DNA from: Desulfobacteraceae bacterium
GTDB lineage: Bacteria > Desulfobacterota > Desulfobacteria > Desulfobacterales > Desulfococcaceae
Length of the DNA: 64,000 nucleotides
Direction: 5' to 3'
Assembly: GCA_011390755.1 (NCBI GenBank)
Contig: JAABRU010000001.1
Location: 1 to 64,000 of the forward strand
Below are positions 1 to 64,000 of the stretch, one piece after another. The notes under the pieces were generated by a model. It was not told the DNA's origin and searched no databases. It saw only the letters and a program-made list of their open reading frames with translations. Every line of letters begins with the position of its first letter. Position 1 is the first letter of the stretch. Position numbers and translations under genes: made by a program.

Positions 1-77
1 AACAGGCCTTTGCTACCAATGATACGGATGAGGGACGTATTCTGAACCGGCGCGCCGAATTTAAACGGCTGCAATAG
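1..77 (+). CDS. OmpA-family protein, C-terminal end only
   Basis: Reading frame 3 is open from the window edge to a TAG at 75-77 and encodes a short tail containing NDTDEGRILNRRAEF. This is the last helix/strand of an OmpA-like peptidoglycan-binding domain: two complete proteins further on end in the same way (NATKEGRAKNRRVEL and NDTEEGRKLNRRVEL). Most of the gene lies outside the window, so signal peptide and full architecture are unknown. Confidence 0.8.
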   Translation, partial: QAFATNDTDEGRILNRRAEFKRLQ

Positions 78-390
78 GGGAAGATGTATCCGGGGCCGCT
101 CCGGCGGTCCCGGTTCCGTGATGAAACAATTGTATCGGCAGCCCCGATGCCCGATAAAATTTGAAATGCCAATGAAGAGTCAGAAACTTCGGATGAAATA
201 AAAACAGGGTGTTATAAAGACAGATTTCCGGAACTGATTTTATAAGCATCGGATTTAACTCTTTATTGGCATTTGAAGAGGTGCTTTTGCCGTAAGCGGT
301 GCAGCGACTATGGGCGATAAGCCGGGTCGCTTCCCTTACAGTCAGATGAAACGGAGTTCTTATGGGACTGTTCTTTTCGGCTGATGAAGA
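78..390. other. Intergenic region without a gene
   Basis: No supported ORF. A GC-rich imperfect hairpin follows the OmpA stop (about 90-115). At about 170-205 there is a short motif, AGTCAGAAACTTCGGATGAA, that recurs with changes near 13485 and 34020, so it is a small dispersed repeat. Confidence 0.5.
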
Positions 391-3126
391 ATGAAAAAAT
401 GGGGTAAAAGGACGCTGGTTGCCGGTGGCATTGCGGCAGCGCTGATGCTTGCGGCAGTGCTGTGTATCCCCGCATTTTTTGATATCCGGCAATATAAACC
501 GCAGATTGAAGCGCAGATTTCCCGGGGATTGGGGCTTCCTGTGTATCTGAAAGGGGATCTGGAAGTATCGCTGTTTCCCTGGATCGGTTTTTCTGCTGCG
601 GAGCTTTGTGCAGACAATCCCCCGGGGTTTGAGGAAAAAGAATTTTTCCGCATCCGTGTTTTGGAAGCCCGGCTGGAATTTTTACCGCTTCTGTCCAAAA
701 AGATCCGGGTTGGCCGTATTGTTTTGCAGGAACCTGTACTTGTTCTTGAAAAAAATGCGGACGGCCGGGGAAACTGGGAAACATTGGGGAAAAAAAGAGA
801 ATCAGAAGACAGTCCTTCCGAATCCGAAGACAAATCCGCAGGGCCGCGGTTTGCAGCTTTTTCAATTGATGCCTTCTCCATTGGCAAAGGTCGTGTTCTG
901 TGGATTGATGCGGAGGGCAAAAGTCGCCGGGATATTTCGGATCTGAATCTGCAGATCAAAGATATATCTGCTGAAAATTCAGTTCCTTTTTCTCTTTCCG
1001 CGCAGGCGGACGGACAGGCTGTCCGTCTGGACGGCAGCATCGGCCCGCAGGAGAAGGGAAAAGGCAAAATTCCTTTTGTTTTTTCCTGTTCCGCCGCGCA
1101 ACTGCCGAATCTTCACCTGAGCGGATATGCTGAAAATCTGCTGCAGAGCCCTTCTGCTGAAATCCGTGCGGAACTGGCCGCTTTTTCTCCCCGGAAATTT
1201 CTGACCGCCTGGAATATTCCCCTTGATCTGCCTGTTCCCGAAGACCGGTTTGCGCATTTTGCTTTCAAAGGGCGGATAAAAGGGAATGCGGACAGTGTGT
1301 CCGTGGAAGAAGGCGAGGCGGAAGTGGATGCGTCCCGTCTGAGTTTTTCTTTCCGGGCAGATCATATACAGACACTGATACATATGCTCAAATCCGGCAC
1401 AAAGGAAAATGGGGAGCCGAATCCTTCCCTGGTGCTTGGACTGAAAGCAGACCGTTTTGAACCGGAACCTTATTTTTTGCAAAAAGCGCAGAAAAATGCC
1501 GGAACCAAAACCGGCAGCAGAGAAAAAACACAAATGAACGGACAGACTTCCTATGAATCCCTGCTGCATCACCTGGAGATGTCTGTAACAGCACAGGTGG
1601 GACGTTTAAAAACTTCTCTCGGACTTTTTGAGAACGCGGATTTGACTTTCCGAAGCAGGGAAGGAAAAGCCGAACTGGATATTGCTTCCGAGAGAAACGG
1701 GCGCGCACTCTCTTTGAAAACCCTGGCCGGTCCTTTGAAAAAGGGAAATCTGGTTTTTGAAAGCAGTCTTGTATCACAGGACCTGCGGGCAGAAATCAAA
1801 GGCCGGCTTGCAAAGGTATTCCGGGAGACAGAAGCGGACATGTCCCTCACACTGGCTGCTTTTTCTCCGAGAAAGCTCCTGCATGATTTTCAAATTCCTT
1901 TCCCGGTGAAAGGCAGATCTTCCGAAACCTTTGAAAAGATGTCTTTTTCCGGAAACATCAAAGCGGGGAAAAATGCACTGGCTGTTTCCCGGGGCCGATT
2001 GCTTCTGGACAGTTCTGTTTTGGATTTTTCTTTTCAGGGCAGAAATCTGTCTGCGTCACCGGATATCCGCTTTGAGGGAACACTGGATCGCGTGGATATA
2101 AATCCCTATCTGCCCCCGGAGGACAATGCAGGAACCGGAGCGGAAATCAGCAAATCCTCCGAAGCGGAAGCCGTGAATTATGCACCCTTCCGCAAACTGT
2201 CTCTGGAAGGCGGTCTGCGCGTCGGACACCTGCGGGCAGGGAAAACACAGATGCAGAATCTGACCCTTCGCATAAACGCCCGGAAAGGTGTTTTTCGCAT
2301 AGATCCTTTCACCGCAAATCTGTATGAAGGCAGGATGCAGCTCCGGGGCACCGGGGATCTGCGCGAAAATGTGCCTGTTGCAGATTTGTTTTTGGATGTA
2401 CAGGGGCTTCAGGTTCATCCCCTGCTTGCAGACATTCTGGAAAAAGATTTTCTGGAAGGCAGGACCCTGGCAAATATACGTCTGGGATGGAAAGGGGACC
2501 GTCCGGAACAGATACGGGAAAATCTGGACGGGGAAGGCACAGTTCTTTTTACGGACGGTGCCATCCGGGGGATTGATCTGGGCAAAATGGTGCGTAATAT
2601 TGACAGGGCATTTGATACCGGGCTGCTTCAGGGGGCATCCGGCAATGAACGTACTGATTTTTCTGAACTGGAAGGCCGTTTTGATATACAAAAGGGTCTG
2701 GTGAATATTTCAGATATTTCTTTTGTTTCCCCTTTTCTCCGGGCAGCAGGCAGCGGTACGGCAGACCTGAAAACGGAAAAACTGGATTTCCGGCTGAGGC
2801 CCGAATTTGTTGCGACGGTGACGGCAAAGGGGGATCCGCGGCAGCATAAAGGTGTCATGTTTCCGGTGATAATCAGCGGTACATTTGACAAAGCAGTTTT
2901 CCTGCCGGATTTGCGGGGCATTATCCGCATGGTTCCCAAAGAAAGGGTCACGGAGATACTCAAAGACCCGGAAAAAGGATTGGATACACTCAGGGATACG
3001 CTTGGGGATATTCTGAAAACCGGAAAAAAGAAGGAGAAAAAGGAACCGGAAGAAAAGGAAAAATCTGCAGCCCCGGCAGAAGAAAAAATCGGAGATTTCC
3101 TGAAAAAACTGCCGTTCGGGCAGTAG
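391..3126 (+). CDS. AsmA family envelope protein
   Basis: A 911-aa protein of AsmA type: a single N-terminal membrane anchor (about residues 9-28), then a very long beta-rich periplasmic region. The N-terminal part has the AsmA pattern (DIRQYKPQIEAQISRGLGLP, then SLFPWIGFSAAELCADN). The C-terminal AsmA_2 part contains GRTLANIRLGWKGD and GTVLFTDGAIRGIDL at about 690-730. Family members are thought to bridge the periplasm and help move lipids to, or assemble, the outer membrane; this role is inferred from the family. The last 50 residues are Lys/Glu-rich. The start at 391 gives a normal anchor directly; the ribosome site is weak. It sits among OmpA-type genes. Confidence 0.85.
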   Translation: MKKWGKRTLVAGGIAAALMLAAVLCIPAFFDIRQYKPQIEAQISRGLGLPVYLKGDLEVSLFPWIGFSAAELCADNPPGFEEKEFFRIRVLEARLEFLPLLSKKIRVGRIVLQEPVLVLEKNADGRGNWETLGKKRESEDSPSESEDKSAGPRFAAFSIDAFSIGKGRVLWIDAEGKSRRDISDLNLQIKDISAENSVPFSLSAQADGQAVRLDGSIGPQEKGKGKIPFVFSCSAAQLPNLHLSGYAENLLQSPSAEIRAELAAFSPRKFLTAWNIPLDLPVPEDRFAHFAFKGRIKGNADSVSVEEGEAEVDASRLSFSFRADHIQTLIHMLKSGTKENGEPNPSLVLGLKADRFEPEPYFLQKAQKNAGTKTGSREKTQMNGQTSYESLLHHLEMSVTAQVGRLKTSLGLFENADLTFRSREGKAELDIASERNGRALSLKTLAGPLKKGNLVFESSLVSQDLRAEIKGRLAKVFRETEADMSLTLAAFSPRKLLHDFQIPFPVKGRSSETFEKMSFSGNIKAGKNALAVSRGRLLLDSSVLDFSFQGRNLSASPDIRFEGTLDRVDINPYLPPEDNAGTGAEISKSSEAEAVNYAPFRKLSLEGGLRVGHLRAGKTQMQNLTLRINARKGVFRIDPFTANLYEGRMQLRGTGDLRENVPVADLFLDVQGLQVHPLLADILEKDFLEGRTLANIRLGWKGDRPEQIRENLDGEGTVLFTDGAIRGIDLGKMVRNIDRAFDTGLLQGASGNERTDFSELEGRFDIQKGLVNISDISFVSPFLRAAGSGTADLKTEKLDFRLRPEFVATVTAKGDPRQHKGVMFPVIISGTFDKAVFLPDLRGIIRMVPKERVTEILKDPEKGLDTLRDTLGDILKTGKKKEKKEPEEKEKSAAPAEEKIGDFLKKLPFGQ

Positions 3127-3208
3127 ATTTTGAACATGGGGTTTCATTACCGCGGATACGGCGGAAGATAATAAATGTAAATTCCGGAAAAAAACGTAAC
3201 CTTTCTTC

Positions 3209-3237
3209 TTGCCTGATTTTGCGTTTTATTTTATAAA
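3209..3237 (+). promoter_or_regulatory. Candidate sigma-70 promoter for the OmpA gene
   Basis: TTGCCT at 3209-3214 is followed after 17 nt by TATAAA at 3232-3237, about 100 nt upstream of the OmpA start. Seen by eye only. Confidence 0.4.
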
Positions 3238-3335
3238 ATACATCCGGAAGGAGGTGGTCTTAAAGGTTCAGGTTTTGTACTTATTAGGAAAATAGATGAA
3301 AAAGATGAAAAAACTGATTAATTAAAGGAGGAAAG

Positions 3336-4265
3336 ATGAAAAAAGTTATTGTATTGCTCTGCGCGGTTCTCTGCGTGAGTCTGCCGGCATTTGCCCTTGA
3401 ACTGACCCCGGAGGCATCCGGTAAAATCATGGACAAAATCACCGCGTACAGTCCGGATACCATTAATGCAATTCTGGAAGCCCAGGGACTGACACTGAGC
3501 CCGGAAGCCGCGGCCGGTGTTCCTGCGACATATGCCAGGGTAAAAGACGGCAAAGTCGTGTTCAGCGGCAAATCAACGGCATTCTCTCCGGTTGATTTTG
3601 ATAAAATTTTAAAGGCCTACGGTCTGCTGGATCTGTCTCCGGAAGTTGTGGAGGCCAAACTGGGCGGAACCGATTATGCCAAAGTTTCCGATGGAAAAGT
3701 TGTGCTGGGGACAAAATCGGCTGCTTACGGCGGAGATACATTCAAGGCAATTCTGTCTTCCTATGAACTGCCCGGAACACCTGTGGCCGAGGTAACACCG
3801 ACCCCGGCACCCACCCCGACCCCCACACCGACACCGCCTCCTGTGGATACGGATGAGGACAAAGACAGTGTGCCGGATGAGGTGGACAGATGTCCCGGAA
3901 CACCCCCGGGGGCCAGAGTGGACGAAAGAGGCTGCTGGGTACTTTATATCAACTTTGATTTTGATAAATCGGTGGTCAAATCCCCCTATTATCCGGCCCT
4001 GAATGAAGTGGTTCAGATACTGAACCAGTATCCGGAACTGAAACTGGAAGTCGAAGGCCATACCGACAGCATCGGTTCGGACAGATATAACCAGGGACTT
4101 TCCGAAAGACGGGCAAAAGCCGTCAAAGATTATCTGGTCAACAGAGGCGGTATCCATCCTTCCCGTCTGGAAAGTGCGGGATACGGCGAAAGCAGACCCG
4201 CTGCGACCAACGCAACCAAAGAGGGACGGGCCAAAAACCGTCGTGTGGAACTGACACCGAAATAA
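3336..4265 (+). CDS. OmpA-family outer-membrane/peptidoglycan-binding protein
   Basis: A 309-aa secreted protein with a clear signal peptide (cut after about residue 20, SLPAFA). Residues 21-150 hold a degenerate internal repeat (KDGKVVFSGKSTAF and SDGKVVLGTKSAAY, each next to a FDKILKAYG-like helix). A Pro/Thr linker (about 153-170) and a calcium-binding thrombospondin type 3-like stretch (DTDEDKDSVPDEVDRCPGTP) lead to the OmpA C-terminal domain (about 205-309). That domain has the peptidoglycan-binding signature EGHTDSIGSDRYNQGLSERR. It probably anchors the outer membrane to the wall. AAAGGAGG lies just upstream of the ATG, and two hairpin terminators follow. Confidence 0.92.
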   Translation: MKKVIVLLCAVLCVSLPAFALELTPEASGKIMDKITAYSPDTINAILEAQGLTLSPEAAAGVPATYARVKDGKVVFSGKSTAFSPVDFDKILKAYGLLDLSPEVVEAKLGGTDYAKVSDGKVVLGTKSAAYGGDTFKAILSSYELPGTPVAEVTPTPAPTPTPTPTPPPVDTDEDKDSVPDEVDRCPGTPPGARVDERGCWVLYINFDFDKSVVKSPYYPALNEVVQILNQYPELKLEVEGHTDSIGSDRYNQGLSERRAKAVKDYLVNRGGIHPSRLESAGYGESRPAATNATKEGRAKNRRVELTPK

Positions 4266-4293
4266 TCAATCCGCTTTGATACGGATGAAATAC

Positions 4294-4331
4294 ATCATCC
4301 GGGATGAATTTACCGGCCCGGATGATTTTTT
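4294..4331 (+). terminator. Rho-independent terminator 1 after the OmpA gene
   Basis: Stem ATCATCCGGG (4294-4303) pairs with CCCGGATGAT (4317-4326), followed by a T run. It lies 28 nt after the OmpA stop. Confidence 0.8.
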
Positions 4332-4345
4332 CTGCAAAGAAACAG

Positions 4346-4393
4346 ATACCTCCGCAGGTGCATCAGATGTGCATTCCGCGGAGGTATTTTTTT
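4346..4393 (+). terminator. Rho-independent terminator 2 (tandem)
   Basis: Stem ATACCTCCGC (4346-4355) pairs with GCGGAGGTAT (4378-4387), followed by seven or more T. It is a second hairpin directly after the first. Confidence 0.8.
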
Positions 4394-4573
4394 GCCTATG
4401 AAAATAATTATAGTTTTTAGGAGTTACGCAGTTGAATTTTAACTGTTTGAATTTATTATATGCCTTAAAAAATGGCAGTCAATAAAAACAGCAGATTATA
4501 TTTCAACTGCGTAAGTCCTAGTTTTATTGAACTGTTTTGTTTTGACATTTTCCATTTCAGCATATAAAATCAG

Positions 4574-4653
4574 ATAGTGGGTCAAATCCCTTGAAAATCC
4601 CCCTCCCTCAGAGGAGGGGAGACCGTCATCAGCGGATTTGACCCACTACCTGA
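4574..4653. repeat. R14 palindromic repeat
   Basis: Ends are inverted: TAGTGGGTCAAATCC at the left and GGATTTGACCCACTA at the right, around a G/C-rich core with CCCCTCCCTC. Related ends occur at about 50511-50636, 29839-29865 and 44802-44822. The 4400-5429 gap holds no gene and is made almost wholly of such elements. Confidence 0.65.
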
Positions 4654-4659
4654 AATCAT

Positions 4660-4768
4660 ATAGTGCATTGTCAACTTTGAATCTGTGACTTCAGTTGCAC
4701 TGAAACATCTGAATTTTTGGTAAAATCCGGTGTTTTAACCCATAATTTCAAATTTGACAAAGCAATAG
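4660..4768. repeat. R4 element, 109 bp
   Basis: Inverted ends of the form ATAGTGCATTGTCAA and TTGACAAAGCAATAG. A second copy of the same length (109 bp) is at 11115-11223, and a right-hand fragment is at about 13672-13712. It shares its last bases with the adjacent R3 element. Confidence 0.65.
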
Positions 4769-4982
4769 TGCATTGTTTCACTTAAAATTGATGAATCGGT
4801 AAAAAGTCCAAATTTCAAAAATCGCTATTAATAAAATCAGAGTGTTAATATGTATCAAAACCTGATTTCCGGACTTTTTACGAGACCATCAGAATTGTGC
4901 AGGTATTTCGGAGCAGAACACCCGAATGCCGGGTTACGCTTCGCTAACCCGACCTGCAGTTTTAAATGAAACAGAGCAATAG
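4765..4982. repeat. R3 element carrying an R1 insertion
   Basis: Left end ATAGTGCATTGTTTCACTT, right end AAATGAAACAGAGCAATAG (inverted). A 101-bp R1 element is inserted at 4790-4890. The other copy, at 10655-11118, is also broken by insertions. Confidence 0.65.
4790..4890 (+). mobile_element. R1 MITE-like element, 101 bp
   Basis: Terminal inverted repeats GATGAATCGGTAAAAAGTCC and (as complement) GATGGTCTCGTAAAAAGTCC. Flanks AAAATT (4784-4789) and AGAATT (4891-4896) look like a slightly changed target duplication. No coding capacity. Confidence 0.8.
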
Positions 4983-5015
4983 AATTATTTTACAAAAATC
5001 TTTTTTTGGAAATTT

Positions 5016-5274
5016 GATGGTTTTGTAAAAAGTCAGTACCGGACATTTTGCCTGAATTATTCATAAATTCACTTTTTACTGTAAATTCGGGATATGCCAA
5101 AAAAACGGGTTGTAAAGCCGTTTTCTGAATTTTTTATTTATCAGTAATATATCCTGATTTTGGCGGGACGTATGAATAATGCAGGTTTGACCACAATATA
5201 TTGCTGTAAAATGCTGATACAGCGGCATTATAATGTGGCAGATTTTTTTCTGACCGGCTTTTTACGGATTCATC
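5016..5274. mobile_element. R1-related long element (259 bp) with R2 inside
   Basis: It starts GATGGTTTTGTAAAAAGTC and ends CTTTTTACGGATTCATC, the same terminal inverted repeats as R1. It is flanked by AAATTT at 5010-5015 and 5275-5280. Its middle holds an R2 element (5051-5185). It is probably an R1 copy that gained internal sequence, or a longer parent form. Confidence 0.7.
5051..5185. mobile_element. R2 element, about 135 bp
   Basis: Ends CCTGAATTATTCATA and TATGAATAATGCAGG are inverted repeats with one mismatch in 15 bp. A second copy starts at 27857 with the identical left end. It is nested in the long R1-type element. Confidence 0.65.
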
Positions 5275-5280
5275 AAATTT

Positions 5281-5381
5281 GATGGTCTCGTAAAAAGTCC
5301 GATAATCAGGTTTTGACAGATATTAACGCTCTGATTTTATTGATAGCGTTTTTTGAAATTTGGACTTTTTACCGATTCATC
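5281..5381 (-). mobile_element. R1 MITE-like element, 101 bp
   Basis: Reverse-oriented R1 copy, 101 bp, flanked by perfect AAATTT at 5275-5280 and 5382-5387. The left AAATTT is shared with the neighbouring long element. Confidence 0.85.
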
Positions 5382-5429
5382 AAATTTTACTCTCGGAATT
5401 AATATTAACAAATGCAGGAGGTACTCACT

Positions 5430-6629
5430 ATGCGGAACAAATCCACAAAAAATTTGTTTGTTGTCCTAATGATTCTTTTCATCAGTGCCTGTGCAGCACA
5501 TCAGAAAAAACCGGTATTCCCGATTCATGATCTGAATCCGCCCGTACAGTCCGGAAAATTTGTACAGTCTCTTGATAATTTTCTGGTGATTCTGGACACT
5601 TCCGATTCCATGTCCGGAACATATGCGGGAAAACAGAAATTTGAAACTGCACGGGAAACTGCCGTGCATATGAACCGGGCAATTCCGGAAATTAATCTGC
5701 TTGGGGGTCTGCGAATTTACGGGAATACGCCTTCGGGAAATGAAACGGAGCTGACCTACGGTTTTTCCGGCTACACAATGGCCAGAACCATGGAGGACGC
5801 GTTATATGAAGTTCCCGGCCCGGGCGGCAAAAGCCCTATGGGAACCGCGATTCAGAGAGCAGCAGAAGATCTGAAACCCTTACAGGGAAAAAGCGCAGTG
5901 ATTCTTTTCAGTGACGGGAATGTGACGGATGATCCGCTCACAGCGGCAAAGGCAATGAAAAGAGATCTGGGGGAAAATGTCTGCATTTATACAGTGCATA
6001 TCGGTGACAATGCGGACGGCAGGCGGAAAATGGAAGAAATATTCCTTGCCGGGGAATGCGGATTTGCGGAAAAAGCAGAAAATATGCAGTCTGCCGCGGA
6101 GATGGCCGCTTTTGTAAGAAAGGTTTTTCTTTCTCCGGTGGGAGAGATAACAGAACCGGTGGTGGTAAAAGAAGAAATCAAACCTGTCCCGATCCCTTCG
6201 GATACAGATTCCGACGGGGACGGTGTGCCAGATGGGAATGATGCCTGTCCGGAAACGCCCCGGGGCGTGCGCGTGGATGAAAGAGGATGCTGGATTATTG
6301 AAAATATTCTTTTTGAATATGATAAAACCGAGATTCGTCCTGAATATTTCACGCTTCTGGAGCAATTGGCGGATGTGCTGAAAACAAATCCGGCTTTAGA
6401 GCTTAAGATTGAAGGACATACGGATAATGTGGGTTCTGCCGGATATAATCAGACACTGTCGGAAAAAAGAGCCCTGGCTGTAAAATCTTTCCTTATAAAA
6501 GAAGGCGTAATGCCTGAAACACTGGAAAGTATCGCTTACGGATATTCCCGTCCCGCCGCCCCCAATGATACGGAAGAAGGGCGGAAACTGAACCGGAGAG
6601 TGGAGCTGGAACCCATGCAGGTGAAATAA
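5430..6629 (+). CDS. Lipoprotein with von Willebrand A domain and OmpA domain
   Basis: A 399-aa protein. An upstream in-frame ATG exists at 5412, but AGGAGG at 5416-5421 points to the ATG at 5430. From that start there is a lipoprotein signal with lipobox ISAC (Cys21). The vWA domain follows (about 45-230) with a MIDAS-like motif DTSDSMSG and ILFSDGNVTDD. Then come a TSP3-like calcium linker (DTDSDGDGVPDGNDACPETP) and an OmpA C-terminal domain (about 290-399) with EGHTDNVGSAGYNQTLSEKR. It is likely an outer-membrane lipoprotein that binds peptidoglycan and offers a metal-dependent protein-binding face. Linker and tail closely match the OmpA protein at 3336, suggesting shared ancestry. Confidence 0.9.
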   Translation: MRNKSTKNLFVVLMILFISACAAHQKKPVFPIHDLNPPVQSGKFVQSLDNFLVILDTSDSMSGTYAGKQKFETARETAVHMNRAIPEINLLGGLRIYGNTPSGNETELTYGFSGYTMARTMEDALYEVPGPGGKSPMGTAIQRAAEDLKPLQGKSAVILFSDGNVTDDPLTAAKAMKRDLGENVCIYTVHIGDNADGRRKMEEIFLAGECGFAEKAENMQSAAEMAAFVRKVFLSPVGEITEPVVVKEEIKPVPIPSDTDSDGDGVPDGNDACPETPRGVRVDERGCWIIENILFEYDKTEIRPEYFTLLEQLADVLKTNPALELKIEGHTDNVGSAGYNQTLSEKRALAVKSFLIKEGVMPETLESIAYGYSRPAAPNDTEEGRKLNRRVELEPMQVK

Positions 6630-6670
6630 GGACTTCGGGAAAAGAATCTGCCCCGAAGCAGGTTAAGATT

Positions 6671-6751
6671 CCCCTCCCCCGGGGAGTTGCAGGGGCGTAT
6701 TGCATACGCCCCTGCAACCTTCGTTAACAGTATTGTTCCCTGGGGGAGGGG
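6671..6751. repeat. G/C-rich nested palindrome between convergent genes
   Basis: The inner stem GTTGCAGGGGCGTAT (6686-6700) pairs perfectly with ATACGCCCCTGCAAC (6704-6718). Outer arms CCCCTCCCCC and GGGGGAGGGG pair around it. It lies between the vWA-OmpA and pyrG stops and could stop transcription from both sides. The arms belong to the R15 type also seen at 26581, 49342 and 57694. Confidence 0.6.
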
Positions 6752-6764
6752 CGCAAACCGCGTA

Positions 6765-8483
<1,719 letters not shown>

Positions 8484-8631
8484 TCATAAATTTTTTATGT
8501 AAATGCCCGGAACAATATATATCCCCTGTTTTTGAAAGGGGGATACGGTCCGGCATATCTCACGAGGGAGCCGGAATCCCCCTTTTTCAAAGGGGACTTT
8601 CACCGGATTTTATGACTGCCGGGTTCCCTGA

Positions 8632-10253
<1,622 letters not shown>

Positions 10254-10658
10254 ATGAAAGCAAAAGATTTTTACACCCAAAGCCATCTGCTGGTGGCTGC
10301 TATCCGCATATATGAGCACGGACACAGTGAACCGCCTCCGGTTGATGCTGTCTGCAAAACACTGGAAATTTCTCTGGAACAGGGGCACCTGATATGCAAA
10401 AAACTGGATGAAATGGAGATTATAGAAATGGTCAAGGGGCCTTACGGGACCCGCCTTTTTATCCGGGATCATCTGAAAATAGAGGAAATTCCGAAAGATG
10501 AGCCGGGAACCAGTCTGCAGGAGGAAATTGAAAAATTCCAGAGTACCAAAAAGGATTATAAAGAAAAAATTGAGGCATTTCAGGCAAAAAAAGAAGAAGC
10601 CCGGCGGGATCTTTTTGCCCGGATAGAAGAAAAACTGAAGCAGGCAAAAGGAAGATAG
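10254..10658 (+). CDS. Conserved-type small protein: winged-helix-like N-terminus plus coiled coil
   Basis: A 134-aa cytoplasmic protein, not recognised by name. Residues 8-75 look like a compact helical/winged-helix domain (LVAAIRIYEHGHSEPPPVDA, then LEISLEQGHLICKKLDEMEI). Residues 85-134 are a charged helix likely to form a coiled coil (EEIEKFQSTKKDYKEKIEAF). AGAGGTAGGAA precedes the ATG. The TAG stop (10656-10658) lies inside the left end of an R3 repeat, so the original C-terminus may have been longer or different. A DNA-binding role is possible but not shown. Confidence 0.7.
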   Translation: MKAKDFYTQSHLLVAAIRIYEHGHSEPPPVDAVCKTLEISLEQGHLICKKLDEMEIIEMVKGPYGTRLFIRDHLKIEEIPKDEPGTSLQEEIEKFQSTKKDYKEKIEAFQAKKEEARRDLFARIEEKLKQAKGR

Positions 10659-10743
10659 TGCATCGTTTCACTTAAAATTGTGTATGTATTTTATGGAAAT
10701 ACCGGAATGCCGGTTTCCGCTTCGCTGCCCCGGTCTGCAATGT

Positions 10744-11000
10744 TAAGGTGATTTCCGAAAAAGATAATACCATTAGGGACTCAGAAAAAGATAATTCCCC
10801 CGGTTCGCCCCGTCAGCAGAGACGAAACAAAGGTTTGGCATGTTTCTGCCGGACAGTTTCAGAGGGTTTATTTTTTGCCGAGTACCTTAAAGGAGTGCCG
10901 AACGGAAAGTCCGGCAGTGTCCGGCAGATGACAGTCCGCTCACAGACTTTCCGTCTGTGACTCCTTCAGAGGCGGTACATTCATATTCGGAAATCGCCTA
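10744..11000. repeat. R5 element interrupted by R6
   Basis: Left end TAAGGTGATTTCC and right end GGAAATCGCCTA match the intact 137-bp R5 copy at 28663. The match breaks at about 10773 and resumes at about 10890, on either side of an R6 element. Confidence 0.65.
10773..10889 (+). repeat. R6 element, 117 bp
   Basis: Starts TTAGGGACTCAGAAAAAG and ends GCCGAGTACCTTA (imperfect inverted ends). It is nearly identical to 42007-42123. Diverged copies (115 bp) are at 54257 and 56123. Confidence 0.7.
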
Positions 11001-11114
11001 TGGCACTCAATTAAAGAGATACAAAATCTCACCCGGTATCTCAGCAGGAATGCGGCTTAACGCCGTAAAATTTCTATCTGCTTAATTGGGTCAAACCATA
11101 AGTGAAACAGAGCA

Positions 11115-11223
11115 ATAGTGCTTTGTCAGAGCTAAAAATCAGGGTTGGGCATCGCATAATTTATTTACACAATTATAAACTGAAATCCGTTTACCCTAAA
11201 ATTAAGCTATGACAATGCAATAG
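11115..11223. repeat. R4 element, 109 bp
   Basis: Starts ATAGTGCTTTGTCA and ends TGACAATGCAATAG. Same length and ends as the copy at 4660. It again abuts an R3 element, here in the opposite order. Confidence 0.6.
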
Positions 11224-11227
11224 ATTT

Positions 11228-11713
11228 TTATTTCAGAAATCTGCCGTCATCCTTCATGTTCCGGTGTTTTCCGGAAGCCGGTGCAAACCACCCCGTTTTT
11301 GTATTGTCGCGCACATCAAAATCCGGCACATAGGGCTTGATATCCAAAAGCGGGGTTCCGTCCAGTATATCCGCATCCCGGACAGAAACAGAGTTTCCCT
11401 GAATACTGACAAGGCGCACCACGGAAAGACCGATGGCATTGGGCCGGGCCGGTGCGCGGGTGGCAAACAGACCGTGCTCTTTATTGTCCAGAAAAGGTTT
11501 TACTTTCAAAGAATACTGTCCGGCCCTATGAAAGTAGTAAAGCAGGATAATATGCGAAAATCCTTCCAGATCTTCCAGGCCCTCCCGGAATTCGGGGTAT
11601 ATGTCTATCTGTGCCCCGGCACTTCCTTCCGCTGTCGGTTGTATGGGGGTTCCTTTTGCTTCTTTAAAAGGGGAACGGATAATGCCGATGGGGTGAAATT
11701 GAATTGTTTCCAT
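11228..11713 (-). CDS. trmO: tRNA (adenine37-N6)-methyltransferase, TrmO/YaeB family
   Basis: A 161-aa protein of the TrmO (formerly TsaA/VirR-like) family, which methylates the N6-threonylcarbamoyladenosine at position 37 of some tRNAs using S-adenosylmethionine. Family motifs are present: FHPIGIIRSPFKEAKGTPIQ near the start, LEDLEGFSHIILLYYFH, GLFATRAPARPNAIGLSVV and LDIKPYVPDFD. The open frame extends upstream to 11764, but AGAGGTGG just before the ATG at 11713 and the normal family N-terminus (METIQFHPIG) favour this start. It stands alone between repeats. Confidence 0.9.
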   Translation of the reverse strand: METIQFHPIGIIRSPFKEAKGTPIQPTAEGSAGAQIDIYPEFREGLEDLEGFSHIILLYYFHRAGQYSLKVKPFLDNKEHGLFATRAPARPNAIGLSVVRLVSIQGNSVSVRDADILDGTPLLDIKPYVPDFDVRDNTKTGWFAPASGKHRNMKDDGRFLK

Positions 11714-11775
11714 TTTTACCACCTCTGTTTTATTATCCATGGTTTTGCATTTTTTTATAAGCATTTGATTTTATT

Positions 11776-11893
11776 TTAACCGCGAAAGACACGGAAGACT
11801 ACCGGAAAATATTTATATCCTTCTGTTTTTTTATTTTTTTCGTATATTTCGTGTGTTTCGTGGTTTACTGTAAAAAAATGCAAAAGTACAGTT
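11776..11893. repeat. R10 palindromic repeat
   Basis: Left arm TTAACCGCGAAAGACACGG and right arm GTGTGTTTCGTGGTTTA are imperfect inverted repeats. A second copy lies at 39434-39545, including the trailing TAAAAAAATG. Confidence 0.6.
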
Positions 11894-12012
11894 ATTATAA
11901 AAAAACAATTTGCTGCCCGAAAATAAAAAGAATGATCAGTATGGGGTTACAGCCCGGTTTTCAGCCAAAGCAGCATGATTCGGAGAATTGTTCCGGTTTA
12001 TGAATCATTCAG

Positions 12013-12160
12013 ATTCAGCAGATCGAAAAGTTTCCCCCGGATACGGTTTTACGGCTGTCCCGGAGTGCAAAAATTGTATTTTTGCACCGCAGCATCTCCC
12101 GGTTACCCCATGCAGAAATACAGTTTCTGCACTCCTCCGGAAATTTTTCGATTTACTGAG
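12013..12160. repeat. R9 palindromic repeat, about 145 bp
   Basis: Left arm CAGATCGAAAAGTTTCCCCC and right arm TCCGGAAATTTTTCGATT are inverted. Inside there are further inverted pieces around TGCAAAAATTGTATTTTTGC. Copies at 39305 and 50215, fragment at 26461. It ends one base before the stop codon of the prohead-protease-like gene. Confidence 0.65.
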
Positions 12161-12161
12161 A

Positions 12162-13208
12162 TTATAAAAACAATCCTTTGAGTATAAAAAGGATCATCAG
12201 AGCCAGAAATGCATAAAAAATCATATCCACAATGCTTCTTTCCGTCTCTTCGTTTTGTTTTCCGGGCGGAGGCGGGGGGAGCAACTGTCTTTCGGATGAT
12301 TCTTCCCGCTGCTGCGGTAAATTCGGTTCCGGAAGATTCCGGGCTTTGTCCTGCGTGAGTGTTTCTTTGTCTGTGCTTTGATCTGCATCAGCTGTTTTTT
12401 CGGGAACCGGGGCAGCATTTTTTTCCGTATTTTCGGCTGCAGGAGGGGATTCGGCTGTTGCGGAAACCTGTGCCGAAAGGGATTTTTCGGAAATCCGGGG
12501 TTTATCTTCCCCTGTCGGAGTATTATCGGCAGAACCGGTCCTTTCCGGAGATAATTCGGAAGAAAGCGCATCCGGAGATTCCGGTGCAGACCGGCCGGGC
12601 TGTTCCGGGTCGGCAGTTGAAAGGGCGGGGGAAGGGTTGGCCTGCTGATCTCCCGGGGGCAGGGGATCATGGAGAGGCGGCATATAACCGTCTTCGGAAC
12701 GGGCAGTGGCATACTGATCCGCACCGATGGGGGTCAGTGACAGCTCTCTTAAATTCCAGCGACTTGTTACTTTTACCGGCCCCCGGAAATTCCTGCCGTT
12801 TATTTCCTGCTCTTCCCCCTCTTTCAGAAAATGGGATTCGACCGGGAAATATCCGACAGAAAAATCTGTCAGATGTCCTTCTTTCACATTCTGGGCGGCA
12901 TTGCGCCCTGCGTCGGTTCCGGAAAAGAAAACATCACACTCCAGAGCATTGCCGCTGGGATGAAATCTTCTGGCACTGCCCAGCACATTGGTAACACTGG
13001 AGCGGTTATGGGCATCCAGCAGGGGAATTTTGCCGCTGGGGGGAAGAGAAAAGCCGTCAATCAGCAGCACTTCATCCACATACTGCTTTCTGTTCCAGTC
13101 CCACACCCGAACCGGATTTTCCGTAACAGCCACAACCCGGACAGAACTGCTTTCTTCATCAAAACTTTGGGGCTTCCAGGTATCTCTCATAAAGAGTTTT
13201 TCTGCCAT
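12162..13208 (-). CDS. Prohead-protease-like (peptidase S78/HK97 type) protein with C-terminal membrane anchor
   Basis: A 348-aa protein from the ATG at 13208, chosen because AAGGAGA lies 12 nt upstream; the frame is open to 13253. Residues about 10-165 resemble the phage HK97 prohead protease fold: IPLLDAHNRSSVTNVLGSAR carries the expected catalytic His, GHLTDFSVGYFPV the expected Ser, and LRELSLTPIGADQYATA the usual closing motif. Residues about 165-320 are a low-complexity Pro/Ser/Glu-rich linker. The last 23 residues (DMIFYAFLALMILFILKG) form a transmembrane helix. No portal, capsid or terminase genes lie nearby, so it is not part of a visible prophage. Its substrate is unknown. Confidence 0.75.
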   Translation of the reverse strand: MAEKLFMRDTWKPQSFDEESSSVRVVAVTENPVRVWDWNRKQYVDEVLLIDGFSLPPSGKIPLLDAHNRSSVTNVLGSARRFHPSGNALECDVFFSGTDAGRNAAQNVKEGHLTDFSVGYFPVESHFLKEGEEQEINGRNFRGPVKVTSRWNLRELSLTPIGADQYATARSEDGYMPPLHDPLPPGDQQANPSPALSTADPEQPGRSAPESPDALSSELSPERTGSADNTPTGEDKPRISEKSLSAQVSATAESPPAAENTEKNAAPVPEKTADADQSTDKETLTQDKARNLPEPNLPQQREESSERQLLPPPPPGKQNEETERSIVDMIFYAFLALMILFILKGLFL

Positions 13209-13720
13209 AATGCTTTTTGTCTCCTTGTCTGACAGATTTCGGGGAACATTCACGCCGACCGTTTCAGTTGAACATACAGATTTTCAGATAATATTTCGTG
13301 AAAGATGCGGGTCCGGCCAGCCCAAGAGCAGTATTCAGTCTGAAAAATTATATGATAGGAATGCCTTTCTGTCAAAGAAAACCTGATATTTCCACTTTCA
13401 AAGCAGGGGGAATCTGTCGCGGAGTACTATCTTTTACCCATTGATAAAATTAAATAAAAATGTTCCGGCACTGATAATGCCGATGAAAAGTCAGAAATTT
13501 CGGATGAAATAAAATCATTCAAGTTGCCACCTATAAACGTAACCTGCTGATTTTTCGTTCCGGTAACTTTTAAGTATTCTGTAACTGCCTGATTTTTGGT
13601 TGCTGCCCCGACAGGTGGCAACTTGGGTTAAAATCAGACTTCCGGAACCGATTCATCATATTTGACTGTTGGAATCCGTTTACCCTGAAATTCATCTGTG
13701 ACAATGCAGTGGTGTATCCG
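13209..13720. other. Repeat-rich intergenic region without a gene
   Basis: It holds a copy of the dispersed AGTCAGAAATTTCGGATGAA motif (about 13488-13510), an R7 element (13515-13630) and the right-hand part of an R4 element (about 13672-13712). Short ORFs here are encoded by the repeats. Confidence 0.55.
13515..13630 (-). mobile_element. R7 element, 116 bp
   Basis: Both ends carry an inverted CAAGTTGCCACCT. The only other copy, at 50016-50131, is in opposite orientation and almost identical inside (AAATCAGGCAGTTAC and AAAAATCAGCAGGTTACG). Confidence 0.7.
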
Positions 13721-15388
13721 TCACATCCCGCGGCATTGGGCGATGTAGGGAGCCATGCGCGGGGAGTTTTCAAATTTCATAAAATATGCCAGTGCCCCGG
13801 AAAATTTCTGCTGATTCATCAGACTGATTCCCAGGCAGAGATGCAGTTCTTCGCTGTGGGGGAAATAGCGGATTCCTTCCTGAAGAAGCGGAACCGAGCC
13901 CGCAAAATCCCTCCTTTTCTGGCAGATCATGGCCAGTCCGAGAAAAGCCCGGTGATCCGGATAATAGGTCAGTGCGCGGCGGTAGAGTTTTTCCGCTGTT
14001 TTTTCCTTATCCGGAATGCTCTCTGCTGCGGCATAATCCCCGTGTGTAAAAGTCATCCCCAGTTTGGAAAGAAAATCCGCATGACAGGGGTAAAGCTCCC
14101 TGTCTTCCACCAGGGATATTTTTTCTGTAAAGTCCGGCAGATGCTGATAAAAATGTTCCCGCAGTCCCTTTCCGAAAGCCAGCACATCTTCCTGCTTCAG
14201 TTCCGGATCATATGTAAACCAGAGAATATCTTCTATCCTTTGCAGCCAGACATCATCGGATATTCCGAATTTTTTCTTAAATTTTTCATAGAGTGCCGTT
14301 CCCGGAAAAACATCCAGGATATAAAAAATGCAGCCCAGGGGGCGGATTTTTTCCACCAGGGCCATGCTTTCCCCCACAGTTTCCCGGGTTTCCCCCGGAC
14401 ATCCGTAAATAAAATAGGCACGGGGCAGAATACCGTAAGATGCGGTGAGTTCAAAAGCCTTTTGTATATCCTCTTCCCGGAGATGTTTGTTGAGAAGATT
14501 CCGCATGGCTGCCGAACCGCTTTCCACACCGTAACTGATCTGGCTGCATCCGGCAAGGCGCATCCATTTGAGAATTTCCGCATCCACACAGTCGGCGCGG
14601 GAAATGGCGGCCCAGGAAACCGGCAGTTTTTTTTTCATTATTTTTCTGCATATTTCAATAACCAGGGATTTTTTCAGTGTAAAGGTATCGTCTGAAACAT
14701 AAAAAAATGTAATTCCCTTATGATACAGTCTTTCCATCTGCTCCAGGAAATAATCCGCGGAATGAAAACGGACTTTCCGTCCCCAGAATTTGGGCGAACC
14801 GCAGAAAGAGCAGTCTGCGGGGCAGCCCCGTGTCAGGGAGATATGCCGGTATGTGAAATATTTTGCCGGATTGGGCAGACTGTCCAAATCTGCAATGGGG
14901 GGCGGAGATGCTGTGCGCACAATGCGACCGCTTCTGCGGAAAGCAATGCCCGCAACAGATTCCGGATTTTTCCTGTTTTCCAGACAGTGAAGCAAATCAG
15001 GAAAAACATACTCCCCTTCTCCGATGACCATATAATCTGTTTCCGGAAAGTGCTGTAAAAAATGTTCCCATAAAAATGCGGCACCCACACCGCCGAATAC
15101 AATATGCACAAGGGGATTGATTTTTTTGGCTGTGCGGGCAATATCAAGGGCACCCCAGCGGTTGGCATTGAGGACGGAAAAACCGATCACATCCGGATCT
15201 TCGGCAGTGAGGATGTCGCGGATTTTATCCGGATGCTGTCCTGCGCCGTGGAAATTGAGAATTTTGGTATCATATCCGATCTCTTTCAGCACAGCACCGA
15301 TATAGTACAAACCCATGGGAACCACACCCGCATCTTCTTCGTGGATGCGTTCTTCCAGGCAGTAGGGGTAAATCAGGAGTATTTTCAT
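13721..15388 (-). CDS. B12-binding radical SAM protein with C-terminal TPR-like region
   Basis: A 555-aa protein. Residues 1-140 form a cobalamin-binding-type Rossmann domain (MKILLIYPYCLEERIHEEDA, IGFSVLNANRWGALDIA, MVIGEGEYVFPDLL). A radical SAM domain follows at about 170-380 with the iron-sulfur motif TRGCPADCSFCGSP (CxxxCxxC) and the SAM-contact stretches ISYGVESGS and YFIYGCPGET. The last 120 residues look like TPR repeats (AEKLYRRALTYYPDHRAFLG). Members of this class modify unactivated carbons in lipids, cofactors or natural products; the substrate here cannot be read. The ATG overlaps the stop of the Uma2 gene by 4 nt (ATGA), so the two are probably co-translated. Confidence 0.85.
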   Translation of the reverse strand: MKILLIYPYCLEERIHEEDAGVVPMGLYYIGAVLKEIGYDTKILNFHGAGQHPDKIRDILTAEDPDVIGFSVLNANRWGALDIARTAKKINPLVHIVFGGVGAAFLWEHFLQHFPETDYMVIGEGEYVFPDLLHCLENRKNPESVAGIAFRRSGRIVRTASPPPIADLDSLPNPAKYFTYRHISLTRGCPADCSFCGSPKFWGRKVRFHSADYFLEQMERLYHKGITFFYVSDDTFTLKKSLVIEICRKIMKKKLPVSWAAISRADCVDAEILKWMRLAGCSQISYGVESGSAAMRNLLNKHLREEDIQKAFELTASYGILPRAYFIYGCPGETRETVGESMALVEKIRPLGCIFYILDVFPGTALYEKFKKKFGISDDVWLQRIEDILWFTYDPELKQEDVLAFGKGLREHFYQHLPDFTEKISLVEDRELYPCHADFLSKLGMTFTHGDYAAAESIPDKEKTAEKLYRRALTYYPDHRAFLGLAMICQKRRDFAGSVPLLQEGIRYFPHSEELHLCLGISLMNQQKFSGALAYFMKFENSPRMAPYIAQCRGM

Positions 15389-16002
15389 CCTTCGGTTTCT
15401 TTTTTATTTTTTTCCTTGGCTCTGGGCGGCAGGGGAAGGTTTTCGTTTTCGGATTTATCTTTTTCAAATATTTCCCACAGGGGAATTTTCAGATCAAAAG
15501 AGAACAGCGGGAGTTCTTCATCCCAATTGAAAATGTCCGGAGAAGCGTATTTCCCCTTTGTAAGAACATAACGTTCCACTGTATGGTATTCCGGCATGAT
15601 AATAATATATTCCTGCACACCGAACTTTTCATAAAGACGCTTCTTATCTCTTCTGTCTTTAACGGAAGTGGAAGGAGACAGTACTTCAATTATCAGAAGG
15701 GGAACACCCTGTATGTTTTTTTCCGTGATGATACTCCGATCACACACTGCAAAGACATCGGGCTGCACCACGTTTTCTTCATCCAGTACAACGTCTGTAG
15801 GGGCAATAAATGTCCGACATTCCTTTCCCAATTCATTTTTTAATGCAAAAGCAGTGTTCAGAACAATATTCTGATGCCGAATCAGCGGGGCAGGACTCAT
15901 ATTGAAGGGAATTCCTTTGATGATTTCCCATCGTTCTGTTTCCGGCCAGTCCTGATAATCCTGATACGTAAACCCCTCATTTTTCAGTGCCGGTACTGCC
16001 AT
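15385..16002 (-). CDS. Uma2 family (DUF820) putative PD-(D/E)XK nuclease
   Basis: A 205-aa protein. The frame is open to 16017, but AGGAGG directly before the ATG at 16002 fixes the start (MAVPALKNEGFTYQDY). The Uma2 core is clear: VVQPDVFAVC gives the first acidic residue, PLLIIEVLSPSTSVKDRRDK the E-x-lysine-type active site, and RLYEKFGVQEYIII the closing motif. Uma2 proteins are abundant in cyanobacteria and filamentous sulfate reducers. They have a nuclease-like fold, but their cellular role is mostly unknown. The C-terminal 35 residues are basic and charged. It is coupled to the following radical SAM gene. Confidence 0.88.
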   Translation of the reverse strand: MAVPALKNEGFTYQDYQDWPETERWEIIKGIPFNMSPAPLIRHQNIVLNTAFALKNELGKECRTFIAPTDVVLDEENVVQPDVFAVCDRSIITEKNIQGVPLLIIEVLSPSTSVKDRRDKKRLYEKFGVQEYIIIMPEYHTVERYVLTKGKYASPDIFNWDEELPLFSFDLKIPLWEIFEKDKSENENLPLPPRAKEKNKKETEG

Positions 16003-16224
16003 AAAAACCTCCTGCATTGTTTGAGCATTTTTATATAATTATATCAGTAATCCGGGGATATGGCAAATTGTATCCGTTCAACACAGTTACAGTCTTCCGG
16101 AATTCCTGAATATCCGAAAGACTGTATGCTGGTCAGATGTAGGTATTTCCCGGCATATTTCTTGCCTTTGCTTAAAATATGAAAATCCCCTGCAGAGACG
16201 CACGGCGTGCGTCTCTGCGGTGCA

Positions 16225-16266
16225 TTTTCATGCTTCTTTGTGACCCGGCGGTCATGGCCGTTTATA
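16225..16266. repeat. R11 short palindromic repeat
   Basis: TTTTCATGCTTCTTTGTGAC followed by TCATGGCCGTTTATA. This 45-bp type recurs at 20704, 24331, 26751, 35298, 35397, 54502 and 54597, plus fragments. It contains the stop codon of the flavodoxin-ferredoxin gene. Just upstream (16190-16220) is GAGACGCACGGCGTGCGTCT, a palindrome also found at 54425-54500. Confidence 0.7.
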
Positions 16267-17110
16267 AAAAAAGTTGGGTACGGGGTTTTTCATCAAGCAG
16301 GGCCGCCCGGCTGCGGATGCGTTCTTCCAGAGGGGACATGTCGGAGAGAATCGCTGTTTCCGGACATATCCGCACACAGTTAAAGCAGCAGATGCAGTGA
16401 TCCGCAAATACGGGCCAGGGCGACAGGGTGATGGCCGCCACCGGGCATTCTTCTGCACAGATACCGCATTGCGTACAAAGATTTTCATCTGTTTTCCGTT
16501 CGGGCATATGGGATTTTGCCGCTGCCAGGCTGAGTTTTTCCATTTCCGCATGACGTTCCGGCGGCTGATAGGCCAGTGCGGATAAAGGGATTTCTGCCAG
16601 GGGGCTTTTTTGCAGCTTTTCTGCCAGTGCATCTGTCAGTCCGCGGAGCATCTTATCATCCTCAGGGCCGGGCCGTCCTTTGCCCAGGGGATTTTCACTG
16701 CGCCACATCATGGAATGCTGTGCACCGACCTTTGCGGCTCCCAAAAGGGGAATATTTTTTTCTTTCAGGGCTTTTCCCATGTCGTATAAGGCAATTCCGC
16801 TGCTGACGCACCCCCAGGTGACAATGGGAACTGCCGCGCCCGTTTTTTCCGGCAGTTGTTCTATAAATTTCATTATCTGCGGAAGGGGGCGGTTTACATA
16901 TACGGGAGAAGCGATAAAAAGAATTCCCTGTTCAGCAGCCTGCCGAATCTGCTGCAAAAGATTTCCGCTTTCCTTTTCTTTACAAATATCAGCACAGAGA
17001 ACATCCGCATTTCTGTTTTTCAGTTCTTTTTCCAGAACGGCTGACACATGACGGGTGCTTCCGGCCGGTGAGCAATAAAGGATGAAGATTTTTCTGTTTC
17101 GGAATGGCAT
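16262..17110 (-). CDS. EFR1-type protein: flavodoxin-like domain with two 4Fe-4S clusters
   Basis: A 282-aa cytoplasmic redox protein. Residues 6-170 form a flavodoxin-like domain (KIFILYCSPAGSTRHVSAVL binds the FMN phosphate). Residues 205-260 hold two ferredoxin motifs, CTQCGICAEECP and CICCFNCVRICP. This layout matches the EFR1 family (electron-transfer flavodoxin fused to bacterial ferredoxin), common in anaerobes. Partner proteins cannot be read. AAGGAGA precedes the ATG. It follows the stress-protein gene by 69 nt and may be the last gene of the ptsN-like operon. Its TAA lies inside an R11 repeat, so the C-terminus was probably set by that insertion. Confidence 0.88.
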   Translation of the reverse strand: MPFRNRKIFILYCSPAGSTRHVSAVLEKELKNRNADVLCADICKEKESGNLLQQIRQAAEQGILFIASPVYVNRPLPQIMKFIEQLPEKTGAAVPIVTWGCVSSGIALYDMGKALKEKNIPLLGAAKVGAQHSMMWRSENPLGKGRPGPEDDKMLRGLTDALAEKLQKSPLAEIPLSALAYQPPERHAEMEKLSLAAAKSHMPERKTDENLCTQCGICAEECPVAAITLSPWPVFADHCICCFNCVRICPETAILSDMSPLEERIRSRAALLDEKPRTQLFL

Positions 17111-17179
17111 GTTATTCTCCTTTTTTTATGAATAATTTTCGGATCTTCCGGAAAAACCGGAAAATAAGGCAGGAAACAA

Positions 17180-18007
17180 TTATATACCTGCCGCATATTT
17201 GGGACCGGCAATCAGCATATTATTGGAAATAACCGACTGAATTTTTTCCATTGTACTGCCGAACATAATATCCCGGATCAGTCCGTGCCCAAAAGACCCC
17301 AGTATGACCAGGGAATCATGGGGGACCTCGTAAAGATTGTCTTCCAGGGAACCGGTTTCAAAAAAATGCCAGTCTGCCGCATACCGGTTTTTATCCACTT
17401 CCAGTTTTTCTCTGCGGATGATTTCCTCATATTTTTCCCCGGGTTTCCCCTCTGCCTGGGTAAACAGATAGAGGGGCATTCCCGAAGAGCGGTGAATGCG
17501 GAAACCGAGTCTGAGGGCTTTGACCGCATTCTCCGAGCCGCCGAAAAATACGGTGATGCTTTTCCAGGGTTTGTACACCGGGCTGGTCATCAGAACCGGA
17601 AAATGGGCGGAACTTACAATCCGTCGCACCCGGGGGCCGATATATCCCAGACCGATTTTACCCGAAAGATCGCTGATGCTTCGGGGGCAGCACATGAAAT
17701 CAAAATGGGTGGGAATATCCGGAAGGGTGGAGGCGGTAAAGTTTTTGGGTTCCAGGAAAACCGGGTCGAATCCGCCCTGTTTCAGCAGATCCGCAGCATG
17801 TTTTTTGGCTGTTTCGGGGGCATTCAGATAGGAACTGTCCAGATCCACCTGCACCACGTCATTTTCAAAATACATAAGAAATTTGGTGTGCTGCGGTATA
17901 TAGACAACCGGAGAGGTTCCGGTCTTTCGGCAGAAGTAAATGGACTGCAGAAATGTTTCTCTTCCCAGGGGTGTATTTCTGAAGATATGAAATAATCGGG
18001 CTTCCAT
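17180..18007 (-). CDS. Universal stress protein family, two-domain length
   Basis: About 275 aa. Two ATGs stand side by side at 18010 and 18007; AAGGAGA just upstream fits the second best. The C-terminal half (about 145-275) is a typical UspA domain with the ATP-binding pattern GSFGHGLIRDIMFGSTMEKI (G-x2-G-x9-G-S/T) after DSLVILG. The N-terminal half has a similar alpha/beta pattern but lacks a clear nucleotide motif, so it is likely a degenerate first Usp domain. It lies between a ClC channel and an EFR1 protein. In this setting it may sense ATP or stress for the channel; that is an inference. Confidence 0.82.
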   Translation of the reverse strand: MEARLFHIFRNTPLGRETFLQSIYFCRKTGTSPVVYIPQHTKFLMYFENDVVQVDLDSSYLNAPETAKKHAADLLKQGGFDPVFLEPKNFTASTLPDIPTHFDFMCCPRSISDLSGKIGLGYIGPRVRRIVSSAHFPVLMTSPVYKPWKSITVFFGGSENAVKALRLGFRIHRSSGMPLYLFTQAEGKPGEKYEEIIRREKLEVDKNRYAADWHFFETGSLEDNLYEVPHDSLVILGSFGHGLIRDIMFGSTMEKIQSVISNNMLIAGPKYAAGI

Positions 18008-18073
18008 CATCCGTCTCCTTTTCATCAGATTTTCCCGTCCCCCTGTTTCTCAAAAAAGGGGATGGATTTTTTT

Positions 18074-19819
18074 CTACCGGCTGGTCTGCACCCTGAGCTC
18101 TTTGCGGTAATGATCCAGCAGTGTGGATTTTGAAATCATCCCGGCAAATTTTTTATTGGAAATCACCGGCATACTGAAAAGCCGTTTTTCATCCATTTTC
18201 CGGAGCACCTCGCCCAGATCCGCATCCGCATGCACGGTTTCCGAGCGGGCATCCATAATCTGCTCCAGAAATACAGTGTCGTACATGGCGGTATTAAAAA
18301 GGTAGGGGCGGATGTCATCCAGATGAATCATGCCCAGAAAATTGCCGTTTTCCGGATCTTCCACCGGAAAAAAATTCCGGTGGGACTGACTGACCACCCG
18401 GATAAAATCCCGCAGCAGGGTGTCCGGACGCACACAGATGCAGTCTTTTTCCAGCAGTTCGTGAATATTCAGATCCGACAGCACTCTGGCATCGGTGCCG
18501 GGGCGCAGCAGCTGTCCCTTGTCCACCAGTTCTTTCAGATAAAAAGAGGCCGGTTCAATATAATGGCAGAGCGTGGCCGACATGGCGGAAACAATAATCA
18601 GGGGCAGAATAACATCATAACCGCCGGTAATTTCAACAATGAGAAAAATACCCGTCAGGGGGGCCTGGAGCATTCCGCCAATCAGACCGGCCATGCCCAG
18701 AAGCGCGAAGCATCCTTCGCTGATCCAGGGAGCCGAAGGCCATACAAAAATCAGAAGACGGTGATAGGTCAGACCTGTCAGACTTCCGATGACCAGACTG
18801 GGGGCAAAAATTCCGCCGGAACCGCCCCAACCCAATGTAAAAGCCGTGGCCAGAATTTTGGCAAGGGTGGCGAAAGACGCAATGGCAAGTCCCTGGGAAA
18901 AGACCCCGGAAATCATCTCCTGGATGGAATGATATCCTTCTCCCATGACGACCGGAAGATGAAAACCGATGAGACCGACCATGCATCCGCCCGTAAATGC
19001 CCGCAGCCATACGGGAAGCGGAACTTTTGCCGCAATTTTTGGCATGGTGCGCATGGTACGGGTCAGCAGTATGGACACCAGGGCCGCAACAATGGCCAGA
19101 CCGAAGGCCGCCAGCACATCCGGCAGACCGATATTAAAATGGGCATGGCGGAATACAATATGGTTTCCCTCCAGCAGTCGGAAAACCTGGGCTCCGGCAA
19201 CAGAAGCCACGGCAATGGGGACAATATTCAGTGCCGTCCATTCTCCCAGAATGACCTCAATGGTGAAAACCATTCCGGCAATGGGGGCATTGAAAATGGA
19301 AGATATGGCCCCGGCCGCGCCGCATCCCACCAGGGTGATCCGCTGCCGGTCGTTGAAAGAAAAATATTTGGCAATATTGGACCCGATGGCCGCACCGCTC
19401 ATGACAACCGGTGCCTCCGGTCCTGCGGATCCGCCGCTGCCGATGGTCAGACAGCTGGAAATCAGACGGGAATAGGAGGAGCGGAAGCGCAGAAGTCCTC
19501 CGTAACGGGAAACACTGTAAATCACTTCGGGGACTCCGTGACCTGCGCCCTCATTGATCACTTTGTTGAGAAAAAGAGAAGACAGGGCCGCGCCGATTCC
19601 CGGCAGCACAAAACCCCACCATATATGCCGGTAATGATGGGTAAATTCCAGAAGTGCGACCAGTGATTTGCTCAGGGCAAGGGCCGCCAGACCGCTGCAG
19701 ATTCCCACGATAATGCCCATCAGAATCAGCAGCAGCCGGTCATCCGCACGCATCCGGTTTGCAAAGGAGGAGGATAAAAAAGAAAAGGCGCGGGTCTTCC
19801 CTGCTGTTTTCCCCGGCAT
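18074..19819 (-). CDS. ClC-family chloride channel/transporter with CBS domains
   Basis: A 581-aa inner-membrane protein. The ClC core (about 25-440) has the selectivity-filter motifs GSGGSAGPEAPVVMSGAAIG and GWGGSGGIFAPSLVIG, plus LLGMAGLIGGMLQAPLTGI. Two CBS domains follow (about 460-580: CICVRPDTLLRDFIRVV and MDARSETVHADADLGEVL), which usually bind adenine nucleotides. The position after GWGGSGGIFAP carries no obvious exchanger-type glutamate, so channel versus exchanger is open. Its ATG directly follows the TAA of the HTH-PtsN gene (TAAATG), so the two are coupled. Confidence 0.93.
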   Translation of the reverse strand: MPGKTAGKTRAFSFLSSSFANRMRADDRLLLILMGIIVGICSGLAALALSKSLVALLEFTHHYRHIWWGFVLPGIGAALSSLFLNKVINEGAGHGVPEVIYSVSRYGGLLRFRSSYSRLISSCLTIGSGGSAGPEAPVVMSGAAIGSNIAKYFSFNDRQRITLVGCGAAGAISSIFNAPIAGMVFTIEVILGEWTALNIVPIAVASVAGAQVFRLLEGNHIVFRHAHFNIGLPDVLAAFGLAIVAALVSILLTRTMRTMPKIAAKVPLPVWLRAFTGGCMVGLIGFHLPVVMGEGYHSIQEMISGVFSQGLAIASFATLAKILATAFTLGWGGSGGIFAPSLVIGSLTGLTYHRLLIFVWPSAPWISEGCFALLGMAGLIGGMLQAPLTGIFLIVEITGGYDVILPLIIVSAMSATLCHYIEPASFYLKELVDKGQLLRPGTDARVLSDLNIHELLEKDCICVRPDTLLRDFIRVVSQSHRNFFPVEDPENGNFLGMIHLDDIRPYLFNTAMYDTVFLEQIMDARSETVHADADLGEVLRKMDEKRLFSMPVISNKKFAGMISKSTLLDHYRKELRVQTSR

Positions 19820-20515
19820 TTACAGCCCTCCCCCCTGTTTGTCCTGATCCAGGCGGGTTTCAAAATCGGAAATGCCTGCATAAATTTCTTTTGCCGCCGG
19901 TGTTGTCTGTAAAAAACGGACAAAAGCATCGTCCCGCACGCAGAAAGACAGACGGGAAAGCATGTGCAGATGGCATTTGGGATTCGGACTGAGCAGAATA
20001 AAGAGGATAAAAACCGGTTTTTTGTCCACCGCGTGAAAATCAAGGCACCTTTCCGGAAAACAGGTCACAATCATGGGTTTTGCAATGATTTCCGGCAGGG
20101 GGGTGCGGGGATGGGGGATGGCAATGCCTTTCCCGATGCCGGTGGATGTAAGCTGTTCTCTTGCCAGCAGATGTTCATACAGTTCGCTCCGGTTTTCATC
20201 CGAAAGAAAATCCATCCGCGCTGTTGCGGCTTTCAGTATGCTTTCCGCATCTTCTCCCGCCAATCCGTAAAAAATTCCGCCGCGCTGCATTACCGGCAAA
20301 AGATTTTCCGGTTCCGGTGCTGCCGGTGGAAGATTTTTTTCCGGTGCTTTGAAAAGAAGATTATGATTTTCTGCCCATTTTTCCAGCACATCTTTTTTAA
20401 AAACAAAGCTGTCTCCGCTTTTCTGTATGGGGATCCTGCCCTGCCTGACCCATCTTGTCAGGGTGCTGGGCGGCAGATCCAGAGACTGCGCGACTTCGTT
20501 TATTGTCAGTTTCAT
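19820..20515 (-). CDS. HTH domain fused to PTS EIIA (PtsN-type) domain
   Basis: A 231-aa protein from the ATG at 20515 (MKLTINEVAQSLDLPPSTLT); the frame is open to 20599, but the MerR/excisionase-like helix-turn-helix begins exactly here. Residues 1-50 form the HTH. A Pro-rich linker leads to an EIIA fructose/PtsN-type domain (about 90-231) with the phospho-accepting His in GIGKGIAIPHPRTPL. PtsN proteins regulate potassium transport and stress responses through phosphorylation state. Placed first in an operon with a ClC channel and a universal stress protein, it may link phosphorylation to ion homeostasis; this is an inference. Confidence 0.85.
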   Translation of the reverse strand: MKLTINEVAQSLDLPPSTLTRWVRQGRIPIQKSGDSFVFKKDVLEKWAENHNLLFKAPEKNLPPAAPEPENLLPVMQRGGIFYGLAGEDAESILKAATARMDFLSDENRSELYEHLLAREQLTSTGIGKGIAIPHPRTPLPEIIAKPMIVTCFPERCLDFHAVDKKPVFILFILLSPNPKCHLHMLSRLSFCVRDDAFVRFLQTTPAAKEIYAGISDFETRLDQDKQGGGL

Positions 20516-20599
20516 GCTAAACACCTGTTTTTCATTCCTGCCGGAGGTTTCCGGAAAATTCATTTCCCTGTGCGGCAGTCCCTCCGGTATTGCTCCCAT

Positions 20600-20826
20600 G
20601 CCGCTGCGTCAGGCAGTTTCCGGAAAGCCAGTCGCTCATGGCCGTTTATATGAAAGTGTCTGCGAAAAACCGGCCTCCGCCTTCATTTTCGCACTCCGCG
20701 CAGCTTTCATGTTTCGCTGTGAATGCAATTCATGGCCGTTTATACAAAAACAGTTATTATATAATCCGTAAGATGTTTAATCAAGTTATTTTCCGTTTTG
20801 CTGTTTTTTGAAAAAAAATGAACATA
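20600..20826. repeat. R11 repeats in a short intergenic region
   Basis: A partial R11 (TCATGGCCGTTTATATGAAAG) lies at about 20635-20658 and a full one (CTTTCATGTTTCGCTGTGAA to CATGGCCGTTTATA) at 20704-20744. Between them is GTCTGCGAAAAACCGGC, repeated identically near 54550. No gene. Confidence 0.6.
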
Positions 20827-21303
20827 TTATGCCCCTATCTCGATAATTTCCGCCTTCATCCGCTTTCCCCGGACTTCCAGCAGGGCAAGAGAGATGGGGT
20901 AGTCAAAACGGCGCGGCCCTGCACTGCCCGGATTCAGGTAAAGAACCCCGTTTTTTTCTTCCATCTTCGGCTGATGGGTATGACCGCTGACCACAGCATG
21001 GAATCCGGCGGTCGCAGGTTCCAAATCCAGCAGCCAGAGATCATGCAGCATATAGATTTGTATTTCACCGATCTCTGCGATTTCTGTTCCTTTGAGATGA
21101 GCGGCCCGCCTGCCGTCCATATTTCCCTGCACTGCCACAACCGGGGCCGTTTTTTTCAGTTCATGGAGGATTTCCATTTTTCCCACATCTCCGGCGTGGA
21201 GAATCAAATCAACGCCATGGAGTATTTCCGGCACTTCCGGCCGCAGCATTCCGTGGGTGTCGGAAATGACACCGACCCGGTATTTTTCCTTTTTTTCTGT
21301 CAT
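20827..21303 (-). CDS. YfcE/MJ0936-type metallophosphoesterase
   Basis: A 158-aa calcineurin-like phosphoesterase. All family metal motifs are in order: GVISDTHG (DxH), ILHAGDVG (GD), VQGNMDG (GNxD), VVSGHTHQPK (GHTH) and LNPGSAGPRR. Such enzymes hydrolyse phosphodiesters such as cyclic nucleotides, but the natural substrate is usually unknown. AAGGAAGG precedes the ATG. It stands alone, divergent from the LysM gene. Confidence 0.93.
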   Translation of the reverse strand: MTEKKEKYRVGVISDTHGMLRPEVPEILHGVDLILHAGDVGKMEILHELKKTAPVVAVQGNMDGRRAAHLKGTEIAEIGEIQIYMLHDLWLLDLEPATAGFHAVVSGHTHQPKMEEKNGVLYLNPGSAGPRRFDYPISLALLEVRGKRMKAEIIEIGA

Positions 21304-21774
21304 ATTTCCTTCCTTTTTTTCAGATTAACGGGCAGTCCTCCGCTTTCCCTCCGGCGGAGGGGATTTTTTTTAAGGGTATTTTCTGTCAGCATAAAAATGA
21401 CGGGTGATCTGATTCCTGTAAGGGCATATTGCAGATATACCGGATACCCGGCAGTTATCACTTGACAGAACGCTGCCTGTGAGTCATAAATTTTTTATGT
21501 AATTGTATGAAATAACATAAATCCCCCTTTTGTAAAGGGGCAGAGGGGATTTTTCTGCAATAAACCGGGAGGGGAGCCCTGAGGAGATTGAGTATAAAGA
21601 AAAGCAGAATTAATCCCAAGAGAAAAACTTGACAGAAGTTATAGAAATCCTGTACTTTCAGCCTGAATATGTTTTATCTGTTTTTTTTTGGGGATTTCCG
21701 ATACAGATTTTCAGAAAACAATTCCGGGAACTCTGTATTTTTGTCATTTTTTACACAATCAATACGGGGGAAAT
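21304..21774. other. Intergenic region without a gene
   Basis: A hairpin CCTCCGC (21337-21343)/GCGGAGG (21354-21360) followed by a T run lies just upstream of the phosphoesterase on the plus strand. At about 21515-21550 is the short palindrome-like AATCCCCCTTTTGTAAAGGG. Nothing else is recognised; the LysM promoter should lie in the last 150 bases. Confidence 0.45.
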
Positions 21775-22902
21775 ATGAACTGCAATACTGACAGAGGATG
21801 TACATTCCTGAAACTTTGTTTGTTTACCCTGCTTGTCCTGTCCCTGTCCCTGGAGCTTTACGGTCAGGAGAATACAGGTGAAAACAGCAGTCCGGACAAG
21901 AACAGCGGAATTGAGGAAGACGGGCAGGGAGGCGCGTATTATACCATTCAGAAAGGGGATACGCTGTGGGATTTATCAAGAAAATTTCTGAATTCCCCCT
22001 GGCACTGGCCCGAGCTGTGGGAGGTGAACAGTGATGTGCCGATTCCCAATCCCCACCTGATTTATCCGGGACAGAAGATCCGTCTTTTCCGTAAGGGGGA
22101 AGTTCCGCCTGTTTTTCCGAAAGAAAAAACCGTGACGGAAAGCGAAACCGTGCCGGACACGGAAATCATACCCCTGACAGAGCCGGAAACCGAAGACATT
22201 GAAACGGATGACGGTTCACCGCATTTTGTATTCAGTCCCATTAATCAGGTGGGATTTATCCGTAAAGAGTCTGTCAGTCCCAGCGCTGTTATTTTTATGG
22301 AAAAAGATGATAAGCAGATGATCAGTAAGGGGGATACGGTATTTCTCCGGGAAAGCAGTGAAGGTTCCATGGTGCTGGGGAAATTATATACTGTCTACCG
22401 TACCTCTGTAACGCTTCATGATGAGCAAAGCAAAGAAAGAATCGGCATACAGCATCTTATGCTGGGAGTGGTGGAGATTGTGCAGGATGAGCCGGATTTT
22501 CAGATCGGGAAGGTGGTGCACTCATTCCGGAATATCCGGGTGGATGATATGCTTATGCCCTACACAGAACGCCATCCGAAAATTCCCCTGCGCAGCAGTC
22601 AGGAGGGGATCAGTGGTAAAATTCTGGCATCGGAGGATCATAAGACCATGATGGGCGAGCATGATATTGCTTTTATCAACAAAGGTTCTCTGGACGGTCT
22701 TGCACCGGGGCAGCAGTATCGGATTTATGAAGAGGAGGTTTTTGTAAGCGGGTCCGGTGATACGGAGAAGATTGTGCGTACCCCCATGGATTTCGGAACC
22801 GTGCTTGTGCTGCTGGCAGAAGAAAGCGTATCCACAGTGCTGATTATCCGGTCTCAGAAAAATATTCATCCGGGGGAATTGGTGCGGAGTCCGGTGGAAT
22901 AA
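21775..22902 (+). CDS. Secreted LysM-domain protein
   Basis: A 375-aa protein. The frame is open from 21688, but the ATG at 21775 has GGGGG 6 nt upstream and gives a signal peptide (CLFTLLVLSLSLELYG). A LysM domain at about 60-105 (YYTIQKGDTLWDLSRKFL, then PELWEVNSDVPIPNP and YPGQKIRLF) should bind peptidoglycan in the periplasm. The rest (about 140-375) has repeated beta-rich segments and no named domain. A similar architecture is often seen near gliding or envelope genes, but no partner is evident. The VCBS protein follows 76 nt later with its own ribosome site. Confidence 0.85.
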   Translation: MNCNTDRGCTFLKLCLFTLLVLSLSLELYGQENTGENSSPDKNSGIEEDGQGGAYYTIQKGDTLWDLSRKFLNSPWHWPELWEVNSDVPIPNPHLIYPGQKIRLFRKGEVPPVFPKEKTVTESETVPDTEIIPLTEPETEDIETDDGSPHFVFSPINQVGFIRKESVSPSAVIFMEKDDKQMISKGDTVFLRESSEGSMVLGKLYTVYRTSVTLHDEQSKERIGIQHLMLGVVEIVQDEPDFQIGKVVHSFRNIRVDDMLMPYTERHPKIPLRSSQEGISGKILASEDHKTMMGEHDIAFINKGSLDGLAPGQQYRIYEEEVFVSGSGDTEKIVRTPMDFGTVLVLLAEESVSTVLIIRSQKNIHPGELVRSPVE

Positions 22903-22978
22903 CTGCTTTCCCTGCATGATATATATATATTCTTATCGTAATTCAATAACCGCAGAAATGTAAACGGGAGGTATTAAA

Positions 22979-24169
22979 ATGAAAAATCATATTCTTTTTT
23001 CCGTTTTTTTTAAAACATGTGTGCTGTTACTTGTTTCCATGACAGCGATGGCCGCATCTCCTGTATTTGAACCCAGCCATGCTGATAATCCCTTAAAAAA
23101 TATTATTCCGATTACCCCGGGAACAAATACAGATTTCTTTGCTCCCAAAACAGTTGACATTGACGGAGACGGTGATCTGGATGTAATGCTGGTTTCTTCT
23201 TCAGGTGTACTATACTTTGTTAAAAACAGCAGTCAGTCTGCAACATCCTTTTCTTTTACCGATGATCCCCAGGCCGTTGCTCTGTCAGGACTTTCTACGA
23301 ACTATTTTTCTGCGGGTTTTATAAATATCAGCGGAACTGATCTGCCGGATATGTTTATCAGTGAAAACCTGAGTAACACCCTCCGATATTTTGAAAACAC
23401 CTCAGCAGAAGGCAATATTCAGTTTACAGAAAACAGCAGTGCAAATCCTTTTAATGGCAAAAACCTTGCGTTTTACAATATCGGCGATAGTACGTTTAAC
23501 TTTGGTTTCAGAATGGCTTTTGCAGATATGGATGATGACGGAGATAAAGATATTATTTTTGGTGTAAAAACTGCCAAATATACAAACAGACTGATATATT
23601 ATGAAAATACGGGGGGAAATAATTTTGAGGAGGGTCTGTCCAATCCTTTCAGCTGTGTCAGCTCAAATAATTTTCCTGCCCCCGATTTGGCGGATATTGA
23701 CGGAGACGGGGATTATGATCTGATTGTCGGTTCAAGCAGGCAGGTTAAGTATTATGAAAACACAGGCACAAAAGACCATGCGCAGTTTGTGCCGAAGGAC
23801 AGTGAGGATAATTGTCTTCCCGATGATGATTATCGCATTGAAGTTACTCCGGCATCTTCCTCGGACGAATATTATTGCCCGGCTTTTGCCGACTTTGACG
23901 GAGACGGAACCTATGCACTCCTGGTGGGTTTTCGTGATGATTCCGAATTTCAATACTGGTCAATAGCAAAAGCAGTTTTATCCGGAGATATTAACGGAAA
24001 AGACGGCCTCAGCCTTTCCGATGCCATTCTGGGCCTGAAAATCCTGGCGGATGCGGATACATCCGGCGATACAGTTAACCTGGCAGCGGATGTGGATACA
24101 AATCAGAAAATCGGTCTGGAAGAAGTGATATATGTTCTCCGGAAAATTGCTTTTCCGGATCCGGAATAA
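22979..24169 (+). CDS. Secreted VCBS/FG-GAP repeat protein with dockerin-like C-terminus
   Basis: A 396-aa secreted protein (signal peptide to about residue 25, TAMAAS). It holds at least four calcium-loop repeats of the integrin/VCBS type: DIDGDGDLDVMLV, DMDDDGDKDIIFG, DIDGDGDYDLIVG and DFDGDGTYALLVG, suggesting a beta-propeller. The last 65 residues form a dockerin-like pair of EF-hand segments (GDINGKDGLSLSDAILGLKI and ADVDTNQKIGLEEVIYVLRK). Dockerins dock onto cohesins; in non-cellulosomal bacteria their partner is usually unknown. GGGAGG precedes the ATG. Confidence 0.88.
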   Translation: MKNHILFSVFFKTCVLLLVSMTAMAASPVFEPSHADNPLKNIIPITPGTNTDFFAPKTVDIDGDGDLDVMLVSSSGVLYFVKNSSQSATSFSFTDDPQAVALSGLSTNYFSAGFINISGTDLPDMFISENLSNTLRYFENTSAEGNIQFTENSSANPFNGKNLAFYNIGDSTFNFGFRMAFADMDDDGDKDIIFGVKTAKYTNRLIYYENTGGNNFEEGLSNPFSCVSSNNFPAPDLADIDGDGDYDLIVGSSRQVKYYENTGTKDHAQFVPKDSEDNCLPDDDYRIEVTPASSSDEYYCPAFADFDGDGTYALLVGFRDDSEFQYWSIAKAVLSGDINGKDGLSLSDAILGLKILADADTSGDTVNLAADVDTNQKIGLEEVIYVLRKIAFPDPE

Positions 24170-24239
24170 ACAGGTTTACTGTTTTGCAGCTCCGGAAAGC
24201 AGAGCGAAGCTGTGTAACAGACATTATCGGAATACCGTA

Positions 24240-24377
24240 CAGCAGGGTGCGTTAGGTGACAGCACTAACGCACCGTTAATTTCAGAGTTGCGGTGCCTTA
24301 CGCTTCGCTAACGCGCCCTGCGGTGAAAGACTTTCATATAAACCCCCATGATATGCAATCACAACAAAGCATGAAAG
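24240..24377. repeat. Palindromic repeats (GTGCGTTAG type and R11)
   Basis: GGTGCGTTAGGTGACAGCAC and CTAACGCACCG, then GGTGCCTTACGCTTCGCTAA and CGCGCCCTGC, make a compound palindrome. A close relative is at 35450-35510. An R11 copy follows at 24331-24377. No gene. Confidence 0.6.
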
Positions 24378-24453
24378 TTTTTTGTACGGGACGCGGAGCG
24401 TCCCGCAGCCCGTTCCCACGCGGAGCGTGGGAACGGGGTGGGCGGGGAGACTT

Positions 24454-25557
24454 TCATATAAACTCCTCCAGCAGCGGTTTATCCGCCTGGGTCCGGTTGA
24501 TATTGATGATTTGGGGAGAACCGCTGCTGTTGTCAATATGGGCAATAATGCACCAGCTGCCGGGGGCACTCTCCATCAGGGGAACTTCGATTTCCCCTCT
24601 GCCCCCCCGGATCGTAACTTTGCCGTCATAACTGGCAAAATTGGCTCTGGGTTTATTAAAGATATTGGCTGCAATGATCGCGTGTTCGATTTCATCCAGC
24701 CGGGTGAAATAAATATTTTCCTGATTATCACCGCTCCGGTCCCCGATTCCCGCATCTTTGTCCAGATAAATCCAGGGAGATGCGCTTTTGCTGCCGCGTT
24801 TCATAAAAAAAACATGCTCTTCGTCCGAACTGCCGCCGGAAAATATTTTTCCCAGAATCCCTTTTTTGGGCGCAGATTTTTCCCCGGCCCCTTTGAGACG
24901 GTAAAAACAGTGCAGATCCAAATCCACAGCAGTCTTCCAGGAAAGAGTGGCCTGAAATCCCTTGCAGGCCAGCGCGGTTTTCTGCCCTTTCTGTTTGAGA
25001 ATGACTTTGGAAGAAAGTTTGACAGCCGAAGCTCCCGGAACCGTCTGCTGAAAAGTTTCAAAAGACATGACATCACTGTTGTTGACCAGAGAGGTGCCCA
25101 TGAAACCGCTTTTCAGATGACACAGCAGGGCCACCGAACCGGACTGCGCGGAATCCAGGGAGACGGTATGACTTTCCCCTTTGTCTGTGACGACTTCCAC
25201 ACGGGCATCATAATCGGCAAATACCCTGCCTGTACCGGAAGATGCATCGGTAAAATTCAGTGCGGCAATCCAGACTTCTTCCATTTCATCCAGCGCGGCA
25301 ATGCGCAGTTCCTCCCTGTTATTCCCGCCGGACGCGCCCAGACCGGCATCCCCGGAAAGTTCCATAAAGGGAAAGGATGTCAGGCTGCCGGATGAACCGC
25401 CTGCATAATTTTGGGAATAAATACCGCCGCTGCGTCCGTCTTTGCTTTTATAAAAAGCCATCAGATCCAAATCTACGGCAGATGTCCAGATCAGAGATAT
25501 CTGCATCTGACTGAAACTGCCGATAAGGGCATCGTTTCCTTTTTTTTTCAGTTCCAT
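24454..25557 (-). CDS. Tandem TerD-domain protein
   Basis: A 367-aa protein from the ATG at 25557, chosen for AAGGAGA just upstream; the frame is open to 25641. It contains two TerD/CABP-type domains. The first (1-175) shows TSAVDLDLMAFYKSKDGRSG, LSGDAGLGASGGNNREE and ALDEMEEVWIAALNF. The second (195-367) shows KTAVDLDLHCFYRLKG, YLDKDAGIGDRSGDNQEN and RLDEIEHAIIAANIF. Acidic loops probably bind calcium. TerD proteins belong to tellurite/stress-response systems with unclear chemistry. It follows the single-TerD gene on the same strand. The TGA lies inside an R11 repeat, so the present C-terminus (LLEEFI) may be truncated. Confidence 0.88.
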   Translation of the reverse strand: MELKKKGNDALIGSFSQMQISLIWTSAVDLDLMAFYKSKDGRSGGIYSQNYAGGSSGSLTSFPFMELSGDAGLGASGGNNREELRIAALDEMEEVWIAALNFTDASSGTGRVFADYDARVEVVTDKGESHTVSLDSAQSGSVALLCHLKSGFMGTSLVNNSDVMSFETFQQTVPGASAVKLSSKVILKQKGQKTALACKGFQATLSWKTAVDLDLHCFYRLKGAGEKSAPKKGILGKIFSGGSSDEEHVFFMKRGSKSASPWIYLDKDAGIGDRSGDNQENIYFTRLDEIEHAIIAANIFNKPRANFASYDGKVTIRGGRGEIEVPLMESAPGSWCIIAHIDNSSGSPQIININRTQADKPLLEEFI

Positions 25558-25650
25558 TCTGTTCTCCTTTGTGAGAAATCCGGGAGGAAAGGGTGCGGGA
25601 GGAAAGGGGGCAGGGACAATGCGGTTTCCCTGCCCCGGCATACAGCTGTT

Positions 25651-26184
25651 TTATCCGTTGATGATTTCGATCAGCTGATTGAGATTTTTCAGACCTTTCA
25701 GGGTGCCGGCCTTACTGCTGTTCACCAGCTTTGCGCCGATGGCACTGCTGTTGTCAATGGTGGCAATCAGGGCCACATTGCCCATATCCCCGGTATCCAG
25801 ATTTACATTGTGCGTCGTGCCTTTGTCATCCATTACCGAAAGAGTGACATCGCTTTCGTTAAAACGTGCCGGTGCGCCGTCCTGCACTTTGCCGTAATCC
25901 CAGCAAAGAATCCAGACATACTTCATATCGTCCAGTTTGGTAATCCGCATGGTTTCTTCATTATCACCGCCCTGATCGCCGACACCTTCATCACCGCTGA
26001 GCTGCATGAAGGGGAAGGCATTGAGATCACCCAGTTCACCAAAATACACCAGCCCCTGTTTTCCCTCTTTTGTTTCATAAGCGGCAGCCAGATCGAAATC
26101 TGCTGCGGTTGTCCATTTCATAGACACCATCAGTTGTTTAAATCCGCCGACATTCGCTTCCGAACCTTTTTGCTTCAGTTCCAT
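25651..26184 (-). CDS. TerD family stress protein
   Basis: A 177-aa single-domain TerD protein. It begins MELKQKGSEANVGGFKQLMV, nearly the same as the start of the tandem protein that follows (MELKKKGNDALIGSFSQMQI), and has TTAADFDLAAAYETKEGK, LSGDEGVGDQGGDNEETM and KLDDMKYVWILCWDYG. AAGGAGG precedes the ATG. Together with the tandem protein it forms a two-gene unit; no other ter genes (terB, terC, terZ) are in the window. Confidence 0.9.
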   Translation of the reverse strand: MELKQKGSEANVGGFKQLMVSMKWTTAADFDLAAAYETKEGKQGLVYFGELGDLNAFPFMQLSGDEGVGDQGGDNEETMRITKLDDMKYVWILCWDYGKVQDGAPARFNESDVTLSVMDDKGTTHNVNLDTGDMGNVALIATIDNSSAIGAKLVNSSKAGTLKGLKNLNQLIEIING

Positions 26185-26836
26185 TCTTTTCCTCCTTGAT
26201 TAAGAATTGCGGGATTAGACAATACGGATATTTGGCAGATCGGAAAGATTTTTCCCGAAAAGGAATTGTCTTTGCATCTGCCGATGATACCGGATGATTT
26301 ATTTTCCATATCTAATCTTATATATATTTTCCTCCGAATTCAACAGTCAATTAAAAAAAATTTTTCCCGGGATGTTTTCTTTCTGCTTCCCTGCTTGTAA
26401 TTATCTGAAAAAAAGTATATATACGAAACCTTTATTATAAACCCGGCAGTGTATGACCGGTTTCAGCAGATCGGAAAGTTTCCGAAGGAGTGCAAAAAAT
26501 GTATTTTTGCATGGGCCGGCCGGGAACTGCTGCCGTGCCGGAGGCGGGAGCCTCCGGGTATGCATTCCCGGGCGGAGCCCCAATGGCATTAGGTTAAGCA
26601 GAATATTCCCCTCCCCCGGCGGGAGGGGGCAGGGGAGGGGGAGGCAGCGGACTGTAATGAAAGCCCCTTTTCACCCTCCCCCTGCCCTCCCTCAGGGGAG
26701 GGGAGTCTTAAGTCAATGACATTGGGGCGGAGCCCGGGAACGGGTTGAAACTTTCATACTTCGTTGTGAATGCATATCATGGCCGTTTATCAGAAAAAGG
26801 AACCGGCTGTGCAGCAAAAAAAATGCAGGAGTGATG
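26185..26836. other. Repeat-rich intergenic region without a gene
   Basis: From left to right: AT-rich DNA (possible TerD promoter region), an R9 fragment (about 26461-26540: GATCGGAAAGTTTCC and GTGCAAAAAATGTATTTTTGC), an R15 element (26581-26727) and an R11 copy (26751-26790). Confidence 0.55.
26581..26727. repeat. R15 G/C-rich palindromic element
   Basis: Outer motifs CAATGGCATTAGGTTAAGCA and CTTAAGTCAATGACATTGG, with arms CCCCTCCCCCGGCGGGAGGG and CCTGCCCTCCCTCAGGGGAG. The copy at 49342-49462 is in reverse order, and parts occur at 6671 and 57694. Confidence 0.6.
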
Positions 26837-27787
26837 ATGGATTTTTCTCTTTCATACGATATTCTTCCCGCTGCTTTTCTTCTGGATATGCTCATCGGTG
26901 ATCCGCGCTTTGCCCATCATCCGGTGCGGTATATGGGGAAAGGCATTGAGGCAGCGGAGCCTTTTTTTCGCAGACTTCCTGTGAATGCAAAAATTTCCGG
27001 CGGACTGTTTGCCCTGAGTCTGATTCCGGCGGTATGGCTGATAACAGCACTGATACTGACGGTATCTGCCGGAATTCATCCCCTGTTCAATAAAGGGGTG
27101 GAAATTCTGCTGCTTTATTTCTGCATTTCCTGCCGGGGACTGGAATCGGCCGCGATGGAAATCCACAGCATTCTCCGCCGGGGCTGTCTGCAAAAGGCCA
27201 GGGAAAAACTGGCCATGATTGTGGGTCGGGATGTGCGTCATCTTTCGGAAAAGGCTGCGGCCAGGGCCAGTGTGGAAACCGTGGCCGAAAATCTGGTGGA
27301 CGGCGTGATTTCCCCCCTGTTTTTTCTTCTGATCGGCGGCATTCCCCTGATGATGACTTATAAAATGGTGAATACTCTGGATTCCATGGTCGGATATAAA
27401 AATGAAAAGTACAGGGATTTCGGCATGATTTCCGCCCGTACTGATGATATTGCCAATTATCTGCCGGCCCGTATTTCTATTATTTTTATTTCCCTGGCTG
27501 CGCAGATACTGAACCGGAAAGGCAAACAGGCTTTTGAAAAAGGGCGGAAAGAAGGCAGAAGACATGCCAGTCCCAATGCGGGCTTTCCCGAAGCCGCGTT
27601 TGCCGGGGCATTGGAAATAAAACTGGGGGGACCGAATATTTACCACGGAAAAGTGGTGGACAAACCTTTTATTGGTGAAAATTACAGGGAGGTGAAGGTG
27701 CGGGATATTCCCAGAGCCTGCGATCTGATGCTGCTGTCTTCCCTGCTTTTCTGTCTGGCAGTATGGGGAACGGCATTTTTTATTTGA
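26837..27787 (+). CDS. cbiB: Adenosylcobinamide-phosphate synthase
   Basis: A 316-aa membrane protein of the CobD/CbiB family, which attaches aminopropanol phosphate to adenosylcobyric acid in B12 synthesis. Motifs: LLDMLIGDPRFAHHPVRYMG near the start, ASVETVAENLVDGVISPLFF, YKMVNTLDSMVGYKNEKY and AGALEIKLGGPNIYHGK. Three starts stand together (GTG 26831, ATG 26834, ATG 26837); AGGAG spacing best fits 26837. It is the only cobalamin gene here. It would serve the B12-dependent mutase at 59575 and the B12-binding radical SAM protein. Confidence 0.93.
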   Translation: MDFSLSYDILPAAFLLDMLIGDPRFAHHPVRYMGKGIEAAEPFFRRLPVNAKISGGLFALSLIPAVWLITALILTVSAGIHPLFNKGVEILLLYFCISCRGLESAAMEIHSILRRGCLQKAREKLAMIVGRDVRHLSEKAAARASVETVAENLVDGVISPLFFLLIGGIPLMMTYKMVNTLDSMVGYKNEKYRDFGMISARTDDIANYLPARISIIFISLAAQILNRKGKQAFEKGRKEGRRHASPNAGFPEAAFAGALEIKLGGPNIYHGKVVDKPFIGENYREVKVRDIPRACDLMLLSSLLFCLAVWGTAFFI

Positions 27788-27856
27788 CAATGATGTACCC
27801 GTAAAAAAGCCATATTTTTGAAAATCGCTGACAGCGTTTAGTAGGGTTACGTTTAA

Positions 27857-27989
27857 CCTGAATTATTCATAAACACAGTTTTTGCTGTAAATTCAGGAAG
27901 TGTCAAAAAACAGAGTTTTTTGTCATTTTTATGAATCCGTTTATTTATCAGTGAGATACCTTGTTCTTGGTAAAATTTATGAATAATAG
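27857..27989. mobile_element. R2 element
   Basis: It begins CCTGAATTATTCATAAA like the copy at 5051 and ends TTTATGAATAAT. A further right-end fragment (CTGATTCTGGCGGGGCATAT) follows at about 28270-28296, beyond R12. Confidence 0.6.
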
Positions 27990-28261
27990 ACATTATCGGA
28001 AATAAGATCCGGCATTTTTAACCCCGGAGGGGTGTAAGAAAATAGCCCGGCAGTTTACTGCCGGGACATGTCGGCCAAACCCATCCGAGTCCCGTAGGGA
28101 CGAAAGAAAAATATGTATATTCAAATCGTTCTGTCGTCCCTACGGGACTGAAAAAAAATATATTATCCGATCCCGGCAGTAAACTGCCGGGCTGTTTTCT
28201 TCTGTCCCTACGGGACTGTAACAGATTGCCGCAGCATTACTCCTTATTTCCGATAATGTCT
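27988..28261. mobile_element. R12 palindromic element, 274 bp
   Basis: Ends AGACATTATCGGAAATAAG and CTTATTTCCGATAATGTCT are perfect 19-bp inverted repeats, flanked by TA on both sides. The inside repeats CCCGGCAG...CTGCCGGG and TCCCTACGGGAC. No transposase. A fragment of the end occurs at about 24215-24230. Confidence 0.65.
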
Positions 28262-28662
28262 AATATATACTGATTCTGGCGGGGCATATGAATCATGCGG
28301 ACTTAAAGACTATCATGAAAAAAGAAGGTTTTCAGAATGGAAAAATCTTGACGGATACATTATTATGAATTAGAGTTTTGTAATAAATTTTATTATCACT
28401 TACACCTGTCCCGGTTTCTGCCACTCTGTTTTCTCTTTATATGCTAATTTTATTCCGGATATTTCACAATTATCACTCAAAATTATTTAAAGGGTTTATC
28501 TTTAAAAAAAAAATTATGTGCCATTCTGACCGTAACATTGGGCAGTGGGGCAAATGAAAATATTCGATTCTGACAAAGAGTCTGAGAAAAATGACTGGTA
28601 TCCCGCATCATTTCCCGGAAAATCCGCTGAATATGCAAAGAAGGAATGAAGGATAGAAAGTA

Positions 28663-28799
28663 AGGTGATTTCCTGAAAAAAATGTACCGGAGGAGTGCCG
28701 GACTGAAAGTCCGGCAGTGTCTGACAGACGGCAGTCCGGTTACAGACTTTCCGTTTAAGACTCCTGCACAGGCGGTACATTCATATTTGGAAATCGCCT
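28663..28799. repeat. R5 element, 137 bp
   Basis: Ends AGGTGATTTCCTGAAAAAAA and AAATATGAATGTACC-type complement (GGAAATCGCCT) are inverted; the core has GGAAAGTC and GACTTTCC palindromes. Other copies at 29953-30092 (reverse), 10744-11000 (interrupted) and 54147-54212 (partial). Confidence 0.65.
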
Positions 28800-28835
28800 A
28801 AGCACGCAACCCGAACAGCAGGAAGGAGGTTCCCT

Positions 28836-29288
28836 ATGGACCTAATTATGCAAAGAGCTTTCTCACGCAATCCCTACAAAACATCTGTTCTGTATGCAGA
28901 TTGCCGGACAAAAGAGTATGACAGTGCCCAAATGCTCAACAGCAGTGTCGGCGGGCTGTGCCTGGAAACCCGGAAACCGCTGAAACCGGGAACCAGTGTA
29001 TTTATCCGTCTGAAAGATTTTTCGCCGGATCCTTACTGGCCCGAAGCATGTGAATGTTTTCTGGGGGAAGTGAGATGGTGTGAAGCGCAGAACGGGGCGG
29101 ACACCCCCCGTTACGGTATCGGAATCCGGTTTATTACCGGTACCTGCAAACACTGCGGACAGTTTATTGAGCAGAAAAGTATGGATGTGGCGGATTTGTG
29201 CCCGGATTGTTATAACCGTCTGGAGACAGTGGGGGATGAAAAGATCAGGGAAGGGATTTCCAATTTCTTTTTCGGCAATGTTCTGTAA
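28836..29288 (+). CDS. PilZ domain protein with C-terminal zinc-ribbon-like motif
   Basis: A 150-aa cytoplasmic protein. Residues 8-105 form a PilZ domain: RNPYKTSVLYAD supplies part of the arginine motif, MLNSSVGGLCLET the (N/D)xSxxG motif, and RYGIGIRFI the closing strand. PilZ domains bind cyclic di-GMP; here the RxxxR pair is not obvious, so binding is uncertain. Residues 108-130 contain two CxxC pairs (CKHCGQF and LCPDC), a likely zinc ribbon rarely seen with PilZ. AAGGAGG precedes the ATG. It converges on phaJ, with a strong terminator between. Confidence 0.82.
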   Translation: MDLIMQRAFSRNPYKTSVLYADCRTKEYDSAQMLNSSVGGLCLETRKPLKPGTSVFIRLKDFSPDPYWPEACECFLGEVRWCEAQNGADTPRYGIGIRFITGTCKHCGQFIEQKSMDVADLCPDCYNRLETVGDEKIREGISNFFFGNVL

Positions 29289-29335
29289 AAAATATTTCTG
29301 TATTCCAACAGCGGAACCGGGAAATTATCGGGGTA

Positions 29336-29376
29336 AAAAATGAAGGGAAGGGGGGGAACCCCTTCCCTTCATTTTT
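29336..29376. terminator. Bidirectional rho-independent terminator
   Basis: A perfect 18-bp stem AAAAATGAAGGGAAGGGG (29336-29353)/CCCCTTCCCTTCATTTTT (29359-29376) with A and T runs. It sits between the convergent PilZ and phaJ genes. Confidence 0.9.
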
Positions 29377-29387
29377 GGGGAAGAGCA

Positions 29388-29819
29388 TTATTTTTTCGGT
29401 GCCTTGGGAGGGCTGACGACTGCCTCTCCGTCCAAAACCATTGTTCCTTCCTGATTGCTGCAGGTGGTGCGGAGTTTTATCCTGTTCTTTTCTTTGTTCA
29501 CCTCAGTGACTTCGGCCCTTGCCGTAACAGTATCCCCAATGCGGACCGGCGCGAGAAATTTCAGTTCCTGCTTCATATAAATGGTGCCGGGGCCGGGCAG
29601 TTTCATCCCCAGAATTGCAGAAATAAAACCGGCCGTCAGCATACCGTGGGCAATCCGCCCTTTAAAAAAAGTTTTTTCCGCATATGCTTCGTTAATATGG
29701 GCCGGATTCAAATCGCCGCTGATGCCTGCATAGAGATAAACATCCGCTTCACTTATGGTTTTGGCAAATTCTTCCGCATCCCCTATCTGTATTTCATGAA
29801 TGGTTTTTCCGATCATCAT
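29388..29819 (-). CDS. phaJ: (R)-specific enoyl-CoA hydratase, MaoC/PhaJ type
   Basis: A 143-aa hot-dog-fold hydratase. The open frame reaches 29852, but AAGGAGAG just upstream of the ATG pair at 29819/29816 fixes the start (MMIGKTIHEIQIGD). The catalytic Asp/His motif is clear in YAGISGDLNPAHINEAYA, followed by FFKGRIAHGMLTAGF. The enzyme hydrates enoyl-CoA from beta-oxidation to (R)-3-hydroxyacyl-CoA, the PHA synthase substrate. It lies last in the left arm of the PHA locus, after the GAF gene. Confidence 0.88.
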   Translation of the reverse strand: MMIGKTIHEIQIGDAEEFAKTISEADVYLYAGISGDLNPAHINEAYAEKTFFKGRIAHGMLTAGFISAILGMKLPGPGTIYMKQELKFLAPVRIGDTVTARAEVTEVNKEKNRIKLRTTCSNQEGTMVLDGEAVVSPPKAPKK

Positions 29820-29952
29820 TGCTCTCCTTTTCTGACTGGGACAGTGGATCAAATCTGTTGACGAAACAGAATTCCGTTTACAGCAGAGACCGGGAAATGC
29901 CCTCTGCTGCGGAATTCGGGATCAACGGAATTTACACGCGGCCATCCCGGAT

Positions 29953-30092
29953 TACGGCGATTTCCAAATATGGATGCAGCGCTTCCGCAGGAGTCACAGA
30001 CGGAAAGTCTGTAAACGGACTGCCGTCTGTCAGACACTGCCAAATTTTCAGTCTGGCACTCCTCCGGTACATTTTTTTCAGGAAATAACCTA
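29953..30092 (-). repeat. R5 element overlapping the end of the GAF gene
   Basis: Reverse copy of R5 (CGGCGATTTCCAAATATGG to TTCAGGAAATAACCTA). Its outer end contains the TAG stop of the double-GAF gene. Confidence 0.65.
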
Positions 30093-31139
30093 AAACCACA
30101 TACGGTGGCTCCAGATATCCTCTTCCAGGCTTTTTTTGTCTTCCTGCAGGGAAAGATAAAGAGATGCATTCTGTATGGCAATGCCCCCCTGATGTGCCAG
30201 GGCTTCCACCAGCAGAATTATATCTTCGGGGAATTCCCGCTTTGTATCAGTGCAAAGCCGCATGACTCCGATGATTTCATCCCTCACTTTTATGGGAACA
30301 CAAAGCATGGAAACAATTCCCTCTTTTTTTATGGCCTCCGGATACTGCACTCTTTCATCCGCAGTGGCATCTTCTATTACCACTGTTTTTCCCGCCAGGG
30401 CATCGCTTACACTTTTATCTTTGGAAACCGGCCCTTTGTTCAGAAACTCCTCACTGAAACCGTAGGTGGCCACCAGCTCCAGATTATTGGTATCCTTGTT
30501 CACAAGCCGGATATTCACACCTTTCATCCCGAAGGTTTCGGCAATATCTGCCGAAAGGATATGCAGGATCTGTTTGATATCCAGGTTCGTGGAGTTAATA
30601 CTGTCGGCCAGATCCCGGAAAAGGATGGCATTTTGCCGGATCCGCTCCAGCAGACGGCTGTTTTGTATGGCGATGCCCCCCTGTTCGGCCATGGCCTGAA
30701 GAAATTCGGTTTCCTCTTCGGAAAATTCCCGCACACTTGCCGTATACAAAGACAGAATCCCGATGGCCTTGTTGTCCACCATAACCGGAACAACCAGAAT
30801 GGATGCAATCCCCTCGGCTCTTTTGGCTTCCACGTTTTCCATACGGTCATCAGCGGCCACATCATGAAATGCCAGATAACCTTTTTCTATCAGATTTCCC
30901 ACCATCCCCTTGGCTTTATAGGGATCTGTATGAAGATAATTGGCTGAAAGTCCTTTCTGGCATACGGGCACAAACAGATCTTTTTCTTTATCTTCCAGAA
31001 ACAGGCAGGCGGCCTTGGCCTCCATTGCATCCATCGCACTCTGTACAATAAGTTCCAGCAATGCATCTTTGTTCAGTGTGGTGCCGAATGCCTTGCTGAT
31101 ATTGCAGAAAGTTTTAAAATAATCTTTTTTGACTGTCAT
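30090..31139 (-). CDS. Double GAF-domain sensory protein
   Basis: A 349-aa soluble protein with two GAF domains (about 15-160 and 185-335). The first shows AKAACLFLEDKEKDLF, ASILVVPVMVDNKAIGIL and FLQAMAEQGGIAIQNSRL; the second EGIVSMLCVPIKVRDEIIGV and LVEALAHQGGIAIQNASL. No output domain (kinase, cyclase, HTH) follows, so it may act by protein contact. It lies between phaC and phaJ on the same strand with a good ribosome site (AAGGAGAG), which suggests a role in sensing for PHA metabolism. The stop codon comes from an R5 repeat. Confidence 0.85.
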   Translation of the reverse strand: MTVKKDYFKTFCNISKAFGTTLNKDALLELIVQSAMDAMEAKAACLFLEDKEKDLFVPVCQKGLSANYLHTDPYKAKGMVGNLIEKGYLAFHDVAADDRMENVEAKRAEGIASILVVPVMVDNKAIGILSLYTASVREFSEEETEFLQAMAEQGGIAIQNSRLLERIRQNAILFRDLADSINSTNLDIKQILHILSADIAETFGMKGVNIRLVNKDTNNLELVATYGFSEEFLNKGPVSKDKSVSDALAGKTVVIEDATADERVQYPEAIKKEGIVSMLCVPIKVRDEIIGVMRLCTDTKREFPEDIILLVEALAHQGGIAIQNASLYLSLQEDKKSLEEDIWSHRMWF

Positions 31140-31205
31140 CTCGCTCTCCTTATGCAGAACTGTTATTCGGTCTTATTCCTTTGCGGGAAAATGGAAATGA
31201 TAATG

Positions 31206-32513
31206 TTACACTTTCCGGCCCGGCGTTTTTTTCTTTTTTACGGCTGTTTTTTTCTTTGCTGCCGCAGTTTTCTTTGCTGCCGCAGTTTTCTTTGCTGCCG
31301 CAGTTTTCTTTGCTGCTACTGTTTTCTTTGCCCCGGTTTTCCGGGCACCGGTTTCATCTGCCTTTTTTCCGCTGTCTGTTCCCGGGGCAGATACACTTTT
31401 GCTGCTCCCGGTTCTGCTGCTGTGATCGGCTTTGTCTTCCCCTTCTCTTTCTTTTAACCAGGCTGCGACTTTGGGGGCAAAAAGGGCCTGGCATTTGGAA
31501 CTGACATAAATGCCGATATGCCCTGTTTTCAGGCATATGTCTTCTGTATCCTTACTGCCCACATGCTTCGTCAGCAGTTCACATGCCTGGGGGGGAACCA
31601 GATGATCGTACTGACCGTAGATATTGAGCAGGGGCATGGTCAGGTTTTTCAGTTCCACCCGTTTGCCCCCCAGCTCCAGTTTGCTCTGGATCAGCAGATT
31701 TTTCTGATAACAGTCTGTAATAAATTGCTGAAAAGTGGCTGCCGGTACATCCGGACTGTCGAAAATCCATTTTTCCATGCGTACAAAATTTTCCACAAAA
31801 TCCTTATTGTCCATATTTTCAAAAAAGCCGACGTATTTATCCAGAATCAGACGGGCCGGATTCAGCAGCAGAAATCCCAGATTCATCAGGTCCCCCGGCA
31901 TATTGCCGTAAGTGTCTCCCAGTTCAAACGCGTGGGAATTTTTCATCCAGATATGCAGCAGCCCCTTATCCGTATCAAAATTGGTGGGGGTAACCGTTGT
32001 CACCAGATTTTTCACTTTTCCCGGATGAAGGCAGGAATACATTACAGAGAATGCGCCGCCCATGCAGATACCCATGATATTGATTTTGGGCAGATCATGC
32101 CGATTCCGGATAAAATCAACAATATTGTCTATATACCAGTTTACATGATCATCAATGGTAATATATTTGTCTTTTCTGGTAGGGTATCCCCAGTCAATTT
32201 TATACACGTCTATCCCCTGATCCAGAAAAGTCTGCACCACACTCCGCCCCGGCTGCAGATCCAGCATGGTTTCCCGGTTAATCAGTGCATAAATGAGCAG
32301 GAGGGGAATTTTATGTTTTTTCTGTTCAGGTTTGTAATATTTCAGACGGACCCGATCCTCCTCATAGACATATTCAAACGGTGTCGTTGCCAGATCGGTT
32401 TTCAAAGGGCTCAGCAAAACCTCCGAGGCTTTTTCCACTCTGGATTTTGCTTTTTCGGTCTGTTCGGTGATTTTTTGCAATATGAGATCAACTGCGATTT
32501 GAGACTGGCTCAT
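31206..32513 (-). CDS. phaC: Class III-type PHA synthase PhaC with histone-H1-like C-terminal tail
   Basis: A 435-aa alpha/beta-hydrolase-type polymerase that links 3-hydroxyacyl-CoA units. The lipase-like box has the catalytic Cys in NIMGICMGGAFSV; the Asp lies in NIYGQYDHLVPPQA and the His in LKTGHIGIYVS. Ordinary class III PhaC ends near residue 355. Here about 80 more residues follow: a Ser/Gly/Lys linker, then a tail rich in KKTAAA repeats ending KKKKTPGRKV. At DNA level it is a run of 18-bp near-identical units (about 31256-31330). Such AlgP/H1-like tails bind DNA; compare the PAKKA repeats of PhaM. AAAGGAG precedes the ATG. PhaE lies upstream in the same direction. Confidence 0.92.
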   Translation of the reverse strand: MSQSQIAVDLILQKITEQTEKAKSRVEKASEVLLSPLKTDLATTPFEYVYEEDRVRLKYYKPEQKKHKIPLLLIYALINRETMLDLQPGRSVVQTFLDQGIDVYKIDWGYPTRKDKYITIDDHVNWYIDNIVDFIRNRHDLPKINIMGICMGGAFSVMYSCLHPGKVKNLVTTVTPTNFDTDKGLLHIWMKNSHAFELGDTYGNMPGDLMNLGFLLLNPARLILDKYVGFFENMDNKDFVENFVRMEKWIFDSPDVPAATFQQFITDCYQKNLLIQSKLELGGKRVELKNLTMPLLNIYGQYDHLVPPQACELLTKHVGSKDTEDICLKTGHIGIYVSSKCQALFAPKVAAWLKEREGEDKADHSSRTGSSKSVSAPGTDSGKKADETGARKTGAKKTVAAKKTAAAKKTAAAKKTAAAKKKTAVKKKKTPGRKV

Positions 32514-32723
32514 ACTTCTTCTCCTTTCCCTTTAAAAATATTCAGGAAAAACCCTTTTTAGCAAAATCTCCCGACGGCTTTCAGGCGGTCGGAAAAGCGC
32601 ACTGTTTTCAGATAATCATCCGGGAGAACCTGACCTGAGCCTGCTCAGGGACAGCGCCGGGGCGCTGGGCGCAAAACAGTTCTCCGCCCCGTAAAAAAAA
32701 CAATTATCCGGAAAAGCAGCGGA

Positions 32724-33626
32724 TTATTCCGTGGCACCCTCCAGTTTTTTCGTAAGTTCCCGGACTTTCTTTTTTAAAAGATACACATCCTTGCAGAGCT
32801 CATCCATATCTTTGTTTGTCGGGATGGGAAGTTTCTGAAGCTGGTCATACATCACCGCCTCTTTTGCTTTGACATAATCCACATTGGCCTGGATGGCATT
32901 ATCCATCACCTCTGTGTATTCGGAAGACTGAAGCAGAGTCATATAATGCCCCTCCAGTATCCGGATCCACATATTATAATAATCTTTGAAATCAGTGAAG
33001 AGTTCGCCTTTTTCGGCCATCTCCTCAATCTGTTCCTGCACTACGGCCCCGGTTTTTTCAATGGGAACATAAAACATATACAAAAGTTCGCTCACGGATG
33101 TCCGGAAAATAGCATATCTGTCTATGAGATTGTTCATCCGCTCCTGCTGAAAGCGGTTTAGGCCCAGAGTGGGAATATGCAGGAATTTCCGGAATTCATT
33201 TTCATAGATTTTCCGAAGGGTCTTAAAGGTTTCCTGGTCAATGTCCTCAAAATTGTAGGCTTTGGTTTCCTGCCCGATACGGGCCATTCTTTCCATCCAT
33301 TTTTTCTGGAGATCAAAAATCCCGTCCCATGCCTGACGCTGCACCGAAGTAAAAAAATCCGGCAAAGTGTCCGTTCCCTTGAAAAATGCCTCCATATTTT
33401 CGGGAGAACTGAAGGAGGAAAACACTGCCTGGAAAATTTTGCTTCCGGTTTCCCATGATTTCTGCGTCTGCCGGATGCCTTTGGGTTTTACGGAAGAGGG
33501 GAGACCGAAAATATCAGGGATCCCCCCCTCTGTTTTTACCATTTCACCCCAGAAATCAGTAACAGACTTCATCCAGTCGGCAAATAATAATTCCGCGCCT
33601 GCTTCATTTTTCTTTTTTTCAGTCAT
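32724..33626 (-). CDS. phaE: PHA synthase class III subunit PhaE
   Basis: A 300-aa PhaE-type partner of class III PhaC, which activates the polymerase and joins the PHA granule surface. Helix-rich, with the family pattern LFADWMKSVTDFWGEMVK near the start, FLHIPTLGLNRFQQERMN in the middle, YYNMWIRILEGHYMTLLQS, and a C-terminal coiled coil (LCKDVYLLKKKVRELTKKLE). No catalytic residues. It is 210 nt from the PhaC gene it precedes; a GC-rich palindrome (about 32640-32690) lies in that gap. Confidence 0.9.
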   Translation of the reverse strand: MTEKKKNEAGAELLFADWMKSVTDFWGEMVKTEGGIPDIFGLPSSVKPKGIRQTQKSWETGSKIFQAVFSSFSSPENMEAFFKGTDTLPDFFTSVQRQAWDGIFDLQKKWMERMARIGQETKAYNFEDIDQETFKTLRKIYENEFRKFLHIPTLGLNRFQQERMNNLIDRYAIFRTSVSELLYMFYVPIEKTGAVVQEQIEEMAEKGELFTDFKDYYNMWIRILEGHYMTLLQSSEYTEVMDNAIQANVDYVKAKEAVMYDQLQKLPIPTNKDMDELCKDVYLLKKKVRELTKKLEGATE

Positions 33627-34094
33627 AGGCTGCTCCGTTTCTGTTTATTCTGTTTTTCTGTGTATCCGCCTGTATCCGGTTTTTTGAAAATAACCTTTTT
33701 CATACCGGCAGGAACGGATCCCTCGGAGTAAATGGTATCTTCTCCGAATCCCCCTCCGATTTTCGGATCCGGCACAGTATTTTTTATGAAAAATTTTTAA
33801 GTAAAAGCAGGCATTTTCTGCCATGCATTTTTTTCTGATGCAGGCAGGAATATCCTGATCCTGCAAAAAAATGAAAATTTTTCCGTCTGTACCGGCCCCT
33901 GTTCCCGGCCCGGATGAACCGTGCCCCGGGATGATCCGTCAGGTAAAAGATCATAAACCCCATTATAAGTGAGCAAAAGGGAAAATATCAAGTATTTTTT
34001 TATATATTTATGTCAATGAAAAGTCAGAAACTCCGGAATCAGTAAAAACAGGAGGTTACAAACATCAGACGCAGCAGGCAGGCGGCAGACTTTT
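33627..34094. other. Intergenic region between phaR and phaE, no gene
   Basis: No credible ORF. AT-rich stretches (33780-33860, 33970-34010) could hold the phaE promoter. At about 34012-34070 is another copy of the dispersed AAAAGTCAGAAACTCCGGAA motif. Confidence 0.45.
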
Positions 34095-34589
34095 TTACAT
34101 TGCCGGATTCAGATCTTCATTCGCACTGTTTGCATCCGGACTGCTTTTTCCCGTATTTTTCTTTGCAGAGTAGGCGGGAAAGGAGGACAGATCGCTCAGC
34201 GTTTTTTCTGTCATGCCCGATAAATCAATTCCGAGTTCCAGACAGAACCGGAACTGTTCCTGCATATTTTTTTTATAATTCAAATAGTTTACCAGGCTCT
34301 GCTCCAGATAGTTTTCAAAAAAATCCTGCAATACATTTTCTCCGGAACGGATAATCAGATGCAGCAGGGATACGGGCAGCAGTTTGTTGTTCCGCCGTGT
34401 CTGTTCCATAATCACCTGTGTCAGAATAAAAGCGGTTACATCCTGCTCGGTTTTCTGGTCAGTCACCTCCACCTGCCGGCCTTCCTGTATCATATCCGCC
34501 ACATCACTGAGTGTTACATATGAACTGTTTTCGGTATTATACAGGCGGCGGTTCGGATATTTTTTCAGGCTTACTTTTTTTGAAGTCAT
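34095..34589 (-). CDS. phaR: PHA synthesis repressor/regulator PhaR
   Basis: A 164-aa protein. The frame is open to 34721, but the PhaR N-terminal domain starts exactly at the ATG at 34589 (MTSKKVSLKKYPNRRLYNTE, then SSYVTLSDVADMIQEGRQVE). Two further segments (TAFILTQVIMEQTRRNNKLL and a helix near LQDFFENYLEQSLVNYL) match the PHB-accumulation regulator family. PhaR binds both DNA and PHA and controls phasin genes. It is divergent from the first phasin, and the shared upstream region contains palindromes suitable as its operator. Confidence 0.88.
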   Translation of the reverse strand: MTSKKVSLKKYPNRRLYNTENSSYVTLSDVADMIQEGRQVEVTDQKTEQDVTAFILTQVIMEQTRRNNKLLPVSLLHLIIRSGENVLQDFFENYLEQSLVNYLNYKKNMQEQFRFCLELGIDLSGMTEKTLSDLSSFPAYSAKKNTGKSSPDANSANEDLNPAM

Positions 34590-34698
34590 TTTTTTGAATT
34601 CTCTTTTCATTTTCGGGGAATGCCCCCCCGCATTACAGGAACGGAATTTTCCGCGCCGGTCCGCCGGGGCATCCGGGTTTATATTGAGAAGAACAAGA

Positions 34699-34720
34699 TG
34701 CGCTGCGATGATGCATCGCA
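34699..34720. promoter_or_regulatory. Palindrome upstream of phaR, possible operator
   Basis: GCGATGATGCATCGC in this stretch is a perfect palindrome around three central bases and is followed by AATATT. It may be a second PhaR site; seen by eye only. Confidence 0.35.
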
Positions 34721-34831
34721 ATATTCATCCGTATCAATACCTGTTCAGTGCCTGGCATAATAGTCGTATTTATGCTTTAAAGTCAAGTTTTTTATATATT
34801 ATTTATCCTTTTGTCTATTAATGTCCGTTTA

Positions 34832-34846
34832 TATTGCAGTGCAATA
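34832..34846. promoter_or_regulatory. Candidate PhaR operator
   Basis: TATTGCAGTGCAATA is a perfect palindrome around one base and includes TGCAGTGCA, like the TGC/GCA-rich PhaR sites known in other bacteria. It lies 7 nt upstream of the -35 box of the first phasin. Confidence 0.5.
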
Positions 34847-34853
34847 TTTTTTC

Positions 34854-34882
34854 TTGACTTTTCCGTTTATCCGTATTATTGT
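34854..34882 (+). promoter_or_regulatory. Candidate promoter of the first phasin gene
   Basis: TTGACT (34854-34859), 17 nt spacer, TATTGT (34877-34882). It is directly downstream of the palindrome and about 130 nt from the phasin ATG. Confidence 0.55.
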
Positions 34883-35012
34883 AAATGTCAGAAGTGATTC
34901 TTCAGCAGTTTGTGTAAGCAGTGAGGAAATCCGCTGAGGTGATTTTCTGCCCCGCCGCTTACGGGCTGCTGCATACAATAATCAAAAAAAAACGATAAGG
35001 AGAAATGGACAA

Positions 35013-35276
35013 ATGATGGAGAATTCAAAAGTTGCAAACCAGATGATTTCTTTTCAGAAAACCCTTTTTGAAAATTCTTTTAATGCCATGTGCACCATTC
35101 AGGAGCAAACTGAAAAAATTGCAGAAACCTTCCTGAAACAGATGACATGGATTCCGGAAGAGGGTAAGAAATCTATCCGCGATTCTTTTGAAATGTATAA
35201 GAAGGCACGGGATACATTCAAAAAAACCGTTGATGACGGTTATACAAGACTGGAAGAAATGCTGGATAAAAAATAA
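35013..35276 (+). CDS. Phasin-like PHA granule protein 1
   Basis: An 87-aa amphipathic helical protein (QMISFQKTLFENSFNAMCTI, then FLKQMTWIPEEGKKSIRDSF). It is 40-50% similar by eye to the proteins at 35617 and 38279 and probably coats PHA granules. AAGGAG lies 10 nt upstream. It is the first gene of the right arm, divergent from phaR. Confidence 0.85.
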   Translation: MMENSKVANQMISFQKTLFENSFNAMCTIQEQTEKIAETFLKQMTWIPEEGKKSIRDSFEMYKKARDTFKKTVDDGYTRLEEMLDKK

Positions 35277-35616
35277 AAGGGTTCCGGCAGAATTTGTTTT
35301 CATATAAACGGCCATGACCGCAGGGTCACAACGAAGCATGAAAGTCACCGGTAATATGCAAAAAAACCGCTTCGCTTATTTTTTGCACTCCGGGGACTTT
35401 CATATAAACGGCCATGAACTGCATTCACAACGGAAAATGAAAGCAGGGTGCGTTAGGCGACAGCCCTAACGCACCGGAATTTACAACTTACGGTGCGCTC
35501 TGCTAACGTCGGGGTATCCGATTTTGGCCGGGTGACAGGATTTCGGCTTTTTACCGATTCATCAATTTTTTATCGGTTTATTAAAATTTTAGCAGTTTAT
35601 CAAAGAGGAGATCAGA
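35277..35616. repeat. R11 repeats and related palindromes between two phasin genes
   Basis: R11 copies at 35298-35344 and 35397-35442 (TTTCATATAAACGGCCATGA). Then comes a GTGCGTTAGGCGACAGCC/CTAACGCACCG palindrome (about 35449-35475), and an R1-end fragment (CTTTTTACCGATTCATCAA, about 35548-35566). No gene; the phasin-2 promoter should be in the last 60 AT-rich bases. Confidence 0.6.
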
Positions 35617-35886
35617 ATGGATCAGAAACAGATGTTCAAACAGATGATAGATTTTCAGAAAAGCACTTTCGATAATTCTTTTAATGCCATGAGCAGCCTG
35701 CAGGAGCAGGGTGAAAAAATGGTGCAGACCTTTCTGGAACAGGCCGCCTGGCTTCCCGAAGACGGAAAAAAAGCGGTAGACGGATGGCTGAATGCCTATA
35801 AAGAGGGCCGAAGCAAGTTTAAAGATGCTGTGGAGAAGAATTTTGAGAAAGTGGAAAAATACTTTGCCGGTGCAGAAAAAGAATAA
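35617..35886 (+). CDS. Phasin-like PHA granule protein 2
   Basis: An 89-aa helical protein: MFKQMIDFQKSTFDNSFNAM, then MVQTFLEQAAWLPEDGKKAV. It is clearly a paralogue of the first phasin. A short RBS (AAAGAGGAG) lies upstream. It is followed 87 nt later by the second PhaC gene. Confidence 0.86.
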   Translation: MDQKQMFKQMIDFQKSTFDNSFNAMSSLQEQGEKMVQTFLEQAAWLPEDGKKAVDGWLNAYKEGRSKFKDAVEKNFEKVEKYFAGAEKE

Positions 35887-35973
35887 AACCGGTATTTGAT
35901 TTACACTGGGGTGTCCGGAATATCCGATACTGCGATCTGCTGTCCGGCCCCCTTTTTTTTTCGGAGGTCAGTA

Positions 35974-37689
35974 ATGTTTTTATTAAATTATGGCGGAATG
36001 GAACAGTCTTCGGAACAGTGGTTCCGAAAGATGATGTCGCCTTTGCAGGCGGCAGCCAACCAGCTTACTGCCGTCCAGAATTATTATGCCGGTTACAGTA
36101 AATACCTGAATGATTTTTTTATTCCTTTTTTTGTTTCCACACATTATTTCCGTGATGTGGAACAGTGCCGGCTGATAAACAGCAATCCTCTGGAAAGCAT
36201 GGAGTCTTATCTGGAGCTTATGTCATTCAATATGGAACTTTCCACCCGTTATTATACGGCCGGTATGCGGGTCGTAAATGAATATACCGCACGCGAAATC
36301 CCCAGGGCAATGGGGGCACTGTTTAACACAGTATTTGGTGTGGAAGGGGAAAATATTGAAAGTTTTACGGAGCGCCAGGCCAAAATTACAGAAATGGCTG
36401 TATCGGGGTATCCCAAAGCCATTCAGGATATTTCGGAAGAATACGGCTTTCATTTTGAAAAAGGCACCAATATGGGTTTTGACGAAAGAGAGCAGTTTGT
36501 TCTTTATCAGATTCTGCCGACCGATAAATCCGTCACAGTGAGGGAGGACGGGAAACCGGTTATGATCATCCCCCCCTATGTACTGGGGGCCAATATCCTC
36601 GGTTTTCTGCCGGGAGAACGGCGGAGTTATACCCACTGCTTTGCCAATATGGGCATTCCCACTTATATACGGATTATGAAAGATATCAGCACCACACCCG
36701 CGGTGCAGGTCATGAGCGGAGAAGACGATGCCCTGGATACACGTTTTTTCTGCGACAAAATCATGGCACGGCACGGCAAACCCGTTACCATTAACGGATA
36801 CTGCCAGGGCGGTTTTATGTCGGTCTGCGATATTCTGTCCGGGGAACTTGACGATGTTGTGGACGCGCTCATTACCTGTGTGGCCCCGATGGACGGAACC
36901 CGCAGTAAGGGACTGAAACATTTTCTGGCAAGTCTTCCCCCGCGCTTCCGGGATCTGGCCTACGGAACCAAAACCCTGCCCAACGGAAACCGGGTGGGCG
37001 ACGGCGATTTGATGGGATGGGTCTATAAACTGAAAAGCATTGAAGTGGAAGCCCCTGTGGTGGCCTTTTTCCGGGATATGACCATGCTGACCCCGAGAAA
37101 CGGAAAAGATGTGACCATCAGTAAAACGGCGGCCGCGCTGAACTACTGGCTGAAAAATGAACGCAATGATCTCCCGCTTGCCATTACAGAGATGAGTTTT
37201 GCATCCTATACCAACCCCATCAGCAGGGACGGTACGCTTCCGGTAAAACTTTTCGGCCGGGAACTGAATTTCAAACGGCTTGCAGAAAAAGGCATCCGCT
37301 GGCTTATCTGTTACGGTGAGGGCGACGATCTGGTGGAAAAGGAAACCGCGCTGGCCCCTCTGGATTATGTTAATGCGGAAATTTCCGCCTTTCCCAAAGG
37401 ACATGTGGCCATTGCCACCTCCTGGTCGGATCCCCGTTCGGCATGTGCCCTGCATACCCGCTTCGGTGAGAAAAACCACAGAGGACCTGTCCGCTTCCAG
37501 CTGGATCTGGATTTGGAATTTTTCGGTCTGGATGAAAAAATCGGCAGTCTGAACGCGGAAACAGATGCTTCGGGAAAAGCGGAAAAACAGGAAGGCAAAA
37601 CAGCCCAAAAGACGGCACCGGCTCCGAAAACCGCTCCTGCGGCAGAGGTTTCAAAAAGCAAAAAAGAAGAGCAGCAGGCAAAAGTATAA
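35974..37689 (+). CDS. phaC: Second PHA synthase-like protein (longer, class I-like)
   Basis: A 571-aa protein from the ATG at 35974 (CGGAGG 7 nt upstream; the frame is open from 35896). An N-terminal helical region (1-170) precedes an alpha/beta-hydrolase domain. The catalytic Cys lies in INGYCQGGFMSVC, the Asp in CYGEGDDLVEKE and the His in FPKGHVAIATSW. Length and the N-terminal region fit class I-type synthases better than class III. The last 45 residues are a Lys/Ala/Pro-rich linker (KTAPAPKTAPAAEVSKSKK). It forms an apparent operon with a coiled-coil partner and phasin 3. Whether it polymerises or degrades PHA cannot be decided from sequence alone. Confidence 0.82.
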   Translation: MFLLNYGGMEQSSEQWFRKMMSPLQAAANQLTAVQNYYAGYSKYLNDFFIPFFVSTHYFRDVEQCRLINSNPLESMESYLELMSFNMELSTRYYTAGMRVVNEYTAREIPRAMGALFNTVFGVEGENIESFTERQAKITEMAVSGYPKAIQDISEEYGFHFEKGTNMGFDEREQFVLYQILPTDKSVTVREDGKPVMIIPPYVLGANILGFLPGERRSYTHCFANMGIPTYIRIMKDISTTPAVQVMSGEDDALDTRFFCDKIMARHGKPVTINGYCQGGFMSVCDILSGELDDVVDALITCVAPMDGTRSKGLKHFLASLPPRFRDLAYGTKTLPNGNRVGDGDLMGWVYKLKSIEVEAPVVAFFRDMTMLTPRNGKDVTISKTAAALNYWLKNERNDLPLAITEMSFASYTNPISRDGTLPVKLFGRELNFKRLAEKGIRWLICYGEGDDLVEKETALAPLDYVNAEISAFPKGHVAIATSWSDPRSACALHTRFGEKNHRGPVRFQLDLDLEFFGLDEKIGSLNAETDASGKAEKQEGKTAQKTAPAPKTAPAAEVSKSKKEEQQAKV

Positions 37690-37716
37690 TCCGCAATTTT
37701 GAAAAAGGACAGAATA

Positions 37717-38313
37717 ATGGATGAGAAATTCTTGGAATTCTGGGGCAATTTTCTGCTGAATGCTGCCCGCGGCAAAAAACAGACCGACAATATGTTCCGA
37801 TGGATGCAGACCGGCTTTCCGAATCTGAATGAGTCCGCTTCAGATAAAGGTCCTGATTTCCGGGAACTCACCCAAATGTTTCGCAAACTCTACGGACTGG
37901 AAGGACTGTCCGCATACGGTGACGATTATAAAAAAATGTCTGAAAAGGCATTGGAGGATTTTCAGAAGTCTTTTAAAGAATATCTGTCTGTAATGGGTAT
38001 TGTTTCTCAGGAAGAACATCTGGCCCTGGTGGAAAAATATGAGAATCTGAAGACAAAGTGTGCGCAGCAGGAAGAAAGCATCAAACACCTGAAGATGCTG
38101 CTCAGTGCAAGAGGAACATCTCAAACGGAATTTACCACACAGCTGGAAAGCATGGTCAAAAACCAGGGAGAATTATTTCGGAAAATAATGACTGATTTCG
38201 GTCAGTATTACGATAAATCGGAAAACAGTTCTGAAAATACGGACCGGGAAAAAACCGGAAAAAAAGGAGTGAAAAGCAATGATGCAGGAGACAAAACAAA
38301 CACAGATATTTGA
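37717..38313 (+). CDS. Coiled-coil partner of the second PhaC (PhaE-like)
   Basis: A 198-aa helical protein from the ATG at 37717 (AAAGGAC upstream). It starts MDEKFLEFWGNFLLNAARGK. It has a central region (FRELTQMFRKLYGLEGLSAY, then FQKSFKEYLSVMGIVSQEEH) similar in style to PhaE, and a coiled coil (ALVEKYENLKTKCAQQEESI). A charged tail follows. It lies 27 nt after the synthase gene and overlaps the next phasin gene by 35 nt, so it is likely its synthase subunit. The assignment rests on position and helical pattern. Confidence 0.7.
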   Translation: MDEKFLEFWGNFLLNAARGKKQTDNMFRWMQTGFPNLNESASDKGPDFRELTQMFRKLYGLEGLSAYGDDYKKMSEKALEDFQKSFKEYLSVMGIVSQEEHLALVEKYENLKTKCAQQEESIKHLKMLLSARGTSQTEFTTQLESMVKNQGELFRKIMTDFGQYYDKSENSSENTDREKTGKKGVKSNDAGDKTNTDI

Positions 38314-38548
38314 GCAGATCAGTGATTTTCAGAAAAATGCCATGGACACATCTTATAAAAACATGGAAATGATGCAGGATCGCGTAGAAAAAATGGCCGA
38401 TCTTTTTTTTGAACAGAGCCTGTGGTTTTCGGAAAAATGGGAAAATGCCATAAAAAACTGGAACCGAAGCTGTCAGGAAGGCTGTGAAAGTATGACAAAA
38501 ACAGCAATGGAAAGATTTGGCAAAATAGGGTTCCCCTATCTTTCCTGA
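38279..38548 (+). CDS. Phasin-like PHA granule protein 3
   Basis: An 89-aa helical protein (QISDFQKNAMDTSYKNMEMM, then LFFEQSLWFSEKWENAIKNW) with the same length and layout as phasins 1 and 2 but more diverged. Its ATG lies inside the end of the preceding gene, with AAAGGAG upstream. It is the last gene of the right arm. Confidence 0.82.
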   Translation: MMQETKQTQIFEQISDFQKNAMDTSYKNMEMMQDRVEKMADLFFEQSLWFSEKWENAIKNWNRSCQEGCESMTKTAMERFGKIGFPYLS

Positions 38549-38685
38549 TTTTATAAAACGTCAGAAATTCCCCTGCACCGGCGAATGCCGGAGCAGGGGA
38601 AACTGCCGGAATTGCCGGGTTCCTGCTTTTGCCGGAATGCGGCAGAAACAGAAATCCGGACTTTCGGCGATTCATCTTTTTTGAC

Positions 38686-38722
38686 AAAAAACGGCGGCCG
38701 CTTTGCAGCAGCCGTTTTTTTT
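38686..38722. terminator. Bidirectional terminator after the PHA right arm
   Basis: AAAAAACGGC (38686-38695) pairs with GCCGTTTTTT (38711-38720), with A and T runs on either side. Confidence 0.85.
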
Positions 38723-38731
38723 GCCTGAAAA

Positions 38732-38761
38732 AACACCTGTTTTTCTGCAAAAACAGGTGTT
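38732..38761. terminator. Second hairpin between convergent genes
   Basis: AACACCTGTTTTT (38732-38744) pairs with AAAAACAGGTGTT (38749-38761). It lies just before the stop of the PxxKW gene on the minus strand. Confidence 0.7.
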
Positions 38762-38776
38762 GCATATGCCAAAAAA

Positions 38777-39061
38777 CTATCTTTTCCGACTGGCGCGTTT
38801 GGATGCTTTCAGCGGGTTGATTTTTGCCTGCGGTGCAACCGTTTCGGCCTTCACATGGGTTGCCATATTGCAGATACCGCTCTTCCATTTCAGGGCAGGA
38901 TCCGGTGCAGCACTGCAATACATACCGGATTCATATTCGATAAGGAGGCTGCAGCCTTTGCATGCTTCAACCGCTTCCCGGCATCTTCCGCCCGTATAGG
39001 AACATCCCGATTTTTTCATCATCGGACAGTCCTGACCGTTTCTTACTGTAGTACAAATCAT
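38777..39061 (-). CDS. PxxKW family cysteine-rich protein
   Basis: A 94-aa protein with nine cysteines in pairs (CTTVRNGQDCPMMKKSGC, CREAVEACKGC, MYCSAAPDPALKWKSGICN). It has the PALKW motif that names this family of short cysteine-rich proteins from sulfate reducers. Cysteine spacing suggests metal or iron-sulfur binding. The C-terminus is basic (KASKRASRKR). Function is unknown. AAGGAGA precedes the ATG. Confidence 0.8.
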   Translation of the reverse strand: MICTTVRNGQDCPMMKKSGCSYTGGRCREAVEACKGCSLLIEYESGMYCSAAPDPALKWKSGICNMATHVKAETVAPQAKINPLKASKRASRKR

Positions 39062-39304
39062 TTTGCTTTCTCTCCTTTATTAAAAATGAAAAAACCGGGA
39101 TTCATTCCGGTTTTCCGTCATTTATATATTATTCATCTATAAACCCCAAATATATAATGAAGTGCCGATAAATTGTCAAGCATGGAATATCTTTTTTCAG
39201 ATTTTATTTGCCCTTCCGCTGTCTTTTCTCCGGATTCCGAAAATATTTTTTGGAAGATCATATTATTAACTGTCTGTAAATCATATCGTTACGGCATTAT
39301 CATA

Positions 39305-39430
39305 ATCAGTAGATCGAAAAGTTTCCCCCGGATACGGTTTTACAGCTGCCCCGGAGTGCAAAAACTGTATTTCTGCACCGCCGCATCTCCCGGTTACCCC
39401 ATGCAAAAATACAATTTTTGCACTCCTCCG
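39305..39430. repeat. R9 repeat, right end lost
   Basis: Starts AGATCGAAAAGTTTCCCCCG as at 12020, and ends at CACTCCTCCGG where R10 begins, so the right arm was replaced. Confidence 0.65.
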
Positions 39431-39433
39431 GTT

Positions 39434-39545
39434 TATTTTAGCCGCGAAAAACACGGACGGCCACCGGAAAATATTTATATCCTACTGTTTTTTTTAATAT
39501 ATTTTTGTGTTTCGTGGTTTTCTGTAAAAAAATGAAAAAGTGCAG
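39434..39545. repeat. R10 repeat
   Basis: TTAGCCGCGAAAAACACGG to TTGTGTTTCGTGGTTT and TAAAAAAATG, a close match to 11776-11893. Confidence 0.6.
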
Positions 39546-39556
39546 TCAGTAATATT

Positions 39557-39609
39557 CTGGAGCTTAATATGTATCAAAACCCGGTTTTCCGATTTTTTAC
39601 GAGATCATC
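39557..39609 (+). mobile_element. R1 element fragment (right half)
   Basis: TTAATATGTATCAAAACCCG, then TTTTTTACGAGATCATC, matches the right half of R1. It ends 48 nt before the GAF-ANTAR start. Confidence 0.65.
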
Positions 39610-39656
39610 AGAGTTCGCTTATTGAAAATTGTCTTTATTTCGTATATAAACAGTTC

Positions 39657-40376
39657 ATGAATAAAATCAGTCTGAAAACATATGATGATTATATCCGTGC
39701 ATTAATGAATATCAGCCGGGCCGTTACTTCCGATCTGTTTCTGGAAGACCTGCTTAAACTCATTGTCATGGTCACGGCCAAAGTCACCAATACCGCCATC
39801 TGCTCTCTCTGGCTGGTGGATGAAAATGAAAAACCGCCCCTGATCCGTCTGAAAGCCACCCAGGCCATTGAGCCGGAATATGTGCAGGATCGGACCCTGG
39901 GCATGGACGAAGGTGTGGTCGGTTATGTCGTAACGACACAAAAACCCTTTATCATCAAAAATGTGCTGGAAAATGAAAAATTCAAAGAAAAAGATATGGC
40001 CGGAAAACTGGGGCTGATTTCCATGGTCGGAGTTCCCCTGAAACTCAAGGATGAAAAAGTCATCGGAGTACTCAACTGTTTCACTTCCGAACCCCATGAT
40101 TTTTCCGAAATCGAAGTCAATCTGATGACTGCCGTGGCCAATCAGGCCGCTGTGGCCATTCTCAATACAGAATTGATGGTCAAGACCGAAATCATCCGGG
40201 AGGAACTGGAAACCCGGAAAAGGGTGGACCGGGCCAAGGAAATTATCATGAACCGGCGGAATATGAAAGGGAGTGAAGCCTACCGCTGGCTGCAGAAACA
40301 GAGTATGGATTCCCGCAAATCCATGCGGGAAGTGGCCGAGGCCATTATTCTTTCAGAGGAACTGTATGATCGGTGA
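39657..40376 (+). CDS. GAF domain protein with C-terminal ANTAR RNA-binding domain
   Basis: A 239-aa regulator. The GAF domain spans about 20-165 (ICSLWLVDENEKPPLIRLKA, GMDEGVVGYVVTTQKPFIIK, MTAVANQAAVAILNTELM). A short coiled coil and an ANTAR domain follow (RVDRAKEIIMNRRNMKGSEA, then YRWLQKQSMDSRKSMREVAE). ANTAR proteins bind dual hairpins in mRNA leaders and prevent termination. The frame is open from 39540, but that part is repeat-derived; MNKISLKTYDDYIRAL at 39657 is the likely start although no clear ribosome site precedes it. Target RNAs are unknown. Confidence 0.85.
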   Translation: MNKISLKTYDDYIRALMNISRAVTSDLFLEDLLKLIVMVTAKVTNTAICSLWLVDENEKPPLIRLKATQAIEPEYVQDRTLGMDEGVVGYVVTTQKPFIIKNVLENEKFKEKDMAGKLGLISMVGVPLKLKDEKVIGVLNCFTSEPHDFSEIEVNLMTAVANQAAVAILNTELMVKTEIIREELETRKRVDRAKEIIMNRRNMKGSEAYRWLQKQSMDSRKSMREVAEAIILSEELYDR

Positions 40377-40435
40377 GGGGATCATGGTGAATGGTGCAAT
40401 GCAAGATCCTCTTTGAGAAAAATCCGGAACCGGAA

Positions 40436-40500
40436 AACTGAACCGCAGATTCACACAGATGAACGGGATTCCGTAATCCGTGTGAATCTGCGGTTTTCAG
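40436..40500. repeat. Long palindrome after the GAF-ANTAR gene
   Basis: CTGAACCGCAGATTCACAC pairs with GTGTGAATCTGCGGTTTTCAG around a 23-nt loop. It may end transcription. The rest of 40377-40719 holds only a 28-codon ORF (40634-40720, TGA overlapping the next ATG), which could be a leader peptide. Confidence 0.6.
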
Positions 40501-40719
40501 AGCTTCCGCTGCTTTTCTCAGCAGATATGTTACATTACAGATGAATGGTAAACGGCTGCATCAGTCTGCTTTCCGGATGCTGAACACCGGAAGATCGGAA
40601 TATTTTTTGATTCAGGACGGGAAACTGAAAAATATGAATAATTCAAGGCAGAATACTGCCATTCTGAGGGCTTTCCGTGCCTCAGCCCGGATATCCTGCT
40701 TTGGGACAAAGGTGCTCTG

Positions 40720-41982
40720 ATGAGGGATGCAAAAAAAGCAGTCATACTGACTTATGATGCGGTTTCCCCTTTGGGGACAGATTTTCAGGAACAATGGCAG
40801 CGTGCTGTCAGAGGGGAAAGCGGTATCGGCAGACTGAACCGTTTCCCTTTGGAAGAAAATTTTCCGGTGCGCATCGCAGGGCAGGTGCCGGAATGTGATT
40901 TCAAACCCTATGCTTTTCTCAGCCCCCGCGCACTGGCCCTCTGGCCTTCTCCCGTATTTCCCCATGCCATGCTGGTGGTTCACCGGATGCTGGAAAAAAG
41001 CGGTATTGACATCACAGGAAAACTGGCCCCCCGCACGGCCATTACCTTCAGCTCCGCGGTAGGCGGTCTGGATGCTGTTCTGTCTGCGGACCGGCGGATG
41101 ATTGCAGAAAAAAAACTGTCTCCGCCTTATACCAATCCCAATTCCTGCATCAATATGGTGGGGGGAAAAATCTCTATCCTGACCGGAGCCACCGGGCCCA
41201 TTACATCGGCCATTACCGCCTGTGCCACAGGGCTTTCTTCTGTCATCGTCGGGGCCATGCTTTTGGAACAGGGGCGGGCCGACCTTGTCATCTGCGGAGC
41301 CGTGGATTTTCCCCTGGTGGAACCCATTGTGGCCGGATTTGCCACCATGAACGGGGCCTGCCGTTTCCGTCCGGGGAAGTCCGGCCGGGCTGCGGAAGTC
41401 CCTGCCCATGCCAGCCGCCCTTTTTCCCTTGAAAGAAGGGGGTTTGTTATTTCCGAAGGTGCAGGCGGTATTCTCATTGCCACAAAGGAATTTGCCGAAA
41501 GTCACGGTCTGCCTTACGCTGTTGAAATTGCCGGATGGAGCATGACATCCGATGCCCGCCATTTTGTGGCCCCCAATTATGAAACTGTAAAACGCTGCAT
41601 GAGTGAGGCTGTTGCCGATGCCGGGATCACACCCCGGGAAATTGATGCGGTTAACGCCCATGCCACATCCACAAAAATCGGGGATAAAATTGAATATGAT
41701 GCCCTCCGGGCCGTATTCGGGAAGCATATGCCGCCGGTTTCCGCCAATAAATCCATGACCGGCCATGCCATGGGCGCATCCAGTGCCCTTGAAGTTATTC
41801 TGGCGGTGGAAGGAATGCAGCGGGAAATACTGCTGCCCACCATTAATTATACCCCGGATCCGGAAATGGAAATAGACTGCGTGGCAGAAGGTTCCCGGAA
41901 TCTTTTCCAGGAATATGTACTGAAAAACGCTTTCGGTTTCGGCGGATGCAACTGCTGCATTGTGCTGCGAAGAAAATATTGA
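40720..41982 (+). CDS. Beta-ketoacyl-ACP synthase (FabF-like), first of two
   Basis: A 420-aa thiolase-fold ketosynthase. Catalytic Cys-His-His are all present: TACATGLSS, VNAHATSTKIGDK and SMTGHAMGASSALE, with NAFGFGGCNC at the end. It condenses malonyl-type extender units with an acyl primer. Length and order are typical. It begins at the TGATG overlap with a short upstream ORF. Its partner ketosynthase follows after a repeat-filled gap of 222 nt. No ACP or ketoreductase gene lies nearby, so the carrier must come from elsewhere. Confidence 0.9.
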   Translation: MRDAKKAVILTYDAVSPLGTDFQEQWQRAVRGESGIGRLNRFPLEENFPVRIAGQVPECDFKPYAFLSPRALALWPSPVFPHAMLVVHRMLEKSGIDITGKLAPRTAITFSSAVGGLDAVLSADRRMIAEKKLSPPYTNPNSCINMVGGKISILTGATGPITSAITACATGLSSVIVGAMLLEQGRADLVICGAVDFPLVEPIVAGFATMNGACRFRPGKSGRAAEVPAHASRPFSLERRGFVISEGAGGILIATKEFAESHGLPYAVEIAGWSMTSDARHFVAPNYETVKRCMSEAVADAGITPREIDAVNAHATSTKIGDKIEYDALRAVFGKHMPPVSANKSMTGHAMGASSALEVILAVEGMQREILLPTINYTPDPEMEIDCVAEGSRNLFQEYVLKNAFGFGGCNCCIVLRRKY

Positions 41983-42006
41983 ATGCTTACGTTTAATGTT
42001 GAGTGC

Positions 42007-42123
42007 TTAGGGACTCAGAAAAAGATAATTCCCCCGGTTCGTCCCGTCAGCAGAGACGAAACAAAGGTTTGGCATATTTCTGCCGGACAGTTTCAGAGGG
42101 TTTATTTTTTGCCGAGTACCTTA
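42007..42123 (+). repeat. R6 element, 117 bp
   Basis: TTAGGGACTCAGAAAAAGAT to GCCGAGTACCTTA, nearly identical to 10773-10889. It separates the two ketosynthase genes. Confidence 0.75.
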
Positions 42124-42154
42124 ATGCTTATTTATAAAGGATGATTATATTACA

Positions 42155-42201
42155 TATTCAGCATTCAGCATTCAGTATTCAGCATTCAGCATTCAATATT
42201 A
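42155..42201. repeat. Heptamer microsatellite
   Basis: Six imperfect tandem units of the form CAGCATT/CAGTATT. It ends just before the second ketosynthase start and replaces a clear ribosome site. Length changes here could affect translation. Confidence 0.7.
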
Positions 42202-42204
42202 CCT

Positions 42205-43470
42205 ATGAAAGCACCAAAAAACAGACGGGTATTTGTCATCGGTTACGGGGCCGCCACCCCTTTGGGCAGTACTTTTGAAAAAACATGGCAGAAAGCCCTG
42301 CGCGGAGAAACCGGATTCCGGAAAATCAGCCGCTGCCGGGTCAATACCCTCAGCAATGTGGTGGGGGAAATACCGGACTGGGATCCGCTCTCCCTTGATT
42401 TTACCGACCGGAAAGAGGTGTACAACTGGAATGCCGGATTTGTTATCCTGACCATGGCCCTGTGCAAAGAGGCACTGGAACATTCCGGTCTGGAAATTAA
42501 TGAAGAAACCGGCCCCCGCACAGCCTGCCTCATCGGTTCGGCTTTAAACGGATGTGATGCCTTCCGCATTGCAATGGATAATTATCTGAACAAAGGTCCT
42601 TTTAAAGTCAGTCCCTACCTGCTGCCCAATCTCTGCGCCAACCTGCCTGCGGGTAAAGCCGGAATGCTGACCGGTTTCACGGGCCCCATTTTTTCCCCCC
42701 AGGGGGCCTGCGCGACCGGGAATTATGCCATTGGCATTGGGGCCAGGATGATTCGGGACGGAGACTGTGATTTTGCGCTGGTCGGCGGCGCGGATACCTG
42801 TCTGATACCCGAAATTATCCACGGTTTTGCCAATATGAATGCCACCATCAAAATTGTGGAAGGCGACCGGGCCTTTCATGATCCTGCCCAGGCATCCCGG
42901 CCTTTCAGTATTGACCGGCGGGGTATGGTGCTTTCCGAGGGCGGGGCGGTGCTGGTGCTGGCCGCAGAAGAAATGCTTCCGCTTTACGGACTGAAAGCCA
43001 GAGCCGAAGTGCAGGGGGTGGGCTGGAGCTCGGACGCGCACCATTTTACCCTGCCCAATCCGGAAACCATTATCCGGGCCATCCGGCAGGCCATAGATGA
43101 TGCGGAAATTCAGCCCGCGGATATTGCGTATGTCAGCGCGCACGGCACTTCCACATCCAAAGGGGATCTCACGGAAATTGACTGCCTGCGCAGTGTATTC
43201 GGCAAAGCACTGGAGAAAATCCCTGTGTCTTCCAACAAATCCCAGATCGGCCATACACTGGGGGCTTCCGCGGCCATTGAAGCCGCACTGGGAATTGAGG
43301 GAATGCACAGGGGCCGTCTGCTGCCCACGGTGAACCATATTCCCGATCCGGCCCTGGCGGATATAGATACTGTTCCCAACCAGGCCCGGCGGCAGAATTA
43401 TGAGTTTTTCCTGTCCAATTCCTTCGGATTCGGGGGAACCAACTGCTGTCTGATTTTTAAAGGGGTATGA
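42205..43470 (+). CDS. Beta-ketoacyl-ACP synthase (FabF-like), second of two
   Basis: A 421-aa ketosynthase. Catalytic residues are present: QGACATGNYA, VSAHGTSTSKGD and SQIGHTLGASAAIE, plus SFGFGGTNCC. It is a diverged paralogue of the upstream gene and, with its intact Cys, an active synthase rather than a chain-length factor. No typical ribosome site is visible upstream of the ATG because of the CAGCATT repeat. The thioesterase gene starts directly at its stop (TGAATG). Confidence 0.9.
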   Translation: MKAPKNRRVFVIGYGAATPLGSTFEKTWQKALRGETGFRKISRCRVNTLSNVVGEIPDWDPLSLDFTDRKEVYNWNAGFVILTMALCKEALEHSGLEINEETGPRTACLIGSALNGCDAFRIAMDNYLNKGPFKVSPYLLPNLCANLPAGKAGMLTGFTGPIFSPQGACATGNYAIGIGARMIRDGDCDFALVGGADTCLIPEIIHGFANMNATIKIVEGDRAFHDPAQASRPFSIDRRGMVLSEGGAVLVLAAEEMLPLYGLKARAEVQGVGWSSDAHHFTLPNPETIIRAIRQAIDDAEIQPADIAYVSAHGTSTSKGDLTEIDCLRSVFGKALEKIPVSSNKSQIGHTLGASAAIEAALGIEGMHRGRLLPTVNHIPDPALADIDTVPNQARRQNYEFFLSNSFGFGGTNCCLIFKGV

Positions 43471-43950
43471 ATGAAACCCAAACCCTTTCTCCCCGAAATT
43501 CTCAAAGAAAACCGCCCGTATTACCGGGATAAAAACAGCGGTCTGACCTGGCACTGCTGCAGTCAGCGGGTGCTGTATGCGGATACGGACCGTTCTCAGG
43601 TAGTTTATCATGCCAATTATCTGCGTTATTTTGAACTGGGCAGAGCCAGTCTGATGCGGGATGCCTGTTATCCGTATAAAGAAATTGAAGAAAGCGGTTT
43701 TATTTATCCCATTATCCAGGTGGAACTGAATTATTTCAGCCCCCTGTATTATGATGATCCCATGCGGATATTTACCCGGCCCTCGGAGCTGGAACGGGTG
43801 AAACTGCGTTTTGACTATGTGATTAGCCATGAGGAAACAGGGGAGATTGTCTGCAAAGGTTTTACCCGGCACTGCGCCACCAACAGATCCGGGCGGCCCG
43901 TGGGGATTGATGAAAAAACCCTGATGCTGTGGAAGCATTTTCCGGAATGA
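43471..43950 (+). CDS. Hot-dog acyl thioesterase (4HBT/YbgC type)
   Basis: A 159-aa thioesterase. The catalytic motif YADTDRSQVVYHANYLRY (Asp and Tyr/His of the 4-hydroxybenzoyl-CoA thioesterase family) is clear, followed by FELGRASLMRD. It should release acyl chains from CoA or ACP. The ATG abuts the KS stop and the gene's own end overlaps the next start by 4 nt (ATGA), so the three genes are translationally coupled. Confidence 0.88.
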   Translation: MKPKPFLPEILKENRPYYRDKNSGLTWHCCSQRVLYADTDRSQVVYHANYLRYFELGRASLMRDACYPYKEIEESGFIYPIIQVELNYFSPLYYDDPMRIFTRPSELERVKLRFDYVISHEETGEIVCKGFTRHCATNRSGRPVGIDEKTLMLWKHFPE

Positions 43951-44822
43951 AAAAAGCTCTGCGCATCCCCCTGAATATTGAAATTCCGGCTTATCTCCGG
44001 GATCACCGATTTATGGGCAGGGCCGTGTTTCCGGCTGTGGAAGCCATGCGTCTGCTGGCAGCTTCTGTCCGCGCCGAATTTCCGGAAATCCCCGGGGACT
44101 GCATCTGCAATGCCCGTTTTGACAAATTCCTTCCCCTTTCTCCGGAGCAGGAGCAGATGGCGGTTTTTCATGAAGCAAAAGAATGTGAAGACCGTGTTAT
44201 TTCCAAACTCATCACCCGTATTTATTCGGAAAAAACCGGCATTGGCCGCAGCATAGCGCATGTGATGCTTCATTTTCCGAAAACCGCCCGCCCGCGCCGG
44301 GAAAATCTGCCTGCTGCTGTTCCGGAAAAAAACGGTCCTTATGAAATTCCGGCAGAGCGGGTTTATGCCGAACTGGTTCCCTTCGGCCCGTATTATCAGA
44401 ATATTATCGGTTCTGTACAACTTTCGGAGAATCGGGCATCCGCAGATGTGCGGGGCGGTTCCGCAGGAATTTCTGTATACTTCCCGAATTCTTCCGCAGA
44501 TATTTCTGTTTCCCCTTTTCCCCTGGATGCGGCCTTTCATACGGCCTGCGTATGGAGTCAGCGATATGCGGGAATGGTGGCATTTCCCGTGGCATTCAAA
44601 GCCCGGCATATTATCTGCCCCCTTCTTTTTAATGAAACATACCGGGCCGTTTCTTTTCCCCTGCGACGGGAAAAAAGCATACTGTTTTTTGACATTGTCC
44701 TGTATGACCGGAAAGGAAATCTTTGTGAAAGTGTGGAAGAACTGCAGATGCGGGATGTCAGCCGGGGCAGACTCAGACCGCCCCCCTGGATAAAAAAAAC
44801 GGTAGTGGGTCAAACCGCTTGA
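43947..44822 (+). CDS. Polyketide synthase-type dehydratase (double hot dog)
   Basis: A 291-aa protein from the ATG at 43947, which overlaps the thioesterase stop. It has the two half-sites of PKS dehydratases: HRFMGRAVFPAVEAM (HxxxGxxxxP) at about 18-32, and FPLDAAFHTACVWSQ (Asp motif) at about 200. VPFGPYYQNIIGSV is the usual second-hot-dog entry. It would dehydrate beta-hydroxyacyl chains made by the two ketosynthases. The TGA lies in an R14 repeat end (GTAGTGGGTCAAACCGC), so the last residues VVGQTA come from the repeat. Confidence 0.82.
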   Translation: MKKALRIPLNIEIPAYLRDHRFMGRAVFPAVEAMRLLAASVRAEFPEIPGDCICNARFDKFLPLSPEQEQMAVFHEAKECEDRVISKLITRIYSEKTGIGRSIAHVMLHFPKTARPRRENLPAAVPEKNGPYEIPAERVYAELVPFGPYYQNIIGSVQLSENRASADVRGGSAGISVYFPNSSADISVSPFPLDAAFHTACVWSQRYAGMVAFPVAFKARHIICPLLFNETYRAVSFPLRREKSILFFDIVLYDRKGNLCESVEELQMRDVSRGRLRPPPWIKKTVVGQTA

Positions 44823-44933
44823 TTTGAAATTCTACTCCCCCGGTCTTCCGGATTCTTTTTTTCTAAGTCATGCGTTATAAATTTTCCCCTGACTATCTAA
44901 CCCGACCTGCAGTTTTAAGTGAAACAAAGCATT

Positions 44934-45197
44934 GACGATCTCGTGAAAACTCGGCAAATCAGGCTTTGATATACTGATCCAATTTTGGTTTTTCCGGGCA
45001 CAAAAATTGCTGAGCCCGAAAACATACCTTTTTTGACCTGTTTTCACGTTTTCGGAGTCAGAAACAGCCGTTTTTCAGCAATCCGGTTCAAGGGCAAAAA
45101 CTGTGCCCGGAAAAACCAAAATGGGAGTACGATACATATCAATATGCTGATTTTATTAACAGCGATTTTCAAAAATCTGACTTTTTACAAGATCATC
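44934..45197 (-). mobile_element. R1-type element with an R13 insertion, 264 bp
   Basis: Ends GACGATCTCGTGAAAAC and CTTTTTACAAGATCATC are R1 ends in reverse orientation. It is flanked by a perfect 8-bp duplication, AAAGCATT, at 44926-44933 and 45198-45205. The inside is broken by an R13 element. It landed in the right end of an R3-like piece (TTAAGTGAAACAAAGCA). Confidence 0.8.
44982..45122. mobile_element. R13 element, 141 bp, with perfect 21-bp inverted ends
   Basis: The left end begins ATTTTGGTTTTTCCGGGCAC; the right end (45102-45122) is its exact complement over 21 bp. The inside has CAGAAACAGCCG-type sequence and no ORF. It is nested in the R1-type element. This is the only copy seen in the window. 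Confidence 0.75.
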
Positions 45198-45219
45198 AAA
45201 GCATTCGTCCCCCCAAAAA

Positions 45220-46311
45220 TTATCCGCTGGCAGACGCTGTTTTTTCCTCTTCCTCACTGTCCGAACGGGACTGCAGCCAGGCCTTGATGACTGCGTGAAA
45301 AAGTGTAGCCAGGGGGATGGCAAAGAAAAGACCCCAAAAGCCCCATAATCCGCCGAAAAACAGCACCGCCACGATAATGGCCACCGGATGAATATTGACA
45401 ACTCCCGAAAGAAGCAGGGGAACCAGCAGGTTGCCGTCCAGGGCCTGAATAACGGCAAGGGCAGTCATCACATAGGCAAACTGCGCGACCCATCCCCATT
45501 CAAAAAATGCGATGAGTCCCACCGGCAGAAACATGACCGTTGCACCGATATAGGGGATGAGCACGGAAAGCCCCACGAAAAAGGAAAGCAGCATGGCAAA
45601 GGGTACGGAAAGCAGCATAAAACTGGCATAGGTAACACTCCATACAATAAAAATCTCCCATATCTTTCCCCGCACATAATTTCCGATCTGCAGATTGACC
45701 TCCTGCCATACTTCACCGGCCAGTTTCCGCTCGGAAGGCAGTACCCCTTTGAACCAGTTGATAATCAGATCCTTGTCTTTCAGAAAAAAGAAAACCATAA
45801 GGGGAACCAGAATGGAATACACCAGTAAGGCAATCAGCCCCCGCACCGATGTCAGGGATATGGATACAAGATACTGCCCCATCCGGGTCAGCTCCGAAGT
45901 CAGATAGCCCATGATCTGCCGGATCTGCTCTTCGGAAATAAATTCCGGATAACGGTCCGGCAGGCGCAGCAGTTCTTTCTGTCCGTCCGCAAGCATGGAG
46001 GGCAGATCCTGGATCAGCTGGACAATCTGCCGGGACAGTATGGGAATCAGCCAAATTATCATCACCAGCAGAAAGGCCATAAACAGGATAAAAACCGCCA
46101 GCACCGCTGCCATGCGCGGCATCCGGAATTTTTCCAGTTTAAAGACCATGCCTTCCAGCAGATAGGCAATCACCACACTGATAAAAACCGGGGTGAGCAT
46201 ATCCCCCACCGCAAAGATCAGCACAAAGCCCAGAATCAGGAAAATCCCCAGCATCAGCAATTGGGGATCGGAAAAATAGCGGCGGGTCCAGGTTCGGAAA
46301 ATATTTGTCAT
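45220..46311 (-). CDS. AI-2E family transporter (PerM-like)
   Basis: A 363-aa inner-membrane protein from the ATG at 46311 (AAGGT upstream; frame open to 46371). It has the family layout: paired N-terminal helices (LLMLGIFLILGFVLIFAVGD), a cytoplasmic region, and VGLSVLIPYIGATVMFLPVG with HPVAIIVAVLFFGGLWGFWG. The C-terminal helix GLFFAIPLATLFHAVIKAWL closes it. PerM-type proteins export autoinducer-2 or small ions; the substrate is unknown here. It follows the acyltransferase gene on the same strand with 20 nt between them, so they may be co-transcribed. Confidence 0.88.
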   Translation of the reverse strand: MTNIFRTWTRRYFSDPQLLMLGIFLILGFVLIFAVGDMLTPVFISVVIAYLLEGMVFKLEKFRMPRMAAVLAVFILFMAFLLVMIIWLIPILSRQIVQLIQDLPSMLADGQKELLRLPDRYPEFISEEQIRQIMGYLTSELTRMGQYLVSISLTSVRGLIALLVYSILVPLMVFFFLKDKDLIINWFKGVLPSERKLAGEVWQEVNLQIGNYVRGKIWEIFIVWSVTYASFMLLSVPFAMLLSFFVGLSVLIPYIGATVMFLPVGLIAFFEWGWVAQFAYVMTALAVIQALDGNLLVPLLLSGVVNIHPVAIIVAVLFFGGLWGFWGLFFAIPLATLFHAVIKAWLQSRSDSEEEEKTASASG

Positions 46312-46331
46312 GTTTACCTTCTGTATCACTT

Positions 46332-47051
46332 TCAGTCTCCTTTTTCCGGAAAGAGGAGATGCCGTATCCATCCCCCCAAACTGTTTCCTTTAAGCATTTC
46401 CCTGTCCCAGCGGTCAAACTCCTCCGACAGTTTCAGCGGATCGGAAAACCACTGGGAGCGTTTGACCATTGTTTCATTGGGATCCAGATTTTTCAGCACA
46501 CGGGCCGGATTTCCGGCAGCCACCGTATCCTGGGGAATATTTCTGGTGACAACGGAACCTGCACCGATTACGCTGTTTTTACCGATACGCACTCCTTTGC
46601 AGATAATGGCCTGATCTCCGATCCATACATTTTCTTCAATATGCACCGGTTCGGGTGTGCCCATGGAAATGCGGTTGTAAATATCGTGCCAGTCCGAATC
46701 CGTAATATAGGCCCCGCTGGCAATCATGCAGTTGTCGGCAATATTCACCGCTTTTGCGGCTCCGATACGCACCCCCGGACAAAGCAGGCAGTAATTCCCC
46801 ACATGAATATTTCCGGATTCGTTTATGGCAGACCAGACAGCAAAACGGACTTTCCGGTCAGGAGCCGCAATTACAGTGGGATAATCTCCGATACGGACAC
46901 CTGCGCCGAAAATTTCCGTGTGCCAGGGTTTCATAAAAACCGCACCTTTCCCCAAAGAGTCAAACTGGGGGCGCAGGTAATGATTTACATAGAATTTTTC
47001 AAATTTCCGGTACAGTTTTTTCAGTGCATAGGGACGGTGATCTCTTCGCAA
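46332..47051 (-). CDS. Hexapeptide-repeat acyltransferase
   Basis: A 239-aa left-handed beta-helix acyltransferase. Hexapeptide repeats run from about 70 to 190 (IHVGNYCLLCPGVRIGAAKA, NVWIGDQAIICKGVRIGKN, VIGAGSVVTRNIPQDTVAAG, NPARVLKNL). It transfers acetyl or acyl groups to sugars or lipids. The start is TTG at 47051, with AGGAG 5 nt upstream overlapping the stop of the preceding gene; no ATG fits. It is the second gene of a unit with the alpha/alpha-toroid protein. Confidence 0.85.
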   Translation of the reverse strand: MRRDHRPYALKKLYRKFEKFYVNHYLRPQFDSLGKGAVFMKPWHTEIFGAGVRIGDYPTVIAAPDRKVRFAVWSAINESGNIHVGNYCLLCPGVRIGAAKAVNIADNCMIASGAYITDSDWHDIYNRISMGTPEPVHIEENVWIGDQAIICKGVRIGKNSVIGAGSVVTRNIPQDTVAAGNPARVLKNLDPNETMVKRSQWFSDPLKLSEEFDRWDREMLKGNSLGGWIRHLLFPEKGD

Positions 47052-47060
47052 AAGCTCTCC

Positions 47061-48104
47061 TCAGGGAATAATACCCGTTTTCATCCAGTAATCATGAGAA
47101 AAAATCCGGCGGCCCGGTGTCAGTTCATATACGGAATCCGCAGCCATAAGAACAACCGCATTGGTCCAGGAATTCGCTTCTTCGGGCCAGACGGTCATAT
47201 CGGGCCAGGTATAACCGCACCAGTAATCCCCCCCGTCATACCGTTTATCGGAAATCCAGCTGAATATGATTCCGGCCTGTTTATGATTTCCCATTGCAGA
47301 AAGAGTCAGGCAGAATTCCGAACTTTCGGCCATCGTCACCCAGGGGCGGTCAGACACACATCGGACTCCCTGTCCGTTGATAATAAATTTTTTCCAGTAT
47401 TTTTCAATGCGTTTTTTGGCGGCATTCCCGGTCAGCGCCCCGGCAAGTACCGGATAAAACCAGTCCATGGAATAGCGGGATTTGGTCATATTAAAAAGAT
47501 GGGGGCAGTGGTTTATGGCATAATCCAGACGGCAGAGAGATTTCTGCCAGTCGGGCCGGGAAAATCCCAGAACAGCCGCCAGGGCCAGGGCGCACTTCAG
47601 ACTCAGGAAAACCGAAGCCGAAGCCGTAAGCAGGGCCATGGGATCGGGACGGCCCTCCGGACTGACTGCCCAGTATATTTCTCCGCTTTCGGCCTGCAGT
47701 CCTGCCGCAAAATCCACAGCGGCCTCTGCCACCGGCCATATGCGTCTGATAAATTTTTCATCTCTGCTGATGAGATAATAATGGTACAGACCCACCGCGA
47801 TATAGGCTGCCATATGACTTTCCCGTGTTTTATCTTCGGGGCGGCCTTCCCGGTAGGCCGAGTACCAGCTCCCGTCTTCCAGCTGATTTTCCGCCAGCCA
47901 TTCAAAAGCCTGCCGTGCTTCTGCCAGGTATCCCCCGATACTCAGCCCCATGGCCCCTTCCGTATGATCCCAGGGATCTGTTTTTTCTCCCCGGGACCAG
48001 GGAATTTCTCCGCTTTTATACTGCACCTCCGCAATCCGTCCTGCAAGGTTTTCCACATCCAGGGCAGTGTTTTGCTGCAAACTGCCGGAAATTTCATATC
48101 TCAT
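47061..48104 (-). CDS. Alpha/alpha-toroid protein (prenyltransferase/glycosidase-like fold)
   Basis: A 347-aa protein. The frame is open to 48131, but the first nine residues come from the end of an R8 repeat, and AAAGGA upstream better fits the ATG at 48104. It shows helical hairpin repeats with GSWYSAYREGRPEDKTRESH, WDHTEGAMGLSIGGYLAEA and YDGGDYWCGYTWPDMTVWPE, as in (alpha/alpha)6 barrels of glycosidases and terpene cyclases. No DXDD cyclase motif is seen, so a glycan-active or binding role is more likely. It precedes an acyltransferase, which suggests a glycan or lipid modification step. Confidence 0.65.
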   Translation of the reverse strand: MRYEISGSLQQNTALDVENLAGRIAEVQYKSGEIPWSRGEKTDPWDHTEGAMGLSIGGYLAEARQAFEWLAENQLEDGSWYSAYREGRPEDKTRESHMAAYIAVGLYHYYLISRDEKFIRRIWPVAEAAVDFAAGLQAESGEIYWAVSPEGRPDPMALLTASASVFLSLKCALALAAVLGFSRPDWQKSLCRLDYAINHCPHLFNMTKSRYSMDWFYPVLAGALTGNAAKKRIEKYWKKFIINGQGVRCVSDRPWVTMAESSEFCLTLSAMGNHKQAGIIFSWISDKRYDGGDYWCGYTWPDMTVWPEEANSWTNAVVLMAADSVYELTPGRRIFSHDYWMKTGIIP

Positions 48105-48126
48105 CTGAGAAAACAATCCTTTCTGA

Positions 48127-48250
48127 CCCACATTTCGATTGTCTTTATAACACTTTGAAAATTAAACAGAATTTTTCAAATTTTTTTTACATCGCAAAGA
48201 ATCGGACTCAATAAATTCAGTTTGTTGAATCGCAAAGAGCGAAATGCGGG
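48127..48250. mobile_element. R8 element, 124 bp
   Basis: Ends CCCACATTTCG and CGAAATGCGGG are inverted. The copy at 54972-55095 has the same length and matching inner parts (CAAAGAATCGGA, CAATAAATTCAG, TTGTTGAATC). It sits at the 5-prime end of the alpha/alpha-toroid gene. Confidence 0.75.
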
Positions 48251-49175
48251 TTATGATATTCATAAAACAGGTATATTCATTACCCCGAAAATCAAACGGC
48301 ATGAATACCACCGTATTGTAAAAACATAAAAAGGAGTTTTCATACTGTGAAATAAAAGAATCTGCAAGAAGAATATGGCAGAAAAAAATGGGAACCGAAT
48401 CTTTTCTGCATCCTCTCCGCTTATTTATTATATACTCAGCAGATCAAAAAATTCCGTAATTCCCCCTCTTCCCCCGGCGGGCCAATGCTGTTGATCAAGG
48501 TGCAGGGGCGTATGCAGTGCGCCCTTGCAGGAGTGACATAAGCCGCCGGTTTCCCCTGACAGAGCATTATTCCAATTCCGGAATTCTTTTCATGGAACGG
48601 CGGTATTTTTTTCCGCTGTTTTTTATTTCTCATGGAAAATATGATTGACTTCGTATGCAGCAACAGTTCGGTAATTTTTTCTGATTTCCTGGCTGTAAAA
48701 ATGTAACCTTCTGAAATCATTAAATGAGAATTTTCAGACAGAGATTTATAACAATACTTCGGTAATTTTTTGATATTTTAAATATAAAATATATCAGTTG
48801 GTTAAAAAATGAATCAGCAAATTTTGCAGATAATTTTCCCGCTAAAATATTTTTATCAATGTCAGCTCAATGACATTGAGGTGAAAGTCTCACATACGGT
48901 TGGGGGCAAAGAGACAGCAGTGTCTCCGGCCTGCCGGGTACAGGGACTTACGGCGGGTTGACGTTAAGAGGGCAGCAAATTTGTCTTAACATGGCGTGGC
49001 TGCCGTTAACATGCCGCCCCTGCCGCTTAATTCAGCGTTATGCATCTGAAACAATATGATTTCTAATTCATTGTAATTAAAGTATATTTAAATAATGTGT
49101 GTTAATAATTTACAAATTATCAGAAATTTGATAAGTTACAATAATATTTATTGATAATCCTCTGCACAAAATATT

Positions 49176-49276
49176 GATGGTCTCGTAAAAAGTCCGAAAA
49201 TCAGGTTTTGATACATATTAACAGTCTGATTTTATTAACAGTGATTTTTGAATTTTAGACTTTTTACCGATTCATC
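49176..49276 (-). mobile_element. R1 MITE-like element, 101 bp
   Basis: GATGGTCTCGTAAAAAGTCC to GACTTTTTACCGATTCATC. Perfect 7-bp target duplication AAATATT at 49169-49175 and 49277-49283. Confidence 0.88.
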
Positions 49277-49341
49277 AAATATTGGTAATGAAAAGTATGT
49301 TACTCAAAAAACGACACCCTGATGTCATTTTGGAAACTTGG

Positions 49342-49462
49342 CATTAACGTAAGACTCCCCTCCCTGAGGGAGGGGGAGGGTGGAAACGTCATTAATTGCA
49401 AAGCGTTGTTTACCCCCTCCCGCCGGGGGAGGGAAATATTCTGCTTAAGTCAATGACATTGA
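49342..49462. repeat. R15 palindromic element
   Basis: AAGACTCCCCTCCCTGAGGG to CCCTCCCGCCGGGGGAGGG, ending in AAGTCAATGACATTGACTT, itself a perfect palindrome around one base. Reverse-order relative of 26581-26727. Confidence 0.6.
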
Positions 49463-49598
49463 CTTGGCATCTGTAATTTCAATAAGTTGAAGCTGATAAA
49501 ATATAAAGCCGCCATTTTTTACTGAACAAAAGTATTAGCTTTAACCATTTAAATTTATTTGATTTTATCTGAATCAATATTTGATTTTATCTGAATCA

Positions 49599-49732
49599 AT
49601 GTCAGACAGGTGTCATTTTTTACAGCCGCAAGAACTTGTCAGGTTATCAAAATTATTGAAGATATATTACTTTTAGCAGAAGCTGGTAATGACGGTGAAT
49701 GGGAAGACCGGATTTTATATTTGCCTTTGTGA
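49599..49732 (+). pseudogene. Decayed small ORF (frameshifted)
   Basis: One frame reads MSDRCHFLQPQELVRLSKLL then stops. The other continues, overlapping, as EDILLLAEAGNDGEWEDRIL and ends YLPL plus TGA. Joined by one frameshift they would make a protein of about 44 aa or the tail of a longer one. The family is not recognised. Confidence 0.35.
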
Positions 49733-49784
49733 TGGAAAAACTGAAATATCAATTGAGTGTAACCTTTTTTTGTATTCAACTATT

Positions 49785-49885
49785 GATGAATCGGTAAAAA
49801 GTCCAAATTTCAAAAATCGCTATTAATAAAATCAGAGAGTTAATATGTATCAAAACCTGATTTTCGGACTTTTTACGAGACCATC
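49785..49885 (+). mobile_element. R1 MITE-like element, 101 bp
   Basis: GATGAATCGGTAAAAAGTCC to GGACTTTTTACGAGACCATC. Perfect 7-bp target duplication AACTATT at 49778-49784 and 49886-49892. Confidence 0.9.
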
Positions 49886-50015
49886 AACTATTGATTGTAA
49901 AACCATATATACTGTCCACCGTCATAAACTGCGTTTTTGAAAGCAGGTGTTTTTCAGTTTCGGCCTTACCGGAACCGGTTTCATAAAACTCAGATTATGC
50001 CGGTGCTGAGTATAC

Positions 50016-50131
50016 TAACCCAGGTTGCCACCTGTCGGGGCAGCAACCAAAAATCAGGCAGTTACAGGATACTTAAAAGTTACCGGAACGAAAAATCAGC
50101 AGGTTACGTTTATAGGTGGCAACTTGAGTTA
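50016..50131 (+). mobile_element. R7 element, 116 bp
   Basis: Ends TAACCCAGGTTGCCACCT and AGGTGGCAACTTGAGTTA are inverted repeats of 18 bp with two mismatches. Partner of 13515-13630. Confidence 0.75.
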
Positions 50132-50214
50132 TATTAAGTCCCGGTCATTTCTCCGCCATGCCAGCTCCCGCAGTGATAATCGTCCGGATATCCCAACCCT
50201 TCAAAATACCGCTA

Positions 50215-50352
50215 CCCGAAAAGTTTGCTCCGGATACGGTTTTACGACTGTCCCGGAGTACAGAAACTGTATTTTTGCACGGCATCAGATCCCGGCTGCC
50301 CCATGCAGAAATACAGTTTCTGCACTCCTCCGGAAACTTTTCGATCTGCTGA
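50215..50352. repeat. R9 palindromic repeat
   Basis: CCGAAAAGTTTGCTCCGGATACG to CTCCGGAAACTTTTCGATCT in outline; same plan as 12013-12160, with inverted outer arms and a TGCAGAAATACAGTTTCTGCA inner hairpin (about 50303-50324). Confidence 0.6.
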
Positions 50353-50510
50353 GTATGGATAAATATTATGGATAAATATTATGGATAATATTTTCCCCAT
50401 AGCAGGCAGTCCCCGAAAATATGATTGACTTTGTATGCAAAAAAAAGCAAAGTTATTTTAAAAAATAAAAATCATGCGGAAAAAAAATTTTCCCTTCGGA
50501 CAAAAATTCG

Positions 50511-50636
50511 ATAGTGGATCAAATCCGCTGATTTTTCTGTAAGGGCCTGCTGCATAGCCCCCCGGGCATTCCGCTGCGGGGCCTATGCGATACACCCCTG
50601 CGGTAAAAATTTGATACATCAGCGGATTTGGACAAC
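50511..50636. repeat. R14 palindromic repeat upstream of the channel fusion gene
   Basis: ATAGTGGATCAAATCCGCTG and ATCAGCGGATTTG are inverted arms. The core has GGGGCCTATGCGATACACC. It ends about 30 nt before the start codon and so occupies the 5-prime region of that gene. Confidence 0.6.
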
Positions 50637-50666
50637 TTTCAAAAATTCAAATCGGGTAAAGGAATT

Positions 50667-53600
50667 ATGCAAAAAAAATCTTTCATTCTGCTTTGTTCCG
50701 GTCTTTTGACATCTGTTTTTCTGCTGCCTCTTATTATAACAGGATGCGGCAAATTTTTTAAAGGAGAAGACAACAGCATCCGTATTGCACTGGTCGGCCC
50801 TATGACCGGGCCGAATCAGTCGGTGGGAAAATCCTTTTACCAGGGGGTGAAACTCTGGCTGGATGATTTTAACGCCCGGGGAGGAGTAAACGGCAGAAAA
50901 ATCGAGCTGGATATTTATGATGATCATAATACACCCGAACTGGCAAAGGACGTGGCAGAGCAGAAAATCGGCCCCAGCAGTGTCATTGCCGTTATCGGCC
51001 ACCACTACAGCAGCTGCTCAATCAAAGCGGGGGAGATATATAAAAACCTGGGAATTCCTGCTATCACACCTGCCTCCACCAATGTCAAAGTGACGGAAAA
51101 CAATCCCTGGTATTTCCGCACTTCATTTAATGACAGAACCCAGGGACGTTTTCTTGCCAATTATACCCGTATGGTATTTCAGAAATCTTCTGCCAGCATT
51201 ATTTACGAAAACGATGATTACGGGCGTTATCTTGCCGAAGTTTTTGAAGAAACATCCAAAGAACTGGGAACGGAAATCAAATACAAATGGTCTTTTGATG
51301 CGGATGACCGCCTGCTGGAAGACAGTCTGAAACAGATTGTTTATGATCTCAAATCCAAAGAAGAGGATGCAGGGGTAATTTTTGTCTCCGCCCATGCAGG
51401 CCCGGGCATCAAAATTCTGAAAATCATGAAAGATTCGCTGGTGCTGAACCCGGTGATGGGGCCGGATGCCTTTGCATCCGAGGCATTTCAGAAAGGATTT
51501 GATGTTTATCCCAAAGAAAAACGCAACCCGGGTTATTATACCAACGGCATGTATGTCACCACACCGCTGATTTTTGACACCACCAATGAAAAGGGGCAGA
51601 ATTTCAAAGATCGGTACCAAAACAAATTCGGGGAAAATCCGGGCTGGCATGCGGCATTTGCCTACGATTCCGTCATGGTGCTGACCCATGCACTGGAAAA
51701 TATCACTATGGGCGGCACCATTGACTCCCTGCCGGAAGACCGGCGGAAACTGCGCAATTTTATTGCAAAAATGCTTAGTCTGGATGATGCCGTGGAAGGC
51801 GTTACCGGTCATAATTATTTTGATCAGAAAGGTGATTCCCAAAAACCCGTACTCATCGGTGTGTATAAAAATCAGAATATTGTATCCGCGCTTACCCAGT
51901 TTAAAGCCGTTGCCAATCCTGCAATGCAGGCATTTATGGAATCCAACCGGAAAAAAGACCGGGCGGTTCAGTTTGACGGTCATTATCTTTACCGGATCAA
52001 TGTGGTATATACAGGAGTGGAGATGCTTGAAATCCGGGATCTGAATTTTAAAGATCTGACCTGCACCCTTGATTTTTTCCTGTGGTTCCGCTTTCAGGGA
52101 GATCCGGAACTGAATCAGTGGAATTTTCTCAATGCTGTGGAACCCCTGCCCGAAGAAGGCGCGCAGGTGGGCAAAGGGGAGGCCTGCGGTGTCAATATTG
52201 AAAAAGTGCGGGAAAAAATCAGCAAAGACGGACTGCATTATTATCTGTACCGGATCCGGGGGCGGTTCCGCATGGATTTTCTCCCCGGCCGGTTTACCTA
52301 TGGGGAACACATGGCGGGCCTGAGTTTCCGCCATCCGGAACTGGACCGCAACAACCTGATTTATGTAAAAGATGTGCTGGGGATGGGGGAAATCCACGAT
52401 GAAAAGGATATTCTGGCAAAAATGGACAGGGATCAGGTTCTCAGTCCGGCAGTTGACTGGAAAATCAGACAGATATCTTTTTTTCAGGATATTGTGGAAG
52501 AAATCTCCAAGGGAAATCCGGACTATCTGAATATTACCGGCAGTTCTGTCAGTTATTCCCGTTTTAATGTGGGCATCCGGATTGTGCCCAACAAACTTAT
52601 TCTCCGCAACCTGATTCCCCGGAACTGGGTGATTTTTATTCTGCTTTCCTCTCTTTTTCTTTTCTGCCTGATTCCCTTTCTGGGCAGAAGCGAAAGGTTT
52701 CATTCTTATTCCAGAATACTCTGGTTTTTCCACTTTCTGTCGGCCTTTCCCCTGCTGATGTCCTGGGAATTTTTTGCCATTGACCGTCTGGGGGGCACTT
52801 ATTATCTGGATCCGGTCATTCTGATGATAAATATCCTGTGGTGGTTTATTCCGGCCTACTTTATCAGCAAAGGTGCGAGAATGTTTCTCTGGGATCCCCT
52901 GGAAGAAAAAACCGGGCGCAATGTGCCCCATGTGGTAAAAAATGCCATGAGCCTTATCATATATACCCTGGCATTTTTCGGAATCATTGCCTTTGTTTTT
53001 GATGAACCCCTGACCAGTCTGCTGGCCAGTACGGGGGTGGCGGCCATGATTCTGGGGCTGGCTTTGCAGGTGAACATATCCAATATTTTCTCCGGAATCG
53101 CCATCAATGTGGAGCGACCCTTCCGGGTGGGCGACTGGGTAAAAATCAATGATTTCAAGGAAGGGCGGGTGATAGACATCAACTGGCGCACCACCCGCAT
53201 CAAAACACGGGATGATACCATTCTGTGCATCTCCAACAGCCAGGCCTCCGAATCCGTGATTGAAAATTTCAGTTATCCCGATGACGGTTTTTTTCAGTAT
53301 TTTACCATTCATGCGGATCCCGTCCATCCGCCGGAGCGGGTGAAAAAAATTCTGCTGGATGCGGCTCTTTCCACCGAAGGAGTGGAAAAAGAACCGCCGC
53401 CCTCCACCCGTTTTCTGGGACTCACGGCCGGCATGACCGGGCAGAGCAAATCCTGGGCAGCCAATTACCTGATTTCCATCTATGTCCGGGATTACGGCAA
53501 AAAATTTGCCTATAATGAGGCCCTGTGGGACAATATCTGGACCCATATGCGCCAGGCCGGCATCCGCCATGTCATTGACCGCCAGGAAATGCATATGGTG

Positions 53601-54146
53601 GTGGAAGGCATTAAAAAGAAAAAAGCACTGCCGGATCGATCCCTTGCCCTCCTGCAGGAAATATATCTTTTTGAACCTTTCTCCGAAGATGACAGGGTAT
53701 ATCTCAGCAAAAAGATGAAACGCCATCATTTTTTCCCCGGAGAAAGCATTTTCCGCCAGGGAGATTCCGGAAATTCTCTCTTTGTTATTGAGGAAGGGGT
53801 TGTGGCTGTCCGGGTCCGTTTTAACAATACCGGAAAAGCGGTGGAAGTGGCCCGCATGGGAGCGGGAAATGTTTTTGGAGAAATGGGACTGCTGACCGGC
53901 GAAACCCGCACAGCCACCATTATATCTGTTACAGAAACCTGGCTGTATGAAGTGACCAAAGATGATATTGCCCCGCTGATTGAAAAGGAACCCAGAATTT
54001 CACGGCGGATGAGCGATATTCTCACGGAAAGAAAGATGGCAACCGAAGCCCGGCGGCATACCGAAGAAGTGCAGGATTTTGATAAAGAAACCATTGCCGC
54101 TCAGATATTCAACAAAATCCAGAATTTTTTCGGGTTTGCAAAATAA
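50667..54146 (+). CDS. Receptor-channel fusion: LIVBP-like domain, middle domain, MscS channel, cyclic-nucleotide-binding domain
   Basis: A 1159-aa protein from the ATG at 50667 (AAAGGA 4 nt upstream). Residues 1-27 are a lipoprotein-like signal ending ITGC. Residues 35-410 are a periplasmic branched-chain-amino-acid-receptor domain (IRIALVGPMTGPNQSVGKSF, VIAVIGHHYSSCSIKAGEIY, AFAYDSVMVLTHALEN). Residues 430-650 are beta-rich (INVVYTGVEMLEIRDLNFKD, LTCTLDFFLWFRFQGD, YRIRGRFRMDFLPGRFTYGE) and may resemble a pentameric-channel ectodomain. About five membrane helices follow (652-816), the last being the MscS pore TGVAAMILGLALQVNISNIF, then the MscS beta domain (ERPFRVGDWVKINDFKEGRV). Residues 1000-1130 bind cyclic nucleotide (FGEMGLLTGETRTATI). 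It probably gates ions in response to an external ligand and a cytoplasmic nucleotide. Confidence 0.9.
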   Translation: MQKKSFILLCSGLLTSVFLLPLIITGCGKFFKGEDNSIRIALVGPMTGPNQSVGKSFYQGVKLWLDDFNARGGVNGRKIELDIYDDHNTPELAKDVAEQKIGPSSVIAVIGHHYSSCSIKAGEIYKNLGIPAITPASTNVKVTENNPWYFRTSFNDRTQGRFLANYTRMVFQKSSASIIYENDDYGRYLAEVFEETSKELGTEIKYKWSFDADDRLLEDSLKQIVYDLKSKEEDAGVIFVSAHAGPGIKILKIMKDSLVLNPVMGPDAFASEAFQKGFDVYPKEKRNPGYYTNGMYVTTPLIFDTTNEKGQNFKDRYQNKFGENPGWHAAFAYDSVMVLTHALENITMGGTIDSLPEDRRKLRNFIAKMLSLDDAVEGVTGHNYFDQKGDSQKPVLIGVYKNQNIVSALTQFKAVANPAMQAFMESNRKKDRAVQFDGHYLYRINVVYTGVEMLEIRDLNFKDLTCTLDFFLWFRFQGDPELNQWNFLNAVEPLPEEGAQVGKGEACGVNIEKVREKISKDGLHYYLYRIRGRFRMDFLPGRFTYGEHMAGLSFRHPELDRNNLIYVKDVLGMGEIHDEKDILAKMDRDQVLSPAVDWKIRQISFFQDIVEEISKGNPDYLNITGSSVSYSRFNVGIRIVPNKLILRNLIPRNWVIFILLSSLFLFCLIPFLGRSERFHSYSRILWFFHFLSAFPLLMSWEFFAIDRLGGTYYLDPVILMINILWWFIPAYFISKGARMFLWDPLEEKTGRNVPHVVKNAMSLIIYTLAFFGIIAFVFDEPLTSLLASTGVAAMILGLALQVNISNIFSGIAINVERPFRVGDWVKINDFKEGRVIDINWRTTRIKTRDDTILCISNSQASESVIENFSYPDDGFFQYFTIHADPVHPPERVKKILLDAALSTEGVEKEPPPSTRFLGLTAGMTGQSKSWAANYLISIYVRDYGKKFAYNEALWDNIWTHMRQAGIRHVIDRQEMHMVVEGIKKKKALPDRSLALLQEIYLFEPFSEDDRVYLSKKMKRHHFFPGESIFRQGDSGNSLFVIEEGVVAVRVRFNNTGKAVEVARMGAGNVFGEMGLLTGETRTATIISVTETWLYEVTKDDIAPLIEKEPRISRRMSDILTERKMATEARRHTEEVQDFDKETIAAQIFNKIQNFFGFAK

Positions 54147-54654
54147 GGTGATTTCCTGAAAAAAATGCAGCAAAAAAGTGCCGGACGGGAAGTTTGGCAG
54201 TGTCTGACAGCCGCTGCCTTCATGTTTTTTTGTGACTGCATATCAATATCATTGACTTAGGGACCCGGTAAGAAATAAATCCTCCGGAAATATCCTGCGG
54301 ATAAACAGAAACTGTGCATTCCGTCCCCTGATCAGATGAAACGGGGCAGTTATTTTTTGCTGAGTGCCTTAAGTCAATGACATTGGACTGCATATCATGG
54401 CTGTTTATATGAAAGTCCTTCTGTAGAGACGCACGGCGTGCGTCTCTCTGCGGTGTGCGTCTTCTGCAGAGACGCACACCGTGCGTCTCTACGGGATGGC
54501 ACTTTCATGCTTCGCTGTGAGTCACGGCTCATGGCGGTTTATATGAAAGTGTCTGCGAAAAACCGGCATCCGCCTTCATTTTCGCACTCCGCGCAGCTTT
54601 CATGCTTCGCTGTGAGTCACGGCTCATGGCCGTTTATAAAAAGGAGGAATGATT
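54147..54654. other. Repeat cluster between the channel gene and rubredoxin
   Basis: Contains a partial R5 (54147-54212), an R6 (54257-54371), R11 pieces (54391-54416, 54502-54550, 54597-54640) and two GAGACGCACGGCGTGCGTCT-type palindromes (about 54425-54500). No gene. Confidence 0.65.
54257..54371 (+). repeat. R6 element, diverged form, 115 bp
   Basis: TTAGGGACCCGGTAAGAAAT to TTTTTTGCTGAGTGCCTTA. The inverted ends extend outward as CATTGACTTA and TAAGTCAATG. It matches 56123-56237 (reverse). Confidence 0.7.
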
Positions 54655-54873
54655 ATGGCAAAACCGGAGGAAATGTATCAGTGTCAGACGGTGAACTGCG
54701 GATGTATTTATAACCCGGACAAAGGGGACAAAAGAAGAAAAATTCCCAAAAATACCTGCTTCCGGGATCTCCCCGAAGAATGGAACTGTCCGGTCTGCGG
54801 AGTCAGCAAACGCTGCTTCAAACCCCTGGCCGGTCCCGGATCTGTAAAGGATGAACATTGCATAAATCCCTGA
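54655..54873 (+). CDS. Rubredoxin with C-x4-C first motif
   Basis: A 72-aa electron carrier with one iron on four cysteines. An in-frame ATG at 54649 is too close to AGGAGG (54642-54647), so 54655 is chosen. The second motif is normal (EEWNCPVCGVSKRCFKPL, C-x2-C) and NPDKGDKRRKIPKNTCFRDL matches rubredoxins. The first motif is CQTVNCGC, i.e. C-x4-C instead of C-x2-C, the spacing recalled for type II rubredoxins of some Desulfovibrio. The ribosome site follows directly on an R11 repeat end. Confidence 0.88.
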   Translation: MAKPEEMYQCQTVNCGCIYNPDKGDKRRKIPKNTCFRDLPEEWNCPVCGVSKRCFKPLAGPGSVKDEHCINP

Positions 54874-54971
54874 CTGTCTGAAGCAGGGGGATTTTCCGGT
54901 AAAGAATATCAATCCCAATGAACATACTGCATCGATCAGATTTTCGGACAGACTCTTATCGTCTGTCCGAA

Positions 54972-55095
54972 CCCGCATTTCGCCTGTCTTTGTAACACAT
55001 TGAAAATGAAATTGAATTTTTCAAAATTTTTTGCATGCCCAAAGAATCGGATTCAATAAATTCAGATTGTTGAATCCCAAAGAGCGAAATGTGGG
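54972..55095. mobile_element. R8 element, 124 bp
   Basis: CCCGCATTTCG to CGAAATGTGGG; same length and layout as 48127-48250. It lies in the gap between rubredoxin and the solute-binding protein, which has no other feature. Confidence 0.75.
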
Positions 55096-55180
55096 GCCGA
55101 AAACCTGTTTTCCGGTGTTTTAAACCCTTCTTCCACCTGGTTTAAAAATCTGTTTCGGAGGTTTCCGGACAGGTTCTTAA

Positions 55181-55951
55181 TTATTTTTTCCAGTCTTCCA
55201 GGCCGTATTTACTTAAAATTTGCTTTAATTCACCCGATTTCCGTAATTCTGCTATGCCCGCTGAAAGAATTTCCGCATATTTTTCTGATTGCGGCAGGGC
55301 AGGAGAAAATGCAATATATGCTTTTTCCGGTTTTACTGCAACACCTCCGACCCTTACCTGGCCGTTTACTTCCATCCGGTGCGCAAGATACCAAAATACC
55401 GGTTCCGTCGCAATGATTGCATCAAGTCGGCCGGCCAGAAGTTTTTTGATGTTTCTTTCAAGGGGATTGGCACCATGAATAATTTGAATTTTTTCAGCAT
55501 TATTCCTGTGCCTTGATATATAAGCATCAATTTCATCCAGGTAGGAATAACCGGCAATCACACCCAGTGTGATTTCTTCAAGTGAAGAAATGCCTGTATA
55601 AGTCCAGTTTCTGTTTTTTTGGGTAAATATTGAAAAACCGATCATTGCCAGTTCATTTTCAGGAAAAATAAAATCAGGACAGTCTTTATAATAAGCACCG
55701 ACTGCCCCGTGAATTTTTCCTTCTCTGACCATTTTCAGGGTTCGGTTCCAGGGAATATTTTCATATTCCACTGTATGACCGGCTCTGCCAAAAATTTTTT
55801 TTGCAATATCAATCATAAATCCTTCCTGTTCACTATTTGCCCTGCAATTGACAGGGCACCAGTTATCAGCAGCAATGATAATATGAGCGGCATAAAGCGG
55901 GACATGTATAAATAATAAGTATAAAAGGGCTATTATTAATATTTTCCTCAT
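55181..55951 (-). CDS. Periplasmic solute-binding protein, family 3
   Basis: A 256-aa secreted protein: signal peptide (LIIALLYLLFIHVPLYAAHI), then a family-3 extracellular binding fold with EGFMIDIAKKIFGRAGHTVE, YENIPWNRTLKMVREGKIHG, LGVIAGYSYLDEIDAYI, LLAGRLDAIIATEPVFWYLA and AEILSAGIAELRKSGELKQI. It would bind amino acids or similar polar solutes. No permease or ATPase gene lies beside it, so it may feed a distant transporter or act as a sensor. AAAGGAGG precedes the ATG. Confidence 0.9.
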   Translation of the reverse strand: MRKILIIALLYLLFIHVPLYAAHIIIAADNWCPVNCRANSEQEGFMIDIAKKIFGRAGHTVEYENIPWNRTLKMVREGKIHGAVGAYYKDCPDFIFPENELAMIGFSIFTQKNRNWTYTGISSLEEITLGVIAGYSYLDEIDAYISRHRNNAEKIQIIHGANPLERNIKKLLAGRLDAIIATEPVFWYLAHRMEVNGQVRVGGVAVKPEKAYIAFSPALPQSEKYAEILSAGIAELRKSGELKQILSKYGLEDWKK

Positions 55952-56122
55952 AAAATTCCTCCTTTGTGATTCACTCCGTTTATCCGGTGAATCTGCCTTC
56001 CCTGAGTTTGGCAGATTATGCAGTGGTGCATGGGCAACCCAGTGACTTGTCAGTCTGTTTTTATGGTATGCATTGCTTTTATATTAAAAAAGTTTAAGCA
56101 GATGTTCCGGACAACCGTCATT

Positions 56123-56237
56123 TTAGGCACTCAGCAAAAAATAACTGCCCCGTTTCATCTGATTGGGGGACGGAATGCACAGTTTCTGTTTATCCGCAGA
56201 ATATTTCCGGAGGATTTATTTCTTACCGGGTTCCTTA
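56123..56237 (-). repeat. R6 element, diverged form, 115 bp
   Basis: TTAGGCACTCAGCAAAAAAT to TCTTACCGGGTTCCTTA; reverse copy of 54257-54371. Confidence 0.7.
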
Positions 56238-56705
56238 ACCCTGACAAAATACTATTCATATTACAGAATTTATAGTTATTATAAAAATCATAGAATTTAT
56301 AAATTATTTTATATATGATTTTATAATATCTTGCAGTTCTTCCGTATTGTCAAGATACAATCTGCATGAAAATTTGTCTGAATGTATTGTTCTGTCAGCA
56401 AAACCTCTTTGCATTGTATTGTAAAAACGGCATTCTGCCCTTTTCCGGATATCCGGGATACCGCGCCAAAGGTGTAAGAATATGCAGATGAATTTTTTGG
56501 CACTGAGTAAACCGAAGGGAGCAGGGAAAGAAGTTCATAACTGCTGATGCCGTTGCAGGGCTAATCCCGATTCAGATATATTTGAGTAACATAATTATTC
56601 TCCGAAAATCCAATAAGATATTTTTTTTTGTACATTCAGAGACTTACTACCTGGAACAACTGTTACACACCTCCCTGATCCGGATATAACTGCAAAATCC
56701 GGGAA

Positions 56706-56717
56706 AACATTGTTACA
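56706..56717. promoter_or_regulatory. Operator-like 12-mer, copy 1 (inverted)
   Basis: AACATTGTTACA is the exact reverse complement of the 12-mer at the TetR start codon. CAACTGTTACAC at about 56657 may be a weaker extra copy. Confidence 0.5.
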
Positions 56718-56778
56718 CAGATATATATTTGTAATTTTTGTTAATATTTTATACAAATCAATTTTTTGTATTTTTTTC

Positions 56779-56807
56779 TTGACATGCATTATCAGATTGA
56801 ATAAAAG
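56779..56807 (+). promoter_or_regulatory. Candidate promoter upstream of the TetR gene
   Basis: TTGACA (56779-56784), 17 nt, TAAAAG (56802-56807). The -35 box is consensus, the -10 box is weak. An operator-like 12-mer follows directly. Confidence 0.45.
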
Positions 56808-56811
56808 AGAC

Positions 56812-56823
56812 AGTAACAATGTT
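56812..56823. promoter_or_regulatory. Operator-like 12-mer, copy 2
   Basis: AGTAACAATGTT differs by one base from copy 3 and lies just downstream of the candidate -10 box. Confidence 0.5.
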
Positions 56824-57027
56824 CTTTTTAAAATGAAACAGGATCGGTTATCTGAATTTTTTTTATTTTTAAATCAGATATCTGAGGTTTTTTTTATACA
56901 GAACATCATTATTCAGAGTACTTTTCATTTATCAGACTCCCGAAATATATGTTTTTTAACAATCTGATTTTTTAAAAAGATATATTATCTGTCTTTTTAC
57001 GGATAATAACTATCGGAACAGGCAGAC

Positions 57028-57039
57028 TGTAACAATGTT
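57028..57039. promoter_or_regulatory. Operator-like 12-mer, copy 3, over the start codon
   Basis: TGTAACAATGTT overlaps the ATG (57035) of the TetR gene. Confidence 0.5.
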
Positions 57040-57640
57040 AGACGGACTCAGACCGGACGTTCAAAAACGACTGGAAGCGGCAGTGCTGGAAATTTTTTCC
57101 AACTCGGATTTCCACAAAGCCAGCATCCGGGATGTTGCCAAAAAAGCGGGTGTCAGTTTCAGCACTATATATAATCATTTCGGCAGTAAAGAGCGTCTGG
57201 TTTTTGCTTTTGTTGATATCTGGATGGGAAAACTGACCGACCGGGTCGTGGATCATCTGCAGGGCATCGAAGACCTGAAAGAAAAACTGCGGAAGGTATT
57301 CTGGCTGCAGGTGGATTATTATGAACGTCATCCCGGCCTGGGGCGTATCCTTTTTATGACACTTCCCATGAAAACCTGGATGGTGGATGAAACTTTCCGG
57401 CAGCGCAAAATGATAGATCTGCTGGTCAGTGTGCTGCAGCAGGGGCAGAGGGAAGGCATTCTGACTTCCGAAGTGCGGGCCGGAACCCTGCTGGATTTTC
57501 TCATGGGCTTTGTGCAGCGTTCCTTTTTCATGTGGATTCTGCGGGGACAGAAGGAAAGCATGGCCGAACAGGCCAACACCATGTTTGAAATGGTCTGGCG
57601 GGGGATGGTTAATCCGAATTACAGAAACGGGGGGTCCTGA
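57035..57640 (+). CDS. TetR family transcriptional regulator
   Basis: A 201-aa one-component regulator. The N-terminal HTH is typical (ASIRDVAKKAGVSFSTIYNH, then FGSKERLVFAFVDIWMGKL). The C-terminal ligand domain (about 65-200) has FWLQVDYYERHPGLGRILFM, and the YYERHPGLGRILF motif resembles regulators of fatty acid metabolism. No clear Shine-Dalgarno site is seen; the start codon is covered by an operator-like 12-mer, which suggests autorepression. Target genes cannot be named; the methylmalonyl-CoA genes 2 kb downstream are candidates by position only. Confidence 0.9.
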   Translation: MLDGLRPDVQKRLEAAVLEIFSNSDFHKASIRDVAKKAGVSFSTIYNHFGSKERLVFAFVDIWMGKLTDRVVDHLQGIEDLKEKLRKVFWLQVDYYERHPGLGRILFMTLPMKTWMVDETFRQRKMIDLLVSVLQQGQREGILTSEVRAGTLLDFLMGFVQRSFFMWILRGQKESMAEQANTMFEMVWRGMVNPNYRNGGS

Positions 57641-57787
57641 TATGCTGACAGATTGCTTCCGTTTTTATACAAAGCATAACTTCAATGCCGTTTCCTTAAG
57701 ACTCCCCTCCCTTGAGGGAGAGGGGCAGGGGGTTGTCCGATCAGCAGGGTAAACATGCACTGTAAGCGGCCTTTAAGGAGATAAGCA

Positions 57788-58127
57788 ATGGCATACAGTG
57801 ATTTTAATTTAAAAAAAGTGAAATCAGATTTGAATGTAAAACTTATTGAAAAAAATGCTTTTTTTTCCATATCAAATCTGCTGAAATAAGCACCTATCTC
57901 AAAGAAACCTTAAAGAGGAATGTCCCTCTGGCTCTGGCAATCAACACGGAAAAAGCCAGATCAGAGATGATTACTGTAAATATCCTTTTGGAAATAAAAG
58001 AGAAATTTTCAAATAAAATCAGCCTGTTTTCCGGACCACAGTAAAAACATTCACAGACACAGATTCAGAAAAGAATCTGGTAAAATGTGAAAATGCAGAA
58101 GATATGTTCAGAAAACTGGGAATCTGA
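57788..58127 (+). pseudogene. Frameshifted remnant of an unknown conserved protein
   Basis: The first frame gives MAYSDFNLKKVKSDLNVKLI up to a TAA at 57887-57889. A shifted frame continues from 57883 as EISTYLKETLKRNVPLALAI, NTEKARSEMITVNILLEIKE and NKISLFSG, ending at 58044. A third frame (58047-58127) gives FTDTDSEKNLVKCENAEDMF. AAGGAG lies upstream of the ATG. From memory the first two pieces resemble the start of a roughly 200-aa family of unknown function found in filamentous bacteria. At least two frameshifts and a deletion make it inactive. Confidence 0.6.
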
Positions 58128-58159
58128 TGTTGATACCTATTTGGAAACAGAGTCAGTAA

Positions 58160-58318
58160 ATGAAATTAAAAGTGCTTATTCATAAAGCAGAAGAAGGCGG
58201 CTACTGGGCTGAAGTTCCGGCTATTATCGGCTGTGCCACACAGGGCGATACATTTGGGGAACTGATAAAAAATTTATATGAGGCTGCGGAAGGATGTCTG
58301 TCTGTTGAAATAGATTAA
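58160..58318 (+). CDS. Short HicB-like antitoxin
   Basis: A 52-aa protein, [20 protein letters not shown], then [20 protein letters not shown]. It has the HicB partial RNase-H-like pattern ([13 protein letters not shown]). No toxin gene follows directly; another HicB-HicA pair begins 55 nt later. It may be an orphan or the remains of a second pair. The ribosome site is weak. Confidence 0.65.
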
Positions 58319-58372
58319 AATTATTCATATTTTTGATAGGAAATGTTAATTTTTTTACAATTAAGGAAATCT

Positions 58373-58588
58373 ATGAGACGGGAATTCAATGTGGTTATTG
58401 AAAGAGATTCTGACGGCTATTATGTCGCAAGTGTTCCTGAATTGAGAGGATGTCATACACAGGCAAAATCTCTGGATGTTCTTATGGAACGTATCAGAGA
58501 GGCTATTGAACTTTGCATCGAGGTTGAATCGGAAAGAATTTCTGATTTGCAGTTTGTCGGAGTGCAAAGAATAGCGGTAGGCGTGTGA
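58373..58588 (+). CDS. hicB: HicB family antitoxin
   Basis: A 71-aa protein from the ATG at 58373 (AAGGAAA upstream; frame open from 58343). REFNVVIERDSDGYYVASVP and ELRGCHTQAKSLDVLMERIR are HicB signatures. It should neutralise the HicA toxin encoded next and repress the operon. The stop overlaps the HicA GTG by 4 nt. Confidence 0.88.
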   Translation: MRREFNVVIERDSDGYYVASVPELRGCHTQAKSLDVLMERIREAIELCIEVESERISDLQFVGVQRIAVGV

Positions 58589-58809
58589 GCAGAATACCCC
58601 GACTTACTGCGCGTCAAATTATTTCTGCTTTGAAAAAAGCGGGGTTTGAGGTGATCCGCATAAAAGGCAGCCATCATTATCTTCAGCATTTCGATGGTCG
58701 TTCTACCGTTGTGCCTGTCCATTCGGGTGAAACGATAGGAGCAGGTCTGATGAATAAGATTCTTGATGATTGTGAAATGGCTGTTGATGAATTTAAAAAA
58801 TATCTTTAA
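58585..58809 (+). CDS. hicA: HicA family mRNA interferase toxin
   Basis: A 74-aa protein starting with GTG at 58585 inside the HicB stop. It has the double-stranded-RNA-binding-like HicA fold: ARQIISALKKAGFEVIRIKG, then the catalytic His in GSHHYLQHFDGRSTVVPVHS. HicA cleaves mRNA when HicB is degraded. Order is antitoxin first, as in many HicBA loci with both genes coupled. Confidence 0.9.
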   Translation: MSRIPRLTARQIISALKKAGFEVIRIKGSHHYLQHFDGRSTVVPVHSGETIGAGLMNKILDDCEMAVDEFKKYL

Positions 58810-58873
58810 AATACAATTATTATTAATTAAAAACAAGCTATTATAATTTTATTAATTGATTTTAATCAATTAT

Positions 58874-58974
58874 GATGAATCGGTAAAAAGTCCAAATATC
58901 AAAAATAACTATTAATAAAATCAGAGTGTTAATATGTATCAAAACCTGATTTCCGGACTTTTTACGAGACCATC
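58874..58974 (+). mobile_element. R1 MITE-like element, 101 bp
   Basis: GATGAATCGGTAAAAAGTCC to GGACTTTTTACGAGACCATC. Target duplication AATTAT at 58868-58873 and 58975-58980. It ends 88 nt before the epimerase start, so it lies in that gene's 5-prime region. Confidence 0.88.
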
Positions 58975-59062
58975 AATTATGATACAGGCTGTATGCGGCC
59001 ATAATCCTGATTGTTTTGTCAATTCAAACCATATACCATTCATACAGGAAAAGGAGAATGAA

Positions 59063-59467
59063 ATGAAAATACTCAAAATCGACCATCTGGGCATTGCAGT
59101 CAACAGCATAGATGAGGGAAAAAATTTCTGGTCAGAAGTTCTGGGGCTGCACTTTGAGGGTGCGGAAACCGTACAGGAGCAGAAAGTGACCACCGCTTTT
59201 TTTCCTGTGGGTGAAAGTGAAGTGGAACTGCTGGAATCCACATCCCCGGACGGCCCGGTTGCCAAGTTTATTGAGAAAAAAGGGCAGGGTTTTCAGCATG
59301 TGGCCTTCCGGGTGGAAAATATAGAAGAGGCTCTGGAAGAACTCAAAGAAAAAGGCATTCAGCTCATTGACCAGAAACCCCGTATCGGCGCAGGCGGAGC
59401 AAAAATCGCCTTCCTGCACCCCAAAGCAACGGGCGGTGTACTGGTGGAACTCTGCCAGAGAGATTAA
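59063..59467 (+). CDS. mce: Methylmalonyl-CoA epimerase
   Basis: A 134-aa vicinal-oxygen-chelate enzyme that interconverts (R)- and (S)-methylmalonyl-CoA. Motifs: [20 protein letters not shown] (metal His), [10 protein letters not shown]-like strand [40 protein letters not shown] and [16 protein letters not shown]. The frame is open from 58934, but that part is R1 sequence; AAGGAG at 59051 fixes the ATG at 59063. The mutase gene follows 107 nt later across an ATGAATGATG palindrome (about 59480-59560). Confidence 0.95.
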
Positions 59468-59574
59468 TTCCTGCATTATGAATTATAAATTATGAATGAT
59501 GAATGATGCTGAAGGGTTTTGTCTTATTCCCATTCATCATTTATCATTCAACATTATTTTAAGGAGCAGTGTCA

Positions 59575-61716
59575 ATGTCAGAACATCCGAATAAAGAAAA
59601 ATGGGCAGAAACAGCAGGCAAGCAGATGAAGGGCAAATCTCCGGATACCCTGGACTGGCTAACCCCCGAAGGTATCAAAGTCAAAGCCCTTTACACGGCA
59701 GAGGATATTGAGGGTATGGAAAGTGTAAATACCCTTCCCGGCCTTCCCCCCTATGTGCGCGGTCCTATGGCCACCATGTATGCGGGCCGTCCCTGGACCA
59801 TCCGCCAGTATGCCGGTTTTTCCACAGCAAAGGAATCCAATGATTTTTACAGAAAGGCACTGGCTGCCGGGCAGAAGGGGCTTTCCGTCGCCTTTGACCT
59901 GGCCACCCACCGGGGATATGATTCGGATCATCCCAGGGTATCCGGTGACATCGGGAAAGCCGGTGTGGCCATTGATTCTGTGGAAGATATGAAAATTCTC
60001 TTTGACGGTATCCCCCTGGATCAGATGTCCGTATCCATGACCATGAACGGCGCGGTCATTCCCATTCTGGCCGGTTATATTGTGGCTGCCGAAGAACAGG
60101 GCGTGAAACACGAACAGCTTACGGGAACCATCCAAAACGATATTCTCAAAGAATACCTGACCCGCAATACCTATATTTATCCGCCGGTTCCCTCCATGCG
60201 GATTATCTCTGACATTATGGCATTCTGCTCCAAAGAAATGCCCAGATACAACACCATCAGCATCAGCGGTTATCATATGATGGAAGCCGGGGCCAATTCC
60301 GTTCTCCAGACGGCCTTTACCCTGGCAGACGGTATTGAATACATCCGGGCCGCCCTCAACTCCGGCATGGATATTGACACCTTTGCCCCGCGGCTTTCCT
60401 TTTTCTTCGGTATCGGCATGAATTTCTTTATGGACATTGCCATGCTGCGCGCGGCCCGTTTTCTCTGGCACCGCATCGTCAGTAAATACAATCCCAAAAA
60501 TCCCAAATCCGCTATGCTCCGCACCCACTGCCAGACCTCCGGATGGAGTCTGACCGAGCAGGATCCCTACAACAATGTTATCCGTACCACCCTGGAGGCC
60601 ATGTCTGCGGCCCTGGGCGGAACCCAGTCCCTGCATACCAACTCCTTTGATGAGGCCATCGGACTTCCCACGGAATTCTCGGCCCGCATTGCCCGGAATA
60701 CCCAGATTATTATTCAGGAAGAATCCCAGATATGTCATGTCATTGATCCCCTGGGCGGTTCCTACTATGTGGAAGCCCTGACCAGCAGTATTATTGAAGA
60801 ATCCCAGAAAATCATTGATGAAATCGAGGAAATGGGCGGTATGGCCAAAGCCATTGCTACCGGAATGCCCAAAATGCGCATTGAAGAATCCGCAGCCCGC
60901 AAACAGGCCCGCATTGACCAGGGACTGGATGTGATTGTGGGTGTGAACAAATACCAGCTCAAAGATGAAAAGATTGACTTTGATGTCCGGGAAGTACCGG
61001 GCACTGTTCGGGATGAGCAGGTGGCCCGCATTAATGAAATCAAATCCACCCGTGACAATGCAGCCGTGGAAAAGGCACTCAATGATCTCGTCAAAGGGGC
61101 CGAAGGTAATGGTAACATCCTGGAACTGGCCCTGCCTGCGGTCCGTGCCCGTGCCACCGTAGGAGAAATTTCCGACGCGCTGGAAAAAGTATTTGGCCGT
61201 TTTGTGGCAACCACCCAGTGTATTTCCGGGGCCTATGCATCGGAATATACGGCCAACAGCGGTGTCATTGAATCTCTGCGCAAACGCACGGAAACCTTTT
61301 TGGAAAAACAGGGCCGCCGTCCCAGAATGCTGGTGACAAAAATGGGACAGGACGGCCATGACCGCGGGGTCAAAGTGGTGGCATCCTCTTATGCGGATCT
61401 GGGTTTTGACGTGGATATCAGTCCCATGTTCCAGACTCCGGAAGAAGCCGCAAAAATGGCCATTGAAAACGATGTGCATCTTGTCGGTGCATCCAGTCTG
61501 GCCGCCGGTCACAAAACACTGATTCCTGCTCTGATTGAAGAACTGAAAAAACAGGGCGGGGAAGATATTATGGTTGTAGCAGGCGGTGTGATTCCGCCCG
61601 CGGATTATCAGTTCCTTTATGAGGCCGGTGTCAGTGCTGTTTTCGGCCCCGGTACTTCCATTACGGATTCTGCCAACAGAACCCTGAATCTGCTGGAAGA
61701 GAAATACCTTAAATAA
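59575..61716 (+). CDS. Methylmalonyl-CoA mutase, single-chain
   Basis: A 713-aa adenosylcobalamin enzyme that interconverts (S)-methylmalonyl-CoA and succinyl-CoA. A GTG at 59569 is possible, but AAGGAG spacing favours the ATG at 59575. The N-terminal TIM-barrel domain shows [40 protein letters not shown] and [19 protein letters not shown]. The C-terminal B12 domain (about 590-713) has the DxHxxG motif in [14 protein letters not shown], then [20 protein letters not shown]. Length fits the catalytic chain of homodimeric or alpha-type enzymes. Sulfate reducers use it in the succinate-propionate pathway. It is followed by the MeaB chaperone. Confidence 0.97.
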
Positions 61717-61864
61717 GGTCTGATATGTTCCGGCCGGTCTTCGGAAGCCGGTCGGAATGTTTTTGCAGTATAATGGGCGGAGCATCCGCCATAATTCGGA
61801 AGCTGATCGGCGGGCATTTTTTTTGCCCGCCACAGCCCCCAGAAAATGTAAAAATATATTTCAT

Positions 61865-62854
61865 ATGTATAAAGATCCCCAATATTATGTCCAGGGCATA
61901 CTGGACAGAAACCGCCTGATACTGGCCCGCACCATTACTTTAATTGAAAGTTCTCTGCCTGCACACAGGGAAATGGCCCGCACGGTTGTGGATAAACTGC
62001 TTCCCCATACCGGAAAAGCGGTACGCTTGGGGATTACCGGTGTACCCGGCGCGGGAAAAAGCACTTTTATTGAAAGTTTCGGAACCATGCTTACGGAAAA
62101 AGGCTTCCGGGTGGCTGTTCTGGCCATTGATCCCAGCAGCACCCGAAGCGGCGGCAGTATCCTGGGGGATAAAACCCGCATGGAAAAACTGGCCGTCAAT
62201 GACATGGCCTTTATCCGTCCCTCCCCTTCGTCCGGAACCCTGGGCGGTGTTGCCCGGAAAACCAGGGAAAGCATGATGGTCTGCGAAGCTGCGGGATTTG
62301 ATATCATTATTGTGGAAACGGTCGGGGTCGGACAGTCGGAAACCACCGTGGCATCCATGGTGGATTTTTTCCTGGTCCTGATGATTGCCGGAGCCGGGGA
62401 TGAACTGCAGGGAATCAAAAAAGGCGTGCTGGAAGTCGCGGATGCCATTGTCATTAACAAAGCCGACGGCGACAATGTCACACGGGCACAGATGGCGCAG
62501 AAGGAATATCAGGCCGCCCTGCATCTGCTCATGCCTGCCAGCCCCACCTGGTCTCCCCCTGTGCTGACCTGCAGCGCGCTGGAAATGACGGGAGTGGAGC
62601 ATGTATGGGAAACCATTCTGGATTACAAGGAAAAAATGACTGCCAGCGGGGAGCTGCGGGAACGACGCAGAGAACAGTCCCTGGAATGGATGTGGTTTCT
62701 GCTCAAAGACGGACTGGAAAACTGGTTTTACAATCATCCGGAGGTCAAAGACCGGGTGCAGCAGTTGAAAAAAGATGTGGAAAAGGGTGTGACAGCGCCC
62801 ACAGTCGCGGCTGCGGAGCTGCTGGCCTTTCTGAATGCGGGGAAATCGGATTGA
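61865..62854 (+). CDS. meaB: Methylmalonyl-CoA mutase-associated GTPase MeaB
   Basis: A 329-aa P-loop GTPase of the MeaB/ArgK (G3E) family that guards and loads the B12 mutase. Walker A is GITGVPGAGKSTFI; the magnesium motif is in VAVLAIDPSSTRSGGSILGD; IIVETVGVGQSET and ADAIVINKADGDN (NKxD) follow. The frame is open from 61757, but MYKDPQYYVQGILDRNRLIL at 61865 gives the normal N-terminus, though no strong ribosome site is seen. It lies 148 nt after the mutase gene on the same strand. Confidence 0.95.
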   Translation: MYKDPQYYVQGILDRNRLILARTITLIESSLPAHREMARTVVDKLLPHTGKAVRLGITGVPGAGKSTFIESFGTMLTEKGFRVAVLAIDPSSTRSGGSILGDKTRMEKLAVNDMAFIRPSPSSGTLGGVARKTRESMMVCEAAGFDIIIVETVGVGQSETTVASMVDFFLVLMIAGAGDELQGIKKGVLEVADAIVINKADGDNVTRAQMAQKEYQAALHLLMPASPTWSPPVLTCSALEMTGVEHVWETILDYKEKMTASGELRERRREQSLEWMWFLLKDGLENWFYNHPEVKDRVQQLKKDVEKGVTAPTVAAAELLAFLNAGKSD

Positions 62855-62991
62855 ATTTTTTTGAATTGCTCTGAGTAATTACATTTCCGGAAGTTTTACA
62901 TGTATCTAAAAAATCGGATTTTCAGAAAACTGCATAAAAATATGCGGAAATGTATTGATGAAAGAAAAAAAATGAAAACCCGGAGCCGTTC

Positions 62992-63282
62992 ATGATTGAA
63001 ATCCGTCAGACTGACACATACAGTGAATGGTTTGACAGTCTGCGTGATCGTCAGGCCAAAGCACGCATAAATATTCGTATCCGTCGATTATCTATGGGTA
63101 ATCCCGGTGATGTAAAACCTGTGGGAGAAGGAGTTTCCGAATTAAGAATTGACTATGGCCCCGGTTATCGGGTGTATTTTGTTCGTCGCGGACAAACTTT
63201 GATTGTCCTGCTTGCCGGAGGAGATAAACGCAGTCAGCATAAAGATATTCAGTTGGCAATAAATTTATCGCGGGAAGTTTAA
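62992..63282 (+). CDS. RelE/ParE-superfamily toxin (HigB-like addiction module killer)
   Basis: A 96-aa protein with EWFDSLRDRQAKARINIRIR, GVSELRIDYGPGYRVYFVRR and LIVLLAGGDKRSQHKDIQLA, the pattern of the addiction-module killer protein family within RelE/ParE. It is expected to cleave ribosome-bound mRNA. CGGAG precedes the ATG. The antitoxin gene follows 9 nt later, the reverse order typical for HigBA. Confidence 0.88.
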   Translation: MIEIRQTDTYSEWFDSLRDRQAKARINIRIRRLSMGNPGDVKPVGEGVSELRIDYGPGYRVYFVRRGQTLIVLLAGGDKRSQHKDIQLAINLSREV

Positions 63283-63291
63283 GAGGATATC

Positions 63292-63576
63292 ATGGCAAAA
63301 ATAAAAACCCGGCTGTGGGATGCAGCAGAACACCTGAAAACAGATGAAGATATGGCGGCTTATCTGGAAGCTGCTCTGGAAGAAGGTGATCCTGCTTTGG
63401 TTGCAGCAGCGTTGGGAGATATTGCGCGTGCCAAAGGTCTGAGCCGGATTGAGGGATTGGGACATGAAAATCTGTTTCAGGCATTATCCCCTGAAGGCAA
63501 ACCGGAATTTTCCACAGTTTTTAAAATTATACAATTGCTTGGTTTTCGCCTGCACGCCACTGTAGTGCAGGCATAA
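63292..63576 (+). CDS. HigA-like HTH antitoxin
   Basis: A 94-aa antitoxin of the addiction-module antidote type: LWDAAEHLKTDEDMAAYLEA, then LVAAALGDIARAKGLSRIEG (HTH recognition region) and LSPEGKPEFSTVFKIIQLLG. It should bind the preceding toxin and its promoter. Confidence 0.88.
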   Translation: MAKIKTRLWDAAEHLKTDEDMAAYLEAALEEGDPALVAAALGDIARAKGLSRIEGLGHENLFQALSPEGKPEFSTVFKIIQLLGFRLHATVVQA

Positions 63577-63617
63577 TCTGATTATTTAATATTTTCTGCA
63601 ACTGGTATATTGGAAAA

Positions 63618-63815
63618 ATGAACAGACAGTTTACAGCAATCATAGAACGGGAAGGCAGCGGATATGTTTCATTTTGTCCTGAACTGAATATAGCCAGTCA
63701 GGGAGATACTGTTGCAAAAGCAGGAAATAATCTTACAGAAGCACTGGAACTTTTTTTTGAAACTGCTTCAGCACAGGAAATTCAAACAAGGAATCATTCA
63801 TTATGCCCTATGTGA
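63618..63815 (+). CDS. HicB-like antitoxin without a HicA partner
   Basis: A 65-aa protein: MNRQFTAIIEREGSGYVSFC, then PELNIASQGDTVAKAGNNLT, EALELFFETAS, the HicB fold. No HicA gene follows; instead its last codons overlap the tautomerase start by 13 nt. The final residues (TRNHSLCPM) look like read-through into the next gene's leader, so it may be an orphan or in decay. Confidence 0.72.
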   Translation: MNRQFTAIIEREGSGYVSFCPELNIASQGDTVAKAGNNLTEALELFFETASAQEIQTRNHSLCPM

Positions 63816-64000
63816 ATATCAAAATCACCAATGAGGGAACCACTGCCGGGCAGAAGGCGGAACTGATCAAAGGCGTGACCAATCTGCTCGCGAATGTGCT
63901 GGGGAAAAATCCGCAGACAACCGTTGTGGTCATTGAAGAAGTCAGCACCGACAACTGGGGCATCGGCGGAGAGACAGTGACAAAAAGGCGGCAGCAGGGG
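63803..64000 (+). CDS. 4-oxalocrotonate tautomerase family protein, cut by the window end
   Basis: An open frame of 66 residues reaches the window edge: MPYVNIKITNEGTTAGQKAE, then LIKGVTNLLANVLGKNPQTT and VVVIEEVSTDNWGIGGETVT. The catalytic Pro would be exposed after Met removal, and the Arg-containing helix is present. The family interconverts small keto-enol acids; the stop codon lies just beyond the window. The length is near complete. Confidence 0.93.
   Translation, partial: MPYVNIKITNEGTTAGQKAELIKGVTNLLANVLGKNPQTTVVVIEEVSTDNWGIGGETVTKRRQQG

Follow-up and report, generated by a model that had tools for sequence, protein, structure and literature searches.

A pLGIC-type extracellular domain joined to an MscS-type channel in a single bacterial protein

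What kind of membrane protein is encoded by a single gene that joins a LIVBP-type receptor, an MscS pore region and a cyclic-nucleotide-binding domain (CNBD), and what is the domain that lies between receptor and pore? The question is raised by a gene within the window, i.e., the whole stretch of 64,000 nucleotides of Desulfobacteraceae DNA that was analysed. The original prediction saw in it a dual-input channel whose architecture is convergent with that of neurotransmitter receptors, and left the beta-rich middle domain (430-650) unnamed. The frame opens with an ATG at 50667, runs uninterrupted through 1159 codons and ends with a stop at 54144-54146. Its features are the following:

50667..54146, + strand: whole gene, 1159 aa; PBP-I, pLGIC extracellular domain, five-TM MscS channel and CNBD (ORF list, Pfam, same layout in other genomes)
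50667..50747, + strand: N-terminal hydrophobic segment with lipobox ITGC, residues 1-27 (sequence, alignment)
50772..51902, + strand: LIVBP/PBP-I ligand-binding domain, residues 36-412 (Pfam, PDB sequence matches, structure match to LivJ, family conservation)
51963..52589, + strand: Cys-loop/pLGIC-type extracellular ligand-binding domain (ECD), residues 433-641 (AlphaFold2, Foldseek and VIA-align; hhalign to PBP-pLGICs and stand-alone pLGICs)
52293..52310, + strand: Pro-loop position, degenerate, FTYGEH against YPFDxQ, residues 543-548 (family alignment)
52620..53114, + strand: five transmembrane (TM) helices, residues 652-816 (AlphaFold2 full-length model, hydropathy)
53010..53114, + strand: MscS pore helix (TM3 equivalent), residues 782-816 (AlphaFold2, alignment)
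53115..53591, + strand: MscS beta domain and C-terminal domain, residues 817-975 (Pfam PF00924, PF21082)
53634..54044, + strand: CNBD, residues 990-1126, with the phosphate-binding cassette at 1070-1085 including E1072 and R1081 (Pfam PF00027, cassette conservation)

A fusion produced by an assembly or sequencing error that joined two genes is rejected, because the identical single-ORF architecture recurs in numerous other genomes, among them that of Desulfonema magnum, whose chromosome is a single contig (L078/L085, 1159 codons). The Pfam families of the protein all score above the curated cut-offs: Peripla_BP_6 at residues 37-389 (E 6.6e-42), MS_channel_2nd at 804-869 (E 8.4e-18), MS_channel_3rd at 885-967 (E 9.4e-5) and cNMP_binding at 1020-1107 (E 2.4e-20). 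The profile check proposed earlier thus found both MscS and LIVBP, and the combination of LIVBP-type receptor, MscS pore region and CNBD in one protein stands. The expected lipobox signal is likewise present (ITGC, Cys27); counted by eye, a lipobox-like Cys occurs in ~7 of 18 aligned homologs, the others having the N-terminal hydrophobic segment only. The AlphaFold2 model of the full-length 1159 aa, of moderate confidence (pLDDT 76.5, pTM 0.52), places TM helices, the pore helix included, at residues 652-674, 676-708, 714-749, 755-777 and 782-816, in line with the MscS helices and pore predicted at 652-816. Because the number of TM helices is odd, the two outer domains are placed on the periplasmic side and the CNBD on the cytoplasmic side; from the signal or lipobox and the TM topology, residues ~28-645 are predicted to be periplasmic and the MscS cage and CNBD cytoplasmic. 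From sequence and fold, the parts of the protein, their order, their homology and their conservation are established.

For the residues between receptor and pore (~420-650), neither Pfam nor NCBIfam names a family. A clue to their identity comes from relatives in the same bacterial order: a search of 58 genomes found proteins of 728-816 aa that are homologous to residues 1-670 and then continue into four different TM helices. One of them passes the Pfam Neur_chan_memb cut-off, and the group carries YPFDxQ-like motifs; by their sequences, these proteins are PBP-I-pLGIC fusions of the type already described in bacteria (Tasneem et al., 2004, PMC549065). Modelled with AlphaFold2 from an alignment that took in MscS-type and PBP-pLGIC sequences, the middle domain of the 1159-aa protein adopts a pLGIC/AChBP beta-sandwich (pLDDT 80, pTM 0.75). 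Foldseek returned 1103 PDB matches for this model at E<=1e-3, and the matches listed (50) are all AChBP, the ELIC extracellular domain or the GABA-A receptor. VIA-align superimposes it on ELIC with a Z of 14.9 (rmsd 2.7 A, 158 residues) and scores 14.7 against a native GABA-A receptor, all of the matches listed (50) being pLGICs.

Profile comparisons lead to the same family. With hhalign, the middle domain aligns to the extracellular domain of the PBP-pLGICs (probability 100, E 7.8e-54, 202 columns) and to stand-alone bacterial pLGICs (E 3.4e-18), and in a genome scan its profile reaches stand-alone bacterial pLGICs of 368-431 aa with E down to 1e-16. Searched against the PDB, the PBP-pLGIC profile finds ELIC best (1.6e-12) and GLIC at 1e-9, with only ELIC, GLIC and pentameric-channel chimeras among the matches listed. 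The MscS-type middle-domain profile alone has no PDB match by sequence, and the joint MscS-type and PBP-pLGIC profile has, among the matches listed, only ELIC/GLIC, weakly (E 0.055); the pLGIC assignment is thus based on the fold together with the chain leading from MscS-type to PBP-pLGIC to ELIC. Both identify the middle domain as the ligand-binding extracellular part of a Cys-loop/pLGIC, a beta-sandwich homologous to those of ELIC, GLIC and AChBP and to the nicotinic/GABA-A-type domains. The predicted beta-rich domain was therefore real and can now be named, but convergence with neurotransmitter receptors was the wrong word for it. Of the dual-input channel, the periplasmic and cytoplasmic inputs hold as architecture, but the candidate ligand-sensing modules number at least three, since the middle domain is itself a pLGIC ligand-binding domain. 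With four modules in one ORF, the predicted protein is a naturally occurring hybrid of two ion-channel families that are not related to each other.

The family is recovered through this middle domain. A sequence search of named genomes with the single full-length protein gave no homologs, and the middle-domain alignment was needed; scanned over 84,980 species genomes, it yielded 127 encoding stretches, from which 78 loci were kept. Combined with loci from 58 and 389 related genomes, the census of distinct sequences, among which near-copies may remain, comprises 43 PBP-ECD-MscS-CNBD, 47 PBP-ECD-MscS (5 of the 47 cut by the locus end) and 12 PBP-ECD-4TM proteins. The MscS-type homologs, about 90 in six phyla, are found in Desulfobacterales, relatives of Thioploca/Beggiatoa/Thiomargarita, Leptospiraceae, Azospirillum, Skermanella, Methylococcaceae, an Oscillatoriales cyanobacterium, Sulfuricurvum and SAR324; many of these hosts are metagenome bins, with cultured species among them. 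Eight members spanning this range were confirmed by Pfam to have both the PBP part and the MscS part. Azospirillum brasilense Sp7 has a CNBD-less homolog, encoded by an open frame of 1114 codons (L163:3581-6922). When an ML tree of the ECD is read with the stand-alone pLGICs as the outgroup, all 90 MscS-type sequences fall into a single group (support 100/94), sister to a second one made up of the PBP-pLGICs (93/93). In a quick PBP tree, unlike the ECD tree, the PBP-pLGICs are nested within the MscS-type, a difference that bears on the direction of the pore swap; there, the PBP-I domains of both types cluster together, to the exclusion of the ABC proteins sampled (aLRT 98). The CNBD label switches about nine times on the tree, which points to repeated gain or loss of this domain. 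Nine or more Thiotrichaceae-type loci carry a CNBD-less copy followed by a CNBD-bearing copy on the same strand, which suggests that the tandem copies form hetero-oligomers. It is rather likely that the family is a widespread, unrecognised class of ligand-gated channel, with an MscS pore gated by a ligand-binding domain of the neurotransmitter-receptor type.

Such gating would have to work across an altered junction. In Cys-loop receptors, coupling between domain and pore is usually explained by a docked interface, whereby the Pro-loop proline and the acid that follows it dock on the four-TM pore (Pro-loop on M2-M3). The proline is present in 12/12 PBP-pLGICs versus 8/90 MscS-type proteins, its place being taken by T544 in the 1159-aa protein, and the acid (D/E) after it in 11/12 versus 8/90. 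The interface residue was lost along with the pLGIC pore that it serves: the M1-M4 four-helix pore is missing and an MscS channel stands in its place. That helices 1-2 of the five TM helices are remnants of the pLGIC pore is rejected, hhalign against the pLGIC four-TM profile giving a probability of 0.7%. The MscS-type family would thus be a case in which the docked interface was removed, the ligand domain was kept on a wholly different pore and the lineage still reached several phyla. If the domain does gate this pore, a pLGIC extracellular domain would be able to drive the pore of an unrelated superfamily.

The channel part has the pore helix and beta domain that define the MscS superfamily (PF00924, 64.7 bits against a cut-off of 20.2). 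Its best PDB match is YnaI, which has a five-TM layout; simple hydropathy gives five TM helices in 68/90 homologs. YnaI/MscK-type channels share the MscS core but are not known to have ligand-binding periplasmic domains of this kind. M794 and L798 align with the L105/L109 gate positions of MscS, M794 being nearly invariant and L798 invariant; N806, G810 and other pore-helix positions are also invariant or nearly so among aligned homologs. Such conservation argues against a non-conducting receptor, in which the MscS part would be a membrane scaffold and a periplasmic ligand would alter the behaviour of the CNBD or of a partner. The CNBD in 43/90 members would suit a receptor of that kind, but the CNBD-less forms would have no output, and this reading is quite improbable. 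For a conducting channel, symmetry becomes a question: the MscS-family entries among the PDB matches mostly have seven chains each and pLGICs are pentamers, so that either one of the two modules must take on a symmetry new to it or the two rings do not match. As a heptamer, the protein might be the first pLGIC-type ring with seven-fold symmetry; as a pentamer, it could be a five-fold MscS.

The outermost domain has a PBP-I fold with the amino-acid site positions of LivJ. Structure comparison with LivJ (4gnr) gives a Z of 42.3, and S115, T138, Y185 and D267 align by sequence with LivJ S79, T102, Y150 and E226, its contacts to the amino-acid ligand. Among the 90 homologs, S115 is conserved in 76, Y185 in 70, T138 in 58 and D267, as D, in 45. 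For the 1159-aa protein, these residues make an amino-acid-like ligand plausible, and, as D267 is D in only 45/90, ligands probably differ across the family. The best matches of the domain are LivJ-type proteins, and a homolog with PBP, ECD, MscS and CNBD (WP_042444963.1, Azospirillum sp. B510) is annotated 'ABC transporter substrate-binding protein', as would befit a sensor subunit for ABC-type uptake, i.e., a membrane-anchored substrate-binding protein. However, the separate periplasmic form of LivJ-type ABC proteins is not seen here, PBP-I being fused to a channel; no branched-chain permease/ATPase was found among the nearest genes profiled, and the ECD, MscS and CNBD would be left unexplained, so that this explanation is highly improbable. 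Labels such as that of the Azospirillum protein seem instead to hide ion channels.

The site residues also bear on a purely mechanosensitive osmotic valve, in which the periplasmic domains would be a scaffold or cell-wall spacer without ligand signal and the CNBD would only modulate. MscS relatives such as MscK do have large periplasmic parts, and the family has conserved the pore, beta and C-terminal domains of MscS well. Among the bCNG literature, the reference titles in PMC4560390 include a tension-gated member. Against the valve stand the conservation of the PBP site (S115 and Y185 equivalents above all), the tandem of two ligand-binding folds, an unlikely spacer, and the five other MscS-family genes in the same genome; it is unlikely, though less so than the other alternatives.

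The CNBD (PF00027, 72.7 bits) carries the predicted cassette motif, FGEMGLLTGETRTATI, at residues 1070-1085. Among 16 CNBD-bearing homologs, E1072 is kept in 16 and R1081 in 15. An MscS pore followed by a C-terminal CNBD with these cassette residues is common to the bCNG channels, which are not known to have a PBP-I or a pLGIC domain. Channels of the MscS + CNBD type were already known as bCNGs (Caldwell et al., 2010, as cited in PMC4560390). The same genome holds 11 class III nucleotidyl cyclase domains. The CNBD is absent from about half of the family, so that the basic mechanism does not depend on cyclic nucleotide. That absence is also one point against an anti-phage effector of the cyclic-nucleotide (Pycsar-like) kind, a channel that opens on an infection signal. 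The CNBD does match Pycsar effector models, but weakly and within residues 1013-1130 rather than over the whole model, and no cyclase gene lies among the neighbours examined; such a role is hardly credible.

The protein is thus probably, from sequence and models, an inner-membrane ligand-gated MscS-type channel tuned by cyclic nucleotide. PBP-I would close around an amino acid or a small molecule like it, and its closure would alter the pLGIC-type domains, which are joined directly to the first, peripheral MscS helix; movement of that helix would in turn shift the MscS pore towards opening, with cAMP or cGMP at the CNBD setting how easily it opens. The ECD would act as a coupling or ligand module from one channel superfamily attached to the pore of another. 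Chemical gating, if true, would make this a new class of ligand-gated channel, and the family suggests that there are MscS-family channels that serve as receptors for amino-acid-like signals and are gated chemically.

Several known systems share parts of this design. The PBP-I-pLGIC fusions have the same order of PBP-I and Cys-loop-type domain, with homology over about 670 residues, but keep the four-TM pore and the Pro-loop proline, both missing from the 1159-aa protein, where the MscS channel follows. ELIC, GLIC, GABA-A and nicotinic receptors share the fold and ancestry of the extracellular domain, whereas the 1159-aa protein has no M1-M4 and no Pro-loop, and its pore comes from another superfamily. 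DeCLIC, a deltaproteobacterial pLGIC, likewise adds N-terminal periplasmic domains to a pLGIC ECD (PMC9897478), but these are beta-rich and not PBP-I, and its pore is a pLGIC pore. The parallel with ionotropic glutamate receptors, drawn in the original prediction, applies to their amino-terminal domain, a PBP-I at the outer end as here, and not to the agonist-binding domain, a PBP-II with an inserted pore; the Pfam scan found no PBP-II or Lig_chan family in the protein. No description of a pLGIC-MscS fusion was found in the open-access literature searched, and Jaiteh et al. (2016, PMC4795631) do not mention mechanosensitive channels. A pLGIC head on an MscS pore appears to be a new combination of known parts, PBP-I-pLGIC and MscS-CNBD proteins being known already.

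The two halves also meet as separate genes. An MscK-like gene of 1276-1302 codons is flanked on both sides by PBP-pLGIC genes in the genome of the 1159-aa protein (L027) and in Desulfonema magnum (L173), with open frames that overlap by 16 bases on one side. Three further loci (L172, L174, L175) have a PBP-pLGIC gene adjoining an MscK-like gene, five loci in all, which indicates that pLGIC heads and MscS pores keep together also as unfused proteins.

Genes of two channel superfamilies form a conserved pairing: those for PBP-pLGIC proteins, relatives of the studied protein in which a PBP-I domain and a pLGIC ligand-binding domain are joined to a four-TM pLGIC pore, and MscK-like genes. The order PBP-pLGIC / MscK-like / PBP-pLGIC, with overlapping ends, occurs in two genomes:

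L027:4882-13418, PBP-pLGIC and MscK-like gene cluster, source genome (C1)
L173:6491-14981, PBP-pLGIC and MscK-like gene cluster, Desulfonema magnum

MscK-like genes also adjoin PBP-pLGIC genes at loci L172, L174 and L175. The PBP-pLGIC neighbourhood is conserved and includes an upstream protein fusing two classes of periplasmic binding domain, SBP_bac_5 and PBP-I, which Pfam placed on one chain in the member tested (L028). PBP-I-containing proteins of ~915-1002 aa are encoded immediately upstream of PBP-pLGIC genes at:

L028:9213-12188
L029:7073-9823
L038:2913-5918
L042:3179-5929
L044:4447-7221
L046:5825-8569

In Thiotrichaceae-type genomes, an MscS-type gene (PBP-I and pLGIC head on an MscS pore) without a CNBD is followed on the same strand by one with a CNBD (L089, L092, L097, L100, L102, L109, L116, L134, L135); the tandem copies could possibly form heteromeric channels. 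Cultivable Azospirillum also carries homologs of the studied protein, and for the first of them "ABC substrate-binding protein" is the sole annotation:

L162:3902-7270, Azospirillum sp. B510, plasmid pAB510b
L163, A. brasilense Sp7, plasmid

In the window, the studied gene itself is surrounded by long, near-perfect inverted repeats, which look like small mobile or palindromic elements:

49174-49278 and 49783-49887, 105 nt, 94%
54259-54372 and 56122-56235, 114 nt, 96%

Upstream, ~2.4 kb (48200-50660) is repeat-rich and almost devoid of ORFs. PBP-II genes have been reported to adjoin bacterial pLGIC genes (Tasneem et al. 2004, PMC549065); one lies ~1 kb downstream of the studied gene, on the opposite strand:

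55181-55951 (-), SBP_bac_3 (PBP-II) periplasmic protein gene
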